Below are positions 1 through 64,000 of a stretch of 64,000 nucleotides of DNA, one piece after another. The translations under genes were made by a program, and so were the position numbers. Source of the stretch: Halobacterium wangiae. GTDB taxonomy: Archaea > Halobacteriota > Halobacteria > Halobacteriales > Halobacteriaceae. The stretch lies in contig NZ_CP089588.1 in NCBI RefSeq assembly GCF_021249345.1, positions 2,046,001 to 2,110,000 of the forward strand. Reading direction: 5' to 3'. How positions within the stretch are numbered: position 1 is the first letter of the stretch; each line of letters begins with the position of its first letter. The notes under the pieces are model-generated. The model was not told the DNA's origin, searched no databases, and worked only from the letters and a program-made list of their open reading frames with translations.

Positions 1-50
1 GCGGATTACAGTCCCATTACTCGGACCCCCGGTCATCCAGGAGTCGTGTC

Positions 51-59
51 AAAAAAAAA
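51..59 (-). terminator. T-run terminator of the minus-strand gene at 91-738
   Basis: A run of nine A on the plus strand (T on the minus strand) lies about 30 nt past the stop codon of the first gene. Haloarchaeal transcription often ends at such oligo-T tracts. Confidence 0.5.
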
Positions 60-90
60 GACGTAGGGCGCCGTTCGCCGTCCCCTCTTT

Positions 91-738
91 CTACACCACG
101 TCGCCGCGTACCGTCATCCCTTCCGAGCGCGCCCGCCGCTCCTTGACGGCCTCGGCGGCAGTCTCGGCCTCCGCCTCGTCCATGCCGAGCATCTCCAGGG
201 CGCCCGTCAGAGTCGGGAAGACGAGTTCGCCGCTCCGGAGTTTGGCGAACGCGTCCTCGCTGCGCTGGCCGTCCACCCAGAGGCAGACGCCGCGTGGGTC
301 CAGCACCTGCTCGTAGTTCCCCGTCGCCCGCGCGCCCTCCAGTCGCTGGGTGACGTTGTCCTCGAAGCCCGCGTTGCACACCTCGACGTGGATGGGTTCG
401 TCCTCGTCGACGAGGTGGGCGGCGAGACACTGCTCGGGCGCCACGTGTCCGTTCTCGTTCGCCCGGAGGTGCTCGGGGTTGGCGTCGGCCCACGACGCGC
501 GCACCGTCTTCCCGACGCCCCTGACGCCGTACTCGCGTTCGAACTCCGCGGCGCGGTCGGCGTCGTCGCCGCGCAGCAGGATGTCCTTCGTGAGGTAGAC
601 GTCGAGGCGTTCGACGGGGTCCAGCCCCAGCGCCACGTCGCCGTACACCCACACCTGCCGCACGGGCACGGGCTGCTCCTCGTCAACGACAGTGTCGACG
701 AGTTCCTCGACACGGTCGACGGCGGCTTCGCGGTCCAT
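91..738 (-). CDS. Conserved haloarchaeal protein of unknown function
   Basis: A 215-residue acidic soluble protein. I chose the ATG at 738, which gives an N-terminus of MDREAAVDRVEELVDT; upstream in-frame codons read poorly as protein. The N-terminal part is helical, and a stretch near residues 30-45 (VWVYGDVALGLDPVERLDVY) is reminiscent of the G-D-x-A-x-G-x-D pattern of minimal nucleotidyltransferases, but I cannot show catalytic residues. The C-terminus is Ala/Glu-rich and helical. It is divergent from the MFS gene at 827, with 88 nt between the two starts. I recall it only as a conserved haloarchaeal DUF-type protein, so no function is assigned. Confidence 0.75.
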   Translation of the reverse strand: MDREAAVDRVEELVDTVVDEEQPVPVRQVWVYGDVALGLDPVERLDVYLTKDILLRGDDADRAAEFEREYGVRGVGKTVRASWADANPEHLRANENGHVAPEQCLAAHLVDEDEPIHVEVCNAGFEDNVTQRLEGARATGNYEQVLDPRGVCLWVDGQRSEDAFAKLRSGELVFPTLTGALEMLGMDEAEAETAAEAVKERRARSEGMTVRGDVV

Positions 739-826
739 TGCTCGGACGTTACCCGCGCAGGCCGAAGAGCGTTGCGTACTTCCGGGAACCCGAACAATTT
801 CGACCCCGCGGAGCCACTCCTCGCAC

Positions 827-2200
827 ATGGCAGCGGAGTCCGAGGAGTCCGTGGACGCCTTCGACTCCTACCGGCAGTTCTTCGCGCTCGAACCCGACGT
901 GCTCGTGCTCTCGGTGGCGATGCTCGTGTTCAGCCTCGCCTTCCAGATGACGACGCGCTACGTCCCCGAGTACATGTACACGCTCGGTGCCGGCGCGGGC
1001 ATTGTCGGTCTCTACGGCAGTCTCGGCAACCTGATCTCGGCAGTGTATCCCTACCCTGGTGGCGCTGTCTCCGACCGCGTCGGCTCCCGGGTCGCGCTCA
1101 CCGCGTTCGCCGTCGTCACCACCATCGGGTTCGTCGTGTGGGCGCTCGCGCCCTCGCTCCCCGGCTTCGACCTCCCCGTCGTGTCGCTCGCTGGCGTCGA
1201 AGTCGGCGGTTCTGTCGGGCCGTGGGTGTGGGTGTTCGTCGGTCTGCTGTTGACGCAGGCTTGGAAGTCCTTCGGTCTCGGCGCGACGTTCGCCATCGTC
1301 AAGCAGAGCGTCGCCCCGAACCGCCTCGCGATGGGGTTCGCGAGCACCGAGATCTTCCGCCGCGTCGGCTTCCTGCTCGGTCCCGCCATCGCCGCCGTCG
1401 TGCTCGCGGTCTACGAGTTCCAGGTCGGCTTCCAGTACGTCCTCCTGCTCGCCGCCGGCTTCGCCGCGGTCGCCACCGTCGCCCAGCACGTGCTGTACGA
1501 CGCTAGCGAGGACACCGTCGGCGACTCCTTCGAGGGCCTCGACACGATCCGCCGCGACCTCCGGACCCTCCCCGAGACGCTGCGCCCGCTGCTCGTCGCG
1601 GACACCCTGATACGGTTCGCGAACGGCATGGTGTACGTGTTCTTCGTCGTCGTCGTCACGCGCTACCTCGGGGTCGGCTTCACGGGGTTCGGCGTCTCCA
1701 TCGGCCCCGCGTCGTTCTTCGGCGTGCTCCTCTCCGTCGAGATGGCCGTCGCCATCCTCACGAAGGTCCCCGTCTCGAAACTCGCCGAGCGAACGGGCCT
1801 CAAACCGGTCGTCGGCCTCGGCTTCCTCGTCTACGCGACCTTCCCCGCCATGCTCATCTTCGCGCCCGCCGACCAGTGGGCGCTCGTCGCGTTGTTCGCG
1901 TACTCCGGGCTCCGGTTCGCCGGCCTGCCCGCGCACAAGGCGCTCATCGTTGGTCCGGCCGAACGCGACGCTGGCGGCCGCGTCACGGGGACGTACTACC
2001 TCGTTCGGAACACCGTCGTCATTCCGAGCGCGGCGCTCGGCGGCGTGCTCTACGGGGGCGACTGGACGCTCCGGGTCGCCGGCGTCGCGGTCACCGCTGG
2101 CCCACAGCTCGCGTTCGGTCTCGCTACTGCGATCGGCTTCGTCGGTGTGGCGTACTTCGCCGCGTTCGGTCGGGAGTTCGAGGCCTACGCGCGGTCCTGA
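827..2200 (+). CDS. Major facilitator superfamily transporter
   Basis: A 457-residue polytopic membrane protein that should act as a secondary transporter in the cytoplasmic membrane. The ATG at 827 (MAAESEESVDAFDSY) is preferred because the upstream reading is Ser/Thr/Arg-rich nonsense. About twelve hydrophobic segments follow a short acidic N-terminal tail. The loop after TM2 has the MFS signature-like PGGAVSDRVGSR, matching the conserved G-x-x-x-D-R-x-G-R/K motif. A second half begins after a charged central loop (near TLPETLRPLLVADTLIRFAN). The substrate cannot be told from sequence. The 3' end overlaps the convergent Nudix gene by 16 nt. Confidence 0.9.
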   Translation: MAAESEESVDAFDSYRQFFALEPDVLVLSVAMLVFSLAFQMTTRYVPEYMYTLGAGAGIVGLYGSLGNLISAVYPYPGGAVSDRVGSRVALTAFAVVTTIGFVVWALAPSLPGFDLPVVSLAGVEVGGSVGPWVWVFVGLLLTQAWKSFGLGATFAIVKQSVAPNRLAMGFASTEIFRRVGFLLGPAIAAVVLAVYEFQVGFQYVLLLAAGFAAVATVAQHVLYDASEDTVGDSFEGLDTIRRDLRTLPETLRPLLVADTLIRFANGMVYVFFVVVVTRYLGVGFTGFGVSIGPASFFGVLLSVEMAVAILTKVPVSKLAERTGLKPVVGLGFLVYATFPAMLIFAPADQWALVALFAYSGLRFAGLPAHKALIVGPAERDAGGRVTGTYYLVRNTVVIPSAALGGVLYGGDWTLRVAGVAVTAGPQLAFGLATAIGFVGVAYFAAFGREFEAYARS

Positions 2201-2622
2201 CAGAGCGCTGCCAGCCCCGTCGGGTACAGTGGTTCCTCGGCCGCCACGAGCGCGTCGAGCGCGCGCCACTCCGCCGTGATGCGTTCGTCCGCGTCCGCCT
2301 CGTAGCCGCGGAGTTCGTCGCGTTCGTACAGCGCGTCGTCGGCGAACGCGCCGTCGAACACCACCACGAACTCGTGGCCACGCTGGTCGCCGTACGTGAA
2401 GCGGTTCTCGAGGATGCCGAGGCGCTCGACGGCCACGAGGTCGGCACCCAGTTCCTCCCGGAACTCGCGTCGCACGGCGTCGTCGCTCGACTCCCAGAAC
2501 TCGATTCCGCCGCCGAGCGGCCGGAAGAACGCCTCACCGCCCGGCGCGACGTCCCGACTCACCAGTATCTCCTCGCCGTCCGACACCACGCAGAGGGCCA
2601 CCGGTCGGATTCGCTCGCGCAT
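2185..2622 (-). CDS. Nudix hydrolase
   Basis: A 145-residue Nudix-fold protein expected to cleave nucleoside diphosphates linked to another moiety. The full Nudix box G-x5-E-x7-R-E-x2-E-E-x-G is present (starts GGIEFWESSDDAVR, then REFREELGA) around residues 37-60, so metal binding should be intact. The ATG at 2622 gives MRERIRPVALCVVSDGEE, a normal first strand of the fold. A longer reading upstream would run antisense through the HD gene and is rejected. Its end overlaps the convergent MFS gene. The substrate is unknown; this short form is common as a housekeeping pyrophosphatase. Confidence 0.9.
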   Translation of the reverse strand: MRERIRPVALCVVSDGEEILVSRDVAPGGEAFFRPLGGGIEFWESSDDAVRREFREELGADLVAVERLGILENRFTYGDQRGHEFVVVFDGAFADDALYERDELRGYEADADERITAEWRALDALVAAEEPLYPTGLAALCQDRA

Positions 2623-2766
2623 GGACTGCGACCGGAAGCGGGCGGCCGAGTTGACAGTTTCGGTTCCACGTCCGGCCGTCACGTCACCGAACCGAAAGAC
2701 CGACGCTCCTGGACTGCCTCTCTCCCACAATCCCGGCCCGGTCCCCACGGACAGGGCCACCCCACC

Positions 2767-4143
2767 ATGCCGACCACGCAGATCAAGGACCCGGTCCACG
2801 GGTACGTCGAACTCGAACAGCCCCTCGTCGACAGCATCCTCGACACCCGGCCGTTCCAGCGGCTCCGCCACGTCCGCCAGCTGTCGGCGACGAACCTCGT
2901 CTACCCGGGCGCCAACCACACGCGCTTCGAGCACTCCCTCGGCGTCTACCACCTCGCACGCACCGTCTTCGAGAACCTCCGCGAGCAGCAGTACTTCTAC
3001 CAGGACGCCACCAGCGCGGAACTCGACGACATCCAGCGCACCCTGGAGTGCGCGGCGCTCCTCCACGACGTCGGCCACCCGCCGTTCTCCCACCTCGGCG
3101 AGCGCTTCCTCGACGTCGACGACCTGCGGGCACGCCTCGCGGAGTACGGCGTCCAGGAGACGTTCCTCGACGCCGGCGTCGGCGACGCACCCGTCCGCGA
3201 AGCGAGCGCCCACGAACTCCTCGGCTGCCTGCTCGTCTGCCGGGAGTACGGCGACCCGCTCCGCGATATCGGCGTCGACCCCCACGACGTCTGCGCGCAC
3301 ATCCTCGGGTACAGCCTCGAGTACGAGCGCGGCGGCCGCTGGCAGCACGGCGTCGCCGCGCAGGTGCTGCACTCGCCCATCGATGTCGACCGCCTGGACT
3401 ACATCACCCGGGACAACCAGATGACGGGCGCGGACGTCCTCAGCTTCGACACCGCCCGCATGGTCGAGTCCTACACCGCCCACCCCGAGGAGGGGCTGGC
3501 GCTCTCTGACAAGGCGCTCTCCGCCATCGGCAACTACCTCGAGGGCCGCATCGCGCTGTACATGTGGGTCACCCAGCACCACAAGTCGGTGTACGCCCAC
3601 GCGCTGCTCGACGACCTGCTGGACGAACTCGCGGCGGTCGCCGACGAACCGCCGGTGACCACCGACGCCATCCTCCGGGAGGGCGTCGACGACAACACCA
3701 TCATGGAGCGCCTGCGCGTCGCCGCCCGCGACAACCCGGACTCAACGCTCGCAGCGCTCTACGACCGGTTCCGCGGCCGGCGGTTCCCGGAGACCTGCTG
3801 GAAACACCGCATCGCGTACGCCGACCGCGTGGACGCCCCGCTCGACGCGTTCAGCGACTGGCTGGCCGGCAACGCCGACCGCCTCGAACGCGCGCTCGCC
3901 GACGAACTCGGCGTCCCCGACCACGAGGTGTGGATCGAGCAGTCCTACGTCCCCGAGTACGAGCCACAGGAACTGAAGGACATCCCCATCGCGTACGGCG
4001 GTACGACGCGCTCGGTCGGTGACTGGGGGCTGTACGGCGACCGCGCGTTCGACAGTCCCATCCCGTTCGTCTTCGTCCCCTACGGCGTCGAGAAGCGAGC
4101 GACCGCGACGCTCGTCGAGTGGTTCCACCACGAGAGCGCCTGA
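2767..4143 (+). CDS. HD-domain phosphohydrolase, dGTPase/SAMHD1-like
   Basis: A 458-residue member of the HD superfamily with the arrangement of dNTP triphosphohydrolases. The ATG at 2767 gives MPTTQIKDPVHGYVELE, and IKDPVHG is the typical start of this family. Metal ligands are visible in order: His in TRFEHSLGV, the HD pair in ALLHDVGHPPFSH, and the distal Asp in SPIDVDRLDYITRDNQ. Archaeal and bacterial relatives hydrolyse dNTPs or remain of unknown substrate; a role in nucleotide pool control is inferred. The N-terminal HD region is the most conserved, and the C-terminal 150 residues are a family-specific helical and beta extension. It is the last core gene before the accessory island. Confidence 0.9.
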   Translation: MPTTQIKDPVHGYVELEQPLVDSILDTRPFQRLRHVRQLSATNLVYPGANHTRFEHSLGVYHLARTVFENLREQQYFYQDATSAELDDIQRTLECAALLHDVGHPPFSHLGERFLDVDDLRARLAEYGVQETFLDAGVGDAPVREASAHELLGCLLVCREYGDPLRDIGVDPHDVCAHILGYSLEYERGGRWQHGVAAQVLHSPIDVDRLDYITRDNQMTGADVLSFDTARMVESYTAHPEEGLALSDKALSAIGNYLEGRIALYMWVTQHHKSVYAHALLDDLLDELAAVADEPPVTTDAILREGVDDNTIMERLRVAARDNPDSTLAALYDRFRGRRFPETCWKHRIAYADRVDAPLDAFSDWLAGNADRLERALADELGVPDHEVWIEQSYVPEYEPQELKDIPIAYGGTTRSVGDWGLYGDRAFDSPIPFVFVPYGVEKRATATLVEWFHHESA

Positions 4144-4336
4144 ATCGGCTGATTCTCTCGGCTCTCCCGTTCTTCACTGCCCAGCGGCCGCGCTGGTCTG
4201 TCGTCGGTTCTGTGGCCGAGGGTCGCCACGTCCGGCGCAGTAGTTCCGAAAGTCAAAATCTGTGCAGGAGATGAATGACGATATTCCGGCGATGAAATAA
4301 AGATGGATATTTTACACTCAACTGTAATTGAGGCAC

Positions 4337-4837
4337 ATGAACATTCCGTCATCGGTGATCAATCTCGGTCGGGAACTGGCCACCCAGGTTGGGAGTGCGT
4401 TCATTGCAACCATTCCAATTATCTTGGGTGGTTACTATCTCTATGAACATCGGCAGAAAGTTCGTGCGCGCCGTCTACGCCATGCGTTATTGACGGAAAT
4501 AGAGGCGATACAGCCGGAACTCATGTCGGTGATGGAAGAAGGAGATGCATATTTAGATGATCCAGTTTTTCAGGGCAACTTGGATAAAATCGATCTGCTG
4601 ACGAACGAGGAGATTAATGCAGTGATTCGGTTTTATAGCCGTTTATCTCCACTCAGGCAAAGGGTTAGCCGTGAAGGCCCGGCCATTGAACCTGAGAATA
4701 TTCCTTCTCATCTCACCAATAACGCCATGAGCTGTAAGGAGGACGCGATCGAGGAACTTGAGAAACAGATATCGAGTCAACCTACTGTTCGGAAGCCCAG
4801 ATCGGATTCTTACTCTTCATCCGATCCTAGAGATTAG
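4337..4837 (+). CDS. Membrane-anchored hypothetical protein
   Basis: A 166-residue protein with one N-terminal transmembrane segment (about residues 13-33, SAFIATIPIILGGYYLYEH) followed by a charged helical cytoplasmic domain. I prefer the ATG at 4337 over a TTG nine bases upstream, because an AT-rich TATA-like element (atattttac, about 4307-4315) lies the right distance away for a leaderless transcript. GC content is clearly below that of the preceding core genes, which marks the start of the accessory island. I do not recognise the family. Confidence 0.7.
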   Translation: MNIPSSVINLGRELATQVGSAFIATIPIILGGYYLYEHRQKVRARRLRHALLTEIEAIQPELMSVMEEGDAYLDDPVFQGNLDKIDLLTNEEINAVIRFYSRLSPLRQRVSREGPAIEPENIPSHLTNNAMSCKEDAIEELEKQISSQPTVRKPRSDSYSSSDPRD

Positions 4838-4894
4838 GTAATATTCTGGGTGTATGCCATTACAAATAAATTGTAAGAGATCTCGGCCTAAATG

Positions 4895-5179
4895 CTACAG
4901 GTGCTCATCAAACCAATCACCAAGACCACCTGAGACATTACGATACGCCCACCTTCCTCCGCCACTCTCTGGGATTTGAGTTATGACGATTGAGTCATTC
5001 GTGTCGGTGACACCAGTCAGCTCATCGGCGATATCACCAGCGCCTTTGTTTGAAACGCCAACCAACCAGGTAGACTCAAGAGCATCAAATGTCGGACCTA
5101 GGGACTCGATTGCCTCGTGGATATCTTCGTAGTCCTGTCCTGGCTCGTGTAAATCGTAACTGATCTCGTAAACCGTCAT
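4895..5179 (-). CDS. Cas2/VapD-like small protein
   Basis: A 94-residue protein. Its start MTVYEISYDLHEPGQDYEDI and the following ESLGPTFDALESTWLV closely resemble the small ferredoxin-fold family annotated as SinR-family or Cas2/VapD-like. In that family a first strand ending in Y-D-L is followed by a helix and a second strand with S-T-W. Related folds include the Cas2 nuclease and VapD endoribonuclease, but nothing here proves nuclease activity. No CRISPR array or other cas gene is in the window, so it is not part of a CRISPR locus here. It starts 3 nt after the stop of the gene at 5183-5545 and is likely co-transcribed with it. Confidence 0.7.
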   Translation of the reverse strand: MTVYEISYDLHEPGQDYEDIHEAIESLGPTFDALESTWLVGVSNKGAGDIADELTGVTDTNDSIVITQIPESGGGRWAYRNVSGGLGDWFDEHL

Positions 5180-5182
5180 TTA

Positions 5183-5545
5183 TCAAGAACTCAAGCTGCT
5201 AACGGTTGTACCTGCAATTCCGACAGCGGCCAGGGTGTACTTCGGTGCATCATAGACCGCGTGGGCGATCGCATTACCGGTCTCTGGGTTGTGGCGGTCT
5301 AACTCGATTGTCCATTCGTCCTCGTACTCCCGGATTTGGAAACTATCCGTCTCTTGCTGATCTCGGTACACTGCCTCTGCACCAGCTTCGATTGACCAAT
5401 ACGAACGCTCGAATCCCGGCGGGAGCGTGAATTCGGCAGTCTTCGGAACGGTGATTTTCTCTCCGTACCCTTGCTCCCGTGCTAACCGCTTTGCCTCTGC
5501 CCAAGAATAGGCGTAACCTCTGTCCTCAGATGGTGAACTGACCAT
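5183..5545 (-). CDS. Hypothetical protein, partner of the Cas2/VapD-like gene
   Basis: A 120-residue protein starting at the ATG at 5545 (MVSSPSEDRGYAYSWAEAKR). The middle is beta-rich with several Trp and Tyr residues (FERSYWSIEAGAEAVYRDQQ). The last 20 residues are hydrophobic (YTLAAVGIAGTTVSSL) and could be a membrane or interface segment. It lies directly upstream of the Cas2/VapD-like gene with a 3-nt gap, so the two form a two-gene operon. No family recognised. A longer upstream reading would run into the metalloprotease remnant on the other strand and is not believed. Confidence 0.6.
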   Translation of the reverse strand: MVSSPSEDRGYAYSWAEAKRLAREQGYGEKITVPKTAEFTLPPGFERSYWSIEAGAEAVYRDQQETDSFQIREYEDEWTIELDRHNPETGNAIAHAVYDAPKYTLAAVGIAGTTVSSLSS

Positions 5546-5632
5546 ATCTGGTCCTAGCAACCAAGTAACATAAAGGCTGAGTAAGCGGGGTGAAAGTGAA
5601 GCACATCCCTCATTATTCTTCCGTTGGCCAGG

Positions 5633-5740
5633 TTGCTTTGGCTCGACGAAACCTACGCCGAGCTCCACGCCATTTCCTATCTTGTAACCGACCGATATGC
5701 CGAGATCTGCTCCCAAGTCCAAGAAAATCGAGACCCACGC
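5633..5740 (+). pseudogene. C-terminal remnant of the membrane metalloprotease gene at 11960-12634
   Basis: About 35 codons translate to LLWLDETYAELHAISYL and then RYAEICSQVQENRDP. This is nearly identical to the third-ligand region of the intact gene at 11960-12634 (LLWLDETYAELHAISYL, RYSEIRSQVRENRDP). Similarity fades after ENRDP, and no HExxH-containing part lies upstream. This is a decayed partial copy. From 5741 to 5940 I see no gene. Confidence 0.75.
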
Positions 5741-5940
5741 TCCTATGTTCTAACCGGCCGTAGGGTGGCTCCAAATCTGGTTCTCGCTTGCACAGTTCCT
5801 CGAGCGGTTCCTCCATCAGATCTCGATGATTGAAGTCGGCTTGCCCAATAGCTTCGAATCGTTCTGCGGCCGTCGTCCACCCCTAATGCTCCTCTATACT
5901 CACCTCGTCATCCTGGAACTAGGTATAGTTCAAACAACAG

Positions 5941-6453
5941 CTATTCGCCGTTCAAGACCTCATGCGCCTCACTATCCGAGTAACCGTGTTCCTCGCGGAG
6001 ATGGTCGAGGAACGCGTGCGGTGACGTCGAGAGCCCCGTCGCGTACCAGTCACAGTCATCTTCGGGACAATCGTACTCGGGTTCGAGACCCTGCTCGACC
6101 TCCTTCGGTCGCTGCTTTTCCTGGTCGGGTGCTTCCTCGCCGATCATCATCTGGACGTCGCCCGAAAGTCGTTCCTCTTCGTAGACCTCTAACACCCATT
6201 CGCCCACGGTCTCGTCGAGCGCGTGGATGTCCTCCTCGGTCGTGTCCGGGGTGGCGGGCGCATCCCCGATTTTCTCCCAGCCGCCAGCCTCCTCGTCGTA
6301 CCCGAGTGCGTGCGCGGTGTCGCTACTGAAAACGACGAGCGCAAGAATCTCGCGTGTCTCTTCCCGGATGGCGTAGCCGAGGAAGTCGTCGGAATCCCGG
6401 ACGGTGTGGTACTTCAGCGGTCGGCCGGGCATTGAGGCCACGGTGTCGGTCAT
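5941..6453 (-). CDS. Small zinc-finger protein (C2H2-like)
   Basis: A 170-residue protein from the ATG at 6453 (MTDTVASMPGRPLKYHTVRD). The first two thirds form an acidic alpha/beta domain of unknown type. Near the C-terminus a CPEDDCDWYATG stretch followed by spaced His residues (SPHAFLDHLREEHGY) makes a classical-looking C-x4-C...H finger that may bind zinc. The neighbour upstream, at 6527-6928, ends in a related finger with the same CDW core, so the two probably arose together or work together. DNA or RNA binding is inferred, not shown. Confidence 0.7.
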   Translation of the reverse strand: MTDTVASMPGRPLKYHTVRDSDDFLGYAIREETREILALVVFSSDTAHALGYDEEAGGWEKIGDAPATPDTTEEDIHALDETVGEWVLEVYEEERLSGDVQMMIGEEAPDQEKQRPKEVEQGLEPEYDCPEDDCDWYATGLSTSPHAFLDHLREEHGYSDSEAHEVLNGE

Positions 6454-6526
6454 TTCCCCAGGATACCAGAGGCCCCAGCAAAAGTATGCCGACGGACGAC
6501 ACAGTTGGCGTCCCCCTCGCTCTCGA

Positions 6527-6928
6527 CTACGCGGACGACCGCTCGGTGACGGTGTGCTCTTCAGCCGCCTCGTGCTCTGCAGCAAACTCGTCAAGCCGGG
6601 AGTGGAACGGTGACTCGCACGACCAGTCGCAGTCGCGGCAGTCCACGCTCTGCATCTCCCCCGGCTCCTCAGCAACGTCAGCGGGGTAAATGAGTCGCCA
6701 GAAGTTCCAGCCTGTCGCGTTGTCGTGTTCTTTCTCAATGAACCGCTCGCCGAGTTGACGGTGGTTCTGGAGGTAGCGACCGACATCGCGAGGCATCGGT
6801 GCGGAGTACTCGCATTCGACACCCCCGGTGTGAATATACATCGCAGCGAGACGTGCGCGGAACCGGCCATCTTCCCGGGCGACCTCATCGGCCGCTCGGC
6901 GAATGGCATCGATCTGCTCGTCGAGCAT
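6527..6928 (-). CDS. Small protein with C-terminal zinc-finger-like motif
   Basis: A 133-residue protein, ATG at 6928 (MLDEQIDAIRRAADEVARED). The N-terminal half is helical and charged, the middle is aromatic (GWNFWRLIYPADVAEE), and the C-terminus holds DCRDCDWSCESPFHSRLDEF followed by AAEHEAAEEH. This gives a C-x2-C and H-x(n)-H pair resembling the finger of the next gene. A TATA-like AT-rich stretch (aattaaag) lies about 20-30 nt upstream of the start. No known family; regulatory function is a guess. Confidence 0.65.
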   Translation of the reverse strand: MLDEQIDAIRRAADEVAREDGRFRARLAAMYIHTGGVECEYSAPMPRDVGRYLQNHRQLGERFIEKEHDNATGWNFWRLIYPADVAEEPGEMQSVDCRDCDWSCESPFHSRLDEFAAEHEAAEEHTVTERSSA

Positions 6929-6996
6929 GACAGAAGATTGCAGCAGGAATAATTAAAGAACTACCTTACAGACCATTCCATCAGACCTGAATCTCC

Positions 6997-7224
6997 ATGT
7001 CACGAGCAGAGCGTTTCGTCGAGGGAGCGGTCGCAATCATTGTGCTTTCCGTATTCGTCGCGGTCAGCCTTGCGCTTATGTCCATCTTCTTCCCCGAGAC
7101 GGCTCTGGCTGTTACTCTCGGTCTGGTTGCGCTTGGGTTATTCGCTCTCGTCGTCCTCGTGTTTCTCCTTTATCGTCTGCTGTTCGGCGACGGATGCAGA
7201 GGTGGGGCCTTCCCAGGACGGTAA
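6997..7224 (+). CDS. Small two-helix membrane protein
   Basis: A 75-residue protein with two predicted membrane helices (about residues 9-31 and 37-61) joined by a very short Pro-Glu loop, and a basic/Gly-rich tail (LFGDGCRGGAFPGR). The ATG at 6997 gives MSRAERFVEGAVAII. It is encoded opposite to its neighbours on both sides. No known family; such small haloarchaeal membrane proteins are usually uncharacterised. Confidence 0.6.
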   Translation: MSRAERFVEGAVAIIVLSVFVAVSLALMSIFFPETALAVTLGLVALGLFALVVLVFLLYRLLFGDGCRGGAFPGR

Positions 7225-7305
7225 GTGCCTGGGCTGGCACTGGTTCCGAAACCTGTGCACGAGACTCCCTCTAATCCCAATTCCAGGATTTCGAACGGGG
7301 GCTTC

Positions 7306-7740
7306 TTAGAGGAGGCCTGCGATGCAGGGATGGCTAGTGTTTGCCACGACCCAGAGCGCGGCTGCAGTCCCAACGAACACCATGCCAAAGCCGAGCAGGT
7401 ACAGTCCAAGATTTCGATTGGACCCACCTCTGGCATATCTACTCCGAATCCCTGACTTGCGCCTCGATGCGAAGTAGGTTCCGGAGATGATGATGAGCCC
7501 GAGTGCTGCAACTCCCTCCATGACGATCTTGAATCCTTCCGCCAGAGCTGGCTCGGGATCGTTCACGAACAAGGTGTGGAATCCTGTCACCAAGGCTCCG
7601 CCATTGTGAGCCGGTGTACAGTTACCGAAGGTTGTTGCGACCCCACTCAGCGCCCCGTAGAACACTCCCACTGCTCCAGTAGCTACGAGGATAATCAGGC
7701 CCGCAACCCAGAAGACCAGTTCGCTATCTCTTGAGGTCAT
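7306..7740 (-). CDS. Membrane protein at the end of the ubiquitin-like operon
   Basis: A 144-residue protein with about three membrane helices (around residues 8-30, 68-90 and 112-132), separated by a Cys/His-containing outer loop (FGNCTPAHNGG) and a basic inner loop (SRRKSGIRSRYARGG). The ATG at 7740 lies inside the last codons of the E1-like gene (17-nt overlap). The gene is therefore translationally coupled to the ubiquitin-like operon and probably its fourth member. It could be a membrane effector, anchor or target of conjugation, but that is inference. No family recognised. Confidence 0.65.
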   Translation of the reverse strand: MTSRDSELVFWVAGLIILVATGAVGVFYGALSGVATTFGNCTPAHNGGALVTGFHTLFVNDPEPALAEGFKIVMEGVAALGLIIISGTYFASRRKSGIRSRYARGGSNRNLGLYLLGFGMVFVGTAAALWVVANTSHPCIAGLL

Positions 7741-9430
7741 TGTCGAGAAGGTCGGCCGCGTTGTCTGATACTCGGGTCTCCGGCATCGGGATATCGTCGC
7801 GTTCGTACCGCATCCCCCAGTCAGTCCCCGTCGGGAGTTCCTCGCAATCACCGACGCCGACTGACGGCGCACCACAGTCAGGGTCACAGCCCCACTGGGA
7901 CTGCCAGTTCGTCTCCACGTCACGGACCTGCAGCCGGAGCGTGCCCTCGACGCCCTCGGCAGACCCGAGGACGATAGCCAGCAGGCGGCGCTGCATCAGC
8001 CCTGCGACCAGTGAATTCACCCCGATGACCGACGGGTCGCGTGTCGCCTCCTCGTCTTCCTCGGGGTCGACACCTCCCGGCACGTAGCCGCGTTCACCGC
8101 GGAACTCGGGGTGGTCAGCCTCGTAGTCGACGTCCTCCTGGGTCCACACGCGCTGACAGTTGAAGCACGCCCAGCCGGGCCCTGCAACCGCGGTCTCGAC
8201 TTTCGCCTCCGGCTGGAGTACACCGTTGTCGTCGGCGTGCAGGAGGCTCCCCCCGTCGATGACCGGGATACAGTGTGCACGCGCTACCGCGTCTAGGACC
8301 TGCCGAGGGCGGGCGGCGTCGACGCCGGACAGAATAACGTCACAGTCCAGCAGCGCCGGCACGGCCGCGTACTCGGGATCGTCGTCCACAACGCTGCCGT
8401 CGACGATTTGCGTCTCGAAGCCCTGTGCGGTCGCGCTCCTACGGGCGACGCGTTCGGCCACCTCCGTCTTCAGCCGCTCGTGGCGGACATCGATACGGCG
8501 TGCGCCTTGCGCGCGGTTGAAGTTGGCCTCCTCGAGGCGGTCGAAGTCGACGAACACCAGTCCCCCGACACCGAGTCGGGCGAGGTGTTCCGCCAGGATC
8601 GAGCCGACGCCGCCACAGCCGACGACACCGACGCGGAGGTCCGCGAGCGTGGCCTGATCGGCCTCTCCCCACAGTTGGATGGTGGAGTCCTGCTCGTGGT
8701 CATCCACACCCGGCCCCGCACCCCGATTGGCGGACCGGCGCGTTGGCTGGATGTTGAGCGCGCAGTCATCTAGTGCCGGCCCGACGATTCGGACGCGGTC
8801 GGCGTGTGTAACTACGGGCTCGTCGCCGACTCTGGCGTCCTCGTAGACGCGCATCGACCACTCGCCGGCCTCGTTGGTGATCGCTGCACCCCACGGTGCG
8901 CCGACGGGCAGCCGGTCGCGGTCCGCCTTGTAGACGCGTGCCGCAGACTCGACATCAGTGGTGCTCGCACGGACCCCACCGGGTTGCGTGTGAATGCGGA
9001 TAAGGCCGCCCTCGCGGGCTTTCGCGCGTTCGACGGCGCGCTCGTGGTAGTCCTCGCTGAACTGGTAACCGAGCTCCGAGTCGTAGTTCGTGTTCGTTGA
9101 TTCAGAGTTACCCCCGAACCACGACCCGAAGCGCCCAGTTCCGTCATCGTCGCGGTCACTTCCGTCGTTCCCGGAGAGCGTCCCGGTGAGTTCGAGGTCC
9201 TCACTGGACTCCGGGTGGACGACCTCCTCGACGATGTAGGTGACGCGCCGATTCCCGGTGCTCTTCGAGAGGACGGCGAACGCACCCCGTTCGCCCATTC
9301 CGTGGAACGGGTGGCCTTCGCTCGGGAAGAGGACTTCCATCAGGTCCTCGTGGACCTCACGGGGGAACGCGAAGTGGATTTCATCGGCGTCGGCCGCCGA
9401 CAGCCAGTCCGCGGGTGTTCCTTTGGGCAT
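7724..9430 (-). CDS. E1-like ThiF adenylyltransferase with N-terminal JAB-like domain
   Basis: A 568-residue fusion. Residues 1-220 look like a JAB/JAMM domain: E47 in GERGAFAVLS, then IHTQPGGVRASTTD (H147, Q149, S156, D159). The second His of the H-x-H pair is Gln, so peptidase activity may be impaired. Residues 260-490 are a ThiF/E1 domain: VGCGGVGS (271-276 nucleotide loop), then VDFDRLEEANFNRAQ with the adenylation Asp and Arg. C422/C425 and C515/C519 form a likely zinc site. C387 (AHCIPVIDGG) could be the thioester Cys. Family knowledge says E1-like enzymes adenylate the C-terminal Gly of a ubiquitin-like protein, and JAB domains process or remove it. The gene follows the E2-like gene by 3 nt. 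Confidence 0.88.
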   Translation of the reverse strand: MPKGTPADWLSAADADEIHFAFPREVHEDLMEVLFPSEGHPFHGMGERGAFAVLSKSTGNRRVTYIVEEVVHPESSEDLELTGTLSGNDGSDRDDDGTGRFGSWFGGNSESTNTNYDSELGYQFSEDYHERAVERAKAREGGLIRIHTQPGGVRASTTDVESAARVYKADRDRLPVGAPWGAAITNEAGEWSMRVYEDARVGDEPVVTHADRVRIVGPALDDCALNIQPTRRSANRGAGPGVDDHEQDSTIQLWGEADQATLADLRVGVVGCGGVGSILAEHLARLGVGGLVFVDFDRLEEANFNRAQGARRIDVRHERLKTEVAERVARRSATAQGFETQIVDGSVVDDDPEYAAVPALLDCDVILSGVDAARPRQVLDAVARAHCIPVIDGGSLLHADDNGVLQPEAKVETAVAGPGWACFNCQRVWTQEDVDYEADHPEFRGERGYVPGGVDPEEDEEATRDPSVIGVNSLVAGLMQRRLLAIVLGSAEGVEGTLRLQVRDVETNWQSQWGCDPDCGAPSVGVGDCEELPTGTDWGMRYERDDIPMPETRVSDNAADLLDNDLKR

Positions 9431-9433
9431 TGA

Positions 9434-9880
9434 TCAGTCCTCCTTCTCGAAGCGGGACCGGACGATCTCGGGAGCCTTCCGCAGGTCCTCGGGGTCCGTC
9501 CAGGAGATGTTCTGCCATTTGTACGACCAGAACCCGGTGTCGTCGACACCGAATGCCTCTGCGACCGGCTCGGCGTGGTTGTGGTTCCTATGTTCCCTAT
9601 GAGTCTCTTGGCCGTCGTTCTTCGTGACGTACGGAATCGTCACGATGCCGTAGGGGTCCGCGCCCGTCGGGAACGTGGTCGGGATTCTGATGACCGCGTG
9701 AGCGCGGTCCTCGTCGAACACGTCGTTGACGTGGGCTGGCTGGACCTCGCCGATGCTGACGTAGGCCCAGTCGCCGTGGACAGCGACTAGTTCCGCTTGA
9801 GGGCGTTCGTCCTGCAGTTCCTCGATGGCGGTCCGGCAGGACTCGGACACCTCTCGCATGAGCTGGTTGCCCTCACTCAT
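9434..9880 (-). CDS. E2/UBC-fold-like protein of the ubiquitin-like operon
   Basis: A 148-residue protein. The ATG at 9880 overlaps the stop of the ubiquitin-like gene; a GTG at 9901 is less likely. After an N-terminal helix come strands ending in HAVIRIPTTFPTGADPYG, resembling the strand-then-Pro core of E2 domains. The C-terminal FWSYKWQNISWTDPEDL resembles the W-rich segment of prokaryotic E2 family E proteins found beside multi-ubiquitin, ThiF and JAB genes. The only Cys is C15, far from the usual catalytic position, so a transthiolation role is doubtful; it may act as a scaffold or use another residue. The assignment rests on operon context plus motif resemblance. Confidence 0.65.
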   Translation of the reverse strand: MSEGNQLMREVSESCRTAIEELQDERPQAELVAVHGDWAYVSIGEVQPAHVNDVFDEDRAHAVIRIPTTFPTGADPYGIVTIPYVTKNDGQETHREHRNHNHAEPVAEAFGVDDTGFWSYKWQNISWTDPEDLRKAPEIVRSRFEKED

Positions 9881-10499
9881 ACGCGATCTTGCCTCCGTCA
9901 CTGGTCGACTCGAAGAACTCGCGGTTCTCCTCGCGGAGGTCCAGTTCGCGGTCAGAGGGGAACGCCTGGTCTTCCTGGCGGTCGCCGTAGAGGCTGTCCA
10001 GCGGGAAGAGGCCCAGCTCCCCGGGGTCCTCCTTGCCGGCGGCCTTGAGGATGGTGGCGACGTCGACGGTGTCCTCGTCGTAGCGGCCGACGTACTGCTT
10101 GTTCACGTACACGACGTGCGCGGTCGCAGTGAACTCTAGGTCGCCGACAGTGTCCGCGAGGTCCGCAAGGCGGTCCTCGATGTTCTGGAACTTCTGGTCG
10201 ACGCTCTGCCGACCGCTCGGGATGTCCGAACGGAGTGCGTCGACCCGGTCCTGCTCAGCGTCGACGATGGTCTTCACGCCGGCGATGGCGTTGACGTCGT
10301 GGGGTTCGGCCTCGTCCGCCCAGCCCTTGGCTGCTTCGAGGGCGTCCACGAGGTAGCCGAGGCGACGGAGGATCTCGGTCGGGACGTCGTCCTCCAGAGC
10401 GTCGACGGCGTTCTGCGCCGGCCGAATCTTGCCGGCGACTTCCTTGGTTGTGGTACTCTGCTCCTGGTCGCTCGAATCGTGAGTGTTGTGTTCACTCAT
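9873..10499 (-). CDS. Ubiquitin-like (multi-ubiquitin-type beta-grasp) protein
   Basis: A 208-residue protein from the ATG at 10499. Residues 15-118 are a charged helical, partly coiled-coil region. Residues 122-198 read as a beta-grasp domain of the prokaryotic multi-ubiquitin type: AHVVYVNKQYVGRYDEDTVD, then VATILKAAGKEDP, then SDRELDLREENREFF. The protein ends in Gly-Gly at 202-203 followed by five residues (KIAYE), as in precursors that must be trimmed to expose Gly-Gly. The first gene of an overlapping operon with E2-like and E1/JAB-like genes, it is the probable conjugated modifier. The long helical N-terminus is unusual for a ubiquitin-like protein. Confidence 0.8.
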   Translation of the reverse strand: MSEHNTHDSSDQEQSTTTKEVAGKIRPAQNAVDALEDDVPTEILRRLGYLVDALEAAKGWADEAEPHDVNAIAGVKTIVDAEQDRVDALRSDIPSGRQSVDQKFQNIEDRLADLADTVGDLEFTATAHVVYVNKQYVGRYDEDTVDVATILKAAGKEDPGELGLFPLDSLYGDRQEDQAFPSDRELDLREENREFFESTSDGGKIAYE

Positions 10500-11222
10500 G
10501 TTTGTTTCTCCAGTCGCCTTTGGACCCGGCAACTGTGGGGCCGACCGGGTGAGGCAGCCGCCGCTCTGACGGTCCCTTCCTCGAAAGCCGAGTGACAGCG
10601 TTGTCACTCGAACCCAAGTGTAGAGGGTCCGATCGAGGGGCGGCCACGTACCGGTCATTGCCGTGGGGCTCGCGGTCCAGTCGTGGTCGTTCCCGTCATC
10701 CCCCTCCCGCGGTCGACTTGCGGTGGTCGGGGGACGCCTGAGGGACGGTGGGCAACCAGCCCGACTCCTGATAGGTAGTGATGGCTTAAATATTTTCCGC
10801 CCCGGTGAAAATGCTGAGCGACCCGGTGCTGTTCCACCAGTATAAGAACCGTGGGGGGATAGGTTACGGATTTACATCGTTTCACTTTCACCTCGCACTA
10901 CCCCTAGTCTTTTTAAGTACGGGCGGTGCTGAATTCCGGAGAATACTGCCAGTTCGCGATAACGGAGAATTAGCTACTGAGTGTCGCGGTTTGGTGGGAA
11001 GCAAAAATCCTCCCACCGCCCCTCAGGCGACCATACCTAGTTTCCGGGTGGTAATAAGATTACCGGTGCCCCCGCCGCCTTCTTGCGATTTGCACCTGCA
11101 ACAATGGGGGGTTAGCATGGTATAAAAGGCTCTGGGGTCGCGTGTTGAAACTGTAATCTCCTCCTAACCAGAAGGTGTTGACACCGAGTACGATTATATG
11201 TCTGTTCTCGCTACACCCATCT
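10500..11222. other. Non-coding interval upstream of the ubiquitin-like operon
   Basis: A 720-nt stretch with no convincing gene. Short readings in it have poor composition. It must hold the promoter of the minus-strand ubiquitin-like operon and, at 11191-11200 (cgattatatg), a TATA-like element about 27 nt before the start at 11223. The rest is unexplained; such a long gap before an operon leaves room for a small RNA or a decayed gene. Confidence 0.4.
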
Positions 11223-11963
11223 ATGAACGACGGTAAGACCCTACTCAAGGGGATTGGGCGACATACTGGAACTGTAGTCGCCGGAGTCTTCACCGTCCTA
11301 CTAATGGGTGCGATCGTACTTCTCTATTTCATCTCGACGGGGATGCTTTCAGGGGCGGAAGCAACTGCCGTGGCCACAGTATTGCTCGTCCTCCTGACTG
11401 GGGTATACGCGACCGCCACATACCTGATGGTCCAAGAAACCCAAAAAGCCCGCGAGCAGGAAATTCAACCCGTTCTCGACTTTCAGGCCCGAGAAGCCGC
11501 ATCAACAATCGTTAATAGTGGCAACGGGCCAGCGCGCAGCCTCGATATCACGCTCACCCTTGAGCCAGCGGGTGAGTCCCGTACGATCCAGCGCCAGAGT
11601 CTCCCGGCGGGCGGAGCGGTCGCAATTCCTAGCGAACCGTACTCCAGTCTCGGGGACCAGTGCTACCAGGACCTCCAACTGCAAGCTGCAGATGTCGATT
11701 GGGAGAACGTTGACGAAGACGACCCCGACTTCTGGGAGAACCTTGACGAACCGTATCAATACCTGAAACTTGAGGGCACCTGTGAGGATGTCTGGGGTAA
11801 CACCCACCGTATCAACGAGGAATACCAAGTGTACGACCTCACGGAGGGTACTGTTGGGGCTATTGAGCCTTCGATGGACGAAGAAGCGTCGCTTGAGCTA
11901 ATTGCAGTCGAGCTCAGCCGCCTTAGGGGAACTATTGATCAACTCACTAAAGACGACAGATGA
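11223..11963 (+). CDS. Membrane protein with C-terminal cytosolic domain
   Basis: A 246-residue protein. Two membrane helices (about residues 18-40 and 46-66) are followed by a long soluble domain rich in Glu and Asp with beta-sandwich-like patterning (ASTIVNSGNGPARSLDITLT). The ATG at 11223 is supported by a TATA-like element (cgattatatg) 27 nt upstream, consistent with a leaderless transcript. The stop overlaps the start of the metalloprotease gene (ATGA), so the two are translationally coupled. No family recognised. The NSGNGPA pattern is typical of membrane-anchored sensor-like proteins of unknown function. Confidence 0.7.
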   Translation: MNDGKTLLKGIGRHTGTVVAGVFTVLLMGAIVLLYFISTGMLSGAEATAVATVLLVLLTGVYATATYLMVQETQKAREQEIQPVLDFQAREAASTIVNSGNGPARSLDITLTLEPAGESRTIQRQSLPAGGAVAIPSEPYSSLGDQCYQDLQLQAADVDWENVDEDDPDFWENLDEPYQYLKLEGTCEDVWGNTHRINEEYQVYDLTEGTVGAIEPSMDEEASLELIAVELSRLRGTIDQLTKDDR

Positions 11964-12634
11964 GGAAGGCCGTGACAGGTAAGAAGCCGAACTTGCGTTC
12001 AAAGGTACTCAGTTGGCTTACCTGGCAGTATGGACGTGCGCGGGGTGGAATCGTAGACAAATCTGAATACTCTTCCCATGGTGTCACTCGAACTGTCTTT
12101 TGGTACGACCAAGAGACTCGCCGGGCAGGCGATTTCTCGCCGTTTGGGACGATTTTGATGAACCGCCACCTCCCAGAGGGAATACCCGAGGAGTTCCGGG
12201 ACTACGTATTTCTCCACGAGGTCGGCCACGGCGAAGTGAACCCCGTTCTTCGACTCCTCTATCTTCCCTGTATCCTCGGCGCATCCGCGATTGCATTTGC
12301 TGGCGTCGTTGCACTCCCATTGAACTTGATTAATGGCGTCCAGTGGGCATCGGGTCCGATATCGGGAATTCTCTTTCTCGCAATTGCAGTGGGGATATCA
12401 GCCCTTGCCATTCTCCCCCTAGTCGGTTTGCTGTGGCTTGACGAGACCTACGCCGAACTCCATGCAATCTCCTATCTTGGAACCCACCGATATTCCGAGA
12501 TCCGCTCCCAAGTTCGAGAAAATCGAGACCCTACGTTCCTACGGAAAGTCAGGTACCATCTCCAGTACCCACCGACTTGCTTGGTCCTCAAAATCGCCCG
12601 ATTGAAAGGCGTTGGACTGCCAGAAAGTGGCTAG
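11960..12634 (+). CDS. Membrane-embedded zinc metalloprotease-like protein
   Basis: A 224-residue protein with a classic HExxH zinc motif (FLHEVGHGEVNP, near residue 84). Two long hydrophobic segments follow (about 100-120 and 130-158), then LLWLDETYAELHAISYL, whose Glu is in the position of a third zinc ligand. This order (HExxH, membrane helices, ExxxA/E) resembles M48-type membrane proteases, but the protein is shorter than usual. It overlaps the upstream membrane protein by 4 nt and probably acts with it. A decayed copy of its C-terminal part lies at 5633-5740. The substrate is unknown. Confidence 0.75.
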   Translation: MRKAVTGKKPNLRSKVLSWLTWQYGRARGGIVDKSEYSSHGVTRTVFWYDQETRRAGDFSPFGTILMNRHLPEGIPEEFRDYVFLHEVGHGEVNPVLRLLYLPCILGASAIAFAGVVALPLNLINGVQWASGPISGILFLAIAVGISALAILPLVGLLWLDETYAELHAISYLGTHRYSEIRSQVRENRDPTFLRKVRYHLQYPPTCLVLKIARLKGVGLPESG

Positions 12635-12760
12635 TCACTCTGGTGGTGTCATCAATATCTGAACTAAGGTATGTTGATGAGTACGCTCTATTCGATAGCG
12701 GTTAGAGAGGCTCATTTCTTGGGGAGAAATTATTTAATGAATACTAACCATTTCGGAAGT

Positions 12761-13117
12761 ATGGGATCATGGACTTCTGAAGCCCAGCGTAGTCTTGCAG
12801 ATATTCGTGACCACTTCAACGACGGTACGTTTGATGACGGCCATCGGTTCCTATATGAAACGAAGTCGGTCATAGAAGCTCTTAGCTATCTCCAGATGGG
12901 TGCTGGACATTACCCATCTGTGAAAGACGAGATCGACGAGATGGCCCAGGAAGCGGTTGAAATCATGTCGCGACTCTCATCGTGGGAAACAATGGAAGAA
13001 AGAGAAGCCCCACCAGAAGAGGCAGTCTCTGACTTAGAAGACCTGGTCCGACGCGCTCTAGATACGTCAATGGAGTACAGGGACTCTGATTTCAACTTGG
13101 AATCAATTCGTCGTTAA
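12761..13117 (+). CDS. Small acidic hypothetical protein
   Basis: A 118-residue all-helical acidic protein. I place the start at the ATG at 12761 (MGSWTSEAQRSLADIRDHFN), because a TATA-like tattta element at 12729-12736 would give a leaderless transcript starting there; an ATG at 12737 would lie too close to that element. The predicted helices (SVIEALSYLQMGAGHYPSVK) suggest a small helical bundle. The family is not recognised, and nothing next to it clarifies its function. Confidence 0.55.
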   Translation: MGSWTSEAQRSLADIRDHFNDGTFDDGHRFLYETKSVIEALSYLQMGAGHYPSVKDEIDEMAQEAVEIMSRLSSWETMEEREAPPEEAVSDLEDLVRRALDTSMEYRDSDFNLESIRR

Positions 13118-13200
13118 CGAGCCACTCAAAACATAACTCCCCCTCCTATCTCTTCCACTCTTGATTCTTGGGTTTGCAAGAATTCCGCGACGGTGAAGAC

Positions 13201-14433
13201 TCAGAGTCGCTTGAACTCTGGACTAGAAGTCACCTTCTCTAACGCGCTTTCCCAATCTTCTAGGAACCCATCATCAAGCTCGTCAGTGAATTTATCGATA
13301 TTTGTTTTGAGTTTTCGGTTGAGTGCCTTTGCTTTCCTAATTTTCTTACTAGCATGATCGACACGGGCCTCTTTGCCAAGTCCCCGATACTGTTCTGCGA
13401 TTTTCCCACAGCTGAATGTGTAGTGGTCCCAGCCACCCTCGCTTTCTGGCCATCCTGCGTTAATCGAACCGGAGTCAAAGAGATTGTCTTCCCACGTCGA
13501 TGTAGACGCACTTTGTAGAATAGAGACGTCAATCTCTGTGTTTTCAGCGACCTCCGTCATCAGGTGGTCTGGGCGTACGTCAGTAAGTAGTTCGTCAGAG
13601 TAATAGCGGGTAACCCGTTGTCTCGGTGCTGGGTCATCGGGAACAACCCACCTATCTGTGTCGAAACTTCTGAGGTTATTGAAGTGACCCGAGCAAAATG
13701 CGTCAACTCCCACTGCAAATAATAGGTGGGCTATTTGGTGAGTGCTTCCAGCAATGACCTCATATCTGTTCAGCTTGAGCACTAGAAGTGTTTTTAAATA
13801 GGATTCGACATTCCGTTCACCTGTCAATGGAAGACTGGAATCCGCATCCTCGTACATCACAGAAACATAGAAACCATCGACATCGAGTGAAGTTGCTATA
13901 TTTAGGAGATAATCGCGTAACGAGTCATCAGTGAGATGCTTACCACTGACTGCAATGGTTGCAAAGATTGGTATCTCTTCCCCATAATCTCGAGCTTTTT
14001 CAACAAAGAACTCGGTTCTCTGCTTCCAGTCATCTACTTCATCAGCCGATAGTGAGGATATGTGTCGGGAAGGGGATACGTATGCATCACAACTGAGGTT
14101 ATCCTGAAGATCAATCAAATCCTCAAAGAAGCTCTCTCGATCCTCTTCATTATAGAATAGGCCGTTGTAGAAATCGTCTCCACCGTAGTTATCATGGTAA
14201 TCGTACCGATTCAGTTTATCTCGGTCACCCTGAGAGGGAAGATAGAATTGGGGGTCAAAGAGAGTATGGAGCTCAGCTTCGGATAGCTGGTCGGAGGTAT
14301 CCTCAAGAGAATCATCGATATAATCTGACGGGCTCAATACCGCTCCATCTATGTATTCCTGGTCAGCTCCGAACTGAATTCGGTTTTTCCCTTGCCAGCC
14401 CATCTGGACCAGGTAGGAAGGCTTGTCGAACAT
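13201..14433 (-). CDS. Unknown 410-residue protein, third gene of the kinase cluster
   Basis: Starts at the ATG at 14433, directly after the kinase stop, so it is tightly coupled. It has an alternating strand/helix pattern over residues 60-270 (SCDAYVSPSRHIS, IPIFATIAVSGKH, VDGFYVSVMYED, YEVIAGSTHQIAHLLFAVGV, DAFCSGHFNNL) that reads like a TIM barrel. This recalls tRNA-guanine-transglycosylase-type barrels, but no signature proves it. A charged helical tail follows (residues 330-410, KIRKAKALNRKLKTNIDKF). No function is assigned. GC is low compared with the flanking core, fitting an acquired gene. Confidence 0.75.
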   Translation of the reverse strand: MFDKPSYLVQMGWQGKNRIQFGADQEYIDGAVLSPSDYIDDSLEDTSDQLSEAELHTLFDPQFYLPSQGDRDKLNRYDYHDNYGGDDFYNGLFYNEEDRESFFEDLIDLQDNLSCDAYVSPSRHISSLSADEVDDWKQRTEFFVEKARDYGEEIPIFATIAVSGKHLTDDSLRDYLLNIATSLDVDGFYVSVMYEDADSSLPLTGERNVESYLKTLLVLKLNRYEVIAGSTHQIAHLLFAVGVDAFCSGHFNNLRSFDTDRWVVPDDPAPRQRVTRYYSDELLTDVRPDHLMTEVAENTEIDVSILQSASTSTWEDNLFDSGSINAGWPESEGGWDHYTFSCGKIAEQYRGLGKEARVDHASKKIRKAKALNRKLKTNIDKFTDELDDGFLEDWESALEKVTSSPEFKRL

Positions 14434-15282
14434 CTACACCAACTCCTTGATTTCGTCAAATTTCTCCTTAGCGAACTCTGGGCTCCGATATCGTGCGTAC
14501 GGCTTTGGCTGCGTCATGACGTTGAACAACTCATCAAGCTCTTCCGCTATTTCGTCGTCCTCCAGAATGTCCTTCATCTTGGCTTTCTCGCCGTCCATAA
14601 TCGCTTCCGAGACCGATTTACTACTGTTAGAATAGGGATGTTGCCCAGTTATCGATTCAAACATCACAATACCCGTGGAAAATATGTCTGTACGGATGCT
14701 TTGCAGACTCTTATTATAATCCAGCTGTTCCGGCGCGCCGTAATTTGGAGTACCAAGTCTGTCTGCGTGGTCCGGGGTTACACTCTCTCTTTCTTCAAAC
14801 CGGACAATCCCAACATCAAGGAGAATGACTTCGCCCTCTCCGTCAATCATTATATTGTTGGGTTTGATGTCTCTATGGATTATATTGAGATCATCAAATT
14901 GGATGAGCAGATCCAAAAGGGCCTCTGTGACTTGGAATCCGAAATCTAAACCATACCTTCCCTGGCCGATTTTCTCACTTAAAGTAGGACCATCAATGTA
15001 CTCTTCCTCAATCAGAAACGTGGGTTTTCCCTCTATTTGAAGCTCGAAATAGTCAAGTAGTTCAACAAAATTCGGAGAGCTGATCTTCGTCATTGCCTCT
15101 GCCTCCCTCTTTGCTCGCCGTCTTTTGCTTGAGCGCTCAATTGGGAGAAGTTTAACTACCACCATCTCTGAGCCTCGTTCAGCGAGGAATACATCCTTGA
15201 ACCCTCCTGAGTCGATATGCTCGTGTATGGTGTACTCTTCCAAGGAGTTTCTCACACTGTCTAACTCATAGTATTTCGGCAT
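14434..15282 (-). CDS. Hanks-type serine/threonine protein kinase
   Basis: A 282-residue eukaryotic-type kinase. From the ATG at 15282 the motifs run in order: glycine loop IDSGGFKDVFLAE (23-35), Lys44 in VVVKLL, Glu60 or Glu62, catalytic HRDIKPNN (136-143), DVG (156-158) in place of DFG, GTPNYGAPEQ with APE at 183-185. All catalytic residues are present, so activity is expected. There is no membrane helix or sensor domain, so it is probably cytosolic. A GTG at 15462 could add 60 residues that overlap the upstream gene; I prefer the ATG. It sits between a nuclease-like gene and a large unknown gene in one operon. Confidence 0.9.
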   Translation of the reverse strand: MPKYYELDSVRNSLEEYTIHEHIDSGGFKDVFLAERGSEMVVVKLLPIERSSKRRRAKREAEAMTKISSPNFVELLDYFELQIEGKPTFLIEEEYIDGPTLSEKIGQGRYGLDFGFQVTEALLDLLIQFDDLNIIHRDIKPNNIMIDGEGEVILLDVGIVRFEERESVTPDHADRLGTPNYGAPEQLDYNKSLQSIRTDIFSTGIVMFESITGQHPYSNSSKSVSEAIMDGEKAKMKDILEDDEIAEELDELFNVMTQPKPYARYRSPEFAKEKFDEIKELV

Positions 15283-15419
15283 CTTAGTGGCAAGAAATAC
15301 CCCAGAGCCAAAAGCCTTGGCTAGATTTACATTCAGTCCAGGAAGGATGTCCCCGGCCACTGAGAGTGGCTGGGAAACAATGGAAGAACAAACGCGCCGA
15401 TCAAGGGTTGGTACTTCGG

Positions 15420-16094
15420 TTAAGTGGAGACTTCGCTGACTGACTTTTCGTTTATTTTCCACTGATAAAGGTTCGAATACGGATCTCCACGTTCTGGACT
15501 CCAGTGAATCGTCGTCTCCCCTGAATCATTAATAGAAAGCAGTCCTACGTTGTTCGACTTGAACTCGTCCAAGTTCGCATATGCTGGATCGATATGATCC
15601 TCATCTATAGCTACATAACGGTATTCGGCAAACGATCTTCCCATAGATGCCTGACGAAGCGCAGTTTTCCATTTCTCCAGCTTCAGCTCGATGGCTAACG
15701 TAGTAGTAACGTGTCTTCTGAGGTTCCGAGCCGTCCTTATCTTTCCAGAATCTAACTCAGTGATGAAACCGTTGTTTCGAAGCCATTTGAGGGACTCTCT
15801 CTTTTTGCGCTTCGGCTGAGCTCCACAGGCAATGAAGAAGTCCTCTGTGACAGGCCCCCTCCCATGTATCTGTAGGAATGAAATGAGATGTTGCTCGTCT
15901 ATAATCGGTTGAGATAGATTCAGTTGATCACTACGGTGGCTCCAGTAATCATTTGAGATGTTCACTAAAACCAGGTCTGTCCGCCCCTTTCCGTAGTCAA
16001 ACTCCGGGATGATGTTCTCCTCACGGACCCCGAAACACTTGGGGAGGAATTCCTTTGCAACCTGTTTCATTTCGTTCTCTGAAGCAAATGCCAT
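15420..16094 (-). CDS. PD-(D/E)xK nuclease-like protein with inserted winged helix
   Basis: A 224-residue protein starting at the ATG at 16094. Residues 30-45 (PEFDYGKGRTDLVLVNI, Asp40) and 134-146 (AIELKLEKWKTALRQ, Glu136-x-Lys138) match the D...ExK active-site pattern of PD-(D/E)xK nucleases. Between them lies a helical segment (HLISFLQIHGRGPVTEDFF, then LKWLRNNGFITELDSG) resembling a winged helix. Such proteins often occur in defence or DNA-repair loci. This is a motif reading, not proof of nuclease activity. It is the first gene of the kinase cluster; the kinase start lies 137 nt past its stop. Confidence 0.65.
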   Translation of the reverse strand: MAFASENEMKQVAKEFLPKCFGVREENIIPEFDYGKGRTDLVLVNISNDYWSHRSDQLNLSQPIIDEQHLISFLQIHGRGPVTEDFFIACGAQPKRKKRESLKWLRNNGFITELDSGKIRTARNLRRHVTTTLAIELKLEKWKTALRQASMGRSFAEYRYVAIDEDHIDPAYANLDEFKSNNVGLLSINDSGETTIHWSPERGDPYSNLYQWKINEKSVSEVST

Positions 16095-16481
16095 GATTGA
16101 GTTCCAGAATTAACATGAGATTCTAGGGCCACCTAGAAACTACTTTTGGTTTATTCCGTGACTGAATCCACGAATTCAATGGGCCACTATGTGTGTCTTA
16201 GATTCCTTCATAGAAAACCTTGCTACTGAGGAATCAAATATTGGTGACACGTATGGTCAATCAGGGGTGCTTGGTAGAGAAGGGGGATCACCGAAGTAGT
16301 TATTATCCAGATTGGTAAATGCGAATTGCAGGCGCCCGCAGCCGGCCGCCATGTTGTGGTCACCTTGCGCGTCTATCGCGCTCTCCGCAACCTTGGCCGT
16401 AGCGGGGTGCCTGCTCACTCCAACTATTGACTCATAGCCTCGCTCATGGGTTGCGGTGAATGTTTTTAAGGGATGATTGCA
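16095..16481. other. Intergenic interval before the IS4-like element
   Basis: About 390 nt without a gene. It must carry the promoter of the minus-strand kinase cluster. The AT-rich half near 16095 and the GC-rich half near 16330-16440 differ in composition, suggesting a junction of two DNA sources. No other signal seen. Confidence 0.35.
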
Positions 16482-18433
16482 TACCCGGCTCTTGGAACGT
16501 AGGAAACCGCACAGAAAACGGAAGCGGGCTGAACACTTGCTTCCTTGGACTGCAACGACATAGTTGTTGCGGCGTAATCAGCAACAGCTATCTTGGCAGT
16601 CTCGGTGAGCACCGGACTCGCTGGTGTCAAAATCCGCAGCACCCCTGAATTGGCTGGTCTTAGTCGACTCAGCCGACTCCGGCCGGTAATGCCAAACCGC
16701 AACAACGACACGAAATCCCACTCCAACATCGAGAAGCAAGCAATTGAACTAATCGAGGCCGACGCAGACATCGTCGAGCTCGTCACTGGAATCGACTTCA
16801 AGCAGTATCGATCCAGGGGCGACACGTACGACGATTGGCACGCTTCGTACCCCTTCGAGGCGATGCTTCGTGCTCTCTACCTCAAGGATTTGATGGGGTA
16901 CTCGAACACTGACCTCCATCGGTGGCTTACCGAGAATCCCGAGAAGGCCGAAGCACTTGGCTTCGACGAGCTGCCGTCTCGAACGACCTTCGGACGCGCC
17001 TGGCGGAACCGCCTCAGCGATGAGCTCCGCACGCAAATCCAACACACCACCCATCGTATCCTTGAGTACGCCCACGAGCAGGGCAATCCACTCGGTCTCA
17101 AGTCACTTGAACCAGACGAGAAAGAGGATGTCTCGGAACGAACGGAGGATCGAGTCATCCGCGAGAAAACCCTGGAAGTTCTCGAGGCGTTCCGTGACCT
17201 GCTTTACGGGTCTATCGACCTCGACCGCCCAGAAGCAGGAACACAGTACGATACGGGCGAACTCCTAGGGTTGGAGAGTTTCCTGAGTAGTGAGGCGTGT
17301 GCCGCCCATGGTGGCAGCAAAGTATACGCAGATAATGCCCCAAAGGGCGTCGACGTCCCTGAGGGTGAGACACTGCTGCACTACATCAAACAACTCGATC
17401 CAGCTGATATCCACGATATCCTGGACGAGGCAATCGAGGTGCAGCTAAAGAGCGCGAAACGCCACCTCGAGTTCACTCGCCCAGTCGAAATTGCTATCGA
17501 CATGACTTACGTCGCCTACTATGGTGAACACGGTCCAGAGGTAAACTATGGACCAGACGACGAGCATGTTGTGGTGATGGGGGCTCCCCCCTCGAAGGGG
17601 TACGACTGGTGCTATAAGTTCGCGACCGTCTCTATCGTCGGCGACAACGTTCGCTTTATGCTCGCCGTTCGGCCGCACACCAAGGGCCAATCAATCGGCG
17701 AGCTGGTCCGTGAGATTTACTGGGCGGCCGCTGAGCACGTCAGCATCCGGATGGTCTATGCTGACGCCGAGTTCTATTCAGCGGAAGTCATCCAGACACT
17801 CGAAGAATCCGGGTCGAACTACGCGATTCGTGTACCCAAGAACGATCGTGTGAAACGGCAAATCGCACGAGCGAACCACGATGTCTGGGTCGAAGAGGAT
17901 GTCGGCATCTATGGCCCAACTGTCGGCGGCAGTACGAGCGACCGTGTCGAGACTACGCACGTCGGAGTGCCGAAAAACCAGAACCCCGACGAGACTGTGG
18001 TCTTCGCCACCAACATGGACGTCGACGACGAGATAGAGATGGACCGTCGGGAAACGGAGAATCTCATGAATCGCTATCGGCGTCGATGGGGGATTGAGAC
18101 GAACTACCGGGCTCTCGAGGATTTCCTGCCGGAGACGACCTCGAAGGACTACTCAGTCCGGTTGTTCCACTTCGGCTTTGGCGTCCTGATGTTCAACATG
18201 TGGCGGTTGATCGATTTCCTCGTTCAACTGAGTCTCGACAGTACCGTGCGAAGCAAACCGCGATTGATAGCTGACCGCTTCCGCGATCTCGCAAAGTCCA
18301 TCCTCAGCATGTACGGCTAATACGCTAACCGGCGGCTGGTTCGCCCTGCGGCCAGTTACAACTAAATCCTCTTCTACCAGTATTAGCCGACTCTGGGCTT
18401 CCGGACGGTGTCTCGCTGATTTTAGCCGGGTAG
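16482..18433 (+). mobile_element. IS4-superfamily insertion sequence (boundaries approximate)
   Basis: The transposase gene at 16689-18320 is flanked by a 9-nt inverted pair, tacccggct at 16482-16490 and agccgggta at 18425-18433, which may be part of the terminal inverted repeats. A target duplication was not evident, so the ends are provisional. The element sits at the right border of the low-GC island, next to the core ncsA gene. Confidence 0.5.
16689..18320 (+). CDS. IS4-like DDE transposase
   Basis: A 543-residue transposase starting at the ATG at 16689 (MPNRNNDTKSHSNIEKQA). The DDE triad is readable: Asp in VEIAIDMTYVAYYGE, Asp in MVYADAEFYS, and Glu in YRRRWGIETNYRALEDF. The R-x(n)-W-x-I-E spacing is the YREK-like signature of the IS4 group. 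The N-terminal third holds the DNA-binding region (LRALYLKDLMGYSNTDLHRW, then SRTTFGRAWR). The frame is open to the end, so the element may still be active. It is longer than the ISH8-type transposases I know, and the exact haloarchaeal IS name is not assigned. Confidence 0.9.
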   Translation: MPNRNNDTKSHSNIEKQAIELIEADADIVELVTGIDFKQYRSRGDTYDDWHASYPFEAMLRALYLKDLMGYSNTDLHRWLTENPEKAEALGFDELPSRTTFGRAWRNRLSDELRTQIQHTTHRILEYAHEQGNPLGLKSLEPDEKEDVSERTEDRVIREKTLEVLEAFRDLLYGSIDLDRPEAGTQYDTGELLGLESFLSSEACAAHGGSKVYADNAPKGVDVPEGETLLHYIKQLDPADIHDILDEAIEVQLKSAKRHLEFTRPVEIAIDMTYVAYYGEHGPEVNYGPDDEHVVVMGAPPSKGYDWCYKFATVSIVGDNVRFMLAVRPHTKGQSIGELVREIYWAAAEHVSIRMVYADAEFYSAEVIQTLEESGSNYAIRVPKNDRVKRQIARANHDVWVEEDVGIYGPTVGGSTSDRVETTHVGVPKNQNPDETVVFATNMDVDDEIEMDRRETENLMNRYRRRWGIETNYRALEDFLPETTSKDYSVRLFHFGFGVLMFNMWRLIDFLVQLSLDSTVRSKPRLIADRFRDLAKSILSMYG

Positions 18434-18612
18434 AAAGACTCCAGAAATCCGGGGGGTGGGCAGCCGATCCAGAAACCAGCCAGATTTTCACCACTTGCCA
18501 TGCACATTCGCAACCACTGTCCGGCGGATTTGCTATCGCAGAATGCGATTTACGAGTCGTGGAATGCGTCGAGACGAAACGGTGAAACAGCGGGACTCAC
18601 AACGTGTAGCCA

Positions 18613-19575
18613 ATGGATTGCACCAAGTGCGACCGCGAGGCGGTGATGCACGCGGCGTACTCCGGCACCTACCTCTGTGACCGCCACCTCTTCGAGAGCG
18701 TGGAACGACGGGTTCGGCGCCGCGTCCGCGAGGACGACATGCTGCCCGCCGACGCGACGCCCGAGGACCCGGAGACGTGGGTGATCGGGCTCTCCGGCGG
18801 GAAGGACAGCGTCGTGCTCACGGACATCCTCCACGAGACGTTCGCGGAGGACCCCCGGGTCGAGCTGGTCGCGCTCACCATCCACGAGGGCATCGAGGGC
18901 TACCGGGACGCGAGCCTCGACGCCTGCGTGGAACTCGCCGACCAACGGGGCATCCGCCACGAAGTCGTCACGTACGCCGAGGAGTTCGACGTCGAGATGG
19001 ACGACGTCGTCGAGGACGACCCCCTCGACATGGCGCCCTGCGCGTACTGCGGGGTCTTCCGCCGGGACCTGCTCGCGACGTACGCCGAGGAACTCGGCGC
19101 GGACAAACTGCTCACCGGCCACAACCTCGACGACGAGGCGGAGACGGCGCTGATGAACGTCTTCGAGGGGAACGTCGAGCAGGTCGCCAAACACTTCGAC
19201 GCCAGCCTCGGCCCGTTCGACGAGCGCCGCGAGAAAGCGGGGATGATCCCGCGCGCGAAACCGCTCCGGGACGTCCCCGAGAAGGAGGTGGCGCTGTACG
19301 CTCAGCTCCGCGAGCTCCCGGTCCACATGGCGGAGTGCCCCCACTCCAGCGAGGCGTTCCGCGGCGAGATCCAGGACCTCCTCCTGGCACTCGAGGAGAA
19401 CCACCCCGGGACGCGACACTCCATCATGGCGGGCTACGAGGAGCTCGCGAGCCTCGCGGCCGACGAGTACGGCGACGAGGACCGGGACGTCGGCGAGTGC
19501 GAGGCGTGTGGCGCGCCGACGACGCGAGAGAAGTGCCGGAAGTGCGCGCTCGTCGACGCCGTAAACGCGGTGTAG
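18613..19575 (+). CDS. ncsA: tRNA 2-thiolation protein NcsA (Ncs6/Ctu1/TtuA family)
   Basis: A 320-residue PP-loop ATPase that adenylates U34 of tRNAs for 2-thiolation. Features: N-terminal zinc site (CTKC, then YLCDRH), P-loop motif GLSGGKDSVVL (near residue 59), central Cys pair CAYC in MAPCAYCGVF, LLTGHNLDDEAET, catalytic Cys in AECPHSSEAFR, and C-terminal CEACGAPT...CRKC. The length fits the archaeal family. In haloarchaea NcsA works with the E1 UbaA and ubiquitin-like SAMP2 as sulfur carrier, a link to ubiquitin-like chemistry unrelated to the operon at 7.3-10.5 kb. The IS element ends only about 180 nt upstream, yet the gene is intact. Confidence 0.92.
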   Translation: MDCTKCDREAVMHAAYSGTYLCDRHLFESVERRVRRRVREDDMLPADATPEDPETWVIGLSGGKDSVVLTDILHETFAEDPRVELVALTIHEGIEGYRDASLDACVELADQRGIRHEVVTYAEEFDVEMDDVVEDDPLDMAPCAYCGVFRRDLLATYAEELGADKLLTGHNLDDEAETALMNVFEGNVEQVAKHFDASLGPFDERREKAGMIPRAKPLRDVPEKEVALYAQLRELPVHMAECPHSSEAFRGEIQDLLLALEENHPGTRHSIMAGYEELASLAADEYGDEDRDVGECEACGAPTTREKCRKCALVDAVNAV

Positions 19576-19771
19576 CGAACGTCTCCCCGCGAAAATCACA
19601 CTCGTTTTACCGTGATGACGGCACTCGTTTTACGGAAGTAGGAGGAAGCCCCGTCCCTCGGAGCAGAGTTGAATCAGTCACTACCAAATATACTCCACCG
19701 CTCGATGGTCCGGCTGGGTGCGCCATGCCCGAATACATACGTTCAAATAATCTTACCAACATAGGTTACGT

Positions 19772-21052
19772 ATGGCGAAACAGGTCGTCACCCGCACCTA
19801 CACTGCCTCCATCAGGAACCAGGGACAGGTGTCCGACGACCTCGATTCGCTCGGGTTCGCAGCCTCGAAACTCTGGAACGTCGGACGGTGGGTCTGCGAC
19901 CGCGTATGGTCAGAGATTGGCCACATCCCCGGTCACAACGAACTCACCACCTACCTCAAGAGCCACGAACGCTACGCTGACCTGCATTCTCAGTCAAGTC
20001 AGCGAGTCCTTCAAGAACTCGCTGAAGCGTTCACCGGCTGGTACGGAAAACGACGCAACGGAGACAAACGAGCGAACCCGCCGACGTACCGCAAACACGG
20101 CGACGACCACCCGCGTTCGACAGTCACGTTCAAAGCCGCTGGCTTCAAAGTCGACACAAAGTACCAGCGAGTCCGCCTCTCTAAGGGGTCAAATCTCAAG
20201 GAGTATTGGTCGGATTTCATCCTCTGCGAGTACCAGACCCGGCCCGAAATTGACCTCTCCACCGTGAAAAGCGTCCAACAGGTGCGAGCGGTTTGGACAG
20301 GAGACGAGTGGGAGCTGCACTTCGTGTGCAACGTCGAGATAGAGGTGTCCGAGTCTCCCGGTGAGAAGACCGTGGGTGTTGACCTTGGTATTACCAACTT
20401 CGCCGCGCTCGCCTACGAAGATGGGCACGGTGAGTTGTATCCGTTGAGCTGCTTGAAGCAGGATGACTACTACTTCAGTAAGCGAATCGCTCGCTGCGAA
20501 GACTCGGACTCCGAGCAAGCCACGCGGTTGAATCAGAAGAAGGCGGCTCGCCGAACCCACTACTTCCACACGCTCTCGAAGCACATCGTCCAGCGATGTG
20601 TGGAAGAGGGAGTGGGGACAATTGTGGTTGGCGATCTTTCCGGCATCCGTGAAGACGAACATAATGATAAGTCAAAGAACTGGGGGATGCATGGCAATCT
20701 AGACTTGCATTCGTGGGCGTTCAACCGCTTCACCAACCTGCTGACCTACAAGGCCGAGATGAAAGGTGTCACAGTTGAGCAGGTCTCTGAACGCGATACG
20801 TCGAAATCGTGCTCGTGCTGTGGTCGCAAGCGCCAAGCAAACCGTGTCGAACGCGGATTGTACGTCTGTGATGAGTGCGATACGGTGGCGAACGCGGACA
20901 TGAACGGTGCTGAGAACATTCGACAACAAGTATCTCCGAGTTCACCGAATCTTTCGGTGAATAGGAGTAACGGCTGGTTGGCACAGCCATCGACGTACCT
21001 GTTCGATTCAGAGAGCGGATGCTTCGCACCGCGAGAACAGGTCACATCGTAG
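19772..21052 (+). CDS. tnpB: TnpB-type RNA-guided nuclease homologue
   Basis: A 426-residue OrfB/TnpB. The RuvC-I Asp is D204 in TVGVDLGITNF; the RuvC-II position reads IVVGDLSGIRED, where the usual Glu of V-E-D-L is Gly287; RuvC-III Asp is D376 in ANADMNGAENI. A zinc ribbon lies at C347/C350 and C366/C369. Family knowledge: TnpB cleaves DNA guided by an omega RNA from the element's 3' end. The substitution in motif II is seen in some IS1341-type proteins, where another acidic residue (E294/D295/E296) may substitute; otherwise the protein is catalytically weakened. A 40-residue tail after RuvC-III is normal for the group. Confidence 0.88.
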   Translation: MAKQVVTRTYTASIRNQGQVSDDLDSLGFAASKLWNVGRWVCDRVWSEIGHIPGHNELTTYLKSHERYADLHSQSSQRVLQELAEAFTGWYGKRRNGDKRANPPTYRKHGDDHPRSTVTFKAAGFKVDTKYQRVRLSKGSNLKEYWSDFILCEYQTRPEIDLSTVKSVQQVRAVWTGDEWELHFVCNVEIEVSESPGEKTVGVDLGITNFAALAYEDGHGELYPLSCLKQDDYYFSKRIARCEDSDSEQATRLNQKKAARRTHYFHTLSKHIVQRCVEEGVGTIVVGDLSGIREDEHNDKSKNWGMHGNLDLHSWAFNRFTNLLTYKAEMKGVTVEQVSERDTSKSCSCCGRKRQANRVERGLYVCDECDTVANADMNGAENIRQQVSPSSPNLSVNRSNGWLAQPSTYLFDSESGCFAPREQVTS

Positions 21053-21056
21053 ACCA

Positions 21057-21108
21057 TAATATCCCAACGTGGGAATCCTCGGCTGCCAGGGCGAGGGGGA
21101 TGTCAAAC
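21057..21108 (+). ncRNA. Right-end hairpin / probable omega RNA scaffold of the tnpB element
   Basis: Just past the tnpB stop the sequence folds as a stem of cctcg with cgagg around a G/C-rich loop, followed by gatgtcaa. This matches the right-end structure of haloarchaeal IS1341-type elements, which doubles as the 3' part of the omega RNA. The transcript limits cannot be seen. Confidence 0.5.
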
Positions 21109-21181
21109 GTCGTGTAACGCTGGCGCTAGGAGGTGTTCCGAGTGAGCCCACGGGTGGGTGGGAGGCGCAGCTAAAGAGTCG

Positions 21182-22357
21182 CTACCGGATGACGTCGAGG
21201 CCGTTGTTCTGCTCGACCTTGTCCGTACCGCCGTCCGAGTGCGCACCGAACTTGCCGCTGGCTTCTTCGGTCGCTCGCTGCTTGGAGTCGACCTCCTTGA
21301 GCTCCTGTCGGGACTTGTCCGCCTGCTTCTGCGTCGACGGCCCGAGGACCTGCGCGGACTGCACGCCGGTCATGATGGCCATCACGCGGACCTTGCCCTT
21401 GTAGTTCTCCTGGATGCGCGCGCCCCAGATGACGTTCGCGCTCGCGTCCAGGCGCTCGGTGATGTTGTCTGCGATGCCCTCGGCCTCTTTCAGCGTGAGG
21501 TCCGGGCCGCCCGTAATGTGGACGAGACCGCCGCTCGCGCCGCGGTAGTCGACGTCCAGCAGCGGGTGGTTCATCGCGTCCTTCACCACTTCGTTGGTCT
21601 TGTTCTTGTCCTGGGTCTCGCCGACGAGCATCACGGCGACGCCGCCCTGGTTCATGATGGCGGTCATGTCGGCGTAGTCGAGGTTGATGAGACTCGGCTG
21701 GGTGATCGTCTCGCTGATGCCCTTGACGGTCTCGGCGATGATCTGGTCCATCACCGAGAACGCCTTCCCGATCGGGAGGTTGGGCACGTAGTCGAGCAGG
21801 CGGTTGTTGTCGAGGACGATGATGGAGTCCGCTTCCTCGCGGAGTTTCTCCAGGCCCTCTTCGGCTTTCACCGTGCGGGCGCGCTCGACGTTGAACGGTG
21901 TCGAGACCATGCCCACGACGATGGCGCCCTGCTCTTTGGCGATCTTCGAGACGACGGGGGCCGCACCGGTGCCGGTGCCGCCGCCCATGCCGGCGGTCAC
22001 GAACACGAGGTCCGCGTCGCCGAGCACTTCCTTGACCGTGCCCTGTGCCATCTCGGTCGCGCGCTCGCCCATCGAGGGGTCGCCGCCCGCGCCGAGGCCG
22101 TTGGTCAGGGACTTGCCGACGAGGATCTTCGTGTCGGCCTCGATCATCTTCAGGTGCTGTTTGTCGGTGTTGATCGCGACGGTGTCGGCACCTTCGACGC
22201 CGATGTTGTACAGGCGGTTGACGGTGTTGTTGCCGGCGCCACCGCAACCGACGATGACGATGCGCGGGTCGCCGAACTCGCTACCGTCGGAGTCGGCGTC
22301 CATCTCGCGCTGTTCGGCTTCTGCGTTGTCGAGTGCGTCCTGGACGATGTCTTGCAT
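21182..22357 (-). CDS. ftsZ2: Cell division protein FtsZ2
   Basis: A 391-residue tubulin-family GTPase forming the archaeal division ring. It begins [20 protein letters not shown], the N-terminus typical of the haloarchaeal FtsZ2 type rather than FtsZ1. Motifs: [14 protein letters not shown] (T1), the tubulin signature [26 protein letters not shown], and the T7 loop region [15 protein letters not shown] with catalytic Asp residues. The C-terminal tail is charged and variable. In haloarchaea FtsZ1 scaffolds and FtsZ2 drives constriction. It lies 3 nt downstream of cdrS in the conserved cdrS-ftsZ2 operon, so it should be controlled from the promoter and operator upstream of cdrS. Confidence 0.97.
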
Positions 22358-22360
22358 CGA

Positions 22361-22528
22361 TTACACCTTCGCCCAGCTGTTCGGACTGGCCTGGTCAGTC
22401 TGTTCGTCGATCATCTCTCGGACGGCGGACCGAATCGCTTCGCTGCGATTCGGGAACTTCCCCCGTTCGACCATCTGTTCCACTTCGTCGATCTGCTGTT
22501 CCGGAATGCGGAGTGTCACACGCTCCAT
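22361..22528 (-). CDS. cdrS: Ribbon-helix-helix regulator CdrS
   Basis: A 55-residue ribbon-helix-helix transcription factor. The ATG at 22528 gives [20 protein letters not shown], a clean RHH strand and first helix, followed by [16 protein letters not shown]. In Halobacterium and Haloferax, CdrS is the short RHH regulator that controls division genes and is co-transcribed with ftsZ2. Here it lies 3 nt upstream of ftsZ2. The 178-nt upstream interval holds a perfect palindrome and three half-sites that are the likely binding sites of CdrS/CdrL. Confidence 0.93.
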
Positions 22529-22548
22529 GATTGATTTCCCCTTGTTGA

Positions 22549-22555
22549 GTAAGAC
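22549..22555. promoter_or_regulatory. gtaagac half-site upstream of cdrS
   Basis: One copy of the 7-nt motif gtaagac (same as the arm of the palindrome at 22631-22648), 20 nt before the cdrS start. A second inverted half, gtcttac, lies at 22579-22585. Confidence 0.5.
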
Positions 22556-22630
22556 GGGTTGCGTCGTTCGCACCTCGTGTCTTACAGAAGGGGCGATACA
22601 CGGTATGACCGCGCTGTCGCCCGTTTCTCT

Positions 22631-22648
22631 GTAAGACGGCCGTCTTAC
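22631..22648. promoter_or_regulatory. Perfect palindromic operator of the cdrS-ftsZ2 operon
   Basis: An 18-nt perfect palindrome, gtaagacggccgtcttac. With half-sites at 22549-22555, 22579-22585 and 22704-22710 it forms an operator cluster between cdrL and cdrS. On the minus strand it sits just downstream of a TATA-like element (22672-22682), near the expected transcription start, a position suited to repression or autoregulation by the ribbon-helix-helix proteins CdrL or CdrS. Confidence 0.7.
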
Positions 22649-22671
22649 GTACCACTACCCACAGCGTCATA

Positions 22672-22682
22672 CATTAAATAAC
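22672..22682 (-). promoter_or_regulatory. TATA-like element of the cdrS-ftsZ2 promoter
   Basis: The plus strand reads attaaataac; on the minus strand this is ttatttaat. It would place the transcript start about 25 nt downstream, next to the palindrome at 22631-22648, giving a leader of roughly 120 nt for cdrS. Confidence 0.5.
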
Positions 22683-22706
22683 TAACGGCAGTTGTAAACA
22701 GACGTC

Positions 22707-23234
22707 TTACCGCTCGAGTGCGTCCGCCGACGCCGTCCGACGGCCGCAGTGCGGGCAGAACGCCCAGTCCGCCCGGACTTCGTCGCCGCACTCGCAGAAC
22801 ACGCGACGCGACGCTTTCTCCCCACAGTTCGGGCAGTAAACGTGGTCCGCCGACACCGTCTCTCCGCACTGAGCGCACGAACTCCCCTCGCCCGTGCGGT
22901 CACCGCCGCGACCGGCTGTCCGCCGCGGCTCGGCCTCCGAGGCCGGCTGGCGCGCCCGTTCTCGCTCGCGTTCGGCCCGCAGCCCCTCCGCGGGCTCGAC
23001 CGTTATTCGGACGTTTACGTCCTGTGCAGGCTGTCGCACGCCCAGGCGCTGCTCGACGAGTTCGTCGACGCGATCGGCGACGACGTCGTCGAGGCTGTCT
23101 GCCGACGTGTCGGACGGACCGTGCTCGTCGAGGTAGGTGCGGAGCGCGTCCCGCATCACCTCGCTCTTCGACGCGTCGAGGTCCTCGACGGCGTCCACGA
23201 GGTCGTTGTCGGCCCGGAACGTTATCTTCGACAT
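22707..23234 (-). CDS. cdrL: CdrL: ribbon-helix-helix regulator with double zinc ribbon
   Basis: A 175-residue protein starting at the ATG at 23234 (MSKITFRADNDLVDAVEDLD), which opens a ribbon-helix-helix domain (ASKSEVMRDALRTYLDEHG). A charged linker follows, then two zinc ribbons: CAQCGETV...YCPNCGEKA and CECGDEVR...FCPHCGRRT. This architecture and its place upstream of cdrS-ftsZ2 identify the long paralogue CdrL, reported to regulate the cdrS-ftsZ2 operon. A catatg TATA-like element near 23262-23268 suggests a nearly leaderless transcript. A half-site overlaps its stop codon, so its own 3' end is part of the operator region. Confidence 0.9.
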   Translation of the reverse strand: MSKITFRADNDLVDAVEDLDASKSEVMRDALRTYLDEHGPSDTSADSLDDVVADRVDELVEQRLGVRQPAQDVNVRITVEPAEGLRAERERERARQPASEAEPRRTAGRGGDRTGEGSSCAQCGETVSADHVYCPNCGEKASRRVFCECGDEVRADWAFCPHCGRRTASADALER

Positions 23235-23318
23235 GCCCGTTCGAGACCACATACCACGCCCAGGCATATGAAGCCTGCCCCCGCGTATGACGATTGTCTG
23301 TCGCACCGAATGACAACC

Positions 23319-23327
23319 CTTAAATTT
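23319..23327 (+). promoter_or_regulatory. TATA element of tRNA-Tyr
   Basis: The sequence cttaaattt lies about 30 nt before the 5' end of the tRNA, the expected distance for an archaeal promoter. Confidence 0.6.
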
Positions 23328-23353
23328 CGACGACGGCGTAGAAATTGATGCGA

Positions 23354-23427
23354 CCGCCCTTAGCTCAGACTGGTAGAGCAGTCGACTGTAGATCGACTTG
23401 TCCCCCGTTCAAATCGGGGAGGGCGGA
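23354..23427 (+). tRNA. tRNA-Tyr (GTA anticodon)
   Basis: A full cloverleaf: acceptor ccgccct paired with agggcgg, D arm gctcagactggtagagc, anticodon stem gtcga/tcgac around ctgtaga with anticodon GTA at 23388-23390, T arm cccccg-ttcaaat-cggggg, and discriminator A. No CCA is encoded and there is no intron. Confidence 0.97.
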
Positions 23428-23746
23428 CTGTTCCTTCCAGCGAACGACGTTCGATAGATAGCGTCGCGTTTTCGACGCAGACGCCGCACAATCCGCCTGT
23501 GAGTCGACCGGGAAACCCGGTAAACTCTCCGCGGCTGGTCACACGTACACCTTGGCAGGCCAGCTAGTCAGTCATTGTCACCATCCGCCAGAGGCGTCCT
23601 GCGGCAGTGCCGGCGTGACGTGGGAGTACATCCAGCAGTGTGGCTGTAGCGGTCACGTCGAGTAACACCGCACCGTCTCGATTCTCGAATCACCTGGTAT
23701 AGATCCAGTAAATACGCTCTTTTGAAAGTCACCTGAACTGACGTGT
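23428..23746. other. Interval between tRNA-Tyr and the arylsulfotransferase-like gene
   Basis: About 320 nt with no gene seen. Near the right end gtaaatac at 23710-23717 is a TATA-like element about 30 nt before the next start. No attachment-site duplication of the tRNA 3' end was noticed. Confidence 0.4.
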
Positions 23747-25114
23747 ATGCGCACCACAACGACATTCAGGGCCGTCTTCGCCTCGATCATCCTCGTGTCT
23801 TCGGCCCTCCTCGTTGCCTCCGCGGTTCCCACCGCCGCCGAGAACACGGACGCACAGGCCCAATCCGACTGGAACCTCACCGTTGCCGAGGGGTACAACA
23901 CGAGCAACCCCGGCGAGCGGACCACCGTCGTCACCGCACACGTCACCGGCGGCGACATCTGGCAGTACTCCCTGAACGGCACACTGCTGTACCACGACGA
24001 CACCCACGACGCCTACTGGGACGTCGACCCGGTCCCCAACGAGACGAACTCGGTCGTGTACGTCGCCACCGACGAAGTCCGCAACGAGTCACTCTGCAAC
24101 CCCGTCAGCGATGACGAGTACTGCATCCGCCAGATCATCGAACGCGCGAACCTTACGACCGGCGAGACCGAGGTGCTGTACTCGCGCGTGGACGCGACGG
24201 ACTACCGCCAGTGGCACGACGCCGACCGCGTCGGCGACTCGCAGTACATCGTCGCGGACATGTTCTCCGACGAGGTGTTCGTCGTAAACACCACCACCGG
24301 CATCGTCACGTGGGAGTGGAACATGCAGAACAGCTTCTCGCTCGAGTCGGGCTGGGACTACCCCGACGACTGGGCACACATCAACGACGTCGAGAAACTC
24401 GAAGACGGGCGCGTCATTTTGAGTCCCCGCAACCACGACCAGGTGCTGTTCGTCGACCCGGAGACCGGCCTCCAGGAGAACTGGACGATCGGTGCCGACG
24501 ACCGCTTCAGCGTGCTCAACGGCCAGCACAACCCGGACTACTTCAACGAATCCGCGGGCGGGCCCGCCGTGTTGATCGCGGATTCGAACAACAATCGCAC
24601 CATCGAGTACGCGCGAACCGAAGACGGTGGCTGGGAGCAGTCCTGGGTGTGGCAAGACGAGCAACTCATGTGGCCTCGCGACGCGGACCGACTGCCGAAC
24701 GGACACACGCTCATCACCGACACCAAAGGTGGGCGGGTCGTCGAGATAGACGAACAGGGGGAGGTCGTGTGGAACCTGGCCCGTGAGGGCCACAGCCGAG
24801 GCGAGTTCGCAGCGTACGAGGCCGAACGCCTGAACACAGGCGACGAGAGCGCCGGCGGCGAGAGCGCTGCCTCCCTCGGTCTGCCCTCGCGAACCGCCCC
24901 GGACGACCAGGCCAGCGCCGCGAGAGACGAGAGCGCCTCGGACGCCGGACTCGTCCCTGCGAGCGTCGCGAACACCGCCAGTGACACCGTGCAGGCGCTG
25001 CTCGGCATCCCCGCCTGGATTCTGCTCGTGACCATCGCCTGCACCGCGCTAGCGTGGTTCGGCGTCGAACTCTGGCACGACGACGGCGCCATCCAGGTAG
25101 CCACAGGACGATAG
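23747..25114 (+). CDS. Secreted, membrane-anchored arylsulfotransferase-like beta-propeller protein
   Basis: A 455-residue protein with an N-terminal signal peptide (FRAVFASIILVSSALLVAS), a large extracellular beta-propeller and a C-terminal membrane helix (about 424-444, IPAWILLVTIACTALAWFGV). Repeats such as YWDVDPVPNETNSVVYVA, WAHINDVEKLEDGRVILSPR, LNGQHNPDY and RDADRLPNGHTLITDT match the arylsulfotransferase (ASST) family. In bacteria this transfers sulfate between phenols by a His intermediate; the archaeal role is unknown. A Ser/Ala-rich linker (about 370-410) joins propeller and anchor. A TATA-like element 30 nt upstream suggests a leaderless transcript. Confidence 0.8.
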   Translation: MRTTTTFRAVFASIILVSSALLVASAVPTAAENTDAQAQSDWNLTVAEGYNTSNPGERTTVVTAHVTGGDIWQYSLNGTLLYHDDTHDAYWDVDPVPNETNSVVYVATDEVRNESLCNPVSDDEYCIRQIIERANLTTGETEVLYSRVDATDYRQWHDADRVGDSQYIVADMFSDEVFVVNTTTGIVTWEWNMQNSFSLESGWDYPDDWAHINDVEKLEDGRVILSPRNHDQVLFVDPETGLQENWTIGADDRFSVLNGQHNPDYFNESAGGPAVLIADSNNNRTIEYARTEDGGWEQSWVWQDEQLMWPRDADRLPNGHTLITDTKGGRVVEIDEQGEVVWNLAREGHSRGEFAAYEAERLNTGDESAGGESAASLGLPSRTAPDDQASAARDESASDAGLVPASVANTASDTVQALLGIPAWILLVTIACTALAWFGVELWHDDGAIQVATGR

Positions 25115-25354
25115 AACGACCACACACCACCGGAAATCGGGAGTGAAAGAGAGCAGTGCTCCGTCAGGAATATCTCCTCACGTTGCTCGCCGTCGTTCGA
25201 GCGGGCCGGCAGCAGAATCTTCTCGTGGAGGTCCCGGGGGGGACGGCGTCGATGGTCTCGCAGAACTCGATGAACACTCGGAGCGTCTCCAACTGGGTCC
25301 GCAGAGAAACAGCGTCGAGGTCACCGTCGTCGTTTCGCCAGAGGCGATGGTGTG

Positions 25355-26551
25355 TCACTCCCGGGTGGAGGGGTCGAGTCGCCGCGAGATCGCGTCCGCG
25401 TTCTGGATGAGGACGGTGCCGAGGATACTCATCAGGAGGACGTAGCCGACGGCGAAGGCGGGGATCACCGACTGGAGCGCGCCGGTTCCGACGCTCGTCG
25501 CGAGCGCCGCGATGACGAGCGAGAACTCTCCACGGGGGACCATCCCGAAGCCGACGCGAGCGGACCGCAGTCGGTCTAGCTGGTACATCCGGCCGGAGAG
25601 GTTCCCGCTCACCAGCTTCCCGAGGGTCGTGACGACGGCCGCCGCGAGGAGTAACCAGACGACGCCGGGGAGGAGCGTGACGTCCGTCGTGAGTCCGATC
25701 GCGAAGAAGAAGACGGCCGCGAAGAAGTCGCGGGCCGGGGCGACCACGGTCTCGATGCGTTCGATGTGGTCGGTGGCGCTGAACGCGGTTCCGACGAAGA
25801 ACGCGGCGACTGCCTCGCTGAGGCCGGCCGCGAGCGCGGCCCCGGCGACGAGTGTGGTGATACCGAGGACGCGCAGCAGGAACAGTTCGTCCGTGTCGGC
25901 GTCGAAGGCCCGCTCGACGTACGCCGACCCGTACCACGCGACGGCCGTGAGGACGCCGAGGAAGGCGAACGCGGAGCCGACGGCGAGCGCTACGTCGAGT
26001 GGTGTGCCTCCACCCAGGGCGACCGCCGACAGCAGCGCCAGGTAGATGGCGATGAGGATGTCCTCGAAGACGAGCGTCCCGAGGATGGGGCCGCTCTCGG
26101 GGTTGGCGACCCAGCCGTTGTCGATGAGCGACTTCGTGATGACTGCACTCGAGGAGATGTAGACGATGCCCGCGATGAAGAACGTCTCCAGGAGCGAGTA
26201 GCCGAACGCGACGCCGAGGCCCACGCCGAGGCCGAAGTTGATCAGGAAGTCGACGCTCCCGACTTTCGCGATGCGGACCCGGTCGTCGAGGAGCTGGGTG
26301 ACGCTGAACTCGAGGCCAAGGAAGAACAGGAGGAAGACGATACCGAGTTCCGCGAGCACGTCGATGAACTCGCGGTGCTCGACGAGCGTGAGCGAGACGC
26401 CGGCGATCGACGAGGGCTCGTTCGGGCCGATGAGGATGCCGACGAGGATGTACGCGGGGATCACCGAGAACCCGATCCTGTCGGCGACGGCGCCCGCGAG
26501 TGCGATACCCGTCAGCGCGATGCCGATCTCGACGAGCAGCAACTCCGCCAT
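25355..26551 (-). CDS. CPA2-family cation:proton antiporter (Kef/NapA type)
   Basis: A 398-residue protein with about twelve membrane helices. The N-terminal half shows the family pattern IPAYILVGILIGPN and LAELGIVFLLFFLGLEFSV; the exchange region reads VYISSSAVITKSLIDNG and TLVFEDILIAIYLALLSAV, where acidic residues in the FED segment are typical for ion binding. It should exchange K+ or Na+ for H+. There is no attached nucleotide-binding domain; instead a separate TrkA-C gene lies 1 nt upstream, which supplies regulation. Both form one operon. The strand-opposite interval 25115-25354 holds no gene. Confidence 0.92.
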   Translation of the reverse strand: MAELLLVEIGIALTGIALAGAVADRIGFSVIPAYILVGILIGPNEPSSIAGVSLTLVEHREFIDVLAELGIVFLLFFLGLEFSVTQLLDDRVRIAKVGSVDFLINFGLGVGLGVAFGYSLLETFFIAGIVYISSSAVITKSLIDNGWVANPESGPILGTLVFEDILIAIYLALLSAVALGGGTPLDVALAVGSAFAFLGVLTAVAWYGSAYVERAFDADTDELFLLRVLGITTLVAGAALAAGLSEAVAAFFVGTAFSATDHIERIETVVAPARDFFAAVFFFAIGLTTDVTLLPGVVWLLLAAAVVTTLGKLVSGNLSGRMYQLDRLRSARVGFGMVPRGEFSLVIAALATSVGTGALQSVIPAFAVGYVLLMSILGTVLIQNADAISRRLDPSTRE

Positions 26552-26552
26552 C

Positions 26553-27056
26553 TCAAACCTGTGATGTGTCGGTGTCGCCCGGTTCGACGAGTTCGGTGAA
26601 CGCCCGCTGGTTGTCGCGTGTGCCGAGGGTCACGAGGATGTCCCCGTCCTCGATGGCAGTGTCCGGCGGCGGGTTCGCGATGGTCTCCTCGCCGCGCTGG
26701 ATCGCGATGATGGAGACGCCGGTCTGCTCGCGGACGTCCGCGTTCCGCAGCGTCTGGCCGACCAGCGACGACGACGGTTCGACGTCGTTCCACTCGATGA
26801 TGGCTTCGCCCAGTGGGACCTGCACGTCGTCCATGTCGACCGGCTGGAAGTACGCCCCCTCGAGGATCGAGCCGAGCTGGCGAGCCATTTTCCCGCTGAG
26901 GCTGAACAGCTTCTCGCTGTCCTGGTTCTCGCCCGGCCGGAGGTAGATCTCGCGTTTCCCGTCGTGGTGGATGAGCACGACGAGCCGTTCGTCCCCGTCG
27001 AGGGTGAGCTCGAACTTGTGGCCGACGCCGGGAACCTCGGTCTCGTAGATGGTCAT
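26553..27056 (-). CDS. TrkA-C/RCK_C-domain regulator of the adjacent antiporter
   Basis: A 167-residue cytosolic protein, ATG at 27056 (MTIYETEVPGVGHKFELTLD). The N-terminal 85 residues resemble the haloarchaeal domain seen before TrkA-C units (RLVVLIHHDGKREIYLRPGE). The C-terminal 85 residues are a TrkA-C domain (SLVGQTLRNADVREQ, TGVSIIAIQRGEE, AIEDGDILVTLGTRDN). TrkA-C domains bind small ligands such as cyclic dinucleotides or cations and gate K+ systems. The 1-nt gap to the antiporter gene supports a two-subunit transporter. Confidence 0.88.
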   Translation of the reverse strand: MTIYETEVPGVGHKFELTLDGDERLVVLIHHDGKREIYLRPGENQDSEKLFSLSGKMARQLGSILEGAYFQPVDMDDVQVPLGEAIIEWNDVEPSSSLVGQTLRNADVREQTGVSIIAIQRGEETIANPPPDTAIEDGDILVTLGTRDNQRAFTELVEPGDTDTSQV

Positions 27057-27166
27057 ACTGGCCCATTTGCAGTTCTGCGAGTTAAACCCACGTTACCGGG
27101 GCACACGGTCGCTCGTCGTCGTATCACCGGCACGTAGCGTAAGTGGCTCCGTCGTCTACGTGACGT

Positions 27167-27550
27167 ATGGACGACATCGAACTCGGACAGGCGACCATCG
27201 TGTACGAGGACGAGGACGGCGTGGTCGAGGAGACCGTCGACAACGAACAGCTGGTGTACGCTCGCGACCACTGGATGATCAAGTCGGGGACCGACGACGA
27301 GGGCAACGACCTCATGCAGCAGATTCCGGCCACCCGCGTCTACCGCGTCAGCCGGAACGTCGAGCGTTTCGAGGAGGAGACCCAGACGATGCGCCACCGC
27401 GTCGAGACGTTCGCGAGCGACCTCCGCGAGCGACTCCCGATGGACATCGGCGAGGGCGACCGCCGCTCGCGACGGTCCCGGAGCGACGAGCGCGACGAGG
27501 AGCCGACGACGGTCCCCATCGAAGAGGCCGACAGTACCGACCGAGCCTGA
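27167..27550 (+). CDS. Conserved haloarchaeal protein of unknown function
   Basis: A 127-residue acidic protein. A beta-rich N-terminal part (MDDIELGQATIVYEDEDGVV, QLVYARDHWMIKSG, IPATRVYRVSRNVERFEEE) is followed by a helical stretch and a disordered Arg/Asp-rich tail. Core-like GC and codon use. It is divergent from the antiporter operon, with about 110 nt between the starts. I know it only as a conserved haloarchaeal hypothetical; no function can be read from it. Confidence 0.75.
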   Translation: MDDIELGQATIVYEDEDGVVEETVDNEQLVYARDHWMIKSGTDDEGNDLMQQIPATRVYRVSRNVERFEEETQTMRHRVETFASDLRERLPMDIGEGDRRSRRSRSDERDEEPTTVPIEEADSTDRA

Positions 27551-27574
27551 TTCTCCCCGGGGCACCCCTGGCTC

Positions 27575-29917
27575 TCAGACGTCCCCGAACCCCGTGACCT
27601 CGAAGCGCGTGCCGGCCGTCCAGCCGCCCGTAGCCACGTCGCCGTCCCCGGTGGCCTCGGGGTCGAGGTGGCTGTCGGTCACCGTGATCTCGCCGCGGTG
27701 GGCTTCCACGATCTCCTCGACGATGGCGAGGCCGAAGCCCGTGCCGTCCGTCGCGGTGGTGTACCCGGGGTCGAAGACGGAGTCCCGCTCCGCGGACGGT
27801 ATCCCCGGGCCGTCGTCCTCGACGTAGAACCCGTCACCGTCCGCCAGTGCGCCGATGCGAACCGTCACGCCGCCGGTAGCGACAACACCACGGTCGGTCC
27901 TGTCGTCGTCGGCCGTCGAACTGTGTTCGACGGCGTTCCGGAAGAGGTTCTCCAGGAGGTGCTGGACGCGCTCGGGGTCGGCCTCGACAGTGACGTCGTC
28001 CGCGACGCGGAGTTCAGCGTCACCGGTCTCGACGACCTGCCAGGACTGCTCGGCGACGTCCCCGAGGTGAACGGTCTCCGTCTCGCCGACGGTCCGTCCC
28101 TCGCGCGCGAGTTCGAGCGTCCGCTCGACGATCTGGTCCATCCGATCGAGTGCGTCCCTGGCGATCTGGAGGTCGTCGCCGTCGGTGGACTCCCGCGCGA
28201 GGTCGACGCGGCCACTGGCCACGTTCAGTGGGCCGCGGAGGTCGTGGCTGACGACGCTCGCGAACTCCTCGAGGCGTTCGTTCTGGCGTTCCAGTTCGGT
28301 CGCGTACGCGCGCAGGTCGCGCTCGCGTTCGAGTCGAGTGAGCGTCTCGCGGGCGTGTTTCACGAGCAACTCCGTCAGTTCGAGGTCGGTCTCGTCGAAG
28401 ACGTTCGTCTCCCGGGCGACCGCCTGGAACACCCCGTAGTCGTCGACCGGGACGGTTATCGCCGACCGGTAGGCCGGGTCCGCTGGCGTGACCTCCCAGT
28501 CGGCGAGGTCGTCGACGACGCTGGACTCGTTCGCCCGGTAGACTTCTGCGGCGAGGCTGTCCTCCGCGTCGACCGGGATCGCCTCGTGGTACTCCGCCTC
28601 CGGGATGCCCTCTGAGACCGCCCGTGGGACGAGCACGTCGCCCTCCACGACGTCCACGATACCGCGGTCGAAGTCGAGGATGTCCTCTGCGGCCTCCAGG
28701 AGGTGGTCGTAGACGGCGTCCGCCGACGTGCAGGCCTCGATGGCGACGGCGACGTCGTGGAGGGCCTCAACCTTCTCCTTTTGCTCCTGGAGGCGGTGCT
28801 CGCGCTCGACCTGCTCGGTGACGTCCTGCGTGAACGCCAGCCCCGCGAACACGTCGCCGTCGGCGTCGCGCAACGGCGCCGCCCACACCTGCCAGTGGCG
28901 GCCACCGAACTCGGTCGTCGTGTCCCCGATCGCGTCGTCCTCGACGGCGGTGCGGAACAGCGGCTCGATGTCGGCGACGGTGTGCTCCGGGAAGACGTCG
29001 GTGACACTGTTGCCCTCCATTTCGTCCGCAGTGGGGAGCGTGTCGCCGATGGCGACGCCCTCCACCAGTGTGAACCGGAGTTCCCGGTCGAAGACGCAGA
29101 CGGCGCCGTTCGGGAAGTGCTCGGCGAGCGTCCGATAGCGCTGCTCGCTCTCGACGAGTCTGCGCTCGCCCTGCTTGCGCTCGCTGACGTCCCGGGTCAT
29201 CGCGAGCACCTGCGTCTGGCCGTTGATGACGGTTCGTTTGAGGTGGACCTCCACCCAGAACTCCGCGTCGTCCTTCGGGTCGAAGCGCCACTCGAAGGTC
29301 TGTGGCCCCTCGTTCATCGCCCGGCGCACCCGTTCTCTCGCCTCCGCCTGCGAGAACTCCGGTTCGTCCGCACTGAACTCCGTGACGTCCATCTCGAGGA
29401 GCGTCGACCGGTCGTAGCCGAGCATCTCGCTGGCCCGCGAGTTCACGTCGTTGACCGCGCCCGTCCCGGGGTCGTGGAGGAAGATGGCGTCGGCGGCCTT
29501 CTCGAAGATCTCCCGGTAGTTCGTACGGGACTCCTGCTGTTCGACGGCGTTCACGAGCCGGTTCGCCAGCAGCGCGTACTGGTCGGTGCCGCCCTCCTTC
29601 TGGAGGTAGTCAGTCGCACCCGCGGAGATGGCGTCGCTGGCTACCTCCTCGCTTCCCTTCCCGGTGAACAGCACGAACGGGAGGTCCGGGTGGCGCTCCC
29701 GTAACGCGTCGAGGAACTCCAGGCCGTCCATCCCTGGCATCTCGTAGTCGCTGACGACGCAGTCGATGCGTTCCTCGCAGATCCGCTTGAGGGCGACGTC
29801 GGGGCTCGTCGCCGTCTGGACGTCGAGGCGATCGTCTGCACGTTCGAGGAACTCCGCCGCCAGCCCGACGAACTCCGGTTCGTCGTCGACGTGGAGGACA
29901 CGAATGACGGATGCCAT
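27575..29917 (-). CDS. Receiver-PAS-PAS-GAF hybrid sensor histidine kinase
   Basis: A 780-residue soluble signalling protein. Order: receiver domain (1-120; VIRVLHVDDEPEF, phospho-Asp in CVVSDYEMPGMDG, Lys in VLFTGKGS), PAS (about 130-250; EKAADAIFLHDPGTG), second PAS (about 260-380; VCVFDRELRFTLVEG), GAF (about 400-540), then HisKA with H-box FASVVSHDLRGPLNVASGR and HATPase (LENLFRNAVEHSS, DDGPGIP, GTGFGLAIVEEIV). No membrane helix is seen, so it senses cytosolic signals. The ATG at 29917 is backed by a TATA-like catatactg about 30 nt upstream. It is divergent from the receiver-like gene at 30090, a possible partner. Confidence 0.92.
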   Translation of the reverse strand: MASVIRVLHVDDEPEFVGLAAEFLERADDRLDVQTATSPDVALKRICEERIDCVVSDYEMPGMDGLEFLDALRERHPDLPFVLFTGKGSEEVASDAISAGATDYLQKEGGTDQYALLANRLVNAVEQQESRTNYREIFEKAADAIFLHDPGTGAVNDVNSRASEMLGYDRSTLLEMDVTEFSADEPEFSQAEARERVRRAMNEGPQTFEWRFDPKDDAEFWVEVHLKRTVINGQTQVLAMTRDVSERKQGERRLVESEQRYRTLAEHFPNGAVCVFDRELRFTLVEGVAIGDTLPTADEMEGNSVTDVFPEHTVADIEPLFRTAVEDDAIGDTTTEFGGRHWQVWAAPLRDADGDVFAGLAFTQDVTEQVEREHRLQEQKEKVEALHDVAVAIEACTSADAVYDHLLEAAEDILDFDRGIVDVVEGDVLVPRAVSEGIPEAEYHEAIPVDAEDSLAAEVYRANESSVVDDLADWEVTPADPAYRSAITVPVDDYGVFQAVARETNVFDETDLELTELLVKHARETLTRLERERDLRAYATELERQNERLEEFASVVSHDLRGPLNVASGRVDLARESTDGDDLQIARDALDRMDQIVERTLELAREGRTVGETETVHLGDVAEQSWQVVETGDAELRVADDVTVEADPERVQHLLENLFRNAVEHSSTADDDRTDRGVVATGGVTVRIGALADGDGFYVEDDGPGIPSAERDSVFDPGYTTATDGTGFGLAIVEEIVEAHRGEITVTDSHLDPEATGDGDVATGGWTAGTRFEVTGFGDV

Positions 29918-30089
29918 CGCAGATGTGCTGAACTGTCTACAGGACAGTATATGGCTTCCGGTTCCGGGGATTCGACCGGGAGCATCCCCGCCGTACTGTC
30001 GGCCAGACAGAATCATCAGCGCCGACAGCTGCAAGTATTACGTCCCCGAGTCCCGAAAATATTTTGCCGGGGCGCGTCAATCGCACTCC

Positions 30090-30557
30090 GTGACACTCCT
30101 GGTCGCAGACGACGACCGGCAATCCCTGTCGGCGGTACTCGCCGCCGACGTGGTGCCGGTCAGGACGGACGCGGTCGCTGCCGCCGTCGCCCGCGACGAC
30201 CCCGACGTGGTCGTCATCGACGGCGACTCCGTAGCCGACCCGCAGGCCGCCGTCGCAGACGTGCGAGCGAACGCCCCGGACGCCACCATCGTGGTCGTCG
30301 GGACAACCGACTTGGACGCCGACGTGACGACAGCGACCAGCGACGAGCGCTCGGTCCGTGCCGCCGTCGAGCGCGCACGCCGAGTGACCAACTACCGCGA
30401 ATCAGTCTCCGACCTCTTCGACGCGTGCCGCGACCGCGCACTCGGTCGACCAGACGACGAAATCCGAGAACGCCGCCGCGAAGCCGACGACCGATTCGAC
30501 CAGCTCCCCGAGGACCACGAGACCTTCGCCGCCGCACTCCGCACCGACGATGGTTGA
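30090..30557 (+). CDS. Receiver-like protein with HalX-type helical tail
   Basis: A 155-residue protein starting at a GTG (30090), chosen because aaaatatttt at 30055-30064 is a TATA-like element at the right distance for a leaderless transcript. Residues 1-90 follow the receiver fold: LLVADDDRQS for the acidic pocket and DVVVIDGDSV with the phosphorylatable Asp; the usual Lys is not clear, so it may be degenerate. The C-terminal helical part (RARRVTNYRESVSDLFDACR) resembles the haloarchaeal HalX region. It overlaps the start of the MinD-like gene by 8 nt, so the two are co-translated, and it faces the histidine kinase. Confidence 0.75.
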   Translation: MTLLVADDDRQSLSAVLAADVVPVRTDAVAAAVARDDPDVVVIDGDSVADPQAAVADVRANAPDATIVVVGTTDLDADVTTATSDERSVRAAVERARRVTNYRESVSDLFDACRDRALGRPDDEIRERRREADDRFDQLPEDHETFAAALRTDDG

Positions 30558-31323
30558 AGCGTTCGCTGTCGCCAGCGGGAAAGGCGGCACCGGGAAGACG
30601 ACGAGCACGCTCGCACTCGGAATGGCACTCGCCGAAGACCACGACGTCACCGTCGTCGACGCCGACCCCGGAATAGCGAACCTCCTCTTCCACGCCGGCC
30701 TCGCAGACGCCGACGTCACCCTCCACGACCTCCTGCTCGCCGACAACGACGCCACCGTCTCCGACGCCGTCCACGAGCGCTTAGGCCTGAAGGTAGTCCC
30801 CTGCGGAACCAGCCTCGCCGACTTCCGAGCGGCAGACCCCGACCGCCTCCGCGACGTCGTTGCGGACCTCGCCGCCGACACGGACGTCCTCCTCCTGGAC
30901 TCACCAGCGACACTGTCCAGTCGAAGCGGTGTCCTCCCCGTCGTGCTCGCCGACCGGGCGGTGGTCGTCGTCCATCCGACGATCCCAGCGCTCTCGGACG
31001 GCCTGAAGGTCCAGGAGTACGCGACGTCGTACGGCACGGGAGTCGCCGGCGTCATCTTCAACAAAGTCCAGGACCCGGCCGCCGTCGAGCGCGTCGCCGA
31101 CCAGTCCGAGCGCTACTTCGAGGGACCGACCCTCGGCACCGTCCCCGAAGCCGACGCGGTGCGCGCAGCGCGCCGCGCGGGCGAGCCCCTCCTCGCGCAC
31201 GCCCCGGAGAGCGACGCCGCGGCCGCCTACCGCCGCATCGCTGACGCCATCGACGTCCAGGACGCCACACCCGACGCGGTCGCCGACCGCTTCCGGAGCG
31301 CCGTCGTCCCAGAGCAGCCATGA
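30550..31323 (+). CDS. MinD/ParA-family ATPase
   Basis: A 257-residue deviant-Walker ATPase. It starts MVEAFAVASGKGGTGKTTST with the P-loop GKGGTGKTT, followed by VTVVDADPGIANLLF (switch I region) and DVLLLDSPATLSSRSG (Walker B). A MinD-type membrane-targeting amphipathic helix is not obvious at the C-terminus. Haloarchaea carry several MinD paralogues; the characterised MinD4 affects positioning of motility and chemotaxis structures, while others are unknown. Its overlap with a receiver-like gene suggests signalling-linked positioning. Its stop overlaps the start of a truncated gene at 31320. Confidence 0.88.
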   Translation: MVEAFAVASGKGGTGKTTSTLALGMALAEDHDVTVVDADPGIANLLFHAGLADADVTLHDLLLADNDATVSDAVHERLGLKVVPCGTSLADFRAADPDRLRDVVADLAADTDVLLLDSPATLSSRSGVLPVVLADRAVVVVHPTIPALSDGLKVQEYATSYGTGVAGVIFNKVQDPAAVERVADQSERYFEGPTLGTVPEADAVRAARRAGEPLLAHAPESDAAAAYRRIADAIDVQDATPDAVADRFRSAVVPEQP

Positions 31324-31367
31324 GCGACCTCACGTTCTCCCGGGTCGTCGAGGACGCGAGGGCCTGA
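31320..31367 (+). pseudogene. Truncated start of the gene downstream of minD
   Basis: An ATG overlapping the minD stop (ATGA) opens MSDLTFSRVVEDARA and then meets a TGA. The coupling and codon use look like a real operon gene whose remainder is gone. The base composition changes sharply after about 31400, so this is probably an island junction that cut the gene. Confidence 0.5.
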
Positions 31368-31659
31368 TGGAGCGAAGGTCGTGTGTCCCGAGACCGACAT
31401 TAGCATCTGTAATGACTGGCGTGTACCCGAACTAGCGGTAGGTCGTACCGACCAACGTCAGAGCAGGCACGATTCACTGGGCCTCGAACGACACCACCCC
31501 TGTACTAACTCTGGCTCGTGAGAGACCTTCGCCATAACTGGTGTACTGATCCAGAACGAGTCGTCGACTGCACCAGTGTCTGAGAACCCTCCAGAAGTGG
31601 TCTCCCGGATACTCCTGATTTTCAGCATCGGCTGAAACCCCCGCAAATACTCGTTCTGG

Positions 31660-32120
31660 GTGCTTGGGGTGGGTGTGTCTGGGTTGGGTTTTGGTGTGTG
31701 TTGTTTTTGGGGGTTTGGGTTGTGTGGGGGTTTCTGTGGGTTCCTGATGGGTGTGTGTTCTGGGTTTGGGGGGTTGTGGGTGGGGTGTTTTTCTTCAGAG
31801 GTGGTTCTCGTCTGGTGGTTCTTGGGGTGCTGGGATTGTGGTGGTTGTTGGATTAAGGGGGAATGTGCTTCCCTGATTCTAGTGGTTCTCTTCGTGGGGT
31901 TTTGGGCTGGATTCCCAGGGGTTCGCCCGTCTCCCTGGATCATCCTGATTGCTGGTTCCCGTGGTTTTGCTTCCAGTTCTCTCTTGTTGGGGTGTTGTTG
32001 CGGTGGGTGTGGGTGGTGCTGAACGTGTTGGGTGGTCCTCAGGGGTTGTTTGAGGTTGTTTGGGGGTGTTCTTTGTGTTTTGTTGGTTCTGGGTTTGGTG
32101 GGGAACGAGCGTTGTGTATT
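31660..32120 (+). other. GT-rich, strand-asymmetric tract
   Basis: For about 460 nt the plus strand is strongly enriched in G and T, with many G-runs (gggttgggttttggtgtgtg and similar) and very little A or C on that strand. Readings in either strand have absurd composition (Gly/Cys/Trp/Phe on one, Pro/Asn/His/Gln on the other), so I do not call a protein. It could be a structured or untranslated RNA, a replication-linked skewed segment or a degenerate repeat. Confidence 0.6.
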
Positions 32121-32176
32121 TAGTTTGGAATGATGGGGGTGAACTGCATTAGGGGGCTGCTCGTTGGTAGGCTTAT

Positions 32177-32207
32177 TAGTAGTTGCTTGCGCGATTTCTT
32201 TATTCAG
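32177..32207 (+). repeat. 30-nt repeat R1, copy a
   Basis: Matches 27 of 30 positions of copy b at 38641-38670 in the same orientation (core agtagttgct...cgcg.tttctttattcag). An inverted, less perfect copy lies at 39305-39334. Copies a and b bracket the TraD-like module. Confidence 0.7.
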
Positions 32208-32336
32208 TTCGGCGTTTGAAATCCGGGACACTAGATTGCGACGTAGATATGCGTATCTGTCATCGTCTGCGGAATGGAGTGAATCGTCTGTTTGACCTTA
32301 AAGAAGAAATTTTACCTACCACTTCGATTAGAAGGT

Positions 32337-32666
32337 ATGGAGCGTCGATACTGGGTTGGCCTTGGTGCTGTCTTGTTCCTTGTAATTGGTGTTGGGGGTG
32401 TGTTCATCACTGGGTTTGGGGTAGACGGCCACGGAAGTGCATCAGATCTTGATGTAAGTCGAGTTAATAGTGATACTCCGGCTAATCAAACAATCGCGTT
32501 CAGTACTCTCACTTCTGATCAGCAACAAGTGTTCGAGTTGGCACTCGCGGACGAAGATGGCGTGGTTAAGATTCCAACCAATGTTGATGAACAGGTATGG
32601 ATTGAGAACGAATACGTCACGTATCAAAACCAGACCTACCATGTTGCTGTTGCAGTTTCAAGCTGA
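32337..32666 (+). CDS. Small membrane-anchored exported protein
   Basis: A 109-residue protein with one N-terminal membrane helix (WVGLGAVLFLVIGVGGVFI) and an extracytoplasmic domain (AFSTLTSDQQQVFELALADE, then WIENEYVTYQNQTYHVAVAV). The ATG at 32337 is supported by an AT-rich TATA-like element (aattttacc, near 32308) for a leaderless transcript. The pattern L-T-x-x-Q-Q-x-x-F-x-x-A-L is shared by many small haloarchaeal membrane proteins of unknown function. Confidence 0.7.
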   Translation: MERRYWVGLGAVLFLVIGVGGVFITGFGVDGHGSASDLDVSRVNSDTPANQTIAFSTLTSDQQQVFELALADEDGVVKIPTNVDEQVWIENEYVTYQNQTYHVAVAVSS

Positions 32667-32785
32667 CCTGAATCCGAACTAGTAGGGAGTGATAAATCCA
32701 CCACCTGCATCCAGCACGCTCTAATTGAGCCTCCGGTCATTCTTCAATGGATATCCCGATGGGTGGTGTCTGTGCCATTCGGCAT

Positions 32786-32799
32786 GAAACGAAGGGGGT
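32786..32799 (+). promoter_or_regulatory. Single ORB-like motif
   Basis: The sequence gaaacgaagggggt equals the 3' half of the haloarchaeal origin-recognition box consensus. It is a lone copy, the 5' half is poor, and no orc1/cdc6 gene is in the window, so origin function is doubtful. Confidence 0.25.
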
Positions 32800-32917
32800 A
32801 GTTCTGGTGGCGCTTATGAGAGTCGCTCTTGCCTAATTGGGCTCATTTGAGACGATAGAATTGTCGGGGCTGATGCAGTGGGGGCTTAAATGGCCGATGG
32901 CGTATTGTTTATCGAGT

Positions 32918-33019
32918 ATGTCGAGTGTTCTAAGTGTCCCACGTGTCCCCCCTGTGTACCCTTCCGAGTTTAGGGAGTGCCCTGGGATTTATGTAGCGAA
33001 GTTGTCTGACGGTGACTGA
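32918..33019 (+). CDS. Possible 33-residue leader-type small protein
   Basis: An ATG at 32918 opens a 33-codon reading (starts MSSVLSVPRVPPVYPSEF) whose TGA shares its A with the ATG of the next gene at 33019. A TATA-like gcttaaatgg at 32883-32892 lies about 28 nt upstream, fitting a leaderless transcript. This makes translational coupling to the membrane protein gene plausible. No family is known, and it may be only a translated leader. Confidence 0.35.
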   Translation: MSSVLSVPRVPPVYPSEFRECPGIYVAKLSDGD

Positions 33020-33522
33020 TGGCCAGTCAACTATCCATGGGTCAGGTGCTATCGAAGTCTCGTAGTTTGCATACTGATCGGCGATTCAAGGTTTTTGTAT
33101 GGGGTGGGTTTCTAATGGGCATTGGCCTCATGTATGAGGCGATATTCCATGGTGCCATTCCATTTGCCGGGATAGTAGGTTGGCTTGTGGCTGCATGGTC
33201 GTTAGTGCTCTACGTTCAGGTTGAGTTTCAGGCGGCACTCGGAACACTACGACTTCACCCACACTATAGCGAAATCAGTGTCTCAAAGAAGATTCAACTT
33301 TGGGGCCACCTTATGCAGACTCATCATTGGCTCATGGGGATCGTGTCATTCGGATTGATCTGGGTCGGTCTGAGTGGCTTCCTTTTCATCCATCCATACG
33401 TGTTCATCTCCGTCATCGTATATGGGAGTCTCTTCACGGTTCTCGGGGTCGGGAAATACTTCATGCTGACTGAAGAGGAGTTTAACGAAGAGATGGGTGG
33501 CCCCGTATACGAGGCGAAGTAA
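33019..33522 (+). CDS. Four-helix membrane protein of unknown function
   Basis: A 167-residue protein with about four membrane helices (residues 25-42, 45-68, 100-120, 122-146). Between helices 2 and 3 lies a cytosolic stretch with LRLHPHYSEISVSKKIQLWG. ATG at 33019; a second Met six codons later is possible. The GC is low (accessory type). It is followed by about 180 nt without a gene and then the 3' end of the minus-strand TraD-like gene. No family recognised. Confidence 0.65.
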   Translation: MASQLSMGQVLSKSRSLHTDRRFKVFVWGGFLMGIGLMYEAIFHGAIPFAGIVGWLVAAWSLVLYVQVEFQAALGTLRLHPHYSEISVSKKIQLWGHLMQTHHWLMGIVSFGLIWVGLSGFLFIHPYVFISVIVYGSLFTVLGVGKYFMLTEEEFNEEMGGPVYEAK

Positions 33523-33706
33523 CGACTGTTCTGGACATCCCAGTTATTTGACTGTCTTCACTACAGGAGAGTATGGGGAATAAGCGTCCTGTACTGAACG
33601 ATTTGATTCATGCACACTTGAACATGAGCCAGTAACCGATACGCGCCCCTTTATTCATCACGCTGGTTCTATCAGCTTCCCTGGATTCCAACAGAGCAAC
33701 GTGACC

Positions 33707-36700
33707 TCAGTCATCACTCTTGAGGAGAGTGTCCCGAACGTATTTTAGTGAATACGCGTGCGTGAACCCTGGCTCGGTGATCCGGTATTGGCGGGGCGGA
33801 GTCTTCTGGTTGTATTCTTTGTGTACTCGTGGCTCACCCTGGTTGGGTTCGCGGAGGGCATCAACGAGTTTGTGGCCGTCGCGCTGAGTCATCACCACCC
33901 AGATCGAGGCTTCTGGGTCACAACCAGCCATCTTATCGTAGTCCGTGAGCACGGCCTCACGGTAATCATGATTCAGACGCTCGACCTCCCCACACACCAC
34001 GACCTCCCCTTCCTCATTTATCGCGGCGACGTCGAGGCGGTGGCCATCATCAAGTTCGTAGTATGGGGTGGCTTGGTAGTATGGGGGGGCTTGGGTGGCA
34101 CTGGAGTCGGGGTTCTCGACGAATTCCTGGGTGATCCATTCATCGAGGACGTGCACGCCGACGATGTGCTGGCTCGTCTCATCCAAATCACCCTGGCCAT
34201 GCCCATAATCGAGGCCCTCCCGGTAGGGCTCACTGATGGTTTCTCGGCCGCTGGGGGTGATGCTGTAGAGCTGCTGGGGGTGCGCCCCATCATCCCTGAG
34301 GAGGCCAGCCCGGACGAGTTCCTGCGTCTGGGTTTTGGTGAGGCCGACGTATTCTTGGAGGCGGAGCATGCTGTCCTCGACGATGTTGTACTCGAGGGGG
34401 TCCGTCCGGAACTGCATCGCGTCATGCACCACCTGAAGAAACAATAACTCGCGAAGACTCCATTCCGTGGCCTGAATCTCCTCGGGGCTGAGTTTCAAGT
34501 TCACCCCGCAAACCGGGATGTCACTTGGGTTGATGTCTTGGAGGCTGTGACAGCACTGGATCGCGCGCTTCATCCCCCGACTCGTGGGATTGTACCGGCT
34601 CTCACACGCCCCACACACGAGAGCGTGCCGCGACTCATCATACCCAACGCACCCCGGCAAGCGCTTCGTATACGGTAGAAGGGAATCCACGCGTAAGGCC
34701 TCCCCACTAGGGTCTTCGTCCTTGGTGGGTGGCGTGGGTTCGTGCTGAGTGAGCCCAAACTCCTCTCTCGTAACGCGCTTGCGCTCGATGAGCGCGGCCG
34801 CGAAACCCACTTGATCAGTGAGGGGTTGGGTGCTTGCGGGGTGACCGGGCGGCGCGGGCAGGGATTCCCCGAGGAAGGGTCGGGGGGTTTCTTCGGCGTA
34901 GGCGGCGCCGAGGCGCAGGAGCCATTCGCCGGCTCCGAGGGCGCGGAGTCGCGCGCCAACCTCACTGGGTGGCATCCTGGGGGTTGCAAGGGCTTTCTCG
35001 AGGTCGCGGTCGATGCGGACGTTCCCAACGACGAACGTCGCCGTCTCATTCAACACTTCGTGATACGTGTTCGTGTTCTCTGATTGGAGTTGGCCCGGGA
35101 ACTGGACGCCCAGCGCCATTCCGAGCCCGAAGGACCGGCCCTGTGAAAGCAACGTATCCATCAAGGTCGTGTTCGCGACGCCCGCGGACTCATCGAGGTA
35201 CACGTTCACCGTCGACAACCCACCCCCACCACCGTCCACTTCGTCCTCCACAACCCCAGTGTCCTCAACAGCCCTAGTGTCCTGCACAGTCTCCGAGTCC
35301 TCTACAGTCTCCGAGTCCTCAACAGCCCCAGTGTCCTCTTCATCCCCTGAGTTCTCCCCTTCAGGATTCGCGTCTGTGAGCTCTGGGGATTCCTCGCCCA
35401 CCATCCGAGTTTGTTCTCGCCGTATTTTGAGTGCGCTCCAGAGCTCGGAGAGAATCACCATCGTGAGCGTGCGCTTCGCCCCCGAATCCATACTCCCAAA
35501 ATCAAACACCACCACCGCATCCTCATCATCCAGTACCTCAGTCAAGTCAAAACCTACTCCGTCTTCTTTTTGGGTGTGGTTGAAGACGGGTGCGAGTCGG
35601 CCGTCGGTTGCGATGTGCTCGACGCGGCCCGCGGCGCCCTGCATGATCTGGGAGAACACCCGGGGTTCGTTACTCGTGAGGCGCTCAAAGTACTCCTGGA
35701 GAGCGTCATCCGTCGTGGGTGGCCCCGCCTGCTGAGCCTGCGTATGACCAAGCGCGCCCTGTAAGTCCCTGTGACTGAAGGCATCACTACCATGAATGGG
35801 GTCGAAGAGCGCGCGAACGTGATTCGTGATCACAAGCGGCGCAACCGTCGCTTGGCCGTAGCGGTCCGCGCCCATGATTCCCTCGAGGATCTCCTCGTAG
35901 TGACCCGCCTTCCGCGAACGCGCCTCCTCCCTGGGCACCCCCGCCTCGAAGAGGCCGCGAATATCGAAAAACGAGAACGCCGGCAAAACCCGAGTGAGAT
36001 CAAAGTAATAGACGTCCTCGAGGCTACCCGTCGCCTCGTAGTGAGTCATGCAGTACTCCCGGGCGAACCCGTCGCCCTTGTGGTCAAGAATGATTCCGGG
36101 CCCGCTTGTCCCCAGGGTGTTCGCGAGCGCGCCGCTCGCCATGAGCGTGGACTTCCCCGACCCACTCGACCCAACATAAACGACGTGGCGGCGCTGTAAT
36201 CCTGAATCAACATAGAGTGCTTGATTATGGGGTTGGCGGTCGTGCGTAAGCGGTATACTCACCGGGAGGCCGGGTGGTCCGTACTGGGTGAGTTGCTGGG
36301 GTGGGGGAAGGCGTAGGCCCGTGCGCTCGCTTCGCTGAACCGTGAGCGCGCGCTGCCCCGCTGGCGTAAGCCCACCCCCATCAAGAAGACACAACTCAGG
36401 GAGCTCCCGGGGGGACACAATGAGACCCCGACTCTCATTAGGGGTAGTGGGGAGGCGTGATCTTAGGGTTGTGTAGGTTGGCCCGTAACACACTAGATTC
36501 AAGAGGTCATCGAGGACCCTCGAGCCAGGTGGGAGTCGACCGGTGTGGAGTTCGTTGTCGGTCCTGGTGCGGCCGTGGATGGTGTGGTGGCGGCCACCCA
36601 GCCCTCCGAATGCGCGGGCGAGCCGCTGGGCGACCCGGTCCGCGCGCTCTGGTTGATCCTTCGTGAGGGCGACCGCGCGCGCCGACACCACCAACCCGCG

Positions 36701-37543
36701 CTTCGCATCCCGCCCCCGAATCCCATCAATCCGTGCCTGATCCCCCAACGAGGGTTCGTACGCCCGACGATCCTCCCGGGACCTCGGTGAAATGACTTCC
36801 AGGAGTCGTGACCCAAACGAACCCACGCCCTCCTCAAGTTCTCTCGCATAGACCTCAGCACTACTTGAGTAGTCCTGGCCGGCTTGACACACCACCTGAT
36901 AGAGCACGGGGAGCCTTGCGTCCCGCATCGCCTCAACCACCGACACCAACCCCACCCGCCCACTAGACTCGATCCGTGTTTTCTCGTCGAGGAATCTCCC
37001 TGTTTCTGTGATTGGAGTCATCCAGTCATCCCGGCGAGTTGTTCTCCCGAGGTACTCGACGCCCGCAACATACGGACTCCCAGGCGCACCACCAGAATAC
37101 TCTAGACCTGGGGTGAGTTGGGTGGGGTGAAACAACACGGGCTCGAGTTCGTAGGAGTCCGGGAAACACACCCGCAGAACGCCCTCAAGATCCCCACTAA
37201 ACTCTGGCATCGATGCCCGCACGAGGTACCGGATTCGCGCGTCAGCGCCACCATCAGAGACGAGTAACCACTCCACGATGGGAACACGAGATTGTCCTCG
37301 GAGTCTCGATACTAGTCCTCTCTGAGTCGTCTCACGCAACAATGACGAGAGGAGGTCCATCGCCTGCCCGACCGCCCCCGGGTGTAGTTCTGTCCCTGAG
37401 GGCCGAATCTCAACGTACTCCCGAACACCACTCAGTTCATCCTGGCCCAGACTCACGTCACCACCCACTCCATACAAGGATTCCCGAGTCCTCGGAGCGT
37501 CACTGCCGGGGTCGTCAGTCGCCACGCCACCCAACCAAACCAC
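33707..37543 (-). CDS. VirD4/TraD-like (HerA/FtsK-superfamily) ATPase
   Basis: A 1278-residue plasmid-type ATPase, GTG start at 37543. The Walker A motif GSSGSGKST lies at 458-466 and a Walker-B-like VNVYLDESAG near residue 780; GFGLGMALGVQFPGQL-like sensor sequence follows, as in coupling proteins of type IV secretion. Between them lies an acidic repeat insert (EDTGAVEDSETVEDSETVQD, continuing). The C-terminal 300 residues contain a Cys pair region (CGACESRYNP), a winged-helix-like segment (GLTKTQTQELVRAGLL) and a nuclease-like end (LDVAAINEEGEVVVCGEVER). Such proteins couple DNA to a conjugation channel. It probably belongs to an integrated conjugative plasmid. Confidence 0.82.
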   Translation of the reverse strand: MVWLGGVATDDPGSDAPRTRESLYGVGGDVSLGQDELSGVREYVEIRPSGTELHPGAVGQAMDLLSSLLRETTQRGLVSRLRGQSRVPIVEWLLVSDGGADARIRYLVRASMPEFSGDLEGVLRVCFPDSYELEPVLFHPTQLTPGLEYSGGAPGSPYVAGVEYLGRTTRRDDWMTPITETGRFLDEKTRIESSGRVGLVSVVEAMRDARLPVLYQVVCQAGQDYSSSAEVYARELEEGVGSFGSRLLEVISPRSREDRRAYEPSLGDQARIDGIRGRDAKRGLVVSARAVALTKDQPERADRVAQRLARAFGGLGGRHHTIHGRTRTDNELHTGRLPPGSRVLDDLLNLVCYGPTYTTLRSRLPTTPNESRGLIVSPRELPELCLLDGGGLTPAGQRALTVQRSERTGLRLPPPQQLTQYGPPGLPVSIPLTHDRQPHNQALYVDSGLQRRHVVYVGSSGSGKSTLMASGALANTLGTSGPGIILDHKGDGFAREYCMTHYEATGSLEDVYYFDLTRVLPAFSFFDIRGLFEAGVPREEARSRKAGHYEEILEGIMGADRYGQATVAPLVITNHVRALFDPIHGSDAFSHRDLQGALGHTQAQQAGPPTTDDALQEYFERLTSNEPRVFSQIMQGAAGRVEHIATDGRLAPVFNHTQKEDGVGFDLTEVLDDEDAVVVFDFGSMDSGAKRTLTMVILSELWSALKIRREQTRMVGEESPELTDANPEGENSGDEEDTGAVEDSETVEDSETVQDTRAVEDTGVVEDEVDGGGGGLSTVNVYLDESAGVANTTLMDTLLSQGRSFGLGMALGVQFPGQLQSENTNTYHEVLNETATFVVGNVRIDRDLEKALATPRMPPSEVGARLRALGAGEWLLRLGAAYAEETPRPFLGESLPAPPGHPASTQPLTDQVGFAAALIERKRVTREEFGLTQHEPTPPTKDEDPSGEALRVDSLLPYTKRLPGCVGYDESRHALVCGACESRYNPTSRGMKRAIQCCHSLQDINPSDIPVCGVNLKLSPEEIQATEWSLRELLFLQVVHDAMQFRTDPLEYNIVEDSMLRLQEYVGLTKTQTQELVRAGLLRDDGAHPQQLYSITPSGRETISEPYREGLDYGHGQGDLDETSQHIVGVHVLDEWITQEFVENPDSSATQAPPYYQATPYYELDDGHRLDVAAINEEGEVVVCGEVERLNHDYREAVLTDYDKMAGCDPEASIWVVMTQRDGHKLVDALREPNQGEPRVHKEYNQKTPPRQYRITEPGFTHAYSLKYVRDTLLKSDD

Positions 37544-37624
37544 TCACGATGCACGGCCTCCCAACCCACGTACACACGCGAACCACGCCCACCGGACGCG
37601 AGTCCCTGGGTGTGCGACCCGGAG

Positions 37625-38005
37625 TCATCTCAGGCCCCCTCTGCGGGGGTCCCCTCGCTCATACATGACGAGGCTCTCGCCCGGGTAGCGCTGAGTAATC
37701 CACTCCAGTAACGCATCCAAACACTCCCCAAACTCAGCCAGCTCCGAGTCCCGGACTGATTCAATGACGCTCACGGACTCCCACTCACCCAAACCCGGGT
37801 CAAACCCAGAAAGATGCGCGCCACCACCAAACCCGAGATATATTCCGATCACTTCCATCCGCCCACTCCCCTGCCCCCCACTCTCCGCCTTGAGACCAAT
37901 AAGTGGGGCTGTATGAACAAACGTCTCCACCTGATTCCGTAACTCCAGAACCTCCTGTACCGAGAGTGGCCGCGAAGGAAACTCGGGCCCCGACTCCGAG
38001 GACAT
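37625..38005 (-). CDS. Small hypothetical protein upstream of the TraD-like gene
   Basis: A 126-residue protein, ATG at 38005 (MSSESGPEFPSRPLSVQEVL). It is Gly/Glu-rich with a helical N-terminus (ELRNQVETFVHTAPLIGL) and a short alpha/beta C-terminus (ECLDALLEWITQRYPGESLV). The stop is 82 nt before the GTG of the large ATPase, so the genes are likely one operon. The 3' end contains a G/C palindrome (ccccctctgcggggg). No family recognised. Confidence 0.55.
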   Translation of the reverse strand: MSSESGPEFPSRPLSVQEVLELRNQVETFVHTAPLIGLKAESGGQGSGRMEVIGIYLGFGGGAHLSGFDPGLGEWESVSVIESVRDSELAEFGECLDALLEWITQRYPGESLVMYERGDPRRGGLR

Positions 38006-38179
38006 ACCCCCTCCAGAGAAGCCACCCAGCATAACCATACCCACCACATACATACCAACTCAAGCACTCCTACTCACCACACTCCCGGGGCCTTCCAGAA
38101 CAGTCACCTTGGGCGACCTCCTGTATTGGGTCCCCATCCATGAAACAGGATCCTGGGGACTAGCGTGCGGTTCTGTGTA

Positions 38180-38554
38180 TTAATCGCAGTGACTCTGTAG
38201 TATCTCGATCGCGCCGCCACTAGTCACTGTAACGTGGAGCTCAATTGCACCGCAACTCCCGACATTGAGATCGTCATTCCGAGATTCTTCACCGTCAACG
38301 TTGACGGTCACACCGTAGGTACCGCCACCAAAGGCGTCCGAATACTCCACTGACTCCGAGGCATTCAACTCGACTTCTCGCTCAAACTCCGTCTCCGAAT
38401 CGTCGGTGAGTTTCACCGTAATCTGGTGACTGGTATCGTCATCATTGCGAACGAGAATACTCCCACCGGGATTCGATGAAATCCCCCCGAAACAACCCGC
38501 TGAAAGGCCAAGTGAGGCGAAGGCAACCGATCGCACCACCGTCCGTCGTTTCAT
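38180..38554 (-). CDS. Lipoprotein, hypothetical
   Basis: A 124-residue exported lipoprotein. From the ATG at 38554 it begins MKRRTVVRSVAFASLGLSAG with a twin-Arg-like start and a lipobox ending at the Cys of LSAGCFGG. The mature part is an Ig-like beta-sandwich pattern (GSILVRNDDDTSHQITVKLT, EVELNASESVEYSDAFGGGT). Such lipoproteins are common in haloarchaea and of unknown role. It is divergent from the lipoprotein gene at 38784, with repeat R1 copy b between them. Confidence 0.75.
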   Translation of the reverse strand: MKRRTVVRSVAFASLGLSAGCFGGISSNPGGSILVRNDDDTSHQITVKLTDDSETEFEREVELNASESVEYSDAFGGGTYGVTVNVDGEESRNDDLNVGSCGAIELHVTVTSGGAIEILQSHCD

Positions 38555-38640
38555 AGCCGAAAGTTCCTGGCTATCGGTAAGTGCCTTGTCTGTCTCACCC
38601 CCCAAACTGAATCAAGAAACACACCTGTACTACCGATAGG

Positions 38641-38670
38641 AGTAGTTGCTAACGCGGTTTCTTTATTCAG
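38641..38670 (+). repeat. 30-nt repeat R1, copy b
   Basis: Direct copy of 32177-32207 and inverted partner of 39305-39334. With the latter it flanks the lipoprotein gene at 38784 as an inverted pair. Confidence 0.7.
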
Positions 38671-38783
38671 AATTGGTCCTAAACTGGAGCGGCTAAATCA
38701 GTAAGTAGGGATGCGAGTTAGGCGGTGAATCAGTCGTTTTTCCGTGCCGAAAACATATATTTTGGCCAATCGTTGATGAGGGT

Positions 38784-39269
38784 ATGAATCGACGTAGATT
38801 CCTCACTCTTGTCGGGACGAGTGCGGTATCTGGGTCAGTAGTGGGTATTTCCGGCTGCCTGGGGCAAGCCCAAACAGACCCCCCTGAAACGACGACCGAC
38901 AACTTGAATTCGTCAACACCGAGCCCCAAACCGACTGCAGACCTACCTTCAATCACGAACTACCCATTTCGTTTCGGCCAATCGATAACGTTCCCCGAAG
39001 GTGGCGTATACGGATGGTTTTTCGACGGGTCATTCACGAAATCAGTAGACACTTCGGGTTCAGTTACGGGCAGTGGAAGCGTGTCTGCATATGTCACAGA
39101 GGAGAATCTGCAAGAGGCGAAGATCCCCTCCTCAGCTGTGAAGAAGGTGGAAGACGTAACGTCATTCAATTTTGAAAGCATCGAGGTCACCGATGGGAAC
39201 GGGACTGTGCTGATGAGCGTCGATAGTACTGCAACTATGAACCTGTCGGTAGAAGTAACTGAGATATAG
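38784..39269 (+). CDS. Tat-exported lipoprotein
   Basis: A 161-residue protein with a clear Tat signal and lipobox: MNRRRFLTLVGTSAVSGSVV, then GISGCLG. The mature chain starts with a Thr/Pro/Ser-rich linker and continues as a beta-rich domain (FRFGQSITFPEGGVYGWFFD). A TATA-like atatatttt at 38755-38763 suggests a leaderless transcript. It is flanked by inverted copies of repeat R1 (38641-38670 and 39305-39334), which may mark it as cargo of a small mobile unit. Function unknown. Confidence 0.8.
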   Translation: MNRRRFLTLVGTSAVSGSVVGISGCLGQAQTDPPETTTDNLNSSTPSPKPTADLPSITNYPFRFGQSITFPEGGVYGWFFDGSFTKSVDTSGSVTGSGSVSAYVTEENLQEAKIPSSAVKKVEDVTSFNFESIEVTDGNGTVLMSVDSTATMNLSVEVTEI

Positions 39270-39304
39270 CCAATCTATGCTGACCCGCTGTTCCACTTCT
39301 CACT

Positions 39305-39334
39305 CTGAATAAAGAACCCGTATTGGCAACTACT
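39305..39334 (-). repeat. 30-nt repeat R1, copy c (inverted)
   Basis: The minus strand reads agtagttgccaatacgggtt then ctttattcag, matching copy b with a few changes. Confidence 0.65.
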
Positions 39335-39901
39335 GATAGTACTACCCCACGAACCCTACAAAGCCCTGAGTGAGATACTAACCTACTGCTTCGAAAGCCC
39401 TCAACCGCTCGCGGCCGCTCGCGGACATCTCTCACATTCGTTCGAGAGTGGCCCACGAGCAACCACGAACCGGTCTCGCCCTTTCGGAGTCCACCAGGAC
39501 ACCGTTGCGCAAGCTCCCGATGCGTGTGGTTGTATGGGTCGTAGTGTCGGTTCGGTGCGCTCGCCCGACCAGCGTAGTCCGCATCACGAACAGCGACCAC
39601 TACTGTTCGTTCCTCGCTCGCCCGCTTCGGGACGCCAGCATCAAGTGCAGTATCGGTCCCATGGACCGAGTACTGACTTGAAGCTGGACGCTCGGGCGGA
39701 CTACCCAGGACGCGCGCACCTGGCTGCGTAATCCCTCCCTTGGGTGTGCGCCACTCGCGCCCCCGTGGGGCGCTCGTGAAGGCGCGAGCGGCGCACACAC
39801 TAACTGATAGAGTAAGTTGGACTCGGTGTCATCGAAGAAACCACGAGTGGAGTCGTGGTTGTCGGGCGTCACAAGAACGCCTTCGGAACCAGTGAGTTCC
39901 A
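39335..39901. other. Interval before the OB-fold gene
   Basis: About 570 nt. Readings here have poor composition and I call no gene. It is GC-richer than the preceding lipoprotein genes and contains short G/C inverted repeats (for example ctcgcggccgctcgcgga near 39407). It may be remnant plasmid DNA. Confidence 0.35.
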
Positions 39902-40801
39902 ATGTCAAGTAAGCAAGCGCGTAGCAAGGTCGTTTCGGTCGAAGAACAAACGTTTGAGCAAACAGGCGAGCAGGCGGTCGATGAGGACGGGTTCGAACTC
40001 GTCGATGAGACTCCAGAGTTCCGGGCGACGGTGGAGCTGGAGATCCAGGCAAAAGTGGCCGCAAACCACTCAGATGGGCTGATTAGTACTCGTGGGGAGC
40101 GGATTCGTGGCGCAACCCTCGAAGAAGAAGAACGCATCAGGGGCCGGGAGGCTGAGTTAGAGCGCATTCGAGCGCGAGCTCTCCTGGGAAGTAAGGATGG
40201 GCGAGCAGAGCGGACACGAACGGTTGTCGCGAAGCAGAGCGTCGGGCGGCGTCGGGACTTCGAGGAGCGTGCTGGGAGTGTGGATCCGTGGGCGGACCCG
40301 AATCGCGGAGATCCCCGGGAAGCACTTACTCGAGAACAGTTGGCAGCGGTGAACGCAGAATCAGTGCGGTTAGCCAGGGCGCTAGATGGGTGGTCGCGAG
40401 CAGCAATCAGCCGACGACTCGCAGAACCCGTAGCCGATGGGGTGGACGTTACGAGTGCAGTCCTCAGTGTGTTCGAACAATTACAGACCGCGCCCGGGCA
40501 CGTGATTCCAATCGGGAAGCTCGAGGACGTCAACCGCAAGGAGGTGAGTATCGAGGGCCGAATCGAGGTATTGTGGAATCCTTCGCATCCGAGCATCGCG
40601 CAGGTCGGGCTAATCGAGGACGAGAGTGGGCGCGTGAAGTTCACGGTCTGGGAGCGCTCAAATCAACCAATAGTGCGGGAAGGCGAAGTAGTGCGGTTCC
40701 GGGGGGCTGCGAAGAACTGGTATGAGGGCCGGTGCTCACTCGCGTTGACGGGGTGGTCGCGAATTCACTTCCCAGAGCGCGACGCGTGGTGGGGCGAATA
40801 G
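39902..40801 (+). CDS. Plasmid-type OB-fold DNA-binding protein (RPA-like)
   Basis: A 299-residue protein. The N-terminal 120 residues are charged and helical (LEEEERIRGREAELERIRAR). The C-terminal 90 residues match an RPA-type OB fold (KEVSIEGRIEVLWNPS, QVGLIEDESGRVKFTVWERS, EGEVVRFRGAAKNWYEGRC). Family knowledge: related proteins are common on haloarchaeal plasmids and viruses and presumably bind single-stranded DNA. The ATG at 39902 gives MSSKQARSKVVSVEEQTF. It has no close operon partner but sits with other plasmid-type genes. Confidence 0.75.
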   Translation: MSSKQARSKVVSVEEQTFEQTGEQAVDEDGFELVDETPEFRATVELEIQAKVAANHSDGLISTRGERIRGATLEEEERIRGREAELERIRARALLGSKDGRAERTRTVVAKQSVGRRRDFEERAGSVDPWADPNRGDPREALTREQLAAVNAESVRLARALDGWSRAAISRRLAEPVADGVDVTSAVLSVFEQLQTAPGHVIPIGKLEDVNRKEVSIEGRIEVLWNPSHPSIAQVGLIEDESGRVKFTVWERSNQPIVREGEVVRFRGAAKNWYEGRCSLALTGWSRIHFPERDAWWGE

Positions 40802-40971
40802 CCGGAGCGGACTCCCTTTTTTGCGGTGTGCCGGACCAGTCCCGGCCCCGCCTCCCCACCCACCGCTCCGTGCTCGCTACGCTGCGCGCGCAGCCACAAC
40901 CTCAATCATGGGTGAAAGGGGGGCGCGGTAAGGCGGCTGCACTGGTGTTGAGAGCCGGGCCGTGTTTGTCT

Positions 40972-40985
40972 GCCCCCACAGGGGC
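40972..40985. promoter_or_regulatory. Palindromic leader element P1, copy a
   Basis: gcccccacaggggc, followed by G-rich sequence, 31 nt before the start at 41017. The same arrangement recurs at 49791 and 63774. Confidence 0.6.
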
Positions 40986-41016
40986 GGAGGGCACAACAGC
41001 ATGCCCTCGAACAACG

Positions 41017-41253
41017 ATGACTAACAAAAGAACACTCACAGCCCGTGAACGACTCCGAATACACCTCCGCGAAGCCCACCAAACAACCCGTTCCCCACTC
41101 GTCAAAGCACACCTCAACGCCGCACTAGAAGCCTGGAACGACCTGTCGCCGACACCCCTCCAAGAGTGCCCGGTCTGTGGGAAATTGGATTACCTGAGCG
41201 GATACAGCACCACGAATGTAGAGCCGAACGATAGCCCACGGCGGATTCACTAA
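41017..41253 (+). CDS. Small plasmid-type protein with CxxC motif
   Basis: A 78-residue protein, ATG at 41017 (MTNKRTLTARERLRIHLREA). Helical N-terminus and a single C-x-x-C (LQECPVCGKLDYLSGYS) that could form half a zinc site, perhaps as a dimer. Its start follows palindromic element P1 and it lies in the plasmid-like segment. The longer reading upstream is rejected because it has implausible composition. No function known. Confidence 0.6.
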   Translation: MTNKRTLTARERLRIHLREAHQTTRSPLVKAHLNAALEAWNDLSPTPLQECPVCGKLDYLSGYSTTNVEPNDSPRRIH

Positions 41254-41284
41254 GGGGTTCGTTCTTCTATGGCTTCTCGGTCAG

Positions 41285-42001
41285 TCAGTCTGTGTCGAAG
41301 GCAGCTTCGATTGCGTTCGACCACGAACCGAAGTGCCGGACGTACGTCGTATGACTATGTGAGCCATGATTATTCATATCCCGCTGAGATGGCTGTTTCC
41401 CGAGCTCACCAGCGAGCTCCACGAGATCCCTCAGTAACGTATCCTCGGTAAGGTCTGTTGGTGGTTCGAAGCCTGCTGCTTCGAGCGCCTCCTTCCAGGA
41501 CCCATACTCGCGGATGTACGTCGTCGGATCATACTTTCCTTGGTCTTCCATTTCGCGGAACGTCGGTCGCTTCTCGAGGGTCTCACCGAGCTCAATGAGT
41601 GCGGCCCGTAGTCTGGGTCGACCGATTGGTAAGTCGGCTCTAGTGGAGTCGAGGCCAGCCGCCTCGAGAGCGTTCGCCCATGAGTCGAAGTGGTTCTTGT
41701 ACGTCGAAGCCCAGTACACACCCTCGACGTTCATTTCCGAGACTGAGGGTGGGTGCCCAATCTCGTTGGCAAGGCGCTGGAGTTCCTCGAGTAGCTCCTG
41801 CTTTGTGGCGGCGGTTTGTGGTGGGCGTGGTTCGTAGCCGGCGGCCTCAAGGGCGTCCTGCCAGGACCCGAAGTAGGTGTAGTACGTGGAGGCACCGTAC
41901 TCGCCGTGGTCGCGGAGTTCCTGGAGGGTTGGCGGGCGACCATACTCGGCTGCGAGGCGGTCGATTTCTTCGAGGAGGTCGTCCTCGCTAAGGCTGGCCA
42001 T
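41285..42001 (-). CDS. Protein with four homing-endonuclease-associated repeats
   Basis: A 238-residue protein from the ATG at 42001 (MASLSEDDLLEEIDRLAAEY). It consists of four repeats of about 57 residues, each with L-x-x-L-A-x-E-x-G-x-P-P/S, then the pattern Y-x-x-x-F/Y-G-S/D-W-x-x-A-L-E-A-A-G (for example YFGSWQDALEAAGYEP). This is the HNH/homing-endonuclease-associated repeat, a small DNA-binding unit. No nuclease domain is attached, so the protein probably binds DNA as a regulator or chromatin-like factor. The repeat spacing is regular and the reading is intact. Confidence 0.8.
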   Translation of the reverse strand: MASLSEDDLLEEIDRLAAEYGRPPTLQELRDHGEYGASTYYTYFGSWQDALEAAGYEPRPPQTAATKQELLEELQRLANEIGHPPSVSEMNVEGVYWASTYKNHFDSWANALEAAGLDSTRADLPIGRPRLRAALIELGETLEKRPTFREMEDQGKYDPTTYIREYGSWKEALEAAGFEPPTDLTEDTLLRDLVELAGELGKQPSQRDMNNHGSHSHTTYVRHFGSWSNAIEAAFDTD

Positions 42002-42162
42002 AGGTAGTGTTGGGGAACCCTCGGCGAATATCCCACTTAAAGCTTCGGGGTGAGGGGTGTTTCCACGGGGAGCGCAGACGGGGGTTTCAGGCCGCGTATC
42101 CCTAGACATCGTGTGAACGCGTCGCACGGATTCATGGCGTGAATGGGTGGAAATAACACAAA

Positions 42163-42170
42163 GTATTTAC
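42163..42170 (+). promoter_or_regulatory. TATA-like element of surface glycoprotein gene 1
   Basis: gtatttac about 25-30 nt upstream of the leader region that is conserved with gene 2 (TATA-like gcatttaac at 46754-46762). Confidence 0.5.
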
Positions 42171-42189
42171 CAATACCGTCTGTTTTCTC

Positions 42190-42276
42190 GTACACCCCTA
42201 CCCATGGTGCCCGTCTAGTACCGCCCTACCCTGGGCGCGAGGGACGTAGGTGCCGATGCAGACAACGATTCAAACC
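42190..42276 (+). promoter_or_regulatory. Conserved 5' leader of surface glycoprotein gene 1
   Basis: From about 42190 to the start codon the sequence is nearly the same as 46783-46872 in gene 2: cacccctacccatggtgccc, gtagtaccgccc, a small gccc/gggc hairpin with different loops, and acgtaggtgccga. A structured leader of about 86 nt is likely, perhaps controlling mRNA stability. Confidence 0.6.
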
Positions 42277-44745
42277 ATGACAGAAACTACAGACAAGCTC
42301 CGCGCGGTCTTCCTGACAGCGCTGATGATCGGCAGCGTCTTCGCTGCTGGCATCGCGTTCTCCGGAGGCGCCGCTGCGGCAGCAGACAGCATCACGCTGG
42401 ATTCCGACGTTGTTGAATCTGGCAATGCTATTACCGGTACAGCTACTAATGACAGTGTCAGTGACGACACAATTTATGTCGTCGTTGACGAAGACGGAGA
42501 CGGCGAGTTCGACAGCACCGAACCGACCGACAGTTTCACTGCCGACTCCACTGGTAGTGGGACTTTCAGCGTAACTAGCTCCACTGTGGGCACTCACACT
42601 GTCTACGCTCTCAACGGGTCGTCCGCACCGACCGATGGCGATTCCATTGACAGTGAAGCTAGCACAACTGTGACCGTCACTGACGGCGATGACGGCACGA
42701 CCTTCAACGACGGCGGCATCGTCTTCCAGGGCCAGTCGGCCGCTTACGATGCCTTCGACGCTGACGGTAACTACGCTGACAACTACACGCTCTACGAGCG
42801 TATCGACGGCTCCACGGGTTCGCCCGTTCGTGAGCTGGACGCCGAGGGTGGCTGGGTGAACGCGTCTACTTCCGGTCTCGACACCGGCACGACGTACTTC
42901 ATCAGCAACGACGGTCAGAACCCGACCAATGCTGACGCGACGTTCACGATTCGTCAGCAGGACTTCAGCACCAGCTTCGCTACGAGTTCGGTCGCGAACA
43001 ACGCTGAGGTTGACCTGACGATCGAGTCCACGAACCGTCAGAACAACGCCTACGACGTCTACGTGACGTCCAGTGGTCTCGACGACAGCGAACTCGTCGA
43101 TGTCTTCGCCAACTTCGGTTCGACAAACGTTGACGTCAACGGCGACGACGACGTCGACGGCGACGGTATCCAGATTACCGTTGACGCTGGCGGCGATGTC
43201 ACCGAAGGTGCGGACTTCACTGGCATCGACGCTGGTGAGTACTCCTTCGACTTCGACGTGACGGACACGACCGCTTCCGACAGCGGCTCTGTCAACGTCA
43301 CGGACGCAGCCGAAGCGAACAGCCAGTTCGAGTCGATCACGCAGACGGCCCGTGGTGACATCGCCACGGTCAACGTCTCGCTGACCAGCGCGACCCAGGC
43401 GACCGTCAAGCTCGGGTCCGAGAGCTCTGGCTACCTCGCGAACGTCACGGTCACGGACTCCAACGAGGACGGCTACGCGACGTTCAACATCAACACGTAC
43501 ACGATGGGGAACAACACGGCCGCGAACGCCTCCGAGCCTGGTGTTGCGTTCTACACCGGCGCTGAGGGCGACACCGTGGACTCCGTCGACATCGGTACGG
43601 AAGACCTTGAGAACCCGATTGCGGACGGTAACTACCGCGCGACGGTTCGCACCGGTGCGGACTCGACCGCGACCGCGAACGACGTGAGCCGTCTCTCGAT
43701 CGTGCCGGCTGACGGTGTGACCGGCCAGACAGTCTGGACGGCACCCGGCGGCAGCGTCGACGACATCGCTGACGTGCTGAGCGACGCGCCGCTCTCCGAG
43801 GATGACTCCATCGCCGAGGGCGACTACGTCATCCACGAGGTTACCGCGAACGGTGTCTTCGGCGTTCTCCAGAACGCCTCCACTGTGAACGACACTGAGG
43901 CGCTGCTGAACGCGTCCGCGAATGGCGAACTCTCGCTTTCGGTCGAGCAGACCGAAGCGAGCACGCGCCAGAACCGCAACGCGAAGACGCTCAACTACAC
44001 GGAAGCGCTCGACAACGGCAACGCAGTTGCAGTCACTGACTCTGCGAACAGCACGGTGTACATCGTTGCTGACCTCGCAAGCGTCAACACGGAAAGCGCC
44101 ACCGGCATCCAGTGGGACCAGGACGTCTACAACGCGTCGGTCACGCTGAACGCCGCCTCGAACCTCGTCAGCGCGAACTCCACGGCGGCCGCCGAATTCT
44201 CGGCCGACTCCCTGGAGACCTCGCTCTCGATGAACGAGTACGAGGTCGAATCCGCGAGCAACCAGACCATCACGGCCGAGACGACGGCCGCTGACGGGAC
44301 TGCGTTCAACGTGCTCATCGAGTCGATCGAGACACCCGGCGACGGCTTCATCAAGCCGGACAACGGGGCAACCGCCGAGAACGGCGAGATTAACGCTCAG
44401 GTCGACTTCAGCGACGTCGAAGTCGACTCCACGTTCTCCATCGACCTTGAGGACGCGGACGGCAGCCCGGTTGACGACGCGACTGGTACGGTTGTCGAGT
44501 CCACTGGTGGCACGACGACGACCACCGCGGACGACACGACGACCACCACGACCGCGGACGACACGACCACCACGACCACCGAAGAGCCGGACGACACCAC
44601 CACGACCACCGCGGGCACTGGCGGTGACACCGGCGGTGACGACGGTGGCGACGACGGCGGCTCGGACGGCGGGATCCCCGGCTTCGGCATGGGTATCGCG
44701 CTGGTCGCCATCCTCGGCGCTGCGCTCCTCGCACTGCGCGAGTAA
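42277..44745 (+). CDS. Surface (S-layer type) glycoprotein 1
   Basis: An 822-residue secreted glycoprotein. I choose the ATG at 42277 (MTETTDKLRAVFLTALMIGS), which matches the start of the known Halobacterium Csg precursor; upstream GTG/ATG codons are not conserved in gene 2. It has a signal peptide to about residue 34, a unique N-terminal domain (about 35-145), and a body starting at TTFNDGGIVFQGQSAAYDAF shared with gene 2. Many N-x-S/T sequons and a Thr-rich stalk (TTTTTADDTTTT) follow, then a PGF-type anchor GIPGFGMGIALVAILGAALL. Family knowledge: such proteins build the cell wall and are processed by an archaeosortase. The long minus-strand reading here is a shadow. Confidence 0.88.
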   Translation: MTETTDKLRAVFLTALMIGSVFAAGIAFSGGAAAAADSITLDSDVVESGNAITGTATNDSVSDDTIYVVVDEDGDGEFDSTEPTDSFTADSTGSGTFSVTSSTVGTHTVYALNGSSAPTDGDSIDSEASTTVTVTDGDDGTTFNDGGIVFQGQSAAYDAFDADGNYADNYTLYERIDGSTGSPVRELDAEGGWVNASTSGLDTGTTYFISNDGQNPTNADATFTIRQQDFSTSFATSSVANNAEVDLTIESTNRQNNAYDVYVTSSGLDDSELVDVFANFGSTNVDVNGDDDVDGDGIQITVDAGGDVTEGADFTGIDAGEYSFDFDVTDTTASDSGSVNVTDAAEANSQFESITQTARGDIATVNVSLTSATQATVKLGSESSGYLANVTVTDSNEDGYATFNINTYTMGNNTAANASEPGVAFYTGAEGDTVDSVDIGTEDLENPIADGNYRATVRTGADSTATANDVSRLSIVPADGVTGQTVWTAPGGSVDDIADVLSDAPLSEDDSIAEGDYVIHEVTANGVFGVLQNASTVNDTEALLNASANGELSLSVEQTEASTRQNRNAKTLNYTEALDNGNAVAVTDSANSTVYIVADLASVNTESATGIQWDQDVYNASVTLNAASNLVSANSTAAAEFSADSLETSLSMNEYEVESASNQTITAETTAADGTAFNVLIESIETPGDGFIKPDNGATAENGEINAQVDFSDVEVDSTFSIDLEDADGSPVDDATGTVVESTGGTTTTTADDTTTTTTADDTTTTTTEEPDDTTTTTAGTGGDTGGDDGGDDGGSDGGIPGFGMGIALVAILGAALLALRE

Positions 44746-44815
44746 CGCACGCTGAGACAACTGAGTAACACCATTTTTCGCGCGCTACGCCCGACAGCGG
44801 CTGCGCTATTCTATC
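44746..44815 (+). terminator. Conserved 3' flank and T-run of surface glycoprotein gene 1
   Basis: After the stop, cgcacgctgagacaactgag and a T-run (cattttt near 44773-44779) are shared with the flank of gene 2 at 49492-49530. Likely the transcript end. Confidence 0.55.
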
Positions 44816-44909
44816 TGCCAGGGGAGAGAAGCGACCTACTCCCACCAGAGAACTCTAATTGGTGCGTTCGTCGATGACGAGTTCGGCCCCTGTGCGGATG
44901 GTGTTGGGA

Positions 44910-45093
44910 TCAGCCATCGTCATCGTCACTCTCCTCGCGTGGGTCTTGTTTGAGTCTCCAGAAGTCGGTTGGTTCGTGGACGTACTCGATGCAATCGGCG
45001 GCGTGGAGTCGGTCGAGGTGTTTCGTGACCGTTGGCCGTGTGGAGTCGGCTTCGTCGACGAGGTAGCCGGTTGTCGCGTACCCGTCGGTGTCT
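44910..45093 (-). pseudogene. Fragment of a winged-helix regulator
   Basis: In one frame the minus strand reads ATTGYLVDEADSTRPTVTKH, then LDRLHAADCIEYVHEPTDFW, a typical haloarchaeal winged-helix C-terminal half ending in a normal stop. No proper N-terminal half is joined to it; upstream the frame runs through unrelated viral-like DNA. It is a truncated regulator gene. Confidence 0.5.
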
Positions 45094-45818
45094 CCATCTG
45101 GTGGGTGGAACCCGACGGCAGCGGCGGCTACAGCGTGGAGTGGACGCAGCTCGGCCCGCACCCGACGGAGATCTCCACGGAAGCCCTGGACAACTCGTAC
45201 TCCGAGGACACGAGCGACCGCGTTCAGAAGGCGCGGGTGTTCGGGTTGAGCCGGGAGTTCTCGGCGACGACCACCGCCTAGCACGACACGGAGGTCGCGC
45301 TCTCGCACAGCCCGCTGGTGAACGCGAGCGAGCGCGTCGAGGACCCGGGGACGGGCGAGGTGTTCAGTACGGCGCCGACTACGTCCCGCGGGGGAACGCA
45401 GGCACCATCGAGACATTATCGACGGGCGACATCACGGACGGCCAGGACCTCCGCGTGACCTACGAGTACAGCCTTCACTCGAGCTACACGGCGGCCGGCG
45501 CTGGCGCCGACCCGCAGAGCTGGCGGTTCGACTTCAACATCCCTAACCGAATGTGGATGCGGACAGGCAGCACTGTACCTCGTCCAGCGCCTCAAGGGTC
45601 CGGTCGTTGAGGCGGAGCTCGTAATGCAGAAAGCGCCCGTGGGGTGGAGCGTGGGGACGCTATCGACCCGGGCGTGATTCCGGGCGACCCGAATCAGATC
45701 CGGAGCCTCGAGCAGCCGACAGAGCGGGTGCGTGTGCAGTTGGAGAATTGGAAGTCGGTCCAGGATGTCGTCGCGGATCTTCGCTCCCAGATCACTGGTA
45801 ACACGCGGCAGGTTTGAG
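45093..45818 (+). pseudogene. Degraded viral-type structural gene
   Basis: Pieces in several frames translate sensibly: WWVEPDGSGGYSVEWTQLGP, YSEDTSDRVQKARVFGLSRE, then after a TAG HDTEVALSHSPLVNASERVE. Next, in another frame, come DYVPRGNAGTIETLSTGDIT and DLRVTYEYSLHSSYTAAGAG, then YLVQRLKGPVVEAELVMQKA. At least one stop and two frameshifts break it. GC is high, unlike the flanks. The pattern looks like a haloviral surface or tail protein left from a provirus. Confidence 0.6.
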
Positions 45819-46045
45819 TGGCCAGGTCGGACACTCTCTGGGTCGTAAGTACGATTCAGGCCTGCGTCAGCGCGTTTGACTGGTTCGTGTTCGAGTAGCG
45901 TTTCATCTTCCCGACTGTCATGACAATCGAAGGACTTTTATTATTCTACTTGTCTTGCCTTCGACATGGATTGGTCTCCATTCAGCCTGACGCACCTCCG
46001 CGGTAAACAGAGCCCAGAGCAGCCCTGTTACCGCCGAATAGACAA

Positions 46046-46675
46046 ATGACGACTGCGTTCGAGCGACTAAAAGCCCGACCGCGGACAGATGTCTCTCGCG
46101 GTGACTTCTCCCTCACTGAGCGGGCTAATGTCCGGAAACTCGACGTTACTGGTAGTGCAGGCCGCTCAAGCAAAGGCGACTACATCGGATCATTCAGCCC
46201 CGTCTACTACATCGAAGGTGACACAGAGCGCGCTGCTCGCGTCTTCGCCGAGGTCAATGCAGATGAACTGTCACGGGTTGACTTCTCAAAACGGAATGTT
46301 GTGTCCTCAAGCGTCTCTCAGGAACAGTATGATCTAATCCTCCACCACGCCGGCGAGCGTGTACGCGAGGTATACCCAACGGTAGTCCGAGAGGACCGTC
46401 GTAGTGGGGTGACGTGGATGCTCGATCGGGGGCACTACGAGGAGAACCCTGAAAAGCGGTATACGACAGGTACGCGGATGGTTGCAAAGGTCCCTCCTGA
46501 GGTGTCTCTCCGAGATGTTTTCGAGGAGAGTTCAACACCGATCACATCTAGTGATGTATCTGAAGCAGGCATCCTTGGTGGTGTGGGCCAAGTACTCGAC
46601 TATTTCCGGGTTGCGAGTGACTTCGCGTGTTCACCGGTAAGTATTGACGGTGAAATCGCGGTCACGAAGGCCTGA
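46046..46675 (+). CDS. Hypothetical protein between the surface glycoprotein genes
   Basis: A 209-residue soluble protein, ATG at 46046 (MTTAFERLKARPRTDVSRGD). The pattern is mixed alpha/beta: GSFSPVYYIEGDTERAARVF, SQEQYDLILHHAGERVREVY, MVAKVPPEVSLRDVFEESST. No signal peptide or membrane helix. An AT-rich stretch (ttttattattctac near 45938-45951) upstream may serve as promoter, giving a leader of about 80 nt. I recognise no family. Its place between two related surface-layer genes is probably the result of insertion into the duplicated locus. Confidence 0.65.
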   Translation: MTTAFERLKARPRTDVSRGDFSLTERANVRKLDVTGSAGRSSKGDYIGSFSPVYYIEGDTERAARVFAEVNADELSRVDFSKRNVVSSSVSQEQYDLILHHAGERVREVYPTVVREDRRSGVTWMLDRGHYEENPEKRYTTGTRMVAKVPPEVSLRDVFEESSTPITSSDVSEAGILGGVGQVLDYFRVASDFACSPVSIDGEIAVTKA

Positions 46676-46782
46676 ACCCGTCGCTTTCTCCTGGTATGCC
46701 GATAGGATTCTGGCAGCATGGTATACCTTCTCCCCCACTGATGTTATCAGAAAGCATTTAACTTCCCGTTGAGCATATACAC

Positions 46783-46872
46783 CTACCCCTACCCATGGTG
46801 CCCGTTTAGTACCGCCCGGCATAGGGCGCGAAGAACGTAGGTGCCGACGCAGTGCAGACAACAATCCAAACC
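46783..46872 (+). promoter_or_regulatory. Conserved 5' leader of surface glycoprotein gene 2
   Basis: Near copy of 42190-42276, with TATA-like gcatttaac at 46754-46762. The gccc/gggc hairpin is kept while its loop differs, which supports a structural role. Confidence 0.6.
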
Positions 46873-49491
46873 ATGACAAGCAATTCAGACAAACTCCGCG
46901 CGGTCTTCCTGACAGCGCTGATGATCGGCAGCGTCTTCGCTGCTGGCATCGCGTTCACAGGAGGCGCCGCCGCGATTACGAGTACATCCGCTGACAACGT
47001 CAATGTCGCGGACGGTACTCAAGACCAGACTGTATCGTTCACCGCTGAGGCAGGAACAGACTTCGACGGTACTGCCACAGGCACTGCCAGTATCACCTTT
47101 GACGAGGTCCAGAACCTCGCATTCCAGGGTGTGACCCTTACGAGCGCCGACCAGGGGGGCAGTGACGTAAGTAGTGCTGTCACTGTTTCTCAGAGCGGCG
47201 GGACGGTCACCGTCGATATCAGTGAAGCAGACGTTAGCAGTGGCACGAATATCGCCATCGTGCTAACGGTAAGCGTTGACGCGTCCAGTTCGAGCGCCAC
47301 GACTGGTGCAGCCTACTCGATCGCGTCCGACGGTGGCTCGCTCGGCTCTGGTAGCACGGCCACTGACGCTACGTTCGACATCACCAACAACCCAGGTGAC
47401 GGTACTGACGATACGACCTTCAACGACGGCGGCATCGTCTTCCAGGGTCAGACCGCAGCCTTCGATGCTGCTGACGGTGACACCAACGGCGACTCCTACT
47501 CTGCCGGTGGTTACACGCTTTACGAGCAGACGAGCTCCGACACGGGCTCGCCCGTTCGTGAACTCGACACCAACAACGGCTGGGTGAACGCGTCGACGTC
47601 CGGTCTCGATACCGGCACGACGTACTTCATCAGCAACGACGGCTCGAACCCGAGTTCCGACGCTGACGTGACGTTCACGATTCGGGAGCAGAACTTCGAT
47701 GCGTCCTTCGACGGTGACTCGGTCACCAACGAGGGCGACATCGACCTGACCTTCGAATCCACGAACCGTCAGAACGAGGAGTACACGGTCGTCGTGATGT
47801 CTGAGGGCCTCGACGACGAGGACCTCGTCGACATCTTCGACGACAACTACAACGGCGTGAGCAATATCGACGTCAACGATGACGACGATATCGACGGTGA
47901 CGGTATCGTCATCACCGTGCCCGCTGGTGGCGACGAGACCGCCGCTGCGGACTTCACGGAGATTGACACTGGCTCGTACGACTTCGACTTCGTGGTTGCT
48001 GACACGACCGCGTCCGACAGCGCGAGCGTCAACGTCACTGACGCCGCTGACTCGAACACCGAGTTCGTCGAGGTCAGCACCACAGCCCGTGGTGACATCG
48101 CCACGTTCAACATCTCGCTGACGAACGCCGAGCAGGCAACTGTCCAGATCGGTTCGGATGGTGTTGGTTACCTCGCGAACGTGACGGTGACTGACGATGA
48201 TGGCGACGGCTACGCTGCCTTCAACGTCAACACGTACACGATGGGTAACAACACAGCCGCTAACGCGTCCGATCCCGGTGTTGCGTTCTACGGAGTTGCT
48301 GACTCCGAGACGATCGTCAACTCCGTCGATTTCGGCACGCCTGACCTCGACGAACCCATCGCCGACGGTACTTACCGCACGTCCGTGCGCTACGGCGACG
48401 ATGTGACCGACACGGCCAACGACGTCAGCCGCCTCGCCATCAACCCGGCGGACGGCGTGACCGGCCAGAACATCTGGACTGCACCTGGCGGCAGCGTCAC
48501 TTCCCTCGCTGACGTGCTCGCGGACGCGCCGCTCTCCCAGGACGACTCCATTGCCGAGGGCGACTACCTCATCCACGAGGTCGAAGCCAGCGGTGTCTTC
48601 GGCATCCTCCAGAACGCCTCCGCGGACGACCCGCGACAGGCGCTGCTGAACGCGACCGAGAGCGGTGAGCTCGCCCTGACGGTCGAGCAGACTGACGCGA
48701 GCACGCGCCAGAACCGTGACTCGAAGACGCTGAACTACACGGAAGCGCTCAACGACTCCGAGGCCATCGTGTCCACGGACGCTGCGAACAGCACGTTCTA
48801 CATCGTGACTGATCTCACCGAGATCAACACGACCGAGGACGACCGCAGCATCCGGTGGGACAACGACGTCTACAACGCGTCCGTCTCACTGCAGGAAAGC
48901 AGCCTGCTCGTGAGCGAGAACGCTTCGGCGTCCGCTGAATTCTCGGCTGACACGTGGGAGGCTTCGCTCTCGATGGACGAGTACGAAGTCGAATCCGCGT
49001 CCAACCAGACGATCGAAGGCACGTCGACTGCTGCTGACGGCACGTCGCTGAACGTGCTCGTCGAGTCGACGGAGACGCCCGGTGAAGGCTTCATCTTCCC
49101 GGAGAACGAAGCAGTCGTCCAGGATGGCGAGTTCAACGCCTCTGTCAACTTCAGCGGCGTTGAGGTCGACTCCGAGTTCGCCATCAGCCTCGAAGACAGT
49201 GATGGTGAGGTCGACGACGCGACTGGTACGGTTGTCGAGTCCGTTGACGATGGTACGACGACGACCACCGACGACGGTACGACGACCACGACCGCGGACG
49301 ACACGACGACGACCGCGGACGACACGACCACCACCACCGCTGACGACACCACGACCACGGAGGGTCCGGGTGGCGACACGGGCGGTGACGACGGTGGCGA
49401 CGACGGCTCGGACGGCGGGATCCCCGGCTTCGGCATGGGTATCGCGCTGGTCGCCATCCTCGGCGCTGCGCTCCTCGCACTGCGCGAGTAA
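46873..49491 (+). CDS. Surface (S-layer type) glycoprotein 2
   Basis: An 872-residue paralogue of the protein at 42277-44745. ATG at 46873 (MTSNSDKLRAVFLTALMIGS). The signal peptide and final 30 residues match gene 1 almost base for base. The mature N-terminal domain (about 35-180; STSADNVNVADGTQDQTVSF, YSIASDGGSLGSGSTATDAT) is unrelated to that of gene 1. Homology starts at TTFNDGGIVFQGQTAAFDAA and continues to the Thr stalk (TTTADDTTTTADDTTTTTAD) and the PGF anchor. Both genes are intact, so either or both may be expressed. The exchanged N-terminal domain may face the outside and alter phage or antigen recognition. Confidence 0.88.
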   Translation: MTSNSDKLRAVFLTALMIGSVFAAGIAFTGGAAAITSTSADNVNVADGTQDQTVSFTAEAGTDFDGTATGTASITFDEVQNLAFQGVTLTSADQGGSDVSSAVTVSQSGGTVTVDISEADVSSGTNIAIVLTVSVDASSSSATTGAAYSIASDGGSLGSGSTATDATFDITNNPGDGTDDTTFNDGGIVFQGQTAAFDAADGDTNGDSYSAGGYTLYEQTSSDTGSPVRELDTNNGWVNASTSGLDTGTTYFISNDGSNPSSDADVTFTIREQNFDASFDGDSVTNEGDIDLTFESTNRQNEEYTVVVMSEGLDDEDLVDIFDDNYNGVSNIDVNDDDDIDGDGIVITVPAGGDETAAADFTEIDTGSYDFDFVVADTTASDSASVNVTDAADSNTEFVEVSTTARGDIATFNISLTNAEQATVQIGSDGVGYLANVTVTDDDGDGYAAFNVNTYTMGNNTAANASDPGVAFYGVADSETIVNSVDFGTPDLDEPIADGTYRTSVRYGDDVTDTANDVSRLAINPADGVTGQNIWTAPGGSVTSLADVLADAPLSQDDSIAEGDYLIHEVEASGVFGILQNASADDPRQALLNATESGELALTVEQTDASTRQNRDSKTLNYTEALNDSEAIVSTDAANSTFYIVTDLTEINTTEDDRSIRWDNDVYNASVSLQESSLLVSENASASAEFSADTWEASLSMDEYEVESASNQTIEGTSTAADGTSLNVLVESTETPGEGFIFPENEAVVQDGEFNASVNFSGVEVDSEFAISLEDSDGEVDDATGTVVESVDDGTTTTTDDGTTTTTADDTTTTADDTTTTTADDTTTTEGPGGDTGGDDGGDDGSDGGIPGFGMGIALVAILGAALLALRE

Positions 49492-49535
49492 CGCACGCTG
49501 AGACAACTGAGTAACACCATTTTCTTTCGCGCGCT
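49492..49535 (+). terminator. Conserved 3' flank and T-run of surface glycoprotein gene 2
   Basis: Same cgcacgctgagacaactgag flank as gene 1 followed by cattttctttcg. The shared flanks show that the duplication included the terminator. Confidence 0.5.
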
Positions 49536-49790
49536 ACACCCGATAGCGACAGCGCTACCGCCAACTAGTATACTAGGGAGGCTGGCCACCGACTGGATAC
49601 AGCACCCTCAAAGCCCGGGTTCACCCCAAGAACTCAGCTCTATCAAACTAGTACTCGCGCCGCACTCAAGCATGCGTGTGTGGGGGAGTACTGGTCTATC
49701 TCATTGCCCACCATCGGCGCGTTAGCATACCAACCCAGGCGAGTACACTGGTCCGAGTGCTATCACTCAATGCTCCCACCCTGAGTTTTC

Positions 49791-49804
49791 GCCCCCATAG
49801 GGGG
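49791..49804. promoter_or_regulatory. Palindromic leader element P1, copy b
   Basis: gcccccatagggggtggcgg, preceded by gagttttc, 42 nt before the ATG at 49847. Very like the copy at 63774-63788. Confidence 0.65.
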
Positions 49805-49846
49805 TGGCGGGGCGCTCAACCAAACCGAGCGTCCCTCCAAATTACA

Positions 49847-50764
49847 ATGTCACAAACGAGTGATCCCGGAGTCTGCTTCGAGGATTTTGGGACGCGGCGA
49901 GACGAGATGCATCAAACCATCAACGAGTGGATCGAGGACCTCGCGGGGAGTGTTGGTGAGGCGCGAGCGAGCGCAGAGTTCCAAGACTGGCTCAACGTTC
50001 AGAGCCAGTTCCACGACTACTCCTATCGGAATACGCTCTTGATTAGGACGCAATGCCTAGGCGCCTCGAGGGTTGCGGGCTATCACACCTGGCAGAACGA
50101 GTTCGAGCGTCATGTGAAGGTGGGTGAGTCAGCAATCTGGATTTGGGCACCCATCATCACCAAGCAATGCCCCAACTGCGGGAAATCCCCCACCCACCAC
50201 GAGCGCGGTGACTGCGAGTACAATGACCTCCCAACGGATGAGTGGCCGAGGGGGTTGGTTGGGTTCCGGCCAACTGCGGTGTTTGACGTCTCCCAGACCG
50301 AGGGCGAACCCCTTCCCGAGCTTGACACGGAAGCCCGGGGGGACGCCCTCGGACTCGTGACCGCCCTCATAGACGCTGGTGAGACTCTCAATATCGACGT
50401 TTGTCTTGTGGAGGCGGGTGAGTGGGAGTACGGCGACGCACTGGGCGTCTGTACGCCGGGGAGTTCGGGGGATTCTCGGGCATTCGTGGAGGTGAAGGCG
50501 TGCTCGAATCAGGCTAGTATGGCGGGGACGCTCATCCACGAGTACGCGCACGCACTCCTCCACACCGACATCGATGAGACCGAGCGGTCGAAGCGTGAGG
50601 TTGAGGCTGAGGCCGTAGCGCACGTCGTCGGGCGCTACTACAACCTCGACACATCGGGCTCTGCGTTCTACCTCGCCGCGTGGGAACCAGACAACCCCGA
50701 GATTGTTCGCGAGCGCCTTGAGCGAATTACTCGAACCGCAACTAGAATCATCGACGCCCTCTAA
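49847..50764 (+). CDS. ArdC-like antirestriction protein with zinc-peptidase domain
   Basis: A 305-residue protein, ATG at 49847 (MSQTSDPGVCFEDFGTRRDE). Residues 20-110 match the ArdC N-terminal single-strand-DNA-binding domain (FQDWLNVQSQFHDYSYRNTL, GYHTWQNEFERHVKVGESAI). A Cys-rich insert (CPNCGKSPTHHERGDC, 108-123) follows, and HEYAH at 231-235 with a downstream Glu (REVEAEAVAHVVG) forms the zinc site of the C-terminal peptidase-like domain. ArdC proteins of bacterial plasmids protect incoming single-stranded DNA from restriction. This, with the TraD-like gene, supports a conjugative or plasmid origin. The upstream element P1 is shared with other plasmid-type genes. Confidence 0.85.
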   Translation: MSQTSDPGVCFEDFGTRRDEMHQTINEWIEDLAGSVGEARASAEFQDWLNVQSQFHDYSYRNTLLIRTQCLGASRVAGYHTWQNEFERHVKVGESAIWIWAPIITKQCPNCGKSPTHHERGDCEYNDLPTDEWPRGLVGFRPTAVFDVSQTEGEPLPELDTEARGDALGLVTALIDAGETLNIDVCLVEAGEWEYGDALGVCTPGSSGDSRAFVEVKACSNQASMAGTLIHEYAHALLHTDIDETERSKREVEAEAVAHVVGRYYNLDTSGSAFYLAAWEPDNPEIVRERLERITRTATRIIDAL

Positions 50765-50793
50765 CCTTGCATGGCGTTTAGGAGAATGGTGTT

Positions 50794-51045
50794 TCAGTCG
50801 GCCGAACAACTACATGCGCCGGTGCACCCACAGCGCTTCGCTCCGAGGAAGCCCGGACACCTAACGTACATGACGGCACCCACGGCCACCCCTATGCCTG
50901 CTAGGAGGACACCGGGGAGTGTTCCGAGGGCGTTGATTGCTGCTGGGTCCGGGGGAAGCACTGCACCAATACTGAAACCAATAACCATGGCCGCGAGGAT
51001 GCGCACCAGTTTCGGCGTAACGAGATTACTCTGGCGAACGTTCAT
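50794..51045 (-). CDS. Small membrane protein with Cys-rich tail
   Basis: An 83-residue protein, ATG at 51045 (MNVRQSNLVTPKLVRILAAM). Two membrane helices (about 16-33 and 43-60) are followed by CPGFLGAKRCGCTGACSCSA, a tail with five Cys that could bind metal. It converges with the ArdC-like gene. No family recognised. Confidence 0.5.
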   Translation of the reverse strand: MNVRQSNLVTPKLVRILAAMVIGFSIGAVLPPDPAAINALGTLPGVLLAGIGVAVGAVMYVRCPGFLGAKRCGCTGACSCSAD

Positions 51046-51232
51046 GGCCTATCCACTGAAGGACCGATAGTAGAATACTTAACAGTTACTCCTGGCTGGA
51101 ATGGGGTGATTCGTTGTATCCAGGTGAGCAACTGATTAGAACGAGCCGCCAATACCGACGTATGCAAAGATTCCAACCACGGTTGCAATCACACTAGGGG
51201 AGGCGTGGAAGCCACAGTTCTCAGGCCACGGT

Positions 51233-51655
51233 TCAATCTAGCCACGTCGGTAGAGATGGCTGCCCGTCCTGCCAGTGAATCGATCCCAGTGCTGCAGGCA
51301 GTTGTTGGAGTCGGTCATCGAGGACGGCGAGTGGATGCGCATCGAGAAACGTCGCGCTATGTCGACCGACGGGCGTGTCGTCGTGATTGAGCTAGATGTG
51401 GCAGGGCCCAAGGTCCGGATGGTCGGCGTCCTGGTGGAAACCGAGCATCAGGTTTCGGTCCAGTTCGACCCAGTTGATGCGGTAGTATCCGTAGTCGACA
51501 CCGGCGGGATACCAGAAGCGAATCTCCAGTCGTGCGGTCGCCGAGTCGTAAGAGTTACTCAGGAACGTCGTCGGATCGACATCCGCGATGACGTACCGGG
51601 GCCGGCGTCGAGACGGGCGATAGCGCACGTCCACACACCCCGGTTGATTCGTCAA
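51233..51655 (-). pseudogene. Gene interrupted by an in-frame TAG (possible toxin-like family)
   Basis: From the start at 51655 the frame reads VDVRYRPSRRRPRYVIADVD, YGYYRINWVELDRNLMLGFH, DADHPDLGPCHI and then a TAG at 51392-51394. Past it the same frame continues with LNHDDTPVGRHSATFLDAHP, LAVLDDRLQQLPAALGS until a TGA at 51233-51235. The continuation belongs to the same protein, and Gln (CAG) would fit the interrupted position. The intact protein would have about 140 residues. The pattern recalls small haloarchaeal proteins paired with HTH genes (toxin-antitoxin-like), but that is tentative. Confidence 0.65.
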
Positions 51656-51801
51656 TCAGATAGTTCGCGCACTTATCGAGAAGTTATTTCACTCCGAATT
51701 AGTTGGGAGAACCCGCCTCAATAGGGCAAGTACCTTCTGTAGGGACAGTCCCTCTATGAAGAACTAGGTGGGCTGGATACATTGACCAGTGTGGTGGTGA
51801 G

Positions 51802-52278
51802 TTAGGGGATATCGATGGATTCGCCCACATCGTTGAGATTGACCCAGAGATCGCCGGTATGTTTTACGACGACCTCAAACTGTAGCTTGGTGTCGGCCGA
51901 TCGCGTTCGTGAGTTGAACGAGATAACCTCGTGGTTTGCGTGCTGTTTTGAAGCCGCAGTCAGGCTGTAAATTCCAGCGCCCGTCTCCAGAGACTGGCCA
52001 ACGGTGATCGGTTCACCATCAGCGGGGGCTTCAAATGTCGTCCAAATCGGGCGTTCAGTATACTCTTCCGGAGGACCATAGACCAGTGTTAGCCGCACGC
52101 GTTCCTCCTCGCCAGTATCACTCCTGATGAGAATTTGCTCGATCGGCGATTCACGAGACGACGAGACAGGAGACTCTTGATCGGCGGTGATGGTTGAACA
52201 GCCCGCAATCCCGCTCAGGGCCGCTGCGCTCCCAGTAAGGAAGGCTCTCCGAGAGACGGCCGAGGACCAGGTGACCAT
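51802..52278 (-). CDS. Tat-exported lipoprotein
   Basis: A 158-residue protein, ATG at 52278 (MVTWSSAVSRRAFLTGSAAA). The twin-Arg motif SRRAFL and lipobox IAGC (GIAGCSTI) mark a Tat lipoprotein. The mature part is beta-rich (IEQILIRSDTGEEERVRLTL, IWTTFEAPADGEPITVGQSL), resembling an Ig-like or DUF-type domain repeated in several lipoproteins of this window. Function unknown. The upstream 240 nt to the GrpB gene contain no gene. Confidence 0.78.
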   Translation of the reverse strand: MVTWSSAVSRRAFLTGSAAALSGIAGCSTITADQESPVSSSRESPIEQILIRSDTGEEERVRLTLVYGPPEEYTERPIWTTFEAPADGEPITVGQSLETGAGIYSLTAASKQHANHEVISFNSRTRSADTKLQFEVVVKHTGDLWVNLNDVGESIDIP

Positions 52279-52519
52279 AGCGCAACTCGTTACTCTTCGG
52301 GCAAATTCCTTGTGTGTCGAAGCGGCTGGGCTCACAGTTGGGAAATCAGCATGCTGGTCACTTCAGGTGAAGCACTAATCGCTCAGTACAGGTGACGTAG
52401 TTACCGTAGTACCTGTCAGTACTCGCCTGCACTGTCGTGGGCGTCCTGCCGGGTCATGCAATCGTATCCGCACGAACCAGAGTGCATAGAGAAGCGCGAT
52501 ACTATCAGTAGAGCGGTTA

Positions 52520-53038
52520 CTACTCGTTCATCGCCCTGTCGAGAATGTCCCGAATGAAATCCGCCTTCGCAGCGGTGTATTTCTCTCTGTTCTCCGGATA
52601 TCTCTCTGCTAACCGCTTTTTCAAGGAGGCGTATCGTTCGGCGACATCGGAGTGTTCTCGGAGATACTCTCTGAAGGCGATTTTCTCGTTGTAGAAGCTG
52701 CTCCCGTGCTCGGCGATGGAGAGGTAGATGGTGCGATTCGTCCGGGGCCCCTTGGCGAAGAAGAGTCGTCCATCGACATCTCCGGGACGGTATTCGTATC
52801 CGTGTTCTTCGAGTACGGGGATGAAGGCTTCTGCGTCGTCAAGATCGTCAACGACCGCCATGACGTCTATTATCGGTTTCGCAGGGATTCCCTCGATAGC
52901 AGTGCTCCCGATGTGTTCGAAATCGACGAATCGATCGCCCGCGATGTTTTGCAGTCGATCTACTTCTTCGCTGTAGCGGTCCTTCCACTCCGCTCGATAC
53001 GGCTCCAGCTCGACAGTTCCTCGTTCTAATCCGACCAT
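52520..53038 (-). CDS. GrpB-family (UPF0157) nucleotidyltransferase-fold protein
   Basis: A 172-residue protein. It shows the GrpB/UPF0157 pattern VELEPYRAEWKDRYSEEVDR, VDFEHIGSTAIEGIPAKPII (GST-A-I-x-G-I-x-A-K), IDVMAVVDDLDDAEAFI and LFFAKGPRTNRTIYLSIAEH. The family has a nucleotidyltransferase fold; some bacterial members are fused to dephospho-CoA kinase. No substrate is known. Start MVGLERGTVELEPY at 53038. It stands alone, with no operon partner. Confidence 0.88.
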   Translation of the reverse strand: MVGLERGTVELEPYRAEWKDRYSEEVDRLQNIAGDRFVDFEHIGSTAIEGIPAKPIIDVMAVVDDLDDAEAFIPVLEEHGYEYRPGDVDGRLFFAKGPRTNRTIYLSIAEHGSSFYNEKIAFREYLREHSDVAERYASLKKRLAERYPENREKYTAAKADFIRDILDRAMNE

Positions 53039-53155
53039 TAGTTCGAGAAATCAGCGTAAGAATATAGGCCTTAGGTAGCAGCACCATCGTTGGGCGCGCT
53101 CTCTTCGGAGAATGATATGTCTGCTACGATTCTCCGCGATAGATACGCAACCCAA

Positions 53156-53356
53156 CTTAGCGGTCATTCCAGCAACCGCGTGTCGAAAGCAGTCCGAAAT
53201 CCTTCGAGTGGATTCTCAGTCCACGGGTGTCGAACGAACGGACGAACACTACGTTCATTACCTCGATAACCCCGCCGCTTTCCGGCGATTAAGCCACCGA
53301 AAATCGGCTACGGGCGCGAAGGGCACCAGTAATACAATGTGACGAAACCCAGATAC
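53156..53356. repeat. Diverged 200-nt repeat R2, copy a
   Basis: Shares ordered blocks with 56546-56740: cttagcgg, attccaNcaacc, ttctcag, cgaacgaa, acactNcgttca, cgaagggcac, gtaata and tgtgacgaaaccc. The rest of the interval from 53039 to 53745 (about 700 nt) holds no gene that I can support. Confidence 0.6.
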
Positions 53357-53745
53357 GAACAGCCCCAGCAGGTGGAAGGAGGGTTTCTACCCCCTGGTTG
53401 GGAAGTAGTCGCTAGCAGTAACATGACGCCACCAGTCGTGGTAAATCGATACTTATTTCAATAACTGGATGAGTCCTTCGGACAGTTCGTTCTATGACCC
53501 GCCGGTCCGCGGTCCGCCCGGTGTACGATCCCCGCTCGCCCCCCGCCGCGCGACGGGCCCGATAGCCGCAGCACTCGGGTTCGTCTCGCTACCACTCGGT
53601 AGCCGCACTTCCTCTCGACACCACACACGCACATGCCGACATCCACCGAGCCAGCGGCTCCTCGCCGCGGCTCGTCCGACCCTAGCACGATCGCCAACCC
53701 ACAGCCGCACCGCCCATTAGAACCACGCGGCGACGCTCACAGCTC

Positions 53746-53766
53746 CATCGGGGGTAGACCCCGATG
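53746..53766 (+). promoter_or_regulatory. Perfect inverted repeat overlapping the MFS start codon
   Basis: catcgggg-gtaga-ccccgatg, with the ATG at 53764 inside the right arm. It could be an operator for a drug-responsive repressor or an RNA hairpin that masks the start. Confidence 0.5.
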
Positions 53767-55059
53767 ACCCTCACCGAGCGCGCGCTCTGGCAGAACCGCG
53801 ACTTCCGACGGTTCTTCGCCGGCCAGTTCGTGACGAACGCCGGCGACAGCCTCTACACCGTCGCCATCCTCTGGCTCGCCTTCGACCTGAGCGGCTCCAC
53901 CGCCATCACCGGAGCACTAAACGCGATTCTATTGCTCCCGTGGCTGCTACAGGTGTTCGCCGGCCCACTCGTTGATCGCCTCCCGCTTGAATCCATCCTC
54001 GTCGGCTCACAAGTCGCCCAGGGCGTCGTCGTCCTCGCCCTCCCACTCGCCGCGACCACAGGCCATCTGAGCGTCACCGTCCTGTTCACCGTCGCCCCCG
54101 TCCTGATGCTCGCAACGCTCCTGATGGCCCCGATGGAGACCGCCCTCCTCCCCCGAATCGTCGATGACGAACGGCTCTCCGGGGCCAACTCCGCGCTCTC
54201 GACGGTGACACTCGGATTCGATATGGTGTTCGATGCCATCGGCGGCGGCCTCATCGCTGTCGCCGGCGCGATGACGCTGTTCCTCACGGACTCGCTGACG
54301 TTCGCCGTCGCCGCGCTCTGCTTCGCCGGCATCACACTGCAACCATCCAACGAACAAGCGGCGAACGATCCGGACGAGAACGCCGACGCGACCATCAGAT
54401 CAACCCTCAAGTCGTATAGCTCGGACCTGCGCGCAGGCGTCGAGATCCTCCGTGGCACCGTCTTCGTCGAACTCCTGCTGATGACCGCCGTGGCGAACTT
54501 CACCACCGGGGTGACGCTGGCGATTCTGCCGGCAGTCGGCGATAGCCTCGGCGGCCCCTTCGCCTACGGATTGCTACTGGGGGCGCTCGGCATTGGCCGC
54601 CTCGTCGGCTCCGTCATCGCACCGTACGTCGAGGGAATCCCCTACGGCACCGTACTCCTCTCCCAGGGGCTTGGTGCAGTATGCTGGATCGCGGCGGCGG
54701 TCTCGCCAACACCGGCACTTTCGATTGCCCTGTTCGGCCTCGCGTGGATTCCAGCTGGCATCTCTGGCGTACTCACCGCGACCCTGAATCAGCGCGTGTT
54801 CCCGGCTGAGCTCCTCGGGCGGGTCTCCGCGACGAAGGGGACCGCCTCGGGAGCGACGCTTCCGCTTGGCTCACTCGTCGGCGGGACCGTGGCCGAAGCG
54901 TTAGGAACCACGACGACGATGGCGCTGGCCGCGAGCGGCTTCGGCTTCACTGCCGTCTACGTCCTCCTTCGACCACGCCTCCGCCGACTCCCCGCCATCG
55001 AAACGGCAACTCCCGACGACTTCGACCTAGAGACCGAGACACACCAATCGGCTAAGTAG
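53764..55059 (+). CDS. MFS exporter (MFS_3/enterobactin-exporter-like)
   Basis: A 431-residue protein with about twelve membrane helices. The start MTLTERALWQNRDFRRFFAG and GQFVTNAGDSLYTVAILWLA are typical of the MFS_3 subfamily, which exports drugs and siderophores. The motif A-like loop after TM2 reads AGPLVDRLPLE, and a central acidic loop separates the halves. GC is core-like although the neighbourhood is accessory, and copies of repeat R2 lie about 400 nt upstream and 1.5 kb downstream. The inverted repeat over the start codon suggests specific regulation. The substrate is unknown. Confidence 0.88.
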   Translation: MTLTERALWQNRDFRRFFAGQFVTNAGDSLYTVAILWLAFDLSGSTAITGALNAILLLPWLLQVFAGPLVDRLPLESILVGSQVAQGVVVLALPLAATTGHLSVTVLFTVAPVLMLATLLMAPMETALLPRIVDDERLSGANSALSTVTLGFDMVFDAIGGGLIAVAGAMTLFLTDSLTFAVAALCFAGITLQPSNEQAANDPDENADATIRSTLKSYSSDLRAGVEILRGTVFVELLLMTAVANFTTGVTLAILPAVGDSLGGPFAYGLLLGALGIGRLVGSVIAPYVEGIPYGTVLLSQGLGAVCWIAAAVSPTPALSIALFGLAWIPAGISGVLTATLNQRVFPAELLGRVSATKGTASGATLPLGSLVGGTVAEALGTTTTMALAASGFGFTAVYVLLRPRLRRLPAIETATPDDFDLETETHQSAK

Positions 55060-55463
55060 CGGGGTCGCCCCCCGTTTCGACCAGAGAAACGCCTATTTTA
55101 GATGCAAGGGCAACAGAGGTCGTCATACCCCGTGGCAGCCCCATATTCAGTCTCACGAAGCGCGTTCGTTCGACCAATGAACGAATCCTCCGTTCGGGCG
55201 TGAGACAGCCGAGTTTGAACGACTCAGGGTAGTGTTTCGAGGAGGCTGAGTCGCAGGGTATGCGCCTGCGTACTTCGCATATTTTCCCAGAAAACCATCA
55301 AACCGATCAAGGCCAATCTCTTTTCGGAACCTGTTGCCGAAGTCGGCGTTGTTGATGGTCCCCATCAAATTACTAATGGATAGCTCGTATCAAGTATCGC
55401 CCATCCTCGTTAAACCACAGTCACAAGAGCGGTTCTTTTGATATTACTGAGCCCCATCCACAG
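55060..55463. other. Interval holding repeat R3, copy a
   Basis: About 400 nt without a gene. The segment 55158-55227 (cgcgttcgttcgaccaatga..., then gagacagcc and gactcag) recurs at 60504-60577. No other feature noticed. Confidence 0.45.
55158..55227. repeat. 70-nt repeat R3, copy a
   Basis: Contains the hairpin-like ttcgttcg-accaat-gaacgaa and ends gactcag. Copy b is at 60504-60577 with roughly three quarters of positions the same. Confidence 0.6.
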
Positions 55464-56057
55464 TTAGAGTACATTGTGGAGTTGACACAACGATGCTACT
55501 TCGTATGTGGGCACAACATCAATCTCTTCGTATGTAGGCACAACATCAATCTCACTCTCGGCCGTGCGCTCACGTCGCAGCAGTGCAGAGTCAATACCAG
55601 CGTTATCAGCCGCCTTGACGTCGATCTGCTTATCACCGACGTACAAGGCGCTCTCGGCACCCAACGTCTCCATCGCGGCTTGGACGTTATGCGGGTTGGG
55701 TTTCAGGAAGTCCAGCTCAGACGGCGTGAACCGACAGCCTCGCACCGTCTCGAAGTAGCTGGTCAGGTCGAACCGTTTCAGGAGGAACGAGAGCACGCGC
55801 GGGTGATTGTCGCTAACCACACCCATTTGATAGTTCAACTTCCGAATGGCGGCAACGTCATCATACACTGAGCGGAGCCCCGACCGAATCTCGTTGAGTT
55901 GAGCTCGAACTCCTTCGCGGGCGGCCTCAGTGCAGAAGGTATCGCGCTTAATTCCGGCCGAACGACAGTGCTCAGTGATAATCCATAAGTATCGGTGATG
56001 TAGGTAGTCATGACGGGTTTTCTCAGGAGCAGCTGAAATGCGCATTTGACCAATCAT
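55464..56057 (-). pseudogene. HAD-superfamily hydrolase lacking its N-terminal motif
   Basis: A 197-residue reading with HAD motif II (MGVVSDNHPR), motif III Lys (DFLKPNPHN) and motif IV (ALYVGDKQIDVKAADNAGID). HAD motif I (D-x-D-G-T/V), which carries the nucleophile, is missing, and an in-frame stop lies 33 nt upstream of the start. The protein is therefore a 5'-truncated, probably inactive enzyme of the phosphoglycolate-phosphatase type. Near its C-terminus a 27-nt unit is duplicated (EIDVVPTYE twice, 55501-55554). Confidence 0.75.
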
Positions 56058-56091
56058 TGGGTTTATTCTTACAAGTATAGTATAAACTCAT

Positions 56092-56460
56092 ATGGTTGAT
56101 GCATACCGAGAGTTGGGGTTCGATGTGCTCCTTGCTACAGCAAGTGGATTCGCGCTCACGGCATACATGTTGGGAGTTCTCTTAGACCCATTGCCAGCAG
56201 CCGCTGTCAGTTTCATTCTCGTGATTGGAGGAGTGATGACACTGGTACCCCCTCAGGCCCGTGCAACGGCAGTAGCCATCGGCTGCGTCGCTGTTGGGTT
56301 AGCAGGAGTCGTTATTCCACGGACGGTTAACTCGTTTCTACCAGTTCCCGTCGGCAATGAACTCCTGATCACGCTTACCGGGAGTGGCCTGGTTTTGCTT
56401 CTCACTTTCGCGCTCCTGCGGTTGACAGTATTTGACAACACAGACAGAACCCCTGCGTAA
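56092..56460 (+). CDS. Small four-helix membrane protein
   Basis: A 122-residue protein, ATG at 56092 (MVDAYRELGFDVLLATASGF). Four membrane helices are predicted (about 10-32, 35-50, 56-75, 88-111). A TATA-like tataaac at 56081-56087 is very close to the ATG, so a promoter further upstream or on the other strand is more likely to be used. No family recognised. Divergent from the broken HAD gene. Confidence 0.6.
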   Translation: MVDAYRELGFDVLLATASGFALTAYMLGVLLDPLPAAAVSFILVIGGVMTLVPPQARATAVAIGCVAVGLAGVVIPRTVNSFLPVPVGNELLITLTGSGLVLLLTFALLRLTVFDNTDRTPA

Positions 56461-56545
56461 GCCGTCGAATCGACAGAGATCTGTTACGGAAACAGTCTAC
56501 ACCTCTCTGTCCCTGATTGAATAGAATGCTGTATCCGAAAACTTG

Positions 56546-56740
56546 CTTAGCGGCCGTTCCAACAACCAGGAAGCAAAACCAATCCAAAATCGCGCCGGGG
56601 CTTCTCAGCCTTCGGTTCTCGAACGAAAGGACAGACACTGCGTTCACCGTCCGAATATCCCGCCGCCTGCTCGTGTTCCCATCCGGAAATCGACTGCGGG
56701 CGAAGGGCACACGTAATACCCTGTGACGAAACCCGGATAA
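56546..56740. repeat. Diverged 200-nt repeat R2, copy b
   Basis: Direct copy of 53156-53356. The two copies bracket the MFS gene, the broken HAD gene and the small membrane gene. The rest of 56461-56974 holds no gene. Confidence 0.6.
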
Positions 56741-56974
56741 TCTGTTCCGAAGGAACCAGGAGGGACCACGCAGCGCGACGTAGATGAAAATCCCCCCACT
56801 GTTGACCGGCTTTCCAGTAGAAGTTTCCTTAAAAGTGTTTGGCTATCAGGTTCAAAATCTGTGAGTGAAACCTCGTATCTCTCTAGGGTCTGCCGAAAGA
56901 GTGCCAGCACTAGTCTGCTAAGTATGGAGGAAGTCCAACGAGGCTCGATAACAGGATGGCGCTGTTATTCGATA

Positions 56975-57883
56975 TCACTTCACTTCAGCATTGGAGGCGT
57001 GGTTCAGTAGGGATACTGCGACGGAGCCGAGAACAAGAAAAAATGCGAGCAACACGGCAAGAGCTGGAACGAGCGTGTTCCAGAGCCCCCCGAAAGTCGT
57101 CACGTTGAACACCGACAGAACATCTTGACCAAGCACGAGCGCTCGAATGGCATCAACGCCGTATGTTATCGGATTTACCATCGCGACAGTCTGAATCCAG
57201 TTCGGTAACACGTTCAGGGGTACAAAGGCGCTGGAGACGAACAGCAGAGGGAATGTCAGGAGGTTCGCAATCATGATAGTGGCTTCCCGGTCACGTGTCA
57301 CGAGCGCGACGATGTTCGAGTACGCCATGAAGACCCCACCGAATATGACGGTGATGGCGACAATCCCGATGATGCCACCCAGCCCAGTCTGGATGTAATT
57401 CTCAGGAGACGCGCCAGTCTTCAACCACAGGAATCCAAAGCCGAGTGCAAGGATGATTAACGTCTGTACGGTGATGCGGACGAGCTCTGATAGAACCTTC
57501 CCGACGAACATCGCCCCTCGCCCCATCGGCGAGATGAGCGTCTTGTCGAACATTCCCGTCTCCATGTCGTCAACGAGCCCAATCCCTGAAACAGCGGCTG
57601 CAGCGAGCGCGGACTGAATCATGATTGCGGGCGTGAGGAAGGTTACGTAGTGAACGCCTTCGCCGAGGGCCTGCGTCAGTGCATCACCAGCGACTGCGCC
57701 TAGTACCTCTGCCATCAGGACAAAGAAGATGACAGGCTGTATCAGCGACGAGAACGTGACGTAGGGATTACGCGAGGATTTGACTAGCCATCGCTTGAAG
57801 CTGATACGTACGTCGGCCAGGGCGCTGTTCCCCGACGCCTTCTGCGTGACCGCGGAATTCTCGCTGTCAGCTGTGTTGTTCAT
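56975..57883 (-). CDS. ABC-2 type transporter permease
   Basis: A 302-residue permease with about six membrane helices. The cytosolic N-terminus (SFKRWLVKSSRNPYVTFSSL) is followed by FVLMAEVLGAV and VHYVTFLTPAIMIQSALAAA, the pattern of DrrB/ABC-2 permeases. The ABC-2 signature appears near LTFPLLFVSSAFVPLNVLP, and GVDAIRALVLG follows. It overlaps the ATPase gene by 4 nt (ATGA). Such pairs export drugs, lipids or polysaccharide precursors; the substrate cannot be told. Confidence 0.92.
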   Translation of the reverse strand: MNNTADSENSAVTQKASGNSALADVRISFKRWLVKSSRNPYVTFSSLIQPVIFFVLMAEVLGAVAGDALTQALGEGVHYVTFLTPAIMIQSALAAAAVSGIGLVDDMETGMFDKTLISPMGRGAMFVGKVLSELVRITVQTLIILALGFGFLWLKTGASPENYIQTGLGGIIGIVAITVIFGGVFMAYSNIVALVTRDREATIMIANLLTFPLLFVSSAFVPLNVLPNWIQTVAMVNPITYGVDAIRALVLGQDVLSVFNVTTFGGLWNTLVPALAVLLAFFLVLGSVAVSLLNHASNAEVK

Positions 57884-58944
57884 CGAGTCACCTCCTGAGT
57901 AGACGCAAATCCGTTGTCTCTCTCACTCCCAACGACTGCCTCTTCTTCGTCACCAGTCAGCGAAAGGAACACGTCATCAAGCGTCGGCGAATCGATGTCG
58001 AAGCCACTGACGGCGATGCCTGCCTCAATGAGCGTCTCGAAGACGGTCGGTGTCGCCGGCCGGGCGTCATTAGCGTGGACAGCGAGGCCAGACGTAGTGG
58101 ATTCGATAGTTGCGCCATCGAGTGCCTCGACAGCACGAAGAGCCTCGATAGCACGGCTTTTCTTGTGGTCGGTGGGTTGCTCTAAGGCGATGGTGAGTGT
58201 ATCAGTCCCGACGGTAGCCTTCAGCGAGTCGGGTGTTCCCTCCGCGATGATATGGCCGTCTTCGAGCACGGCCAGCCGATCACAGAGCCGGTCAGCTTCT
58301 TCAAGGTACTGCGTTGTCAGGAAGACAGTGGTGCCGCGGTTGTTGATTTTCTCGAAGTAGTCCCAGACGCGGAGACGCGCCTCGGGATCGAGGCCGGTTG
58401 TCGGTTCGTCGAGAAAGACGACGGGCGGGCGGTGCACGAGTACGGTCGCTGTGTCAAGACGCTTTTGCATCCCACCAGAGAAGGTCTCCGCCCGTTTGTC
58501 TGCTACGTCGTGCAGGTCCACGAGGTCAAGCAGGGTTTCAATGCGTTCGTCTCGCTCCTTGCTTGGAACACTGTACATTTCACACGCAATACGGAGATTC
58601 TCGTAGGGCGTAAGTTCGAGGTCGATACTGGTTTCCTGAGCCATGTAACCGACAGACTCGCGGACCGCCCGGGGCTCAGTCGTCGTGTCGTAGCCGTTGA
58701 TTCGGATTCCCCCCTCGGTGGGGTTCAGCAGCGTCACGAGCGTCCGAATCATAGTCGTCTTGCCAGCACCGTTGGGACCGAGGAAGCCGAAGAACTCGCC
58801 CTCGGCGACGTTGAGGCTGACACCGCGGACGGCTTCAGTCCCGTCGTCGTAGGTGACGTGGATGTTCTCTGCATCGATAGCGAGTCCGGCCTCTTGTTGC
58901 GGAACAGTACGATTAGCTGGGGGCAGTGAGTGGTGTGATGTCAT
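57880..58944 (-). CDS. ABC transporter ATP-binding protein (DrrA type)
   Basis: A 354-residue ATPase. Walker A GPNGAGKTT, Q-loop YMAQETSIDLELTPYEN, signature FSGGMQKRLD, Walker B PPVVFLDEPTTGLDP and the switch His region (TVFLTTQYLEEADRLCDRLA) with Gln in place of the usual His in TTQ. A C-terminal DUF4162-type domain follows (TLTIALEQPTDHKKSRAIEA), typical of daunorubicin-resistance DrrA proteins. It drives the permease encoded next. A TATA-like tttaaata near 59003-59011 gives a short leader. The HTH regulator gene lies 81 nt upstream in the same orientation. Confidence 0.95.
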   Translation of the reverse strand: MTSHHSLPPANRTVPQQEAGLAIDAENIHVTYDDGTEAVRGVSLNVAEGEFFGFLGPNGAGKTTMIRTLVTLLNPTEGGIRINGYDTTTEPRAVRESVGYMAQETSIDLELTPYENLRIACEMYSVPSKERDERIETLLDLVDLHDVADKRAETFSGGMQKRLDTATVLVHRPPVVFLDEPTTGLDPEARLRVWDYFEKINNRGTTVFLTTQYLEEADRLCDRLAVLEDGHIIAEGTPDSLKATVGTDTLTIALEQPTDHKKSRAIEALRAVEALDGATIESTTSGLAVHANDARPATPTVFETLIEAGIAVSGFDIDSPTLDDVFLSLTGDEEEAVVGSERDNGFASTQEVTR

Positions 58945-59002
58945 CTACACGTTCACGGTCAGATCGGATTCCTGATAGGCCGTTCTCGAATTCGTGAGGG
59001 TG

Positions 59003-59011
59003 TTTAAATAC
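59003..59011 (-). promoter_or_regulatory. TATA-like element of the ABC transporter operon
   Basis: The plus strand reads gtttaaata; its minus-strand reading tatttaaac lies about 60 nt before the ATG at 58944, giving a leader of roughly 35 nt. It is between the regulator stop and the transporter start, so the ABC genes can be expressed separately. Confidence 0.5.
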
Positions 59012-59025
59012 CGTGGTGGGCGGGC

Positions 59026-59712
59026 TCATCCGGGCAACGGCGGCCACGTCGTCGCCACGGTCTCCTCAATGAGCTGGGTCTGAGCACGGCGTAACCGTTC
59101 GGACACCGACGACGCGGAAATGTCCAGCTGTGTGGCAACGTCCTCCAGCGACGCTCTCCGCGGAATCTCGAAATACCCCAATTCATAGGCCGTCCGAAGG
59201 GCCTCCCGCTGGCGGTCTGTCAGACCGTCTCCAGGCGGCTCGGCGTCACCTTCTTGAGTGAGCCGGTGCAGGCGGAATCCACCATTACATTGCCAGAACT
59301 CCCGGAACTCGTGGAAAGCGTCACGGTGAGCGAACCAGCCCGACTGCCGCCACCCCGTCGGCAGCACCTCAATGCGTTCGATGATTGCCTCTGTCGTTGC
59401 CAGTGCCTCCAGTCCAGACAGGTTGTCGATGTGTGGGCCGAGATGGTCTTCCAACGTTTGTCTGGGGAGAATCTGATAGCGGCGAGTCTCGCCCGCTTCA
59501 CCAAGGACGGTACACTTGCCGACGACAGGAAGGTCATCCATTGTCTTCTCAACTGTCGTTCGATCAGCGCCGGTCACGGAGAGGACGAACAGGGGGAGTT
59601 CTTCGTGATTGAACTGAAGGTCAAGTACTATCGTCGTGTCCGGAAGCACCCTGGCAAGGGGAACGAAGGGGAGGTGTTCGCAGTCGATGTCGAACTCAGC
59701 GACGAGGGGCAT
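59026..59712 (-). CDS. Bacterio-opsin activator-type HTH regulator
   Basis: A 228-residue HTH_10-family transcription factor. The N-terminal 140 residues (MPLVAEFDIDCEHLPFVPLA, PLFVLSVTGADRTTVEKTMD) form the haloarchaeal ligand-sensing-like domain. The C-terminus is the HTH_10 domain (GLTDRQREALRTAYELGYFE, IPRRASLEDVATQLDISASS, VSERLRRAQTQLI). ATG at 59712 preferred; an ATG at 59739 is possible. It precedes the ABC export operon and probably senses the compound that the transporter removes. Confidence 0.88.
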   Translation of the reverse strand: MPLVAEFDIDCEHLPFVPLARVLPDTTIVLDLQFNHEELPLFVLSVTGADRTTVEKTMDDLPVVGKCTVLGEAGETRRYQILPRQTLEDHLGPHIDNLSGLEALATTEAIIERIEVLPTGWRQSGWFAHRDAFHEFREFWQCNGGFRLHRLTQEGDAEPPGDGLTDRQREALRTAYELGYFEIPRRASLEDVATQLDISASSVSERLRRAQTQLIEETVATTWPPLPG

Positions 59713-60669
59713 AGCTGTTCGATTACCGATAACCATCAAAGGTGTACTGCTTCAATTGAGATAGTAGCTGGCGCTACTGAGCAGAATAATAGAGGTAGGG
59801 TTTGGAACGCATCCAACGGAAGTTCCTCTGTGTCTGGGAGAGCCATACAGATCTTCAACTGACAAAACCCGGCTATACAAGTAGCAATTCCGTTGCTCAG
59901 TATAAGATGGACATCTTGCCTGCCGGGGAAGCGTCGTTCAGAATGGTCTATGCTGATGAGAATAAATGGCTCAACTTCAAGGGGCTATCAGAGGAATAGG
60001 GAGAATTCCTATACATAAATTAATAAAGTAATATTATCGGATTATAATTATTTCTTTCCACTACCCGGAACCAAATTCCAACGGTTTCTTTTCCTTCGTT
60101 GCGTCCCCATACTCACTCCGTACAATAGTGAACCGGTGCTGGTCGGTCACCTCACCATTCGGACATGGTGAATGCTGGCATGACAGTCCTTCGTGGCGAC
60201 CACCGTAATTCTCGTCGCATTTCTCAATCATACGCGGGGAGGGCTTGTTACTGGCGGCACAGGTCGTATAATCCGTTCAGAAACTTCATGGGCGATGCAG
60301 AACAGTCTCGGCTGCAACAAACAGTCCAGAGCTCGCCTCTAGAGAGAAGCAACACCAGCAACGAATCGTAGACCGTAATCTCGTAACGAGTCGACCTAGG
60401 CGCGTTCGCCACACTGCATGACCAAACTCAGATACGGCCAAGTTCACTAAGATACGGAGAGCTGCCGTATCCGACAATTCTTACCCGGTGAAAGTCAGCG
60501 GGCGCGAAGGGCGTTCGTTCGACCCACGAACGAATCGTCCTTAGGGACGTGAGACGGCTAAATCTGGGCGACTCAGATTCGTCTTCTCACCGGACGACGA
60601 GTCGCTACGTACAGACCACCCACTCACCAAACGGTACCGAAAAAGATAATGATATCAAAGTGAGCAAGC
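59713..60669. other. Long gene-free interval with AT-rich tract and repeat R3
   Basis: About 950 nt. I see no gene that stands up. From about 59998 to 60055 the DNA is very AT-rich (ataaattaataaagtaata), which is striking in this genome. At 60504-60577 lies repeat R3 copy b. The promoter of the regulator gene must be at the left end. Confidence 0.4.
60504..60577. repeat. 70-nt repeat R3, copy b
   Basis: gcgttcgttcgacccacgaa, then gagacggct and gactcag. Resembles 55158-55227. The block gggcgcgaagggc just before it also occurs inside repeat R2 copy a, suggesting R2 and R3 share an origin. Confidence 0.6.
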
Positions 60670-61113
60670 ATGCAGAAGATGATGCCCTCCACTCGGCGGA
60701 CGTTTCTTGGCCTTCTCGGAGCGAGTTCGATCGGTGGTCTCACTGGCTGTAGCAGATTCGTCGAGACGTCGCCGCCACCGGTCACCATCGAGGTCGGTGG
60801 ACAGTTCGAGAACCAACACCCGGTTGAATTGGAGGTTCTTCCTGAAACGGTTGAGTCCGGGCTCTCAGAGAACATTCTCTACAGGGGAACGTTCGATGTT
60901 GGCCCGTCCGGCCCCGAAGAGGCGTTCACCGAAATCGAGGACGCGTTCGAGTCTCAGCGTGCTACTATCCGTGTATCACTAATGGGTGTCGGCGTCGTCG
61001 AGGAGTATACCTTCCTTCCAGATTGTCCACGAGATGCGACCTACGATGAGGTCCTTTACGTCACCTTCCATTCGCCGTTTACCGTAGCGTTCCTACAGAA
61101 CCGGTGCCAGTAA
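60670..61113 (+). CDS. Tat-exported lipoprotein
   Basis: A 147-residue protein; ATG at 60670, with further Met codons at 60679 and 60682. The Tat motif STRRTFLGLL and the lipobox LTGC (GGLTGCSRF) are clear. The mature part is beta-rich (VTIEVGGQFENQHPVELEVL, TIRVSLMGVGVVEEYTFLPD) with two Cys (DCPRD, NRCQ) that may pair. One of six similar lipoproteins in the window; function unknown. Confidence 0.75.
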   Translation: MQKMMPSTRRTFLGLLGASSIGGLTGCSRFVETSPPPVTIEVGGQFENQHPVELEVLPETVESGLSENILYRGTFDVGPSGPEEAFTEIEDAFESQRATIRVSLMGVGVVEEYTFLPDCPRDATYDEVLYVTFHSPFTVAFLQNRCQ

Positions 61114-61188
61114 GATAGGTGTCGGCATCATGGAGCGGCGACTTTGAGCCAGGACGGCCGAGCAGTGTGCAATTCTGCTTACCGGCAA

Positions 61189-61231
61189 TTTCGGGAGATA
61201 GCCCTGTCGAATAATCCAGTCTTCTACGACA
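61189..61231. repeat. 43-nt repeat R4, copy a
   Basis: tttcgggagatagccctgtc then gaataatccagtcttctacg. Copy b at 61535-61578 has about 38 of 43 positions the same. Confidence 0.65.
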
Positions 61232-61314
61232 CTCACTGTTGCTAGGTACAGGTGATAAAGCGAGCGTGGCAACCAATCAGGAGAGCTAAACAGTTTGCTG
61301 TTAGCACGTGTTAT

Positions 61315-61512
61315 ATGTCCCTGTCAAGAGACGTCCTCCTGTTCAGTATCGTGTTGATGCTGTGGGCAGTTCAAATTGAAGCCAGCGGATACGGTAGCTC
61401 GGGTGATATCGTTCTCGCCGCATTTGGGGTTGGGGTGGTTGGCCTTATTGGGAGTTTCCTCTCTTCGCTGTACGCTGTGAGTCAGAGTCCTGAACCCGAC
61501 TCCTCTGAGTGA
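61315..61512 (+). CDS. Small two-helix membrane protein
   Basis: A 65-residue protein, ATG at 61315 (MSLSRDVLLFSIVLMLWAVQ). Helices at about 6-24 and 32-55. A longer GTG start at 61252 would add a basic extension and is less likely. It is preceded by repeat R4 copy a and followed by copy b. No family. Confidence 0.5.
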   Translation: MSLSRDVLLFSIVLMLWAVQIEASGYGSSGDIVLAAFGVGVVGLIGSFLSSLYAVSQSPEPDSSE

Positions 61513-61534
61513 TACGCATTCCTGTTTAGCAGCT

Positions 61535-61578
61535 ATTTCCCGAAATATCCCTGTCGAATAATCCGGTGTTCTACGACA
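61535..61578. repeat. 43-nt repeat R4, copy b
   Basis: tttcccgaaatatccctgtc then gaataatccggtgttctacg. Lies just past the stop of the membrane gene at 61315-61512. Confidence 0.65.
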
Positions 61579-61670
61579 TGGCCGCGGTTCATGCGGCAAT
61601 CCCCCAGAATTAGGAGTGCGGGGAAGAGAAATTCCGTTAGCCTCTTCTTGGTGTTCTTGGATTTCCCACC

Positions 61671-61856
61671 ATGGCTTCCGAGTTACCTAGGACTATCGCC
61701 AGCCTGGGTTTTATTGGTCTCATCTTTGGAGTCGCCTTTCTCAAAAGCCCAATCCGCGACGATTACCTCTGGCAGTTCCTTCTCCAGGTCTTCCTGTTCG
61801 GTGTGGTCGTCTTTGTTGCCGGTGTGCACTACGGAATGTCTCGTGGACAGCAATAG
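61671..61856 (+). CDS. Small two-helix membrane protein
   Basis: A 61-residue protein, ATG at 61671 (MASELPRTIASLGFIGLIFG). Helices at about 8-24 and 33-54 with a short charged loop (KSPIRDDYLW). Its 3' end overlaps the convergent small gene at 61829-62011. No family. Confidence 0.5.
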   Translation: MASELPRTIASLGFIGLIFGVAFLKSPIRDDYLWQFLLQVFLFGVVVFVAGVHYGMSRGQQ

Positions 61857-62011
61857 AGGGAAGTGAGCAACGTTCTTCGACTCGGCCGCTGTGTCGTTCC
61901 AAGCGACTTCGTGAAGCGGTTGAACCCACCCACGAGCGGATGGTTGACCACCAACAGGGCGCCACCGAGGAGGATGAAGAACCCGAAGAAGTTGCCGGAC
62001 AGATCGACCAT
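61829..62011 (-). CDS. Possible small membrane protein
   Basis: A 60-residue reading, ATG at 62011 (MVDLSGNFFGFFILLGGALL), with one hydrophobic helix followed by VGGFNRFTKSLGTTQRP, a F-N-x-F-T-K-x-x-G-T-T pattern that I associate with small haloarchaeal membrane proteins. The C-terminal end looks less natural, and it overlaps the convergent gene, so a frameshift near the end is possible. Confidence 0.4.
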   Translation of the reverse strand: MVDLSGNFFGFFILLGGALLVVNHPLVGGFNRFTKSLGTTQRPSRRTLLTSLYCCPRDIP

Positions 62012-62221
62012 ACGACGGGTCGTTGTCACGTCCACATAATTCCCCGGTGGGTGTCGCCTCCCACCGGAGTCGAGCGCGACCGCCTCTGTCGACCAGACAA
62101 GATATTTCCAGTCACGGCCACACCATCGACGCACGAGGTCCCCGTCGCTATGACTGGCCACACCATCCTCCCGATGGACGTCTAGCGTCCCTGGCTCTGG
62201 GTCGCCGGTATCGACGCCTGA

Positions 62222-62692
62222 GGCTTCGACCGAAGCCACGCCTCGAACCACTACACGAAGCGGGCGAAGCTCACGATTCAGCAGTTGAAAGTCACATTGT
62301 TGGTCGATACGAGAGCGAACGCAATTCTTGATCTGTACATAATGACGACCAGAAAACACGATACACAGATTGCACCAGCACTCATCAATCGGAACACCGA
62401 CGATGTTGCGATTCTCCTCGGAGACAAGGGCTACGACGACCGGGAGATCCGCACGTTAGCCCGTGAAAAGGAGGTGCGTCCGCTCATCAAACACCGCGAG
62501 TTCTCGTCGCTCCACAAGGCGTGGAACGCGCGACTAGATGCTGATCTGTACGGCCAACGAAGCCAGAACGAGACAGTAAACTCCCGGCTCAAGCGCAAGT
62601 ACGGTGCGTTCGTCCGCTCACGGCACTGGTGGAAACAATTTCGAGAACTCACTATCACCTGCCTCATTCACAACCTTGACCGATCACTCTAA
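62222..62692 (+). pseudogene. IS5-type transposase remnant (3' part)
   Basis: The frame opens after a stop with GFDRSHASNHYTKRAKLTIQ and continues LKVTLLVDTRANAILDLYIM, ILLGDKGYDDREIRTLAREK, and GQRSQNETVNSRLKRKYGAF. This is the C-terminal part of a haloarchaeal IS5-family (ISH-type) transposase, including the catalytic D, D and E residues but lacking the N-terminal helix-turn-helix part. It is a decayed copy and there are no clear ends. Confidence 0.85.
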
Positions 62693-62717
62693 TCGGTATA
62701 TACAGGAGATAGATGAG

Positions 62718-63242
62718 TCAGCTTGGTGGGAAACTCACTTCGTTTCCCTCCTCACGGGGGTCAACGGCTTCGGTTGCCTCTGCTCGAAAGATGGTCTGAT
62801 CGGTGATGAGATAGTTCGCGGCGTAGACCGGTGGGTCCGCGTGGCGCGTCTCGGTCGAATTCGGGTCGGGGTAATACCGGTACGCAGGCCCCTGGACCGT
62901 GAACCGAACTAGCCAACCGTCGTCCATCTGGGTCGCGGACTTCTCGACCAGTCCCTCGACGACGCCTACGTTGAGGGAGATGACGCGCTCGTACGTCTGG
63001 AGTACCCCCCGTTTGACGTAGGCTTTCTCGAACGCGATGGCGAATGCGAGCGCGGACTCGCTGGTGAACGACTTCGGTCGCTCGGGGCACGGTGGCTTCT
63101 CGACGTACGTTTCGGTTTCAGGTGGTGTGGTGGTCGCCGAAGGATGGGTGGTGGTCGACTGGTTGAGTGTGGGTGTCTGCCCGAGACAGCCTGCGAGCGT
63201 GAGAGTGGAGACGCTGAAGGCGAGGAACCGGCGGCGATTCAT
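62718..63242 (-). CDS. Tat-exported lipoprotein
   Basis: A 174-residue protein, ATG at 63242 (MNRRRFLAFSVSTLTLAGCL), a compact Tat signal ending at a lipobox (LAGC). A Thr/Pro-rich linker (TTTHPSATTTPPETETYVEK) leads to an alpha/beta domain (SALAFAIAFEKAYVKRGVLQ, WLVRFTVQGPAYRYYPDPNS). This architecture is common in haloarchaeal lipoproteins of unknown function. The gene is next to, and convergent with, the IS5 remnant. Confidence 0.8.
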   Translation of the reverse strand: MNRRRFLAFSVSTLTLAGCLGQTPTLNQSTTTHPSATTTPPETETYVEKPPCPERPKSFTSESALAFAIAFEKAYVKRGVLQTYERVISLNVGVVEGLVEKSATQMDDGWLVRFTVQGPAYRYYPDPNSTETRHADPPVYAANYLITDQTIFRAEATEAVDPREEGNEVSFPPS

Positions 63243-63399
63243 ATAAGCACATATTCGACCAATTGATAAATATGCGGTGTAGAGAAAAAGCGCCGTTTTG
63301 CCTTTGCGCAGCGATTCCATCGTTCGGGGAGTAGTGGTCTGAACGAGCCAACCGCTGTCGAGATGTCGGCGTACGAACAGCACTTGGAGGCGAACGGTG

Positions 63400-63591
63400 A
63401 TGACTGTTCACAAGGGGCCGCTCATTGGCGAGAGGGCGCTTGCGGGCATTAAATGTATCAGCTATGATTCACTGGAGAAGGCCAGCCCGTACGAGGGGCT
63501 GCTCGTGGATTCGTATGGCTCCACCGTCGAGTACGTTGACGCGACCGGTATGGACTCCGTCGACCCGGCAATCCCCGACGAGACGGTCTAA
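63400..63591 (+). CDS. Small hypothetical protein, possibly a fragment
   Basis: A 63-residue reading, ATG at 63400 (MTVHKGPLIGERALAGIKCI). Composition is protein-like (YDSLEKASPYEGLLVDSYGS), but no family is recognised. A second reading at 63364, starting MSAYEQHLEANGDDCSQG, overlaps in another frame, so the region may hold a frameshifted gene. Confidence 0.4.
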   Translation: MTVHKGPLIGERALAGIKCISYDSLEKASPYEGLLVDSYGSTVEYVDATGMDSVDPAIPDETV

Positions 63592-63773
63592 GGGTGGATG
63601 GAGTAGCCGACGAACCCTTGTTCTGGCTACTTGGCCTCGCTGCCATGGCCGAGGTATCTCTGCTGACCGGGTGTTTTGAATGACTTGAAGCTAACTTGAA
63701 GGAACGACGGTGACAGTATCAGAGACCGACTAGTATCGGGTGTCGGGGTTGGTGCTTAGCTCGTGGGTTTTTC

Positions 63774-63788
63774 GCCCCCTCAGGGGGT
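63774..63788. promoter_or_regulatory. Palindromic leader element P1, copy c
   Basis: gccccctcagggggtgcggg, preceded by gggtttttc, 38 nt before the start at 63827. The interval 63592-63773 contains nothing else recognised. Confidence 0.65.
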
Positions 63789-63826
63789 GCGGGGGACCTA
63801 GATAGGGGTTCTCCCGAGATTTCGTT

Positions 63827-64000
63827 ATGTCAAAATGTGCGCTAGCCCAGTTAGAAGCGTCGAGTCGCGTGATCAAGCGAGCCCAGTACGAAGCCTTCGA
63901 ATTCGAACTCCAAAATACTGGAGTACTAGTTCGGAATCACAGTCACGAGAACCCGAGTGAGCACGAGTATCTGGTGACGCTCAGGGATGGGATTCCCTCG
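63827..64000 (+). CDS. Start of a plasmid-type protein, likely SWIM zinc-finger family (partial)
   Basis: An open frame from ATG at 63827 to the window end, 58 codons. It reads MSKCALAQLEASSRVIKRAQ, YEAFEFELQNTGVLVRN, HSHENPSEHEYLVTLRDGIP. The pattern (EAFEFE, then VRN-S-H, then H-x-Y-x-V-T-x-x-x-G-I-P) matches the N-terminus of haloarchaeal SWIM zinc-finger proteins, whose Cys/His motif would follow just beyond the window. It is preceded by palindromic element P1, as is the ArdC-like gene. Confidence 0.6.
   Translation, partial: MSKCALAQLEASSRVIKRAQYEAFEFELQNTGVLVRNHSHENPSEHEYLVTLRDGIPS

Follow-up and report, generated by a model that had tools for sequence, protein, structure and literature searches.

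The present analysis supports a model in which an optional domain, located between the signal peptide and the csg-like body of haloarchaeal S-layer glycoproteins and here termed the prefix, has been exchanged by recombination between lineages over evolutionary time. Specifically, the 64,000-nucleotide window that was analysed, which lies within the complete 3.11-Mb genome of Halobacterium wangiae (G000), contains two tandem S-layer glycoprotein genes of the archaeal csg type, A and B, whose products begin, after a shared signal peptide, with unrelated prefixes. Comparison of these genes with those of other haloarchaea makes exchange of the prefix between lineages a well-supported reading. The fuller interpretation, in which tandem csg-like bodies carry an exchangeable prefix that is swapped by recombination and the likely benefit is an altered virus receptor, is one that we consider probable.

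Both ORFs are intact and are arranged in tandem on the forward strand, where the sequence-only reading had placed them, with gene A at 42277–44745 (822 aa) and gene B at 46873–49491 (872 aa). Their products lie above the cut-offs of TIGR04207 (halo_sig_pep; 45.5 bits for A and 45.6 for B, cut-off 24.6) and of the PGF-CTERM sorting signal (30.2 and 30.6 bits, cut-off 24.5), and DUF7827 is found in both. The structure of H. volcanii csg, 7ptp, is the top match for both structure models (E 3.8e-15 for A and 5.5e-17 for B), with Z (VIA) values of 12.4 and 13.5 and the next rows at about 9; profile similarity to csg is limited to the C-terminal part. The scores against NF041335 (ArtA-dependent S-layer glycoprotein), 199.9 bits for A and 172.2 for B, fall far under the equivalog cut-off of 1100 bits, and A and B are therefore divergent homologs rather than members of that equivalog. 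They are the only TIGR04207 proteins in the genome and, by signature, the sole candidates for its main lattice protein. Elsewhere in the genome, a third anchor-like stretch (G000:C1:1708399-1708530, L003) with 93% amino acid identity to the end of B lies on a separate open frame of roughly 423 aa.

The two genes had been described as having in common a leader, signal peptide, body, Thr stalk, anchor, and 3′ flank, and three runs of exact identity bear this out. The first, of 63 nt (42298–42360 in A, 46894–46956 in B), falls within the 34-residue signal peptide (42277–42378 in A, + strand; TIGR04207 E 4e-12). The second, of 35 nt (42697–42731 and 47413–47447, + strand), is the junction at which D1 starts (TTFNDGGIVFQ). 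The third, of 120 nt (44658–44777 and 49404–49523, + strand), covers the PGF-CTERM anchor, recognized by profile, together with the stop codon and 3′ flank. The conserved Ig-like body occupies 42929–44502 (+) in A, as delimited by comparison and trees, with a model pLDDT mostly of 75–90, and 47413–49242 (+) in B, as delimited by profiles, alignment with A, and a structure model; a Thr-rich stalk can be read from the translation of A at 44503–44664 (+). The body is shared in the sense of homology (about 66% amino acid identity, and roughly 65–88% nucleotide identity per 60-nt block) but is not near-identical: the bodies are 34% diverged and that of A is closer to another species, G008 (about 79–82.6% amino acid identity, 82.6% over the 42929–44502 segment), than to that of B. 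With bodies so far from near-identical, any prefix swap would have to be old.

Between the signal peptide and the junction, A has 106 residues (residues 35–140; 42379–42696, +) and B has 146 (residues 35–180; 46975–47412, +), in place of the 110 and 145 first estimated, and their lack of relationship is confirmed: the local alignment score of 57 is at the level of shuffled sequences (61.6 ± 9.0), 339 of 500 of which scored as high. The prefixes of A and G008, which share family F9, are homologous (0 of 500 shuffles as high) at about 35% identity. Alignment of A with B maps a sharp edge at 42696/42697, with identity at chance level until 42696 followed directly by the 35 identical bases, and the gradual breakpoints by which the sequence-only reading would have recognized plain divergence were not seen. 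The prefix is an extra domain ahead of D1 that is missing from many haloarchaeal S-layer proteins. The start of D1 was recognized by a motif like VFQGQ or FWQGQ, which is present in most recognizable haloarchaeal S-layer proteins, and in the 42 proteins where the motif is clear, the number of residues before D1 is bimodal (1–32 in 16 proteins and 108–310 in 26, with none between), which indicates that the prefix is optional. The 26 prefixes fall into 15 families with little overlap (BLAST, E < 1e-3). Neither the A nor the B prefix gave anything convincing in a Pfam scan, and both are weakly modelled, with pLDDT mostly below 60; naming of the prefix fold was dropped on these grounds. Base composition was likewise rejected as evidence of import: in 14 of 15 Halobacterium genes no body window of equal size has a GC3 as low as that of the prefix, yet most S-layer genes, prefix-less ones included, are GC3-poor over their first 100 mature codons.

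Exchange between lineages is argued by shared prefixes on unrelated bodies combined with mosaic adjacent sequence. Homologs of the B prefix (family F8) are present immediately after the signal peptide in S-layer proteins of G219 and G173 and in a surface protein of G062 (E 8e-16 to 3e-5), all three of which belong to other haloarchaeal families, and are absent from the other 12 Halobacterium genomes searched. By this comparison, gene A has a prefix of the type seen in its nearest relative, G008, and gene B an odd type that is otherwise found only in other families. A different prefix is common to G004, the csg-type protein of G009, and G209 (49–57% amino acid identity, E 1e-36 to 2e-47), although their bodies give no BLAST match or match at 33%; the G004 body is of the same class as those of A and B, contig 3 of G009 encodes a csg body, and G209 represents another family. 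Within a single genome, the tandem pair of G009 has later body blocks that are 75–100% identical at the amino acid level and prefixes that are 21–35% identical, and copies in G002 and in three genomes of family f8 (G144, G234, and G117) also have swapped prefixes or have none. The search of relatives for further N-terminal cassettes, which had been suggested as a check, thus revealed that prefix families recur across several haloarchaeal families on bodies that are only distantly related. Mapping of prefixes onto the body tree gives 23 changes, a count inflated by singleton families, and the argument relies instead on the four families found repeatedly on distant bodies.

The sequence next to the junction is mosaic. 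Informative sites among A, B, and G008 group A with G008 in the body, whereas those in the early D1 of gene A (42761–42928, +) group B with G008 (0 of 300 permutations), and a second, genealogical breakpoint is placed near 42930, about 230 bp beyond the junction. Similarly, the early-D1 tree splits ten Halobacterium proteins with 100/100 support and the remaining body rejects this split (dlnL 227, p-AU 1.6e-5), the clade tested having been named after its tree was seen. These discordant genealogies, and the fact that unrelated bodies carry prefixes of the same families, support the original proposal that recombination exchanges the N-terminal domain inside a conserved frame. The comparisons were made between species rather than between strains, and no swap was caught in progress. 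The best candidate for a recent exchange is the pair of G009 (L042, 8015–13587), an independent tandem arrangement with near-identical body blocks and unrelated prefixes, the difference extending into part of D1. In a Halorubrum-like genus (f4g25), the S-layer genes are in tandem but their prefixes are not swapped, and tandem copies therefore do not require swapping. Most pairs of that genus (L129–L138) have similar N-termini, and patches at mid-body and stalk diverge, down to 40% amino acid identity; variation in that genus thus sits elsewhere.

The ends of A and B have a history of their own. In the 3′ flank, five derived sites are common to A and B against G008, compared with 0 and 1 for the other groupings, and this suggests limited gene conversion between the two genes at their ends, of which the 120-nt identity run is a likely product. 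Conversion was rejected as the needed cause of signal-peptide identity, because the same 63 bases are identical in G008 as well and constraint explains them equally.

Each gene has a TATA-like sequence and a full leader of its own upstream. The leaders are 87% identical over 68 nt and contain the same structured 5′ UTR element, located at 42194–42276 (+) for A (83 bits with the covariance model, with covariation) and at 46785–46872 (+) for B (81 bits). The element consists of three helices with conserved G-U pairs and strong covariation, namely a GGUGCC/GGUGCC stem and two inner helices, and ACCCCUACCC forms part of the S-layer leader and is a possible transcript start. All of its pairs are kept in 11 Halobacterium leaders, with compensatory changes present, and double-change cells number 119 versus 40 in shuffles when counted on an alignment fitted to the structure. 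The covariance model found 49 matches in 78 fetched loci, all 49 directly upstream of an S-layer start, and it matched 30 of 116 whole haloarchaeal genomes from several families, nearly always once. An Rfam search of the locus returned no match to the element. The shared leader thus defines a structured mRNA element that is tied to S-layer genes and is unlisted in Rfam, possibly one that acts in mRNA stability or translation.

The neighbourhood of the pair was assessed with synteny judged from fetched stretches. Divergent from gene A lies an HNH_repeat gene with four units (PF18780; 41285–42127, −), homologs of which are likewise divergently placed next to csg-type S-layer genes on secondary contigs in G005 and G009 (L074 and L046); it is a candidate linked regulator or mobile gene. 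Between A and B, the segment 44859–46040 holds only short overlapping ORFs with no Pfam match and resembles the remains of genes, left perhaps by an insertion or duplication event that created the pair, and it is followed by a 209-aa ORF (46046–46675), also with no Pfam match. Among the neighbours at 33707–41253 and 49676–50764 are a DUF87/HerA-like protein, an OB-fold protein, and an ArdC/IrrE-like peptidase, a setting that suggests a region which is mobile or was once carried on a plasmid.

In the mechanism that we propose, the conserved csg-like Ig-domain body would assemble and anchor the lattice, while the dispensable prefix between the signal peptide and D1 would be replaced over evolutionary time through recombination with DNA of other haloarchaea. 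The conserved leader, the signal peptide, and D1 or the body would serve as homology arms, and gene conversion would keep the ends of A and B alike; this exchange step is likely. In H. volcanii csg, D1 lines the sixfold pore (PMC8640222), and the six prefixes would therefore probably cluster at the hexamer axis, above the pore and away from most lattice contacts, a placement that rests on connectivity, the prefixes themselves being poorly modelled. Exchange of the prefix would then change the exposed face and leave the lattice contacts as they are. The benefit would be a changed receptor for viruses, with the second S-layer gene as a backup. The S-layer protein is the receptor of HFTV1 (PMC9973310) and of HRTV-DL1, and in an HRTV-DL1-resistant mutant one S-layer gene was lost and residues 45–46 were deleted in the other; the presence of two S-layer genes per genome has itself been proposed as an anti-virus strategy (PMC10544981). 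From these published escape mutants, virus escape through prefix exchange is plausible. The HFTV1 escape changes are located at residues 237–246, outside any prefix (PMC9973310), and hence do not point to a prefix. An antiviral purpose of the exchange is a reasonable inference only.

Among the alternatives, the one that fares best is that A and B are two functional paralogs forming different S-layers, for example according to growth condition, with prefixes that function in adhesion, mating, or adaptation to salt and not in escape from viruses. The promoter-like sequence and structured leader kept by both genes are as expected for such paralogs, a tandem arrangement of S-layer genes is common across the order, and differences in the S-layer and its glycans are considered to influence both mating and sensitivity to viruses (PMC5867893). 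However, the turnover of prefixes without turnover of bodies, and their presence or absence in close relatives, fit a changing antagonist better, and we regard this explanation as rather unlikely, noting that the argument from turnover bears on the purpose of the prefixes and not on their exchange.

Plain divergence, in which the N terminus evolved fast and under relaxed constraint after duplication, with no exchange, draws on the fact that prefixes can evolve fast, those of A and G008 being homologous yet far less alike (about 35% identical) than their bodies (79%). It is nevertheless very improbable, because in several pairs the prefix is better conserved than the body (57% versus 33% in G004/G209, 86% versus 72% in G002/G005, and 52% versus 35% in G005/G139), the closest relatives of the B prefix lie in other families rather than in Halobacterium, sharp edges are observed, adjacent segments give conflicting trees, and prefix homologs, contrary to what this explanation predicts, were found on unrelated bodies. 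Phase or antigenic variation, which the sequence-only reading had invoked and in which recombination among A, B, and silent prefix cassettes would let cells switch their expressed surface, can appeal to tandem copies with identical ends and differing outer domains, to identity tracts of 63, 35, and 120 bp that could serve as crossover points, and to the derived 3′-flank sites as a sign that some conversion happened, but we give it scarcely any credence, since the complete 3.1-Mb genome contains no prefix cassette beyond those of A and B (one weak match, E 0.007), no inverted repeats of at least 24 nt occur in 41200–50000, no recombinase family was recognized among the 20 neighbouring ORFs scanned, each gene has its own TATA-like sequence and leader, and the bodies differ by 34%, that of A being closer to another species than to B. 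Switching between A and B within one culture is thus unsupported by the sequence.

Exchange of prefixes between lineages, the reading we prefer, has several implications. What is exchanged is a single defined, optional domain, which precedes the lattice-forming body, has recognizable edges, and falls into recurring families. The old idea of virus-driven surface diversity thereby becomes directly testable, as adsorption should, if viruses drive that diversity, track the prefix and not the body, and prefixes offer simple typing of S-layer faces in genomes and metagenomes. More tentatively, and with somewhat less than even confidence, we suggest a community-wide haloarchaeal pool of interchangeable, serotype-like S-layer prefixes that would be acquired across genera via recombination in the leader, signal peptide, and D1. 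If this is true, each lineage shows viruses a new face at the sixfold pore while lattice assembly is kept, and tandem copies hold two faces at once.

Haloarchaeal S-layer variation is usually described as replacement of whole genes or islands or as mosaic recombination. Recombination of S-layer genes is known in Haloferax (PMC5867893) and Haloquadratum (PMC4535781). Judged against the open-access literature, the novelty appears to lie in the nature of the exchanged unit, a defined and optional prefix that belongs to families recurring across the order and is swapped even between tandem copies. H. volcanii csg (7ptp; PMC8640222) resembles A and B in its chain of Ig-like domains, signal peptide, Thr-rich stalk, and PGF-CTERM anchor, but its signal peptide runs almost directly into D1, whereas A and B have the extra prefix domain. 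The VARTIG system of the Thermococcales (PMC8416519) is similar in that an Ig-domain region of a surface protein is hypervariable by recombination between species, with no integrase identified. There, however, the variable domain is C-terminal, in a non-S-layer protein at a polymorphic-toxin-like locus, and the VARTIG survey reported no close match outside the Thermococcales; in A and B, which come from a haloarchaeon, the variable region is the N-terminal domain of a lattice protein, and conservation is highest in the C-terminal anchor. As in the present pair, Hrr. lacusprofundi, the host of HRTV-DL1, and Hfx. gibbonsii, the host of HFTV1, have two S-layer genes per genome, and in both the S-layer is the receptor and is altered in escape mutants. 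The changes in those mutants are deletions and small insertions, in contrast to the domain replacement described here. Finally, the S-layer protein of Haloquadratum walsbyi HBSQ001 carries an N-terminal extension of about 150 aa, which its authors linked to virus evasion (PMC3119063), and, as in A and B, its conserved S-layer body is preceded by an unmatched N-terminal stretch. That extension was reported as a single strain difference, whereas the prefixes analysed here belong to a recurring set of families, exchanged from body to body throughout the order and also among the tandem copies of a single genome.
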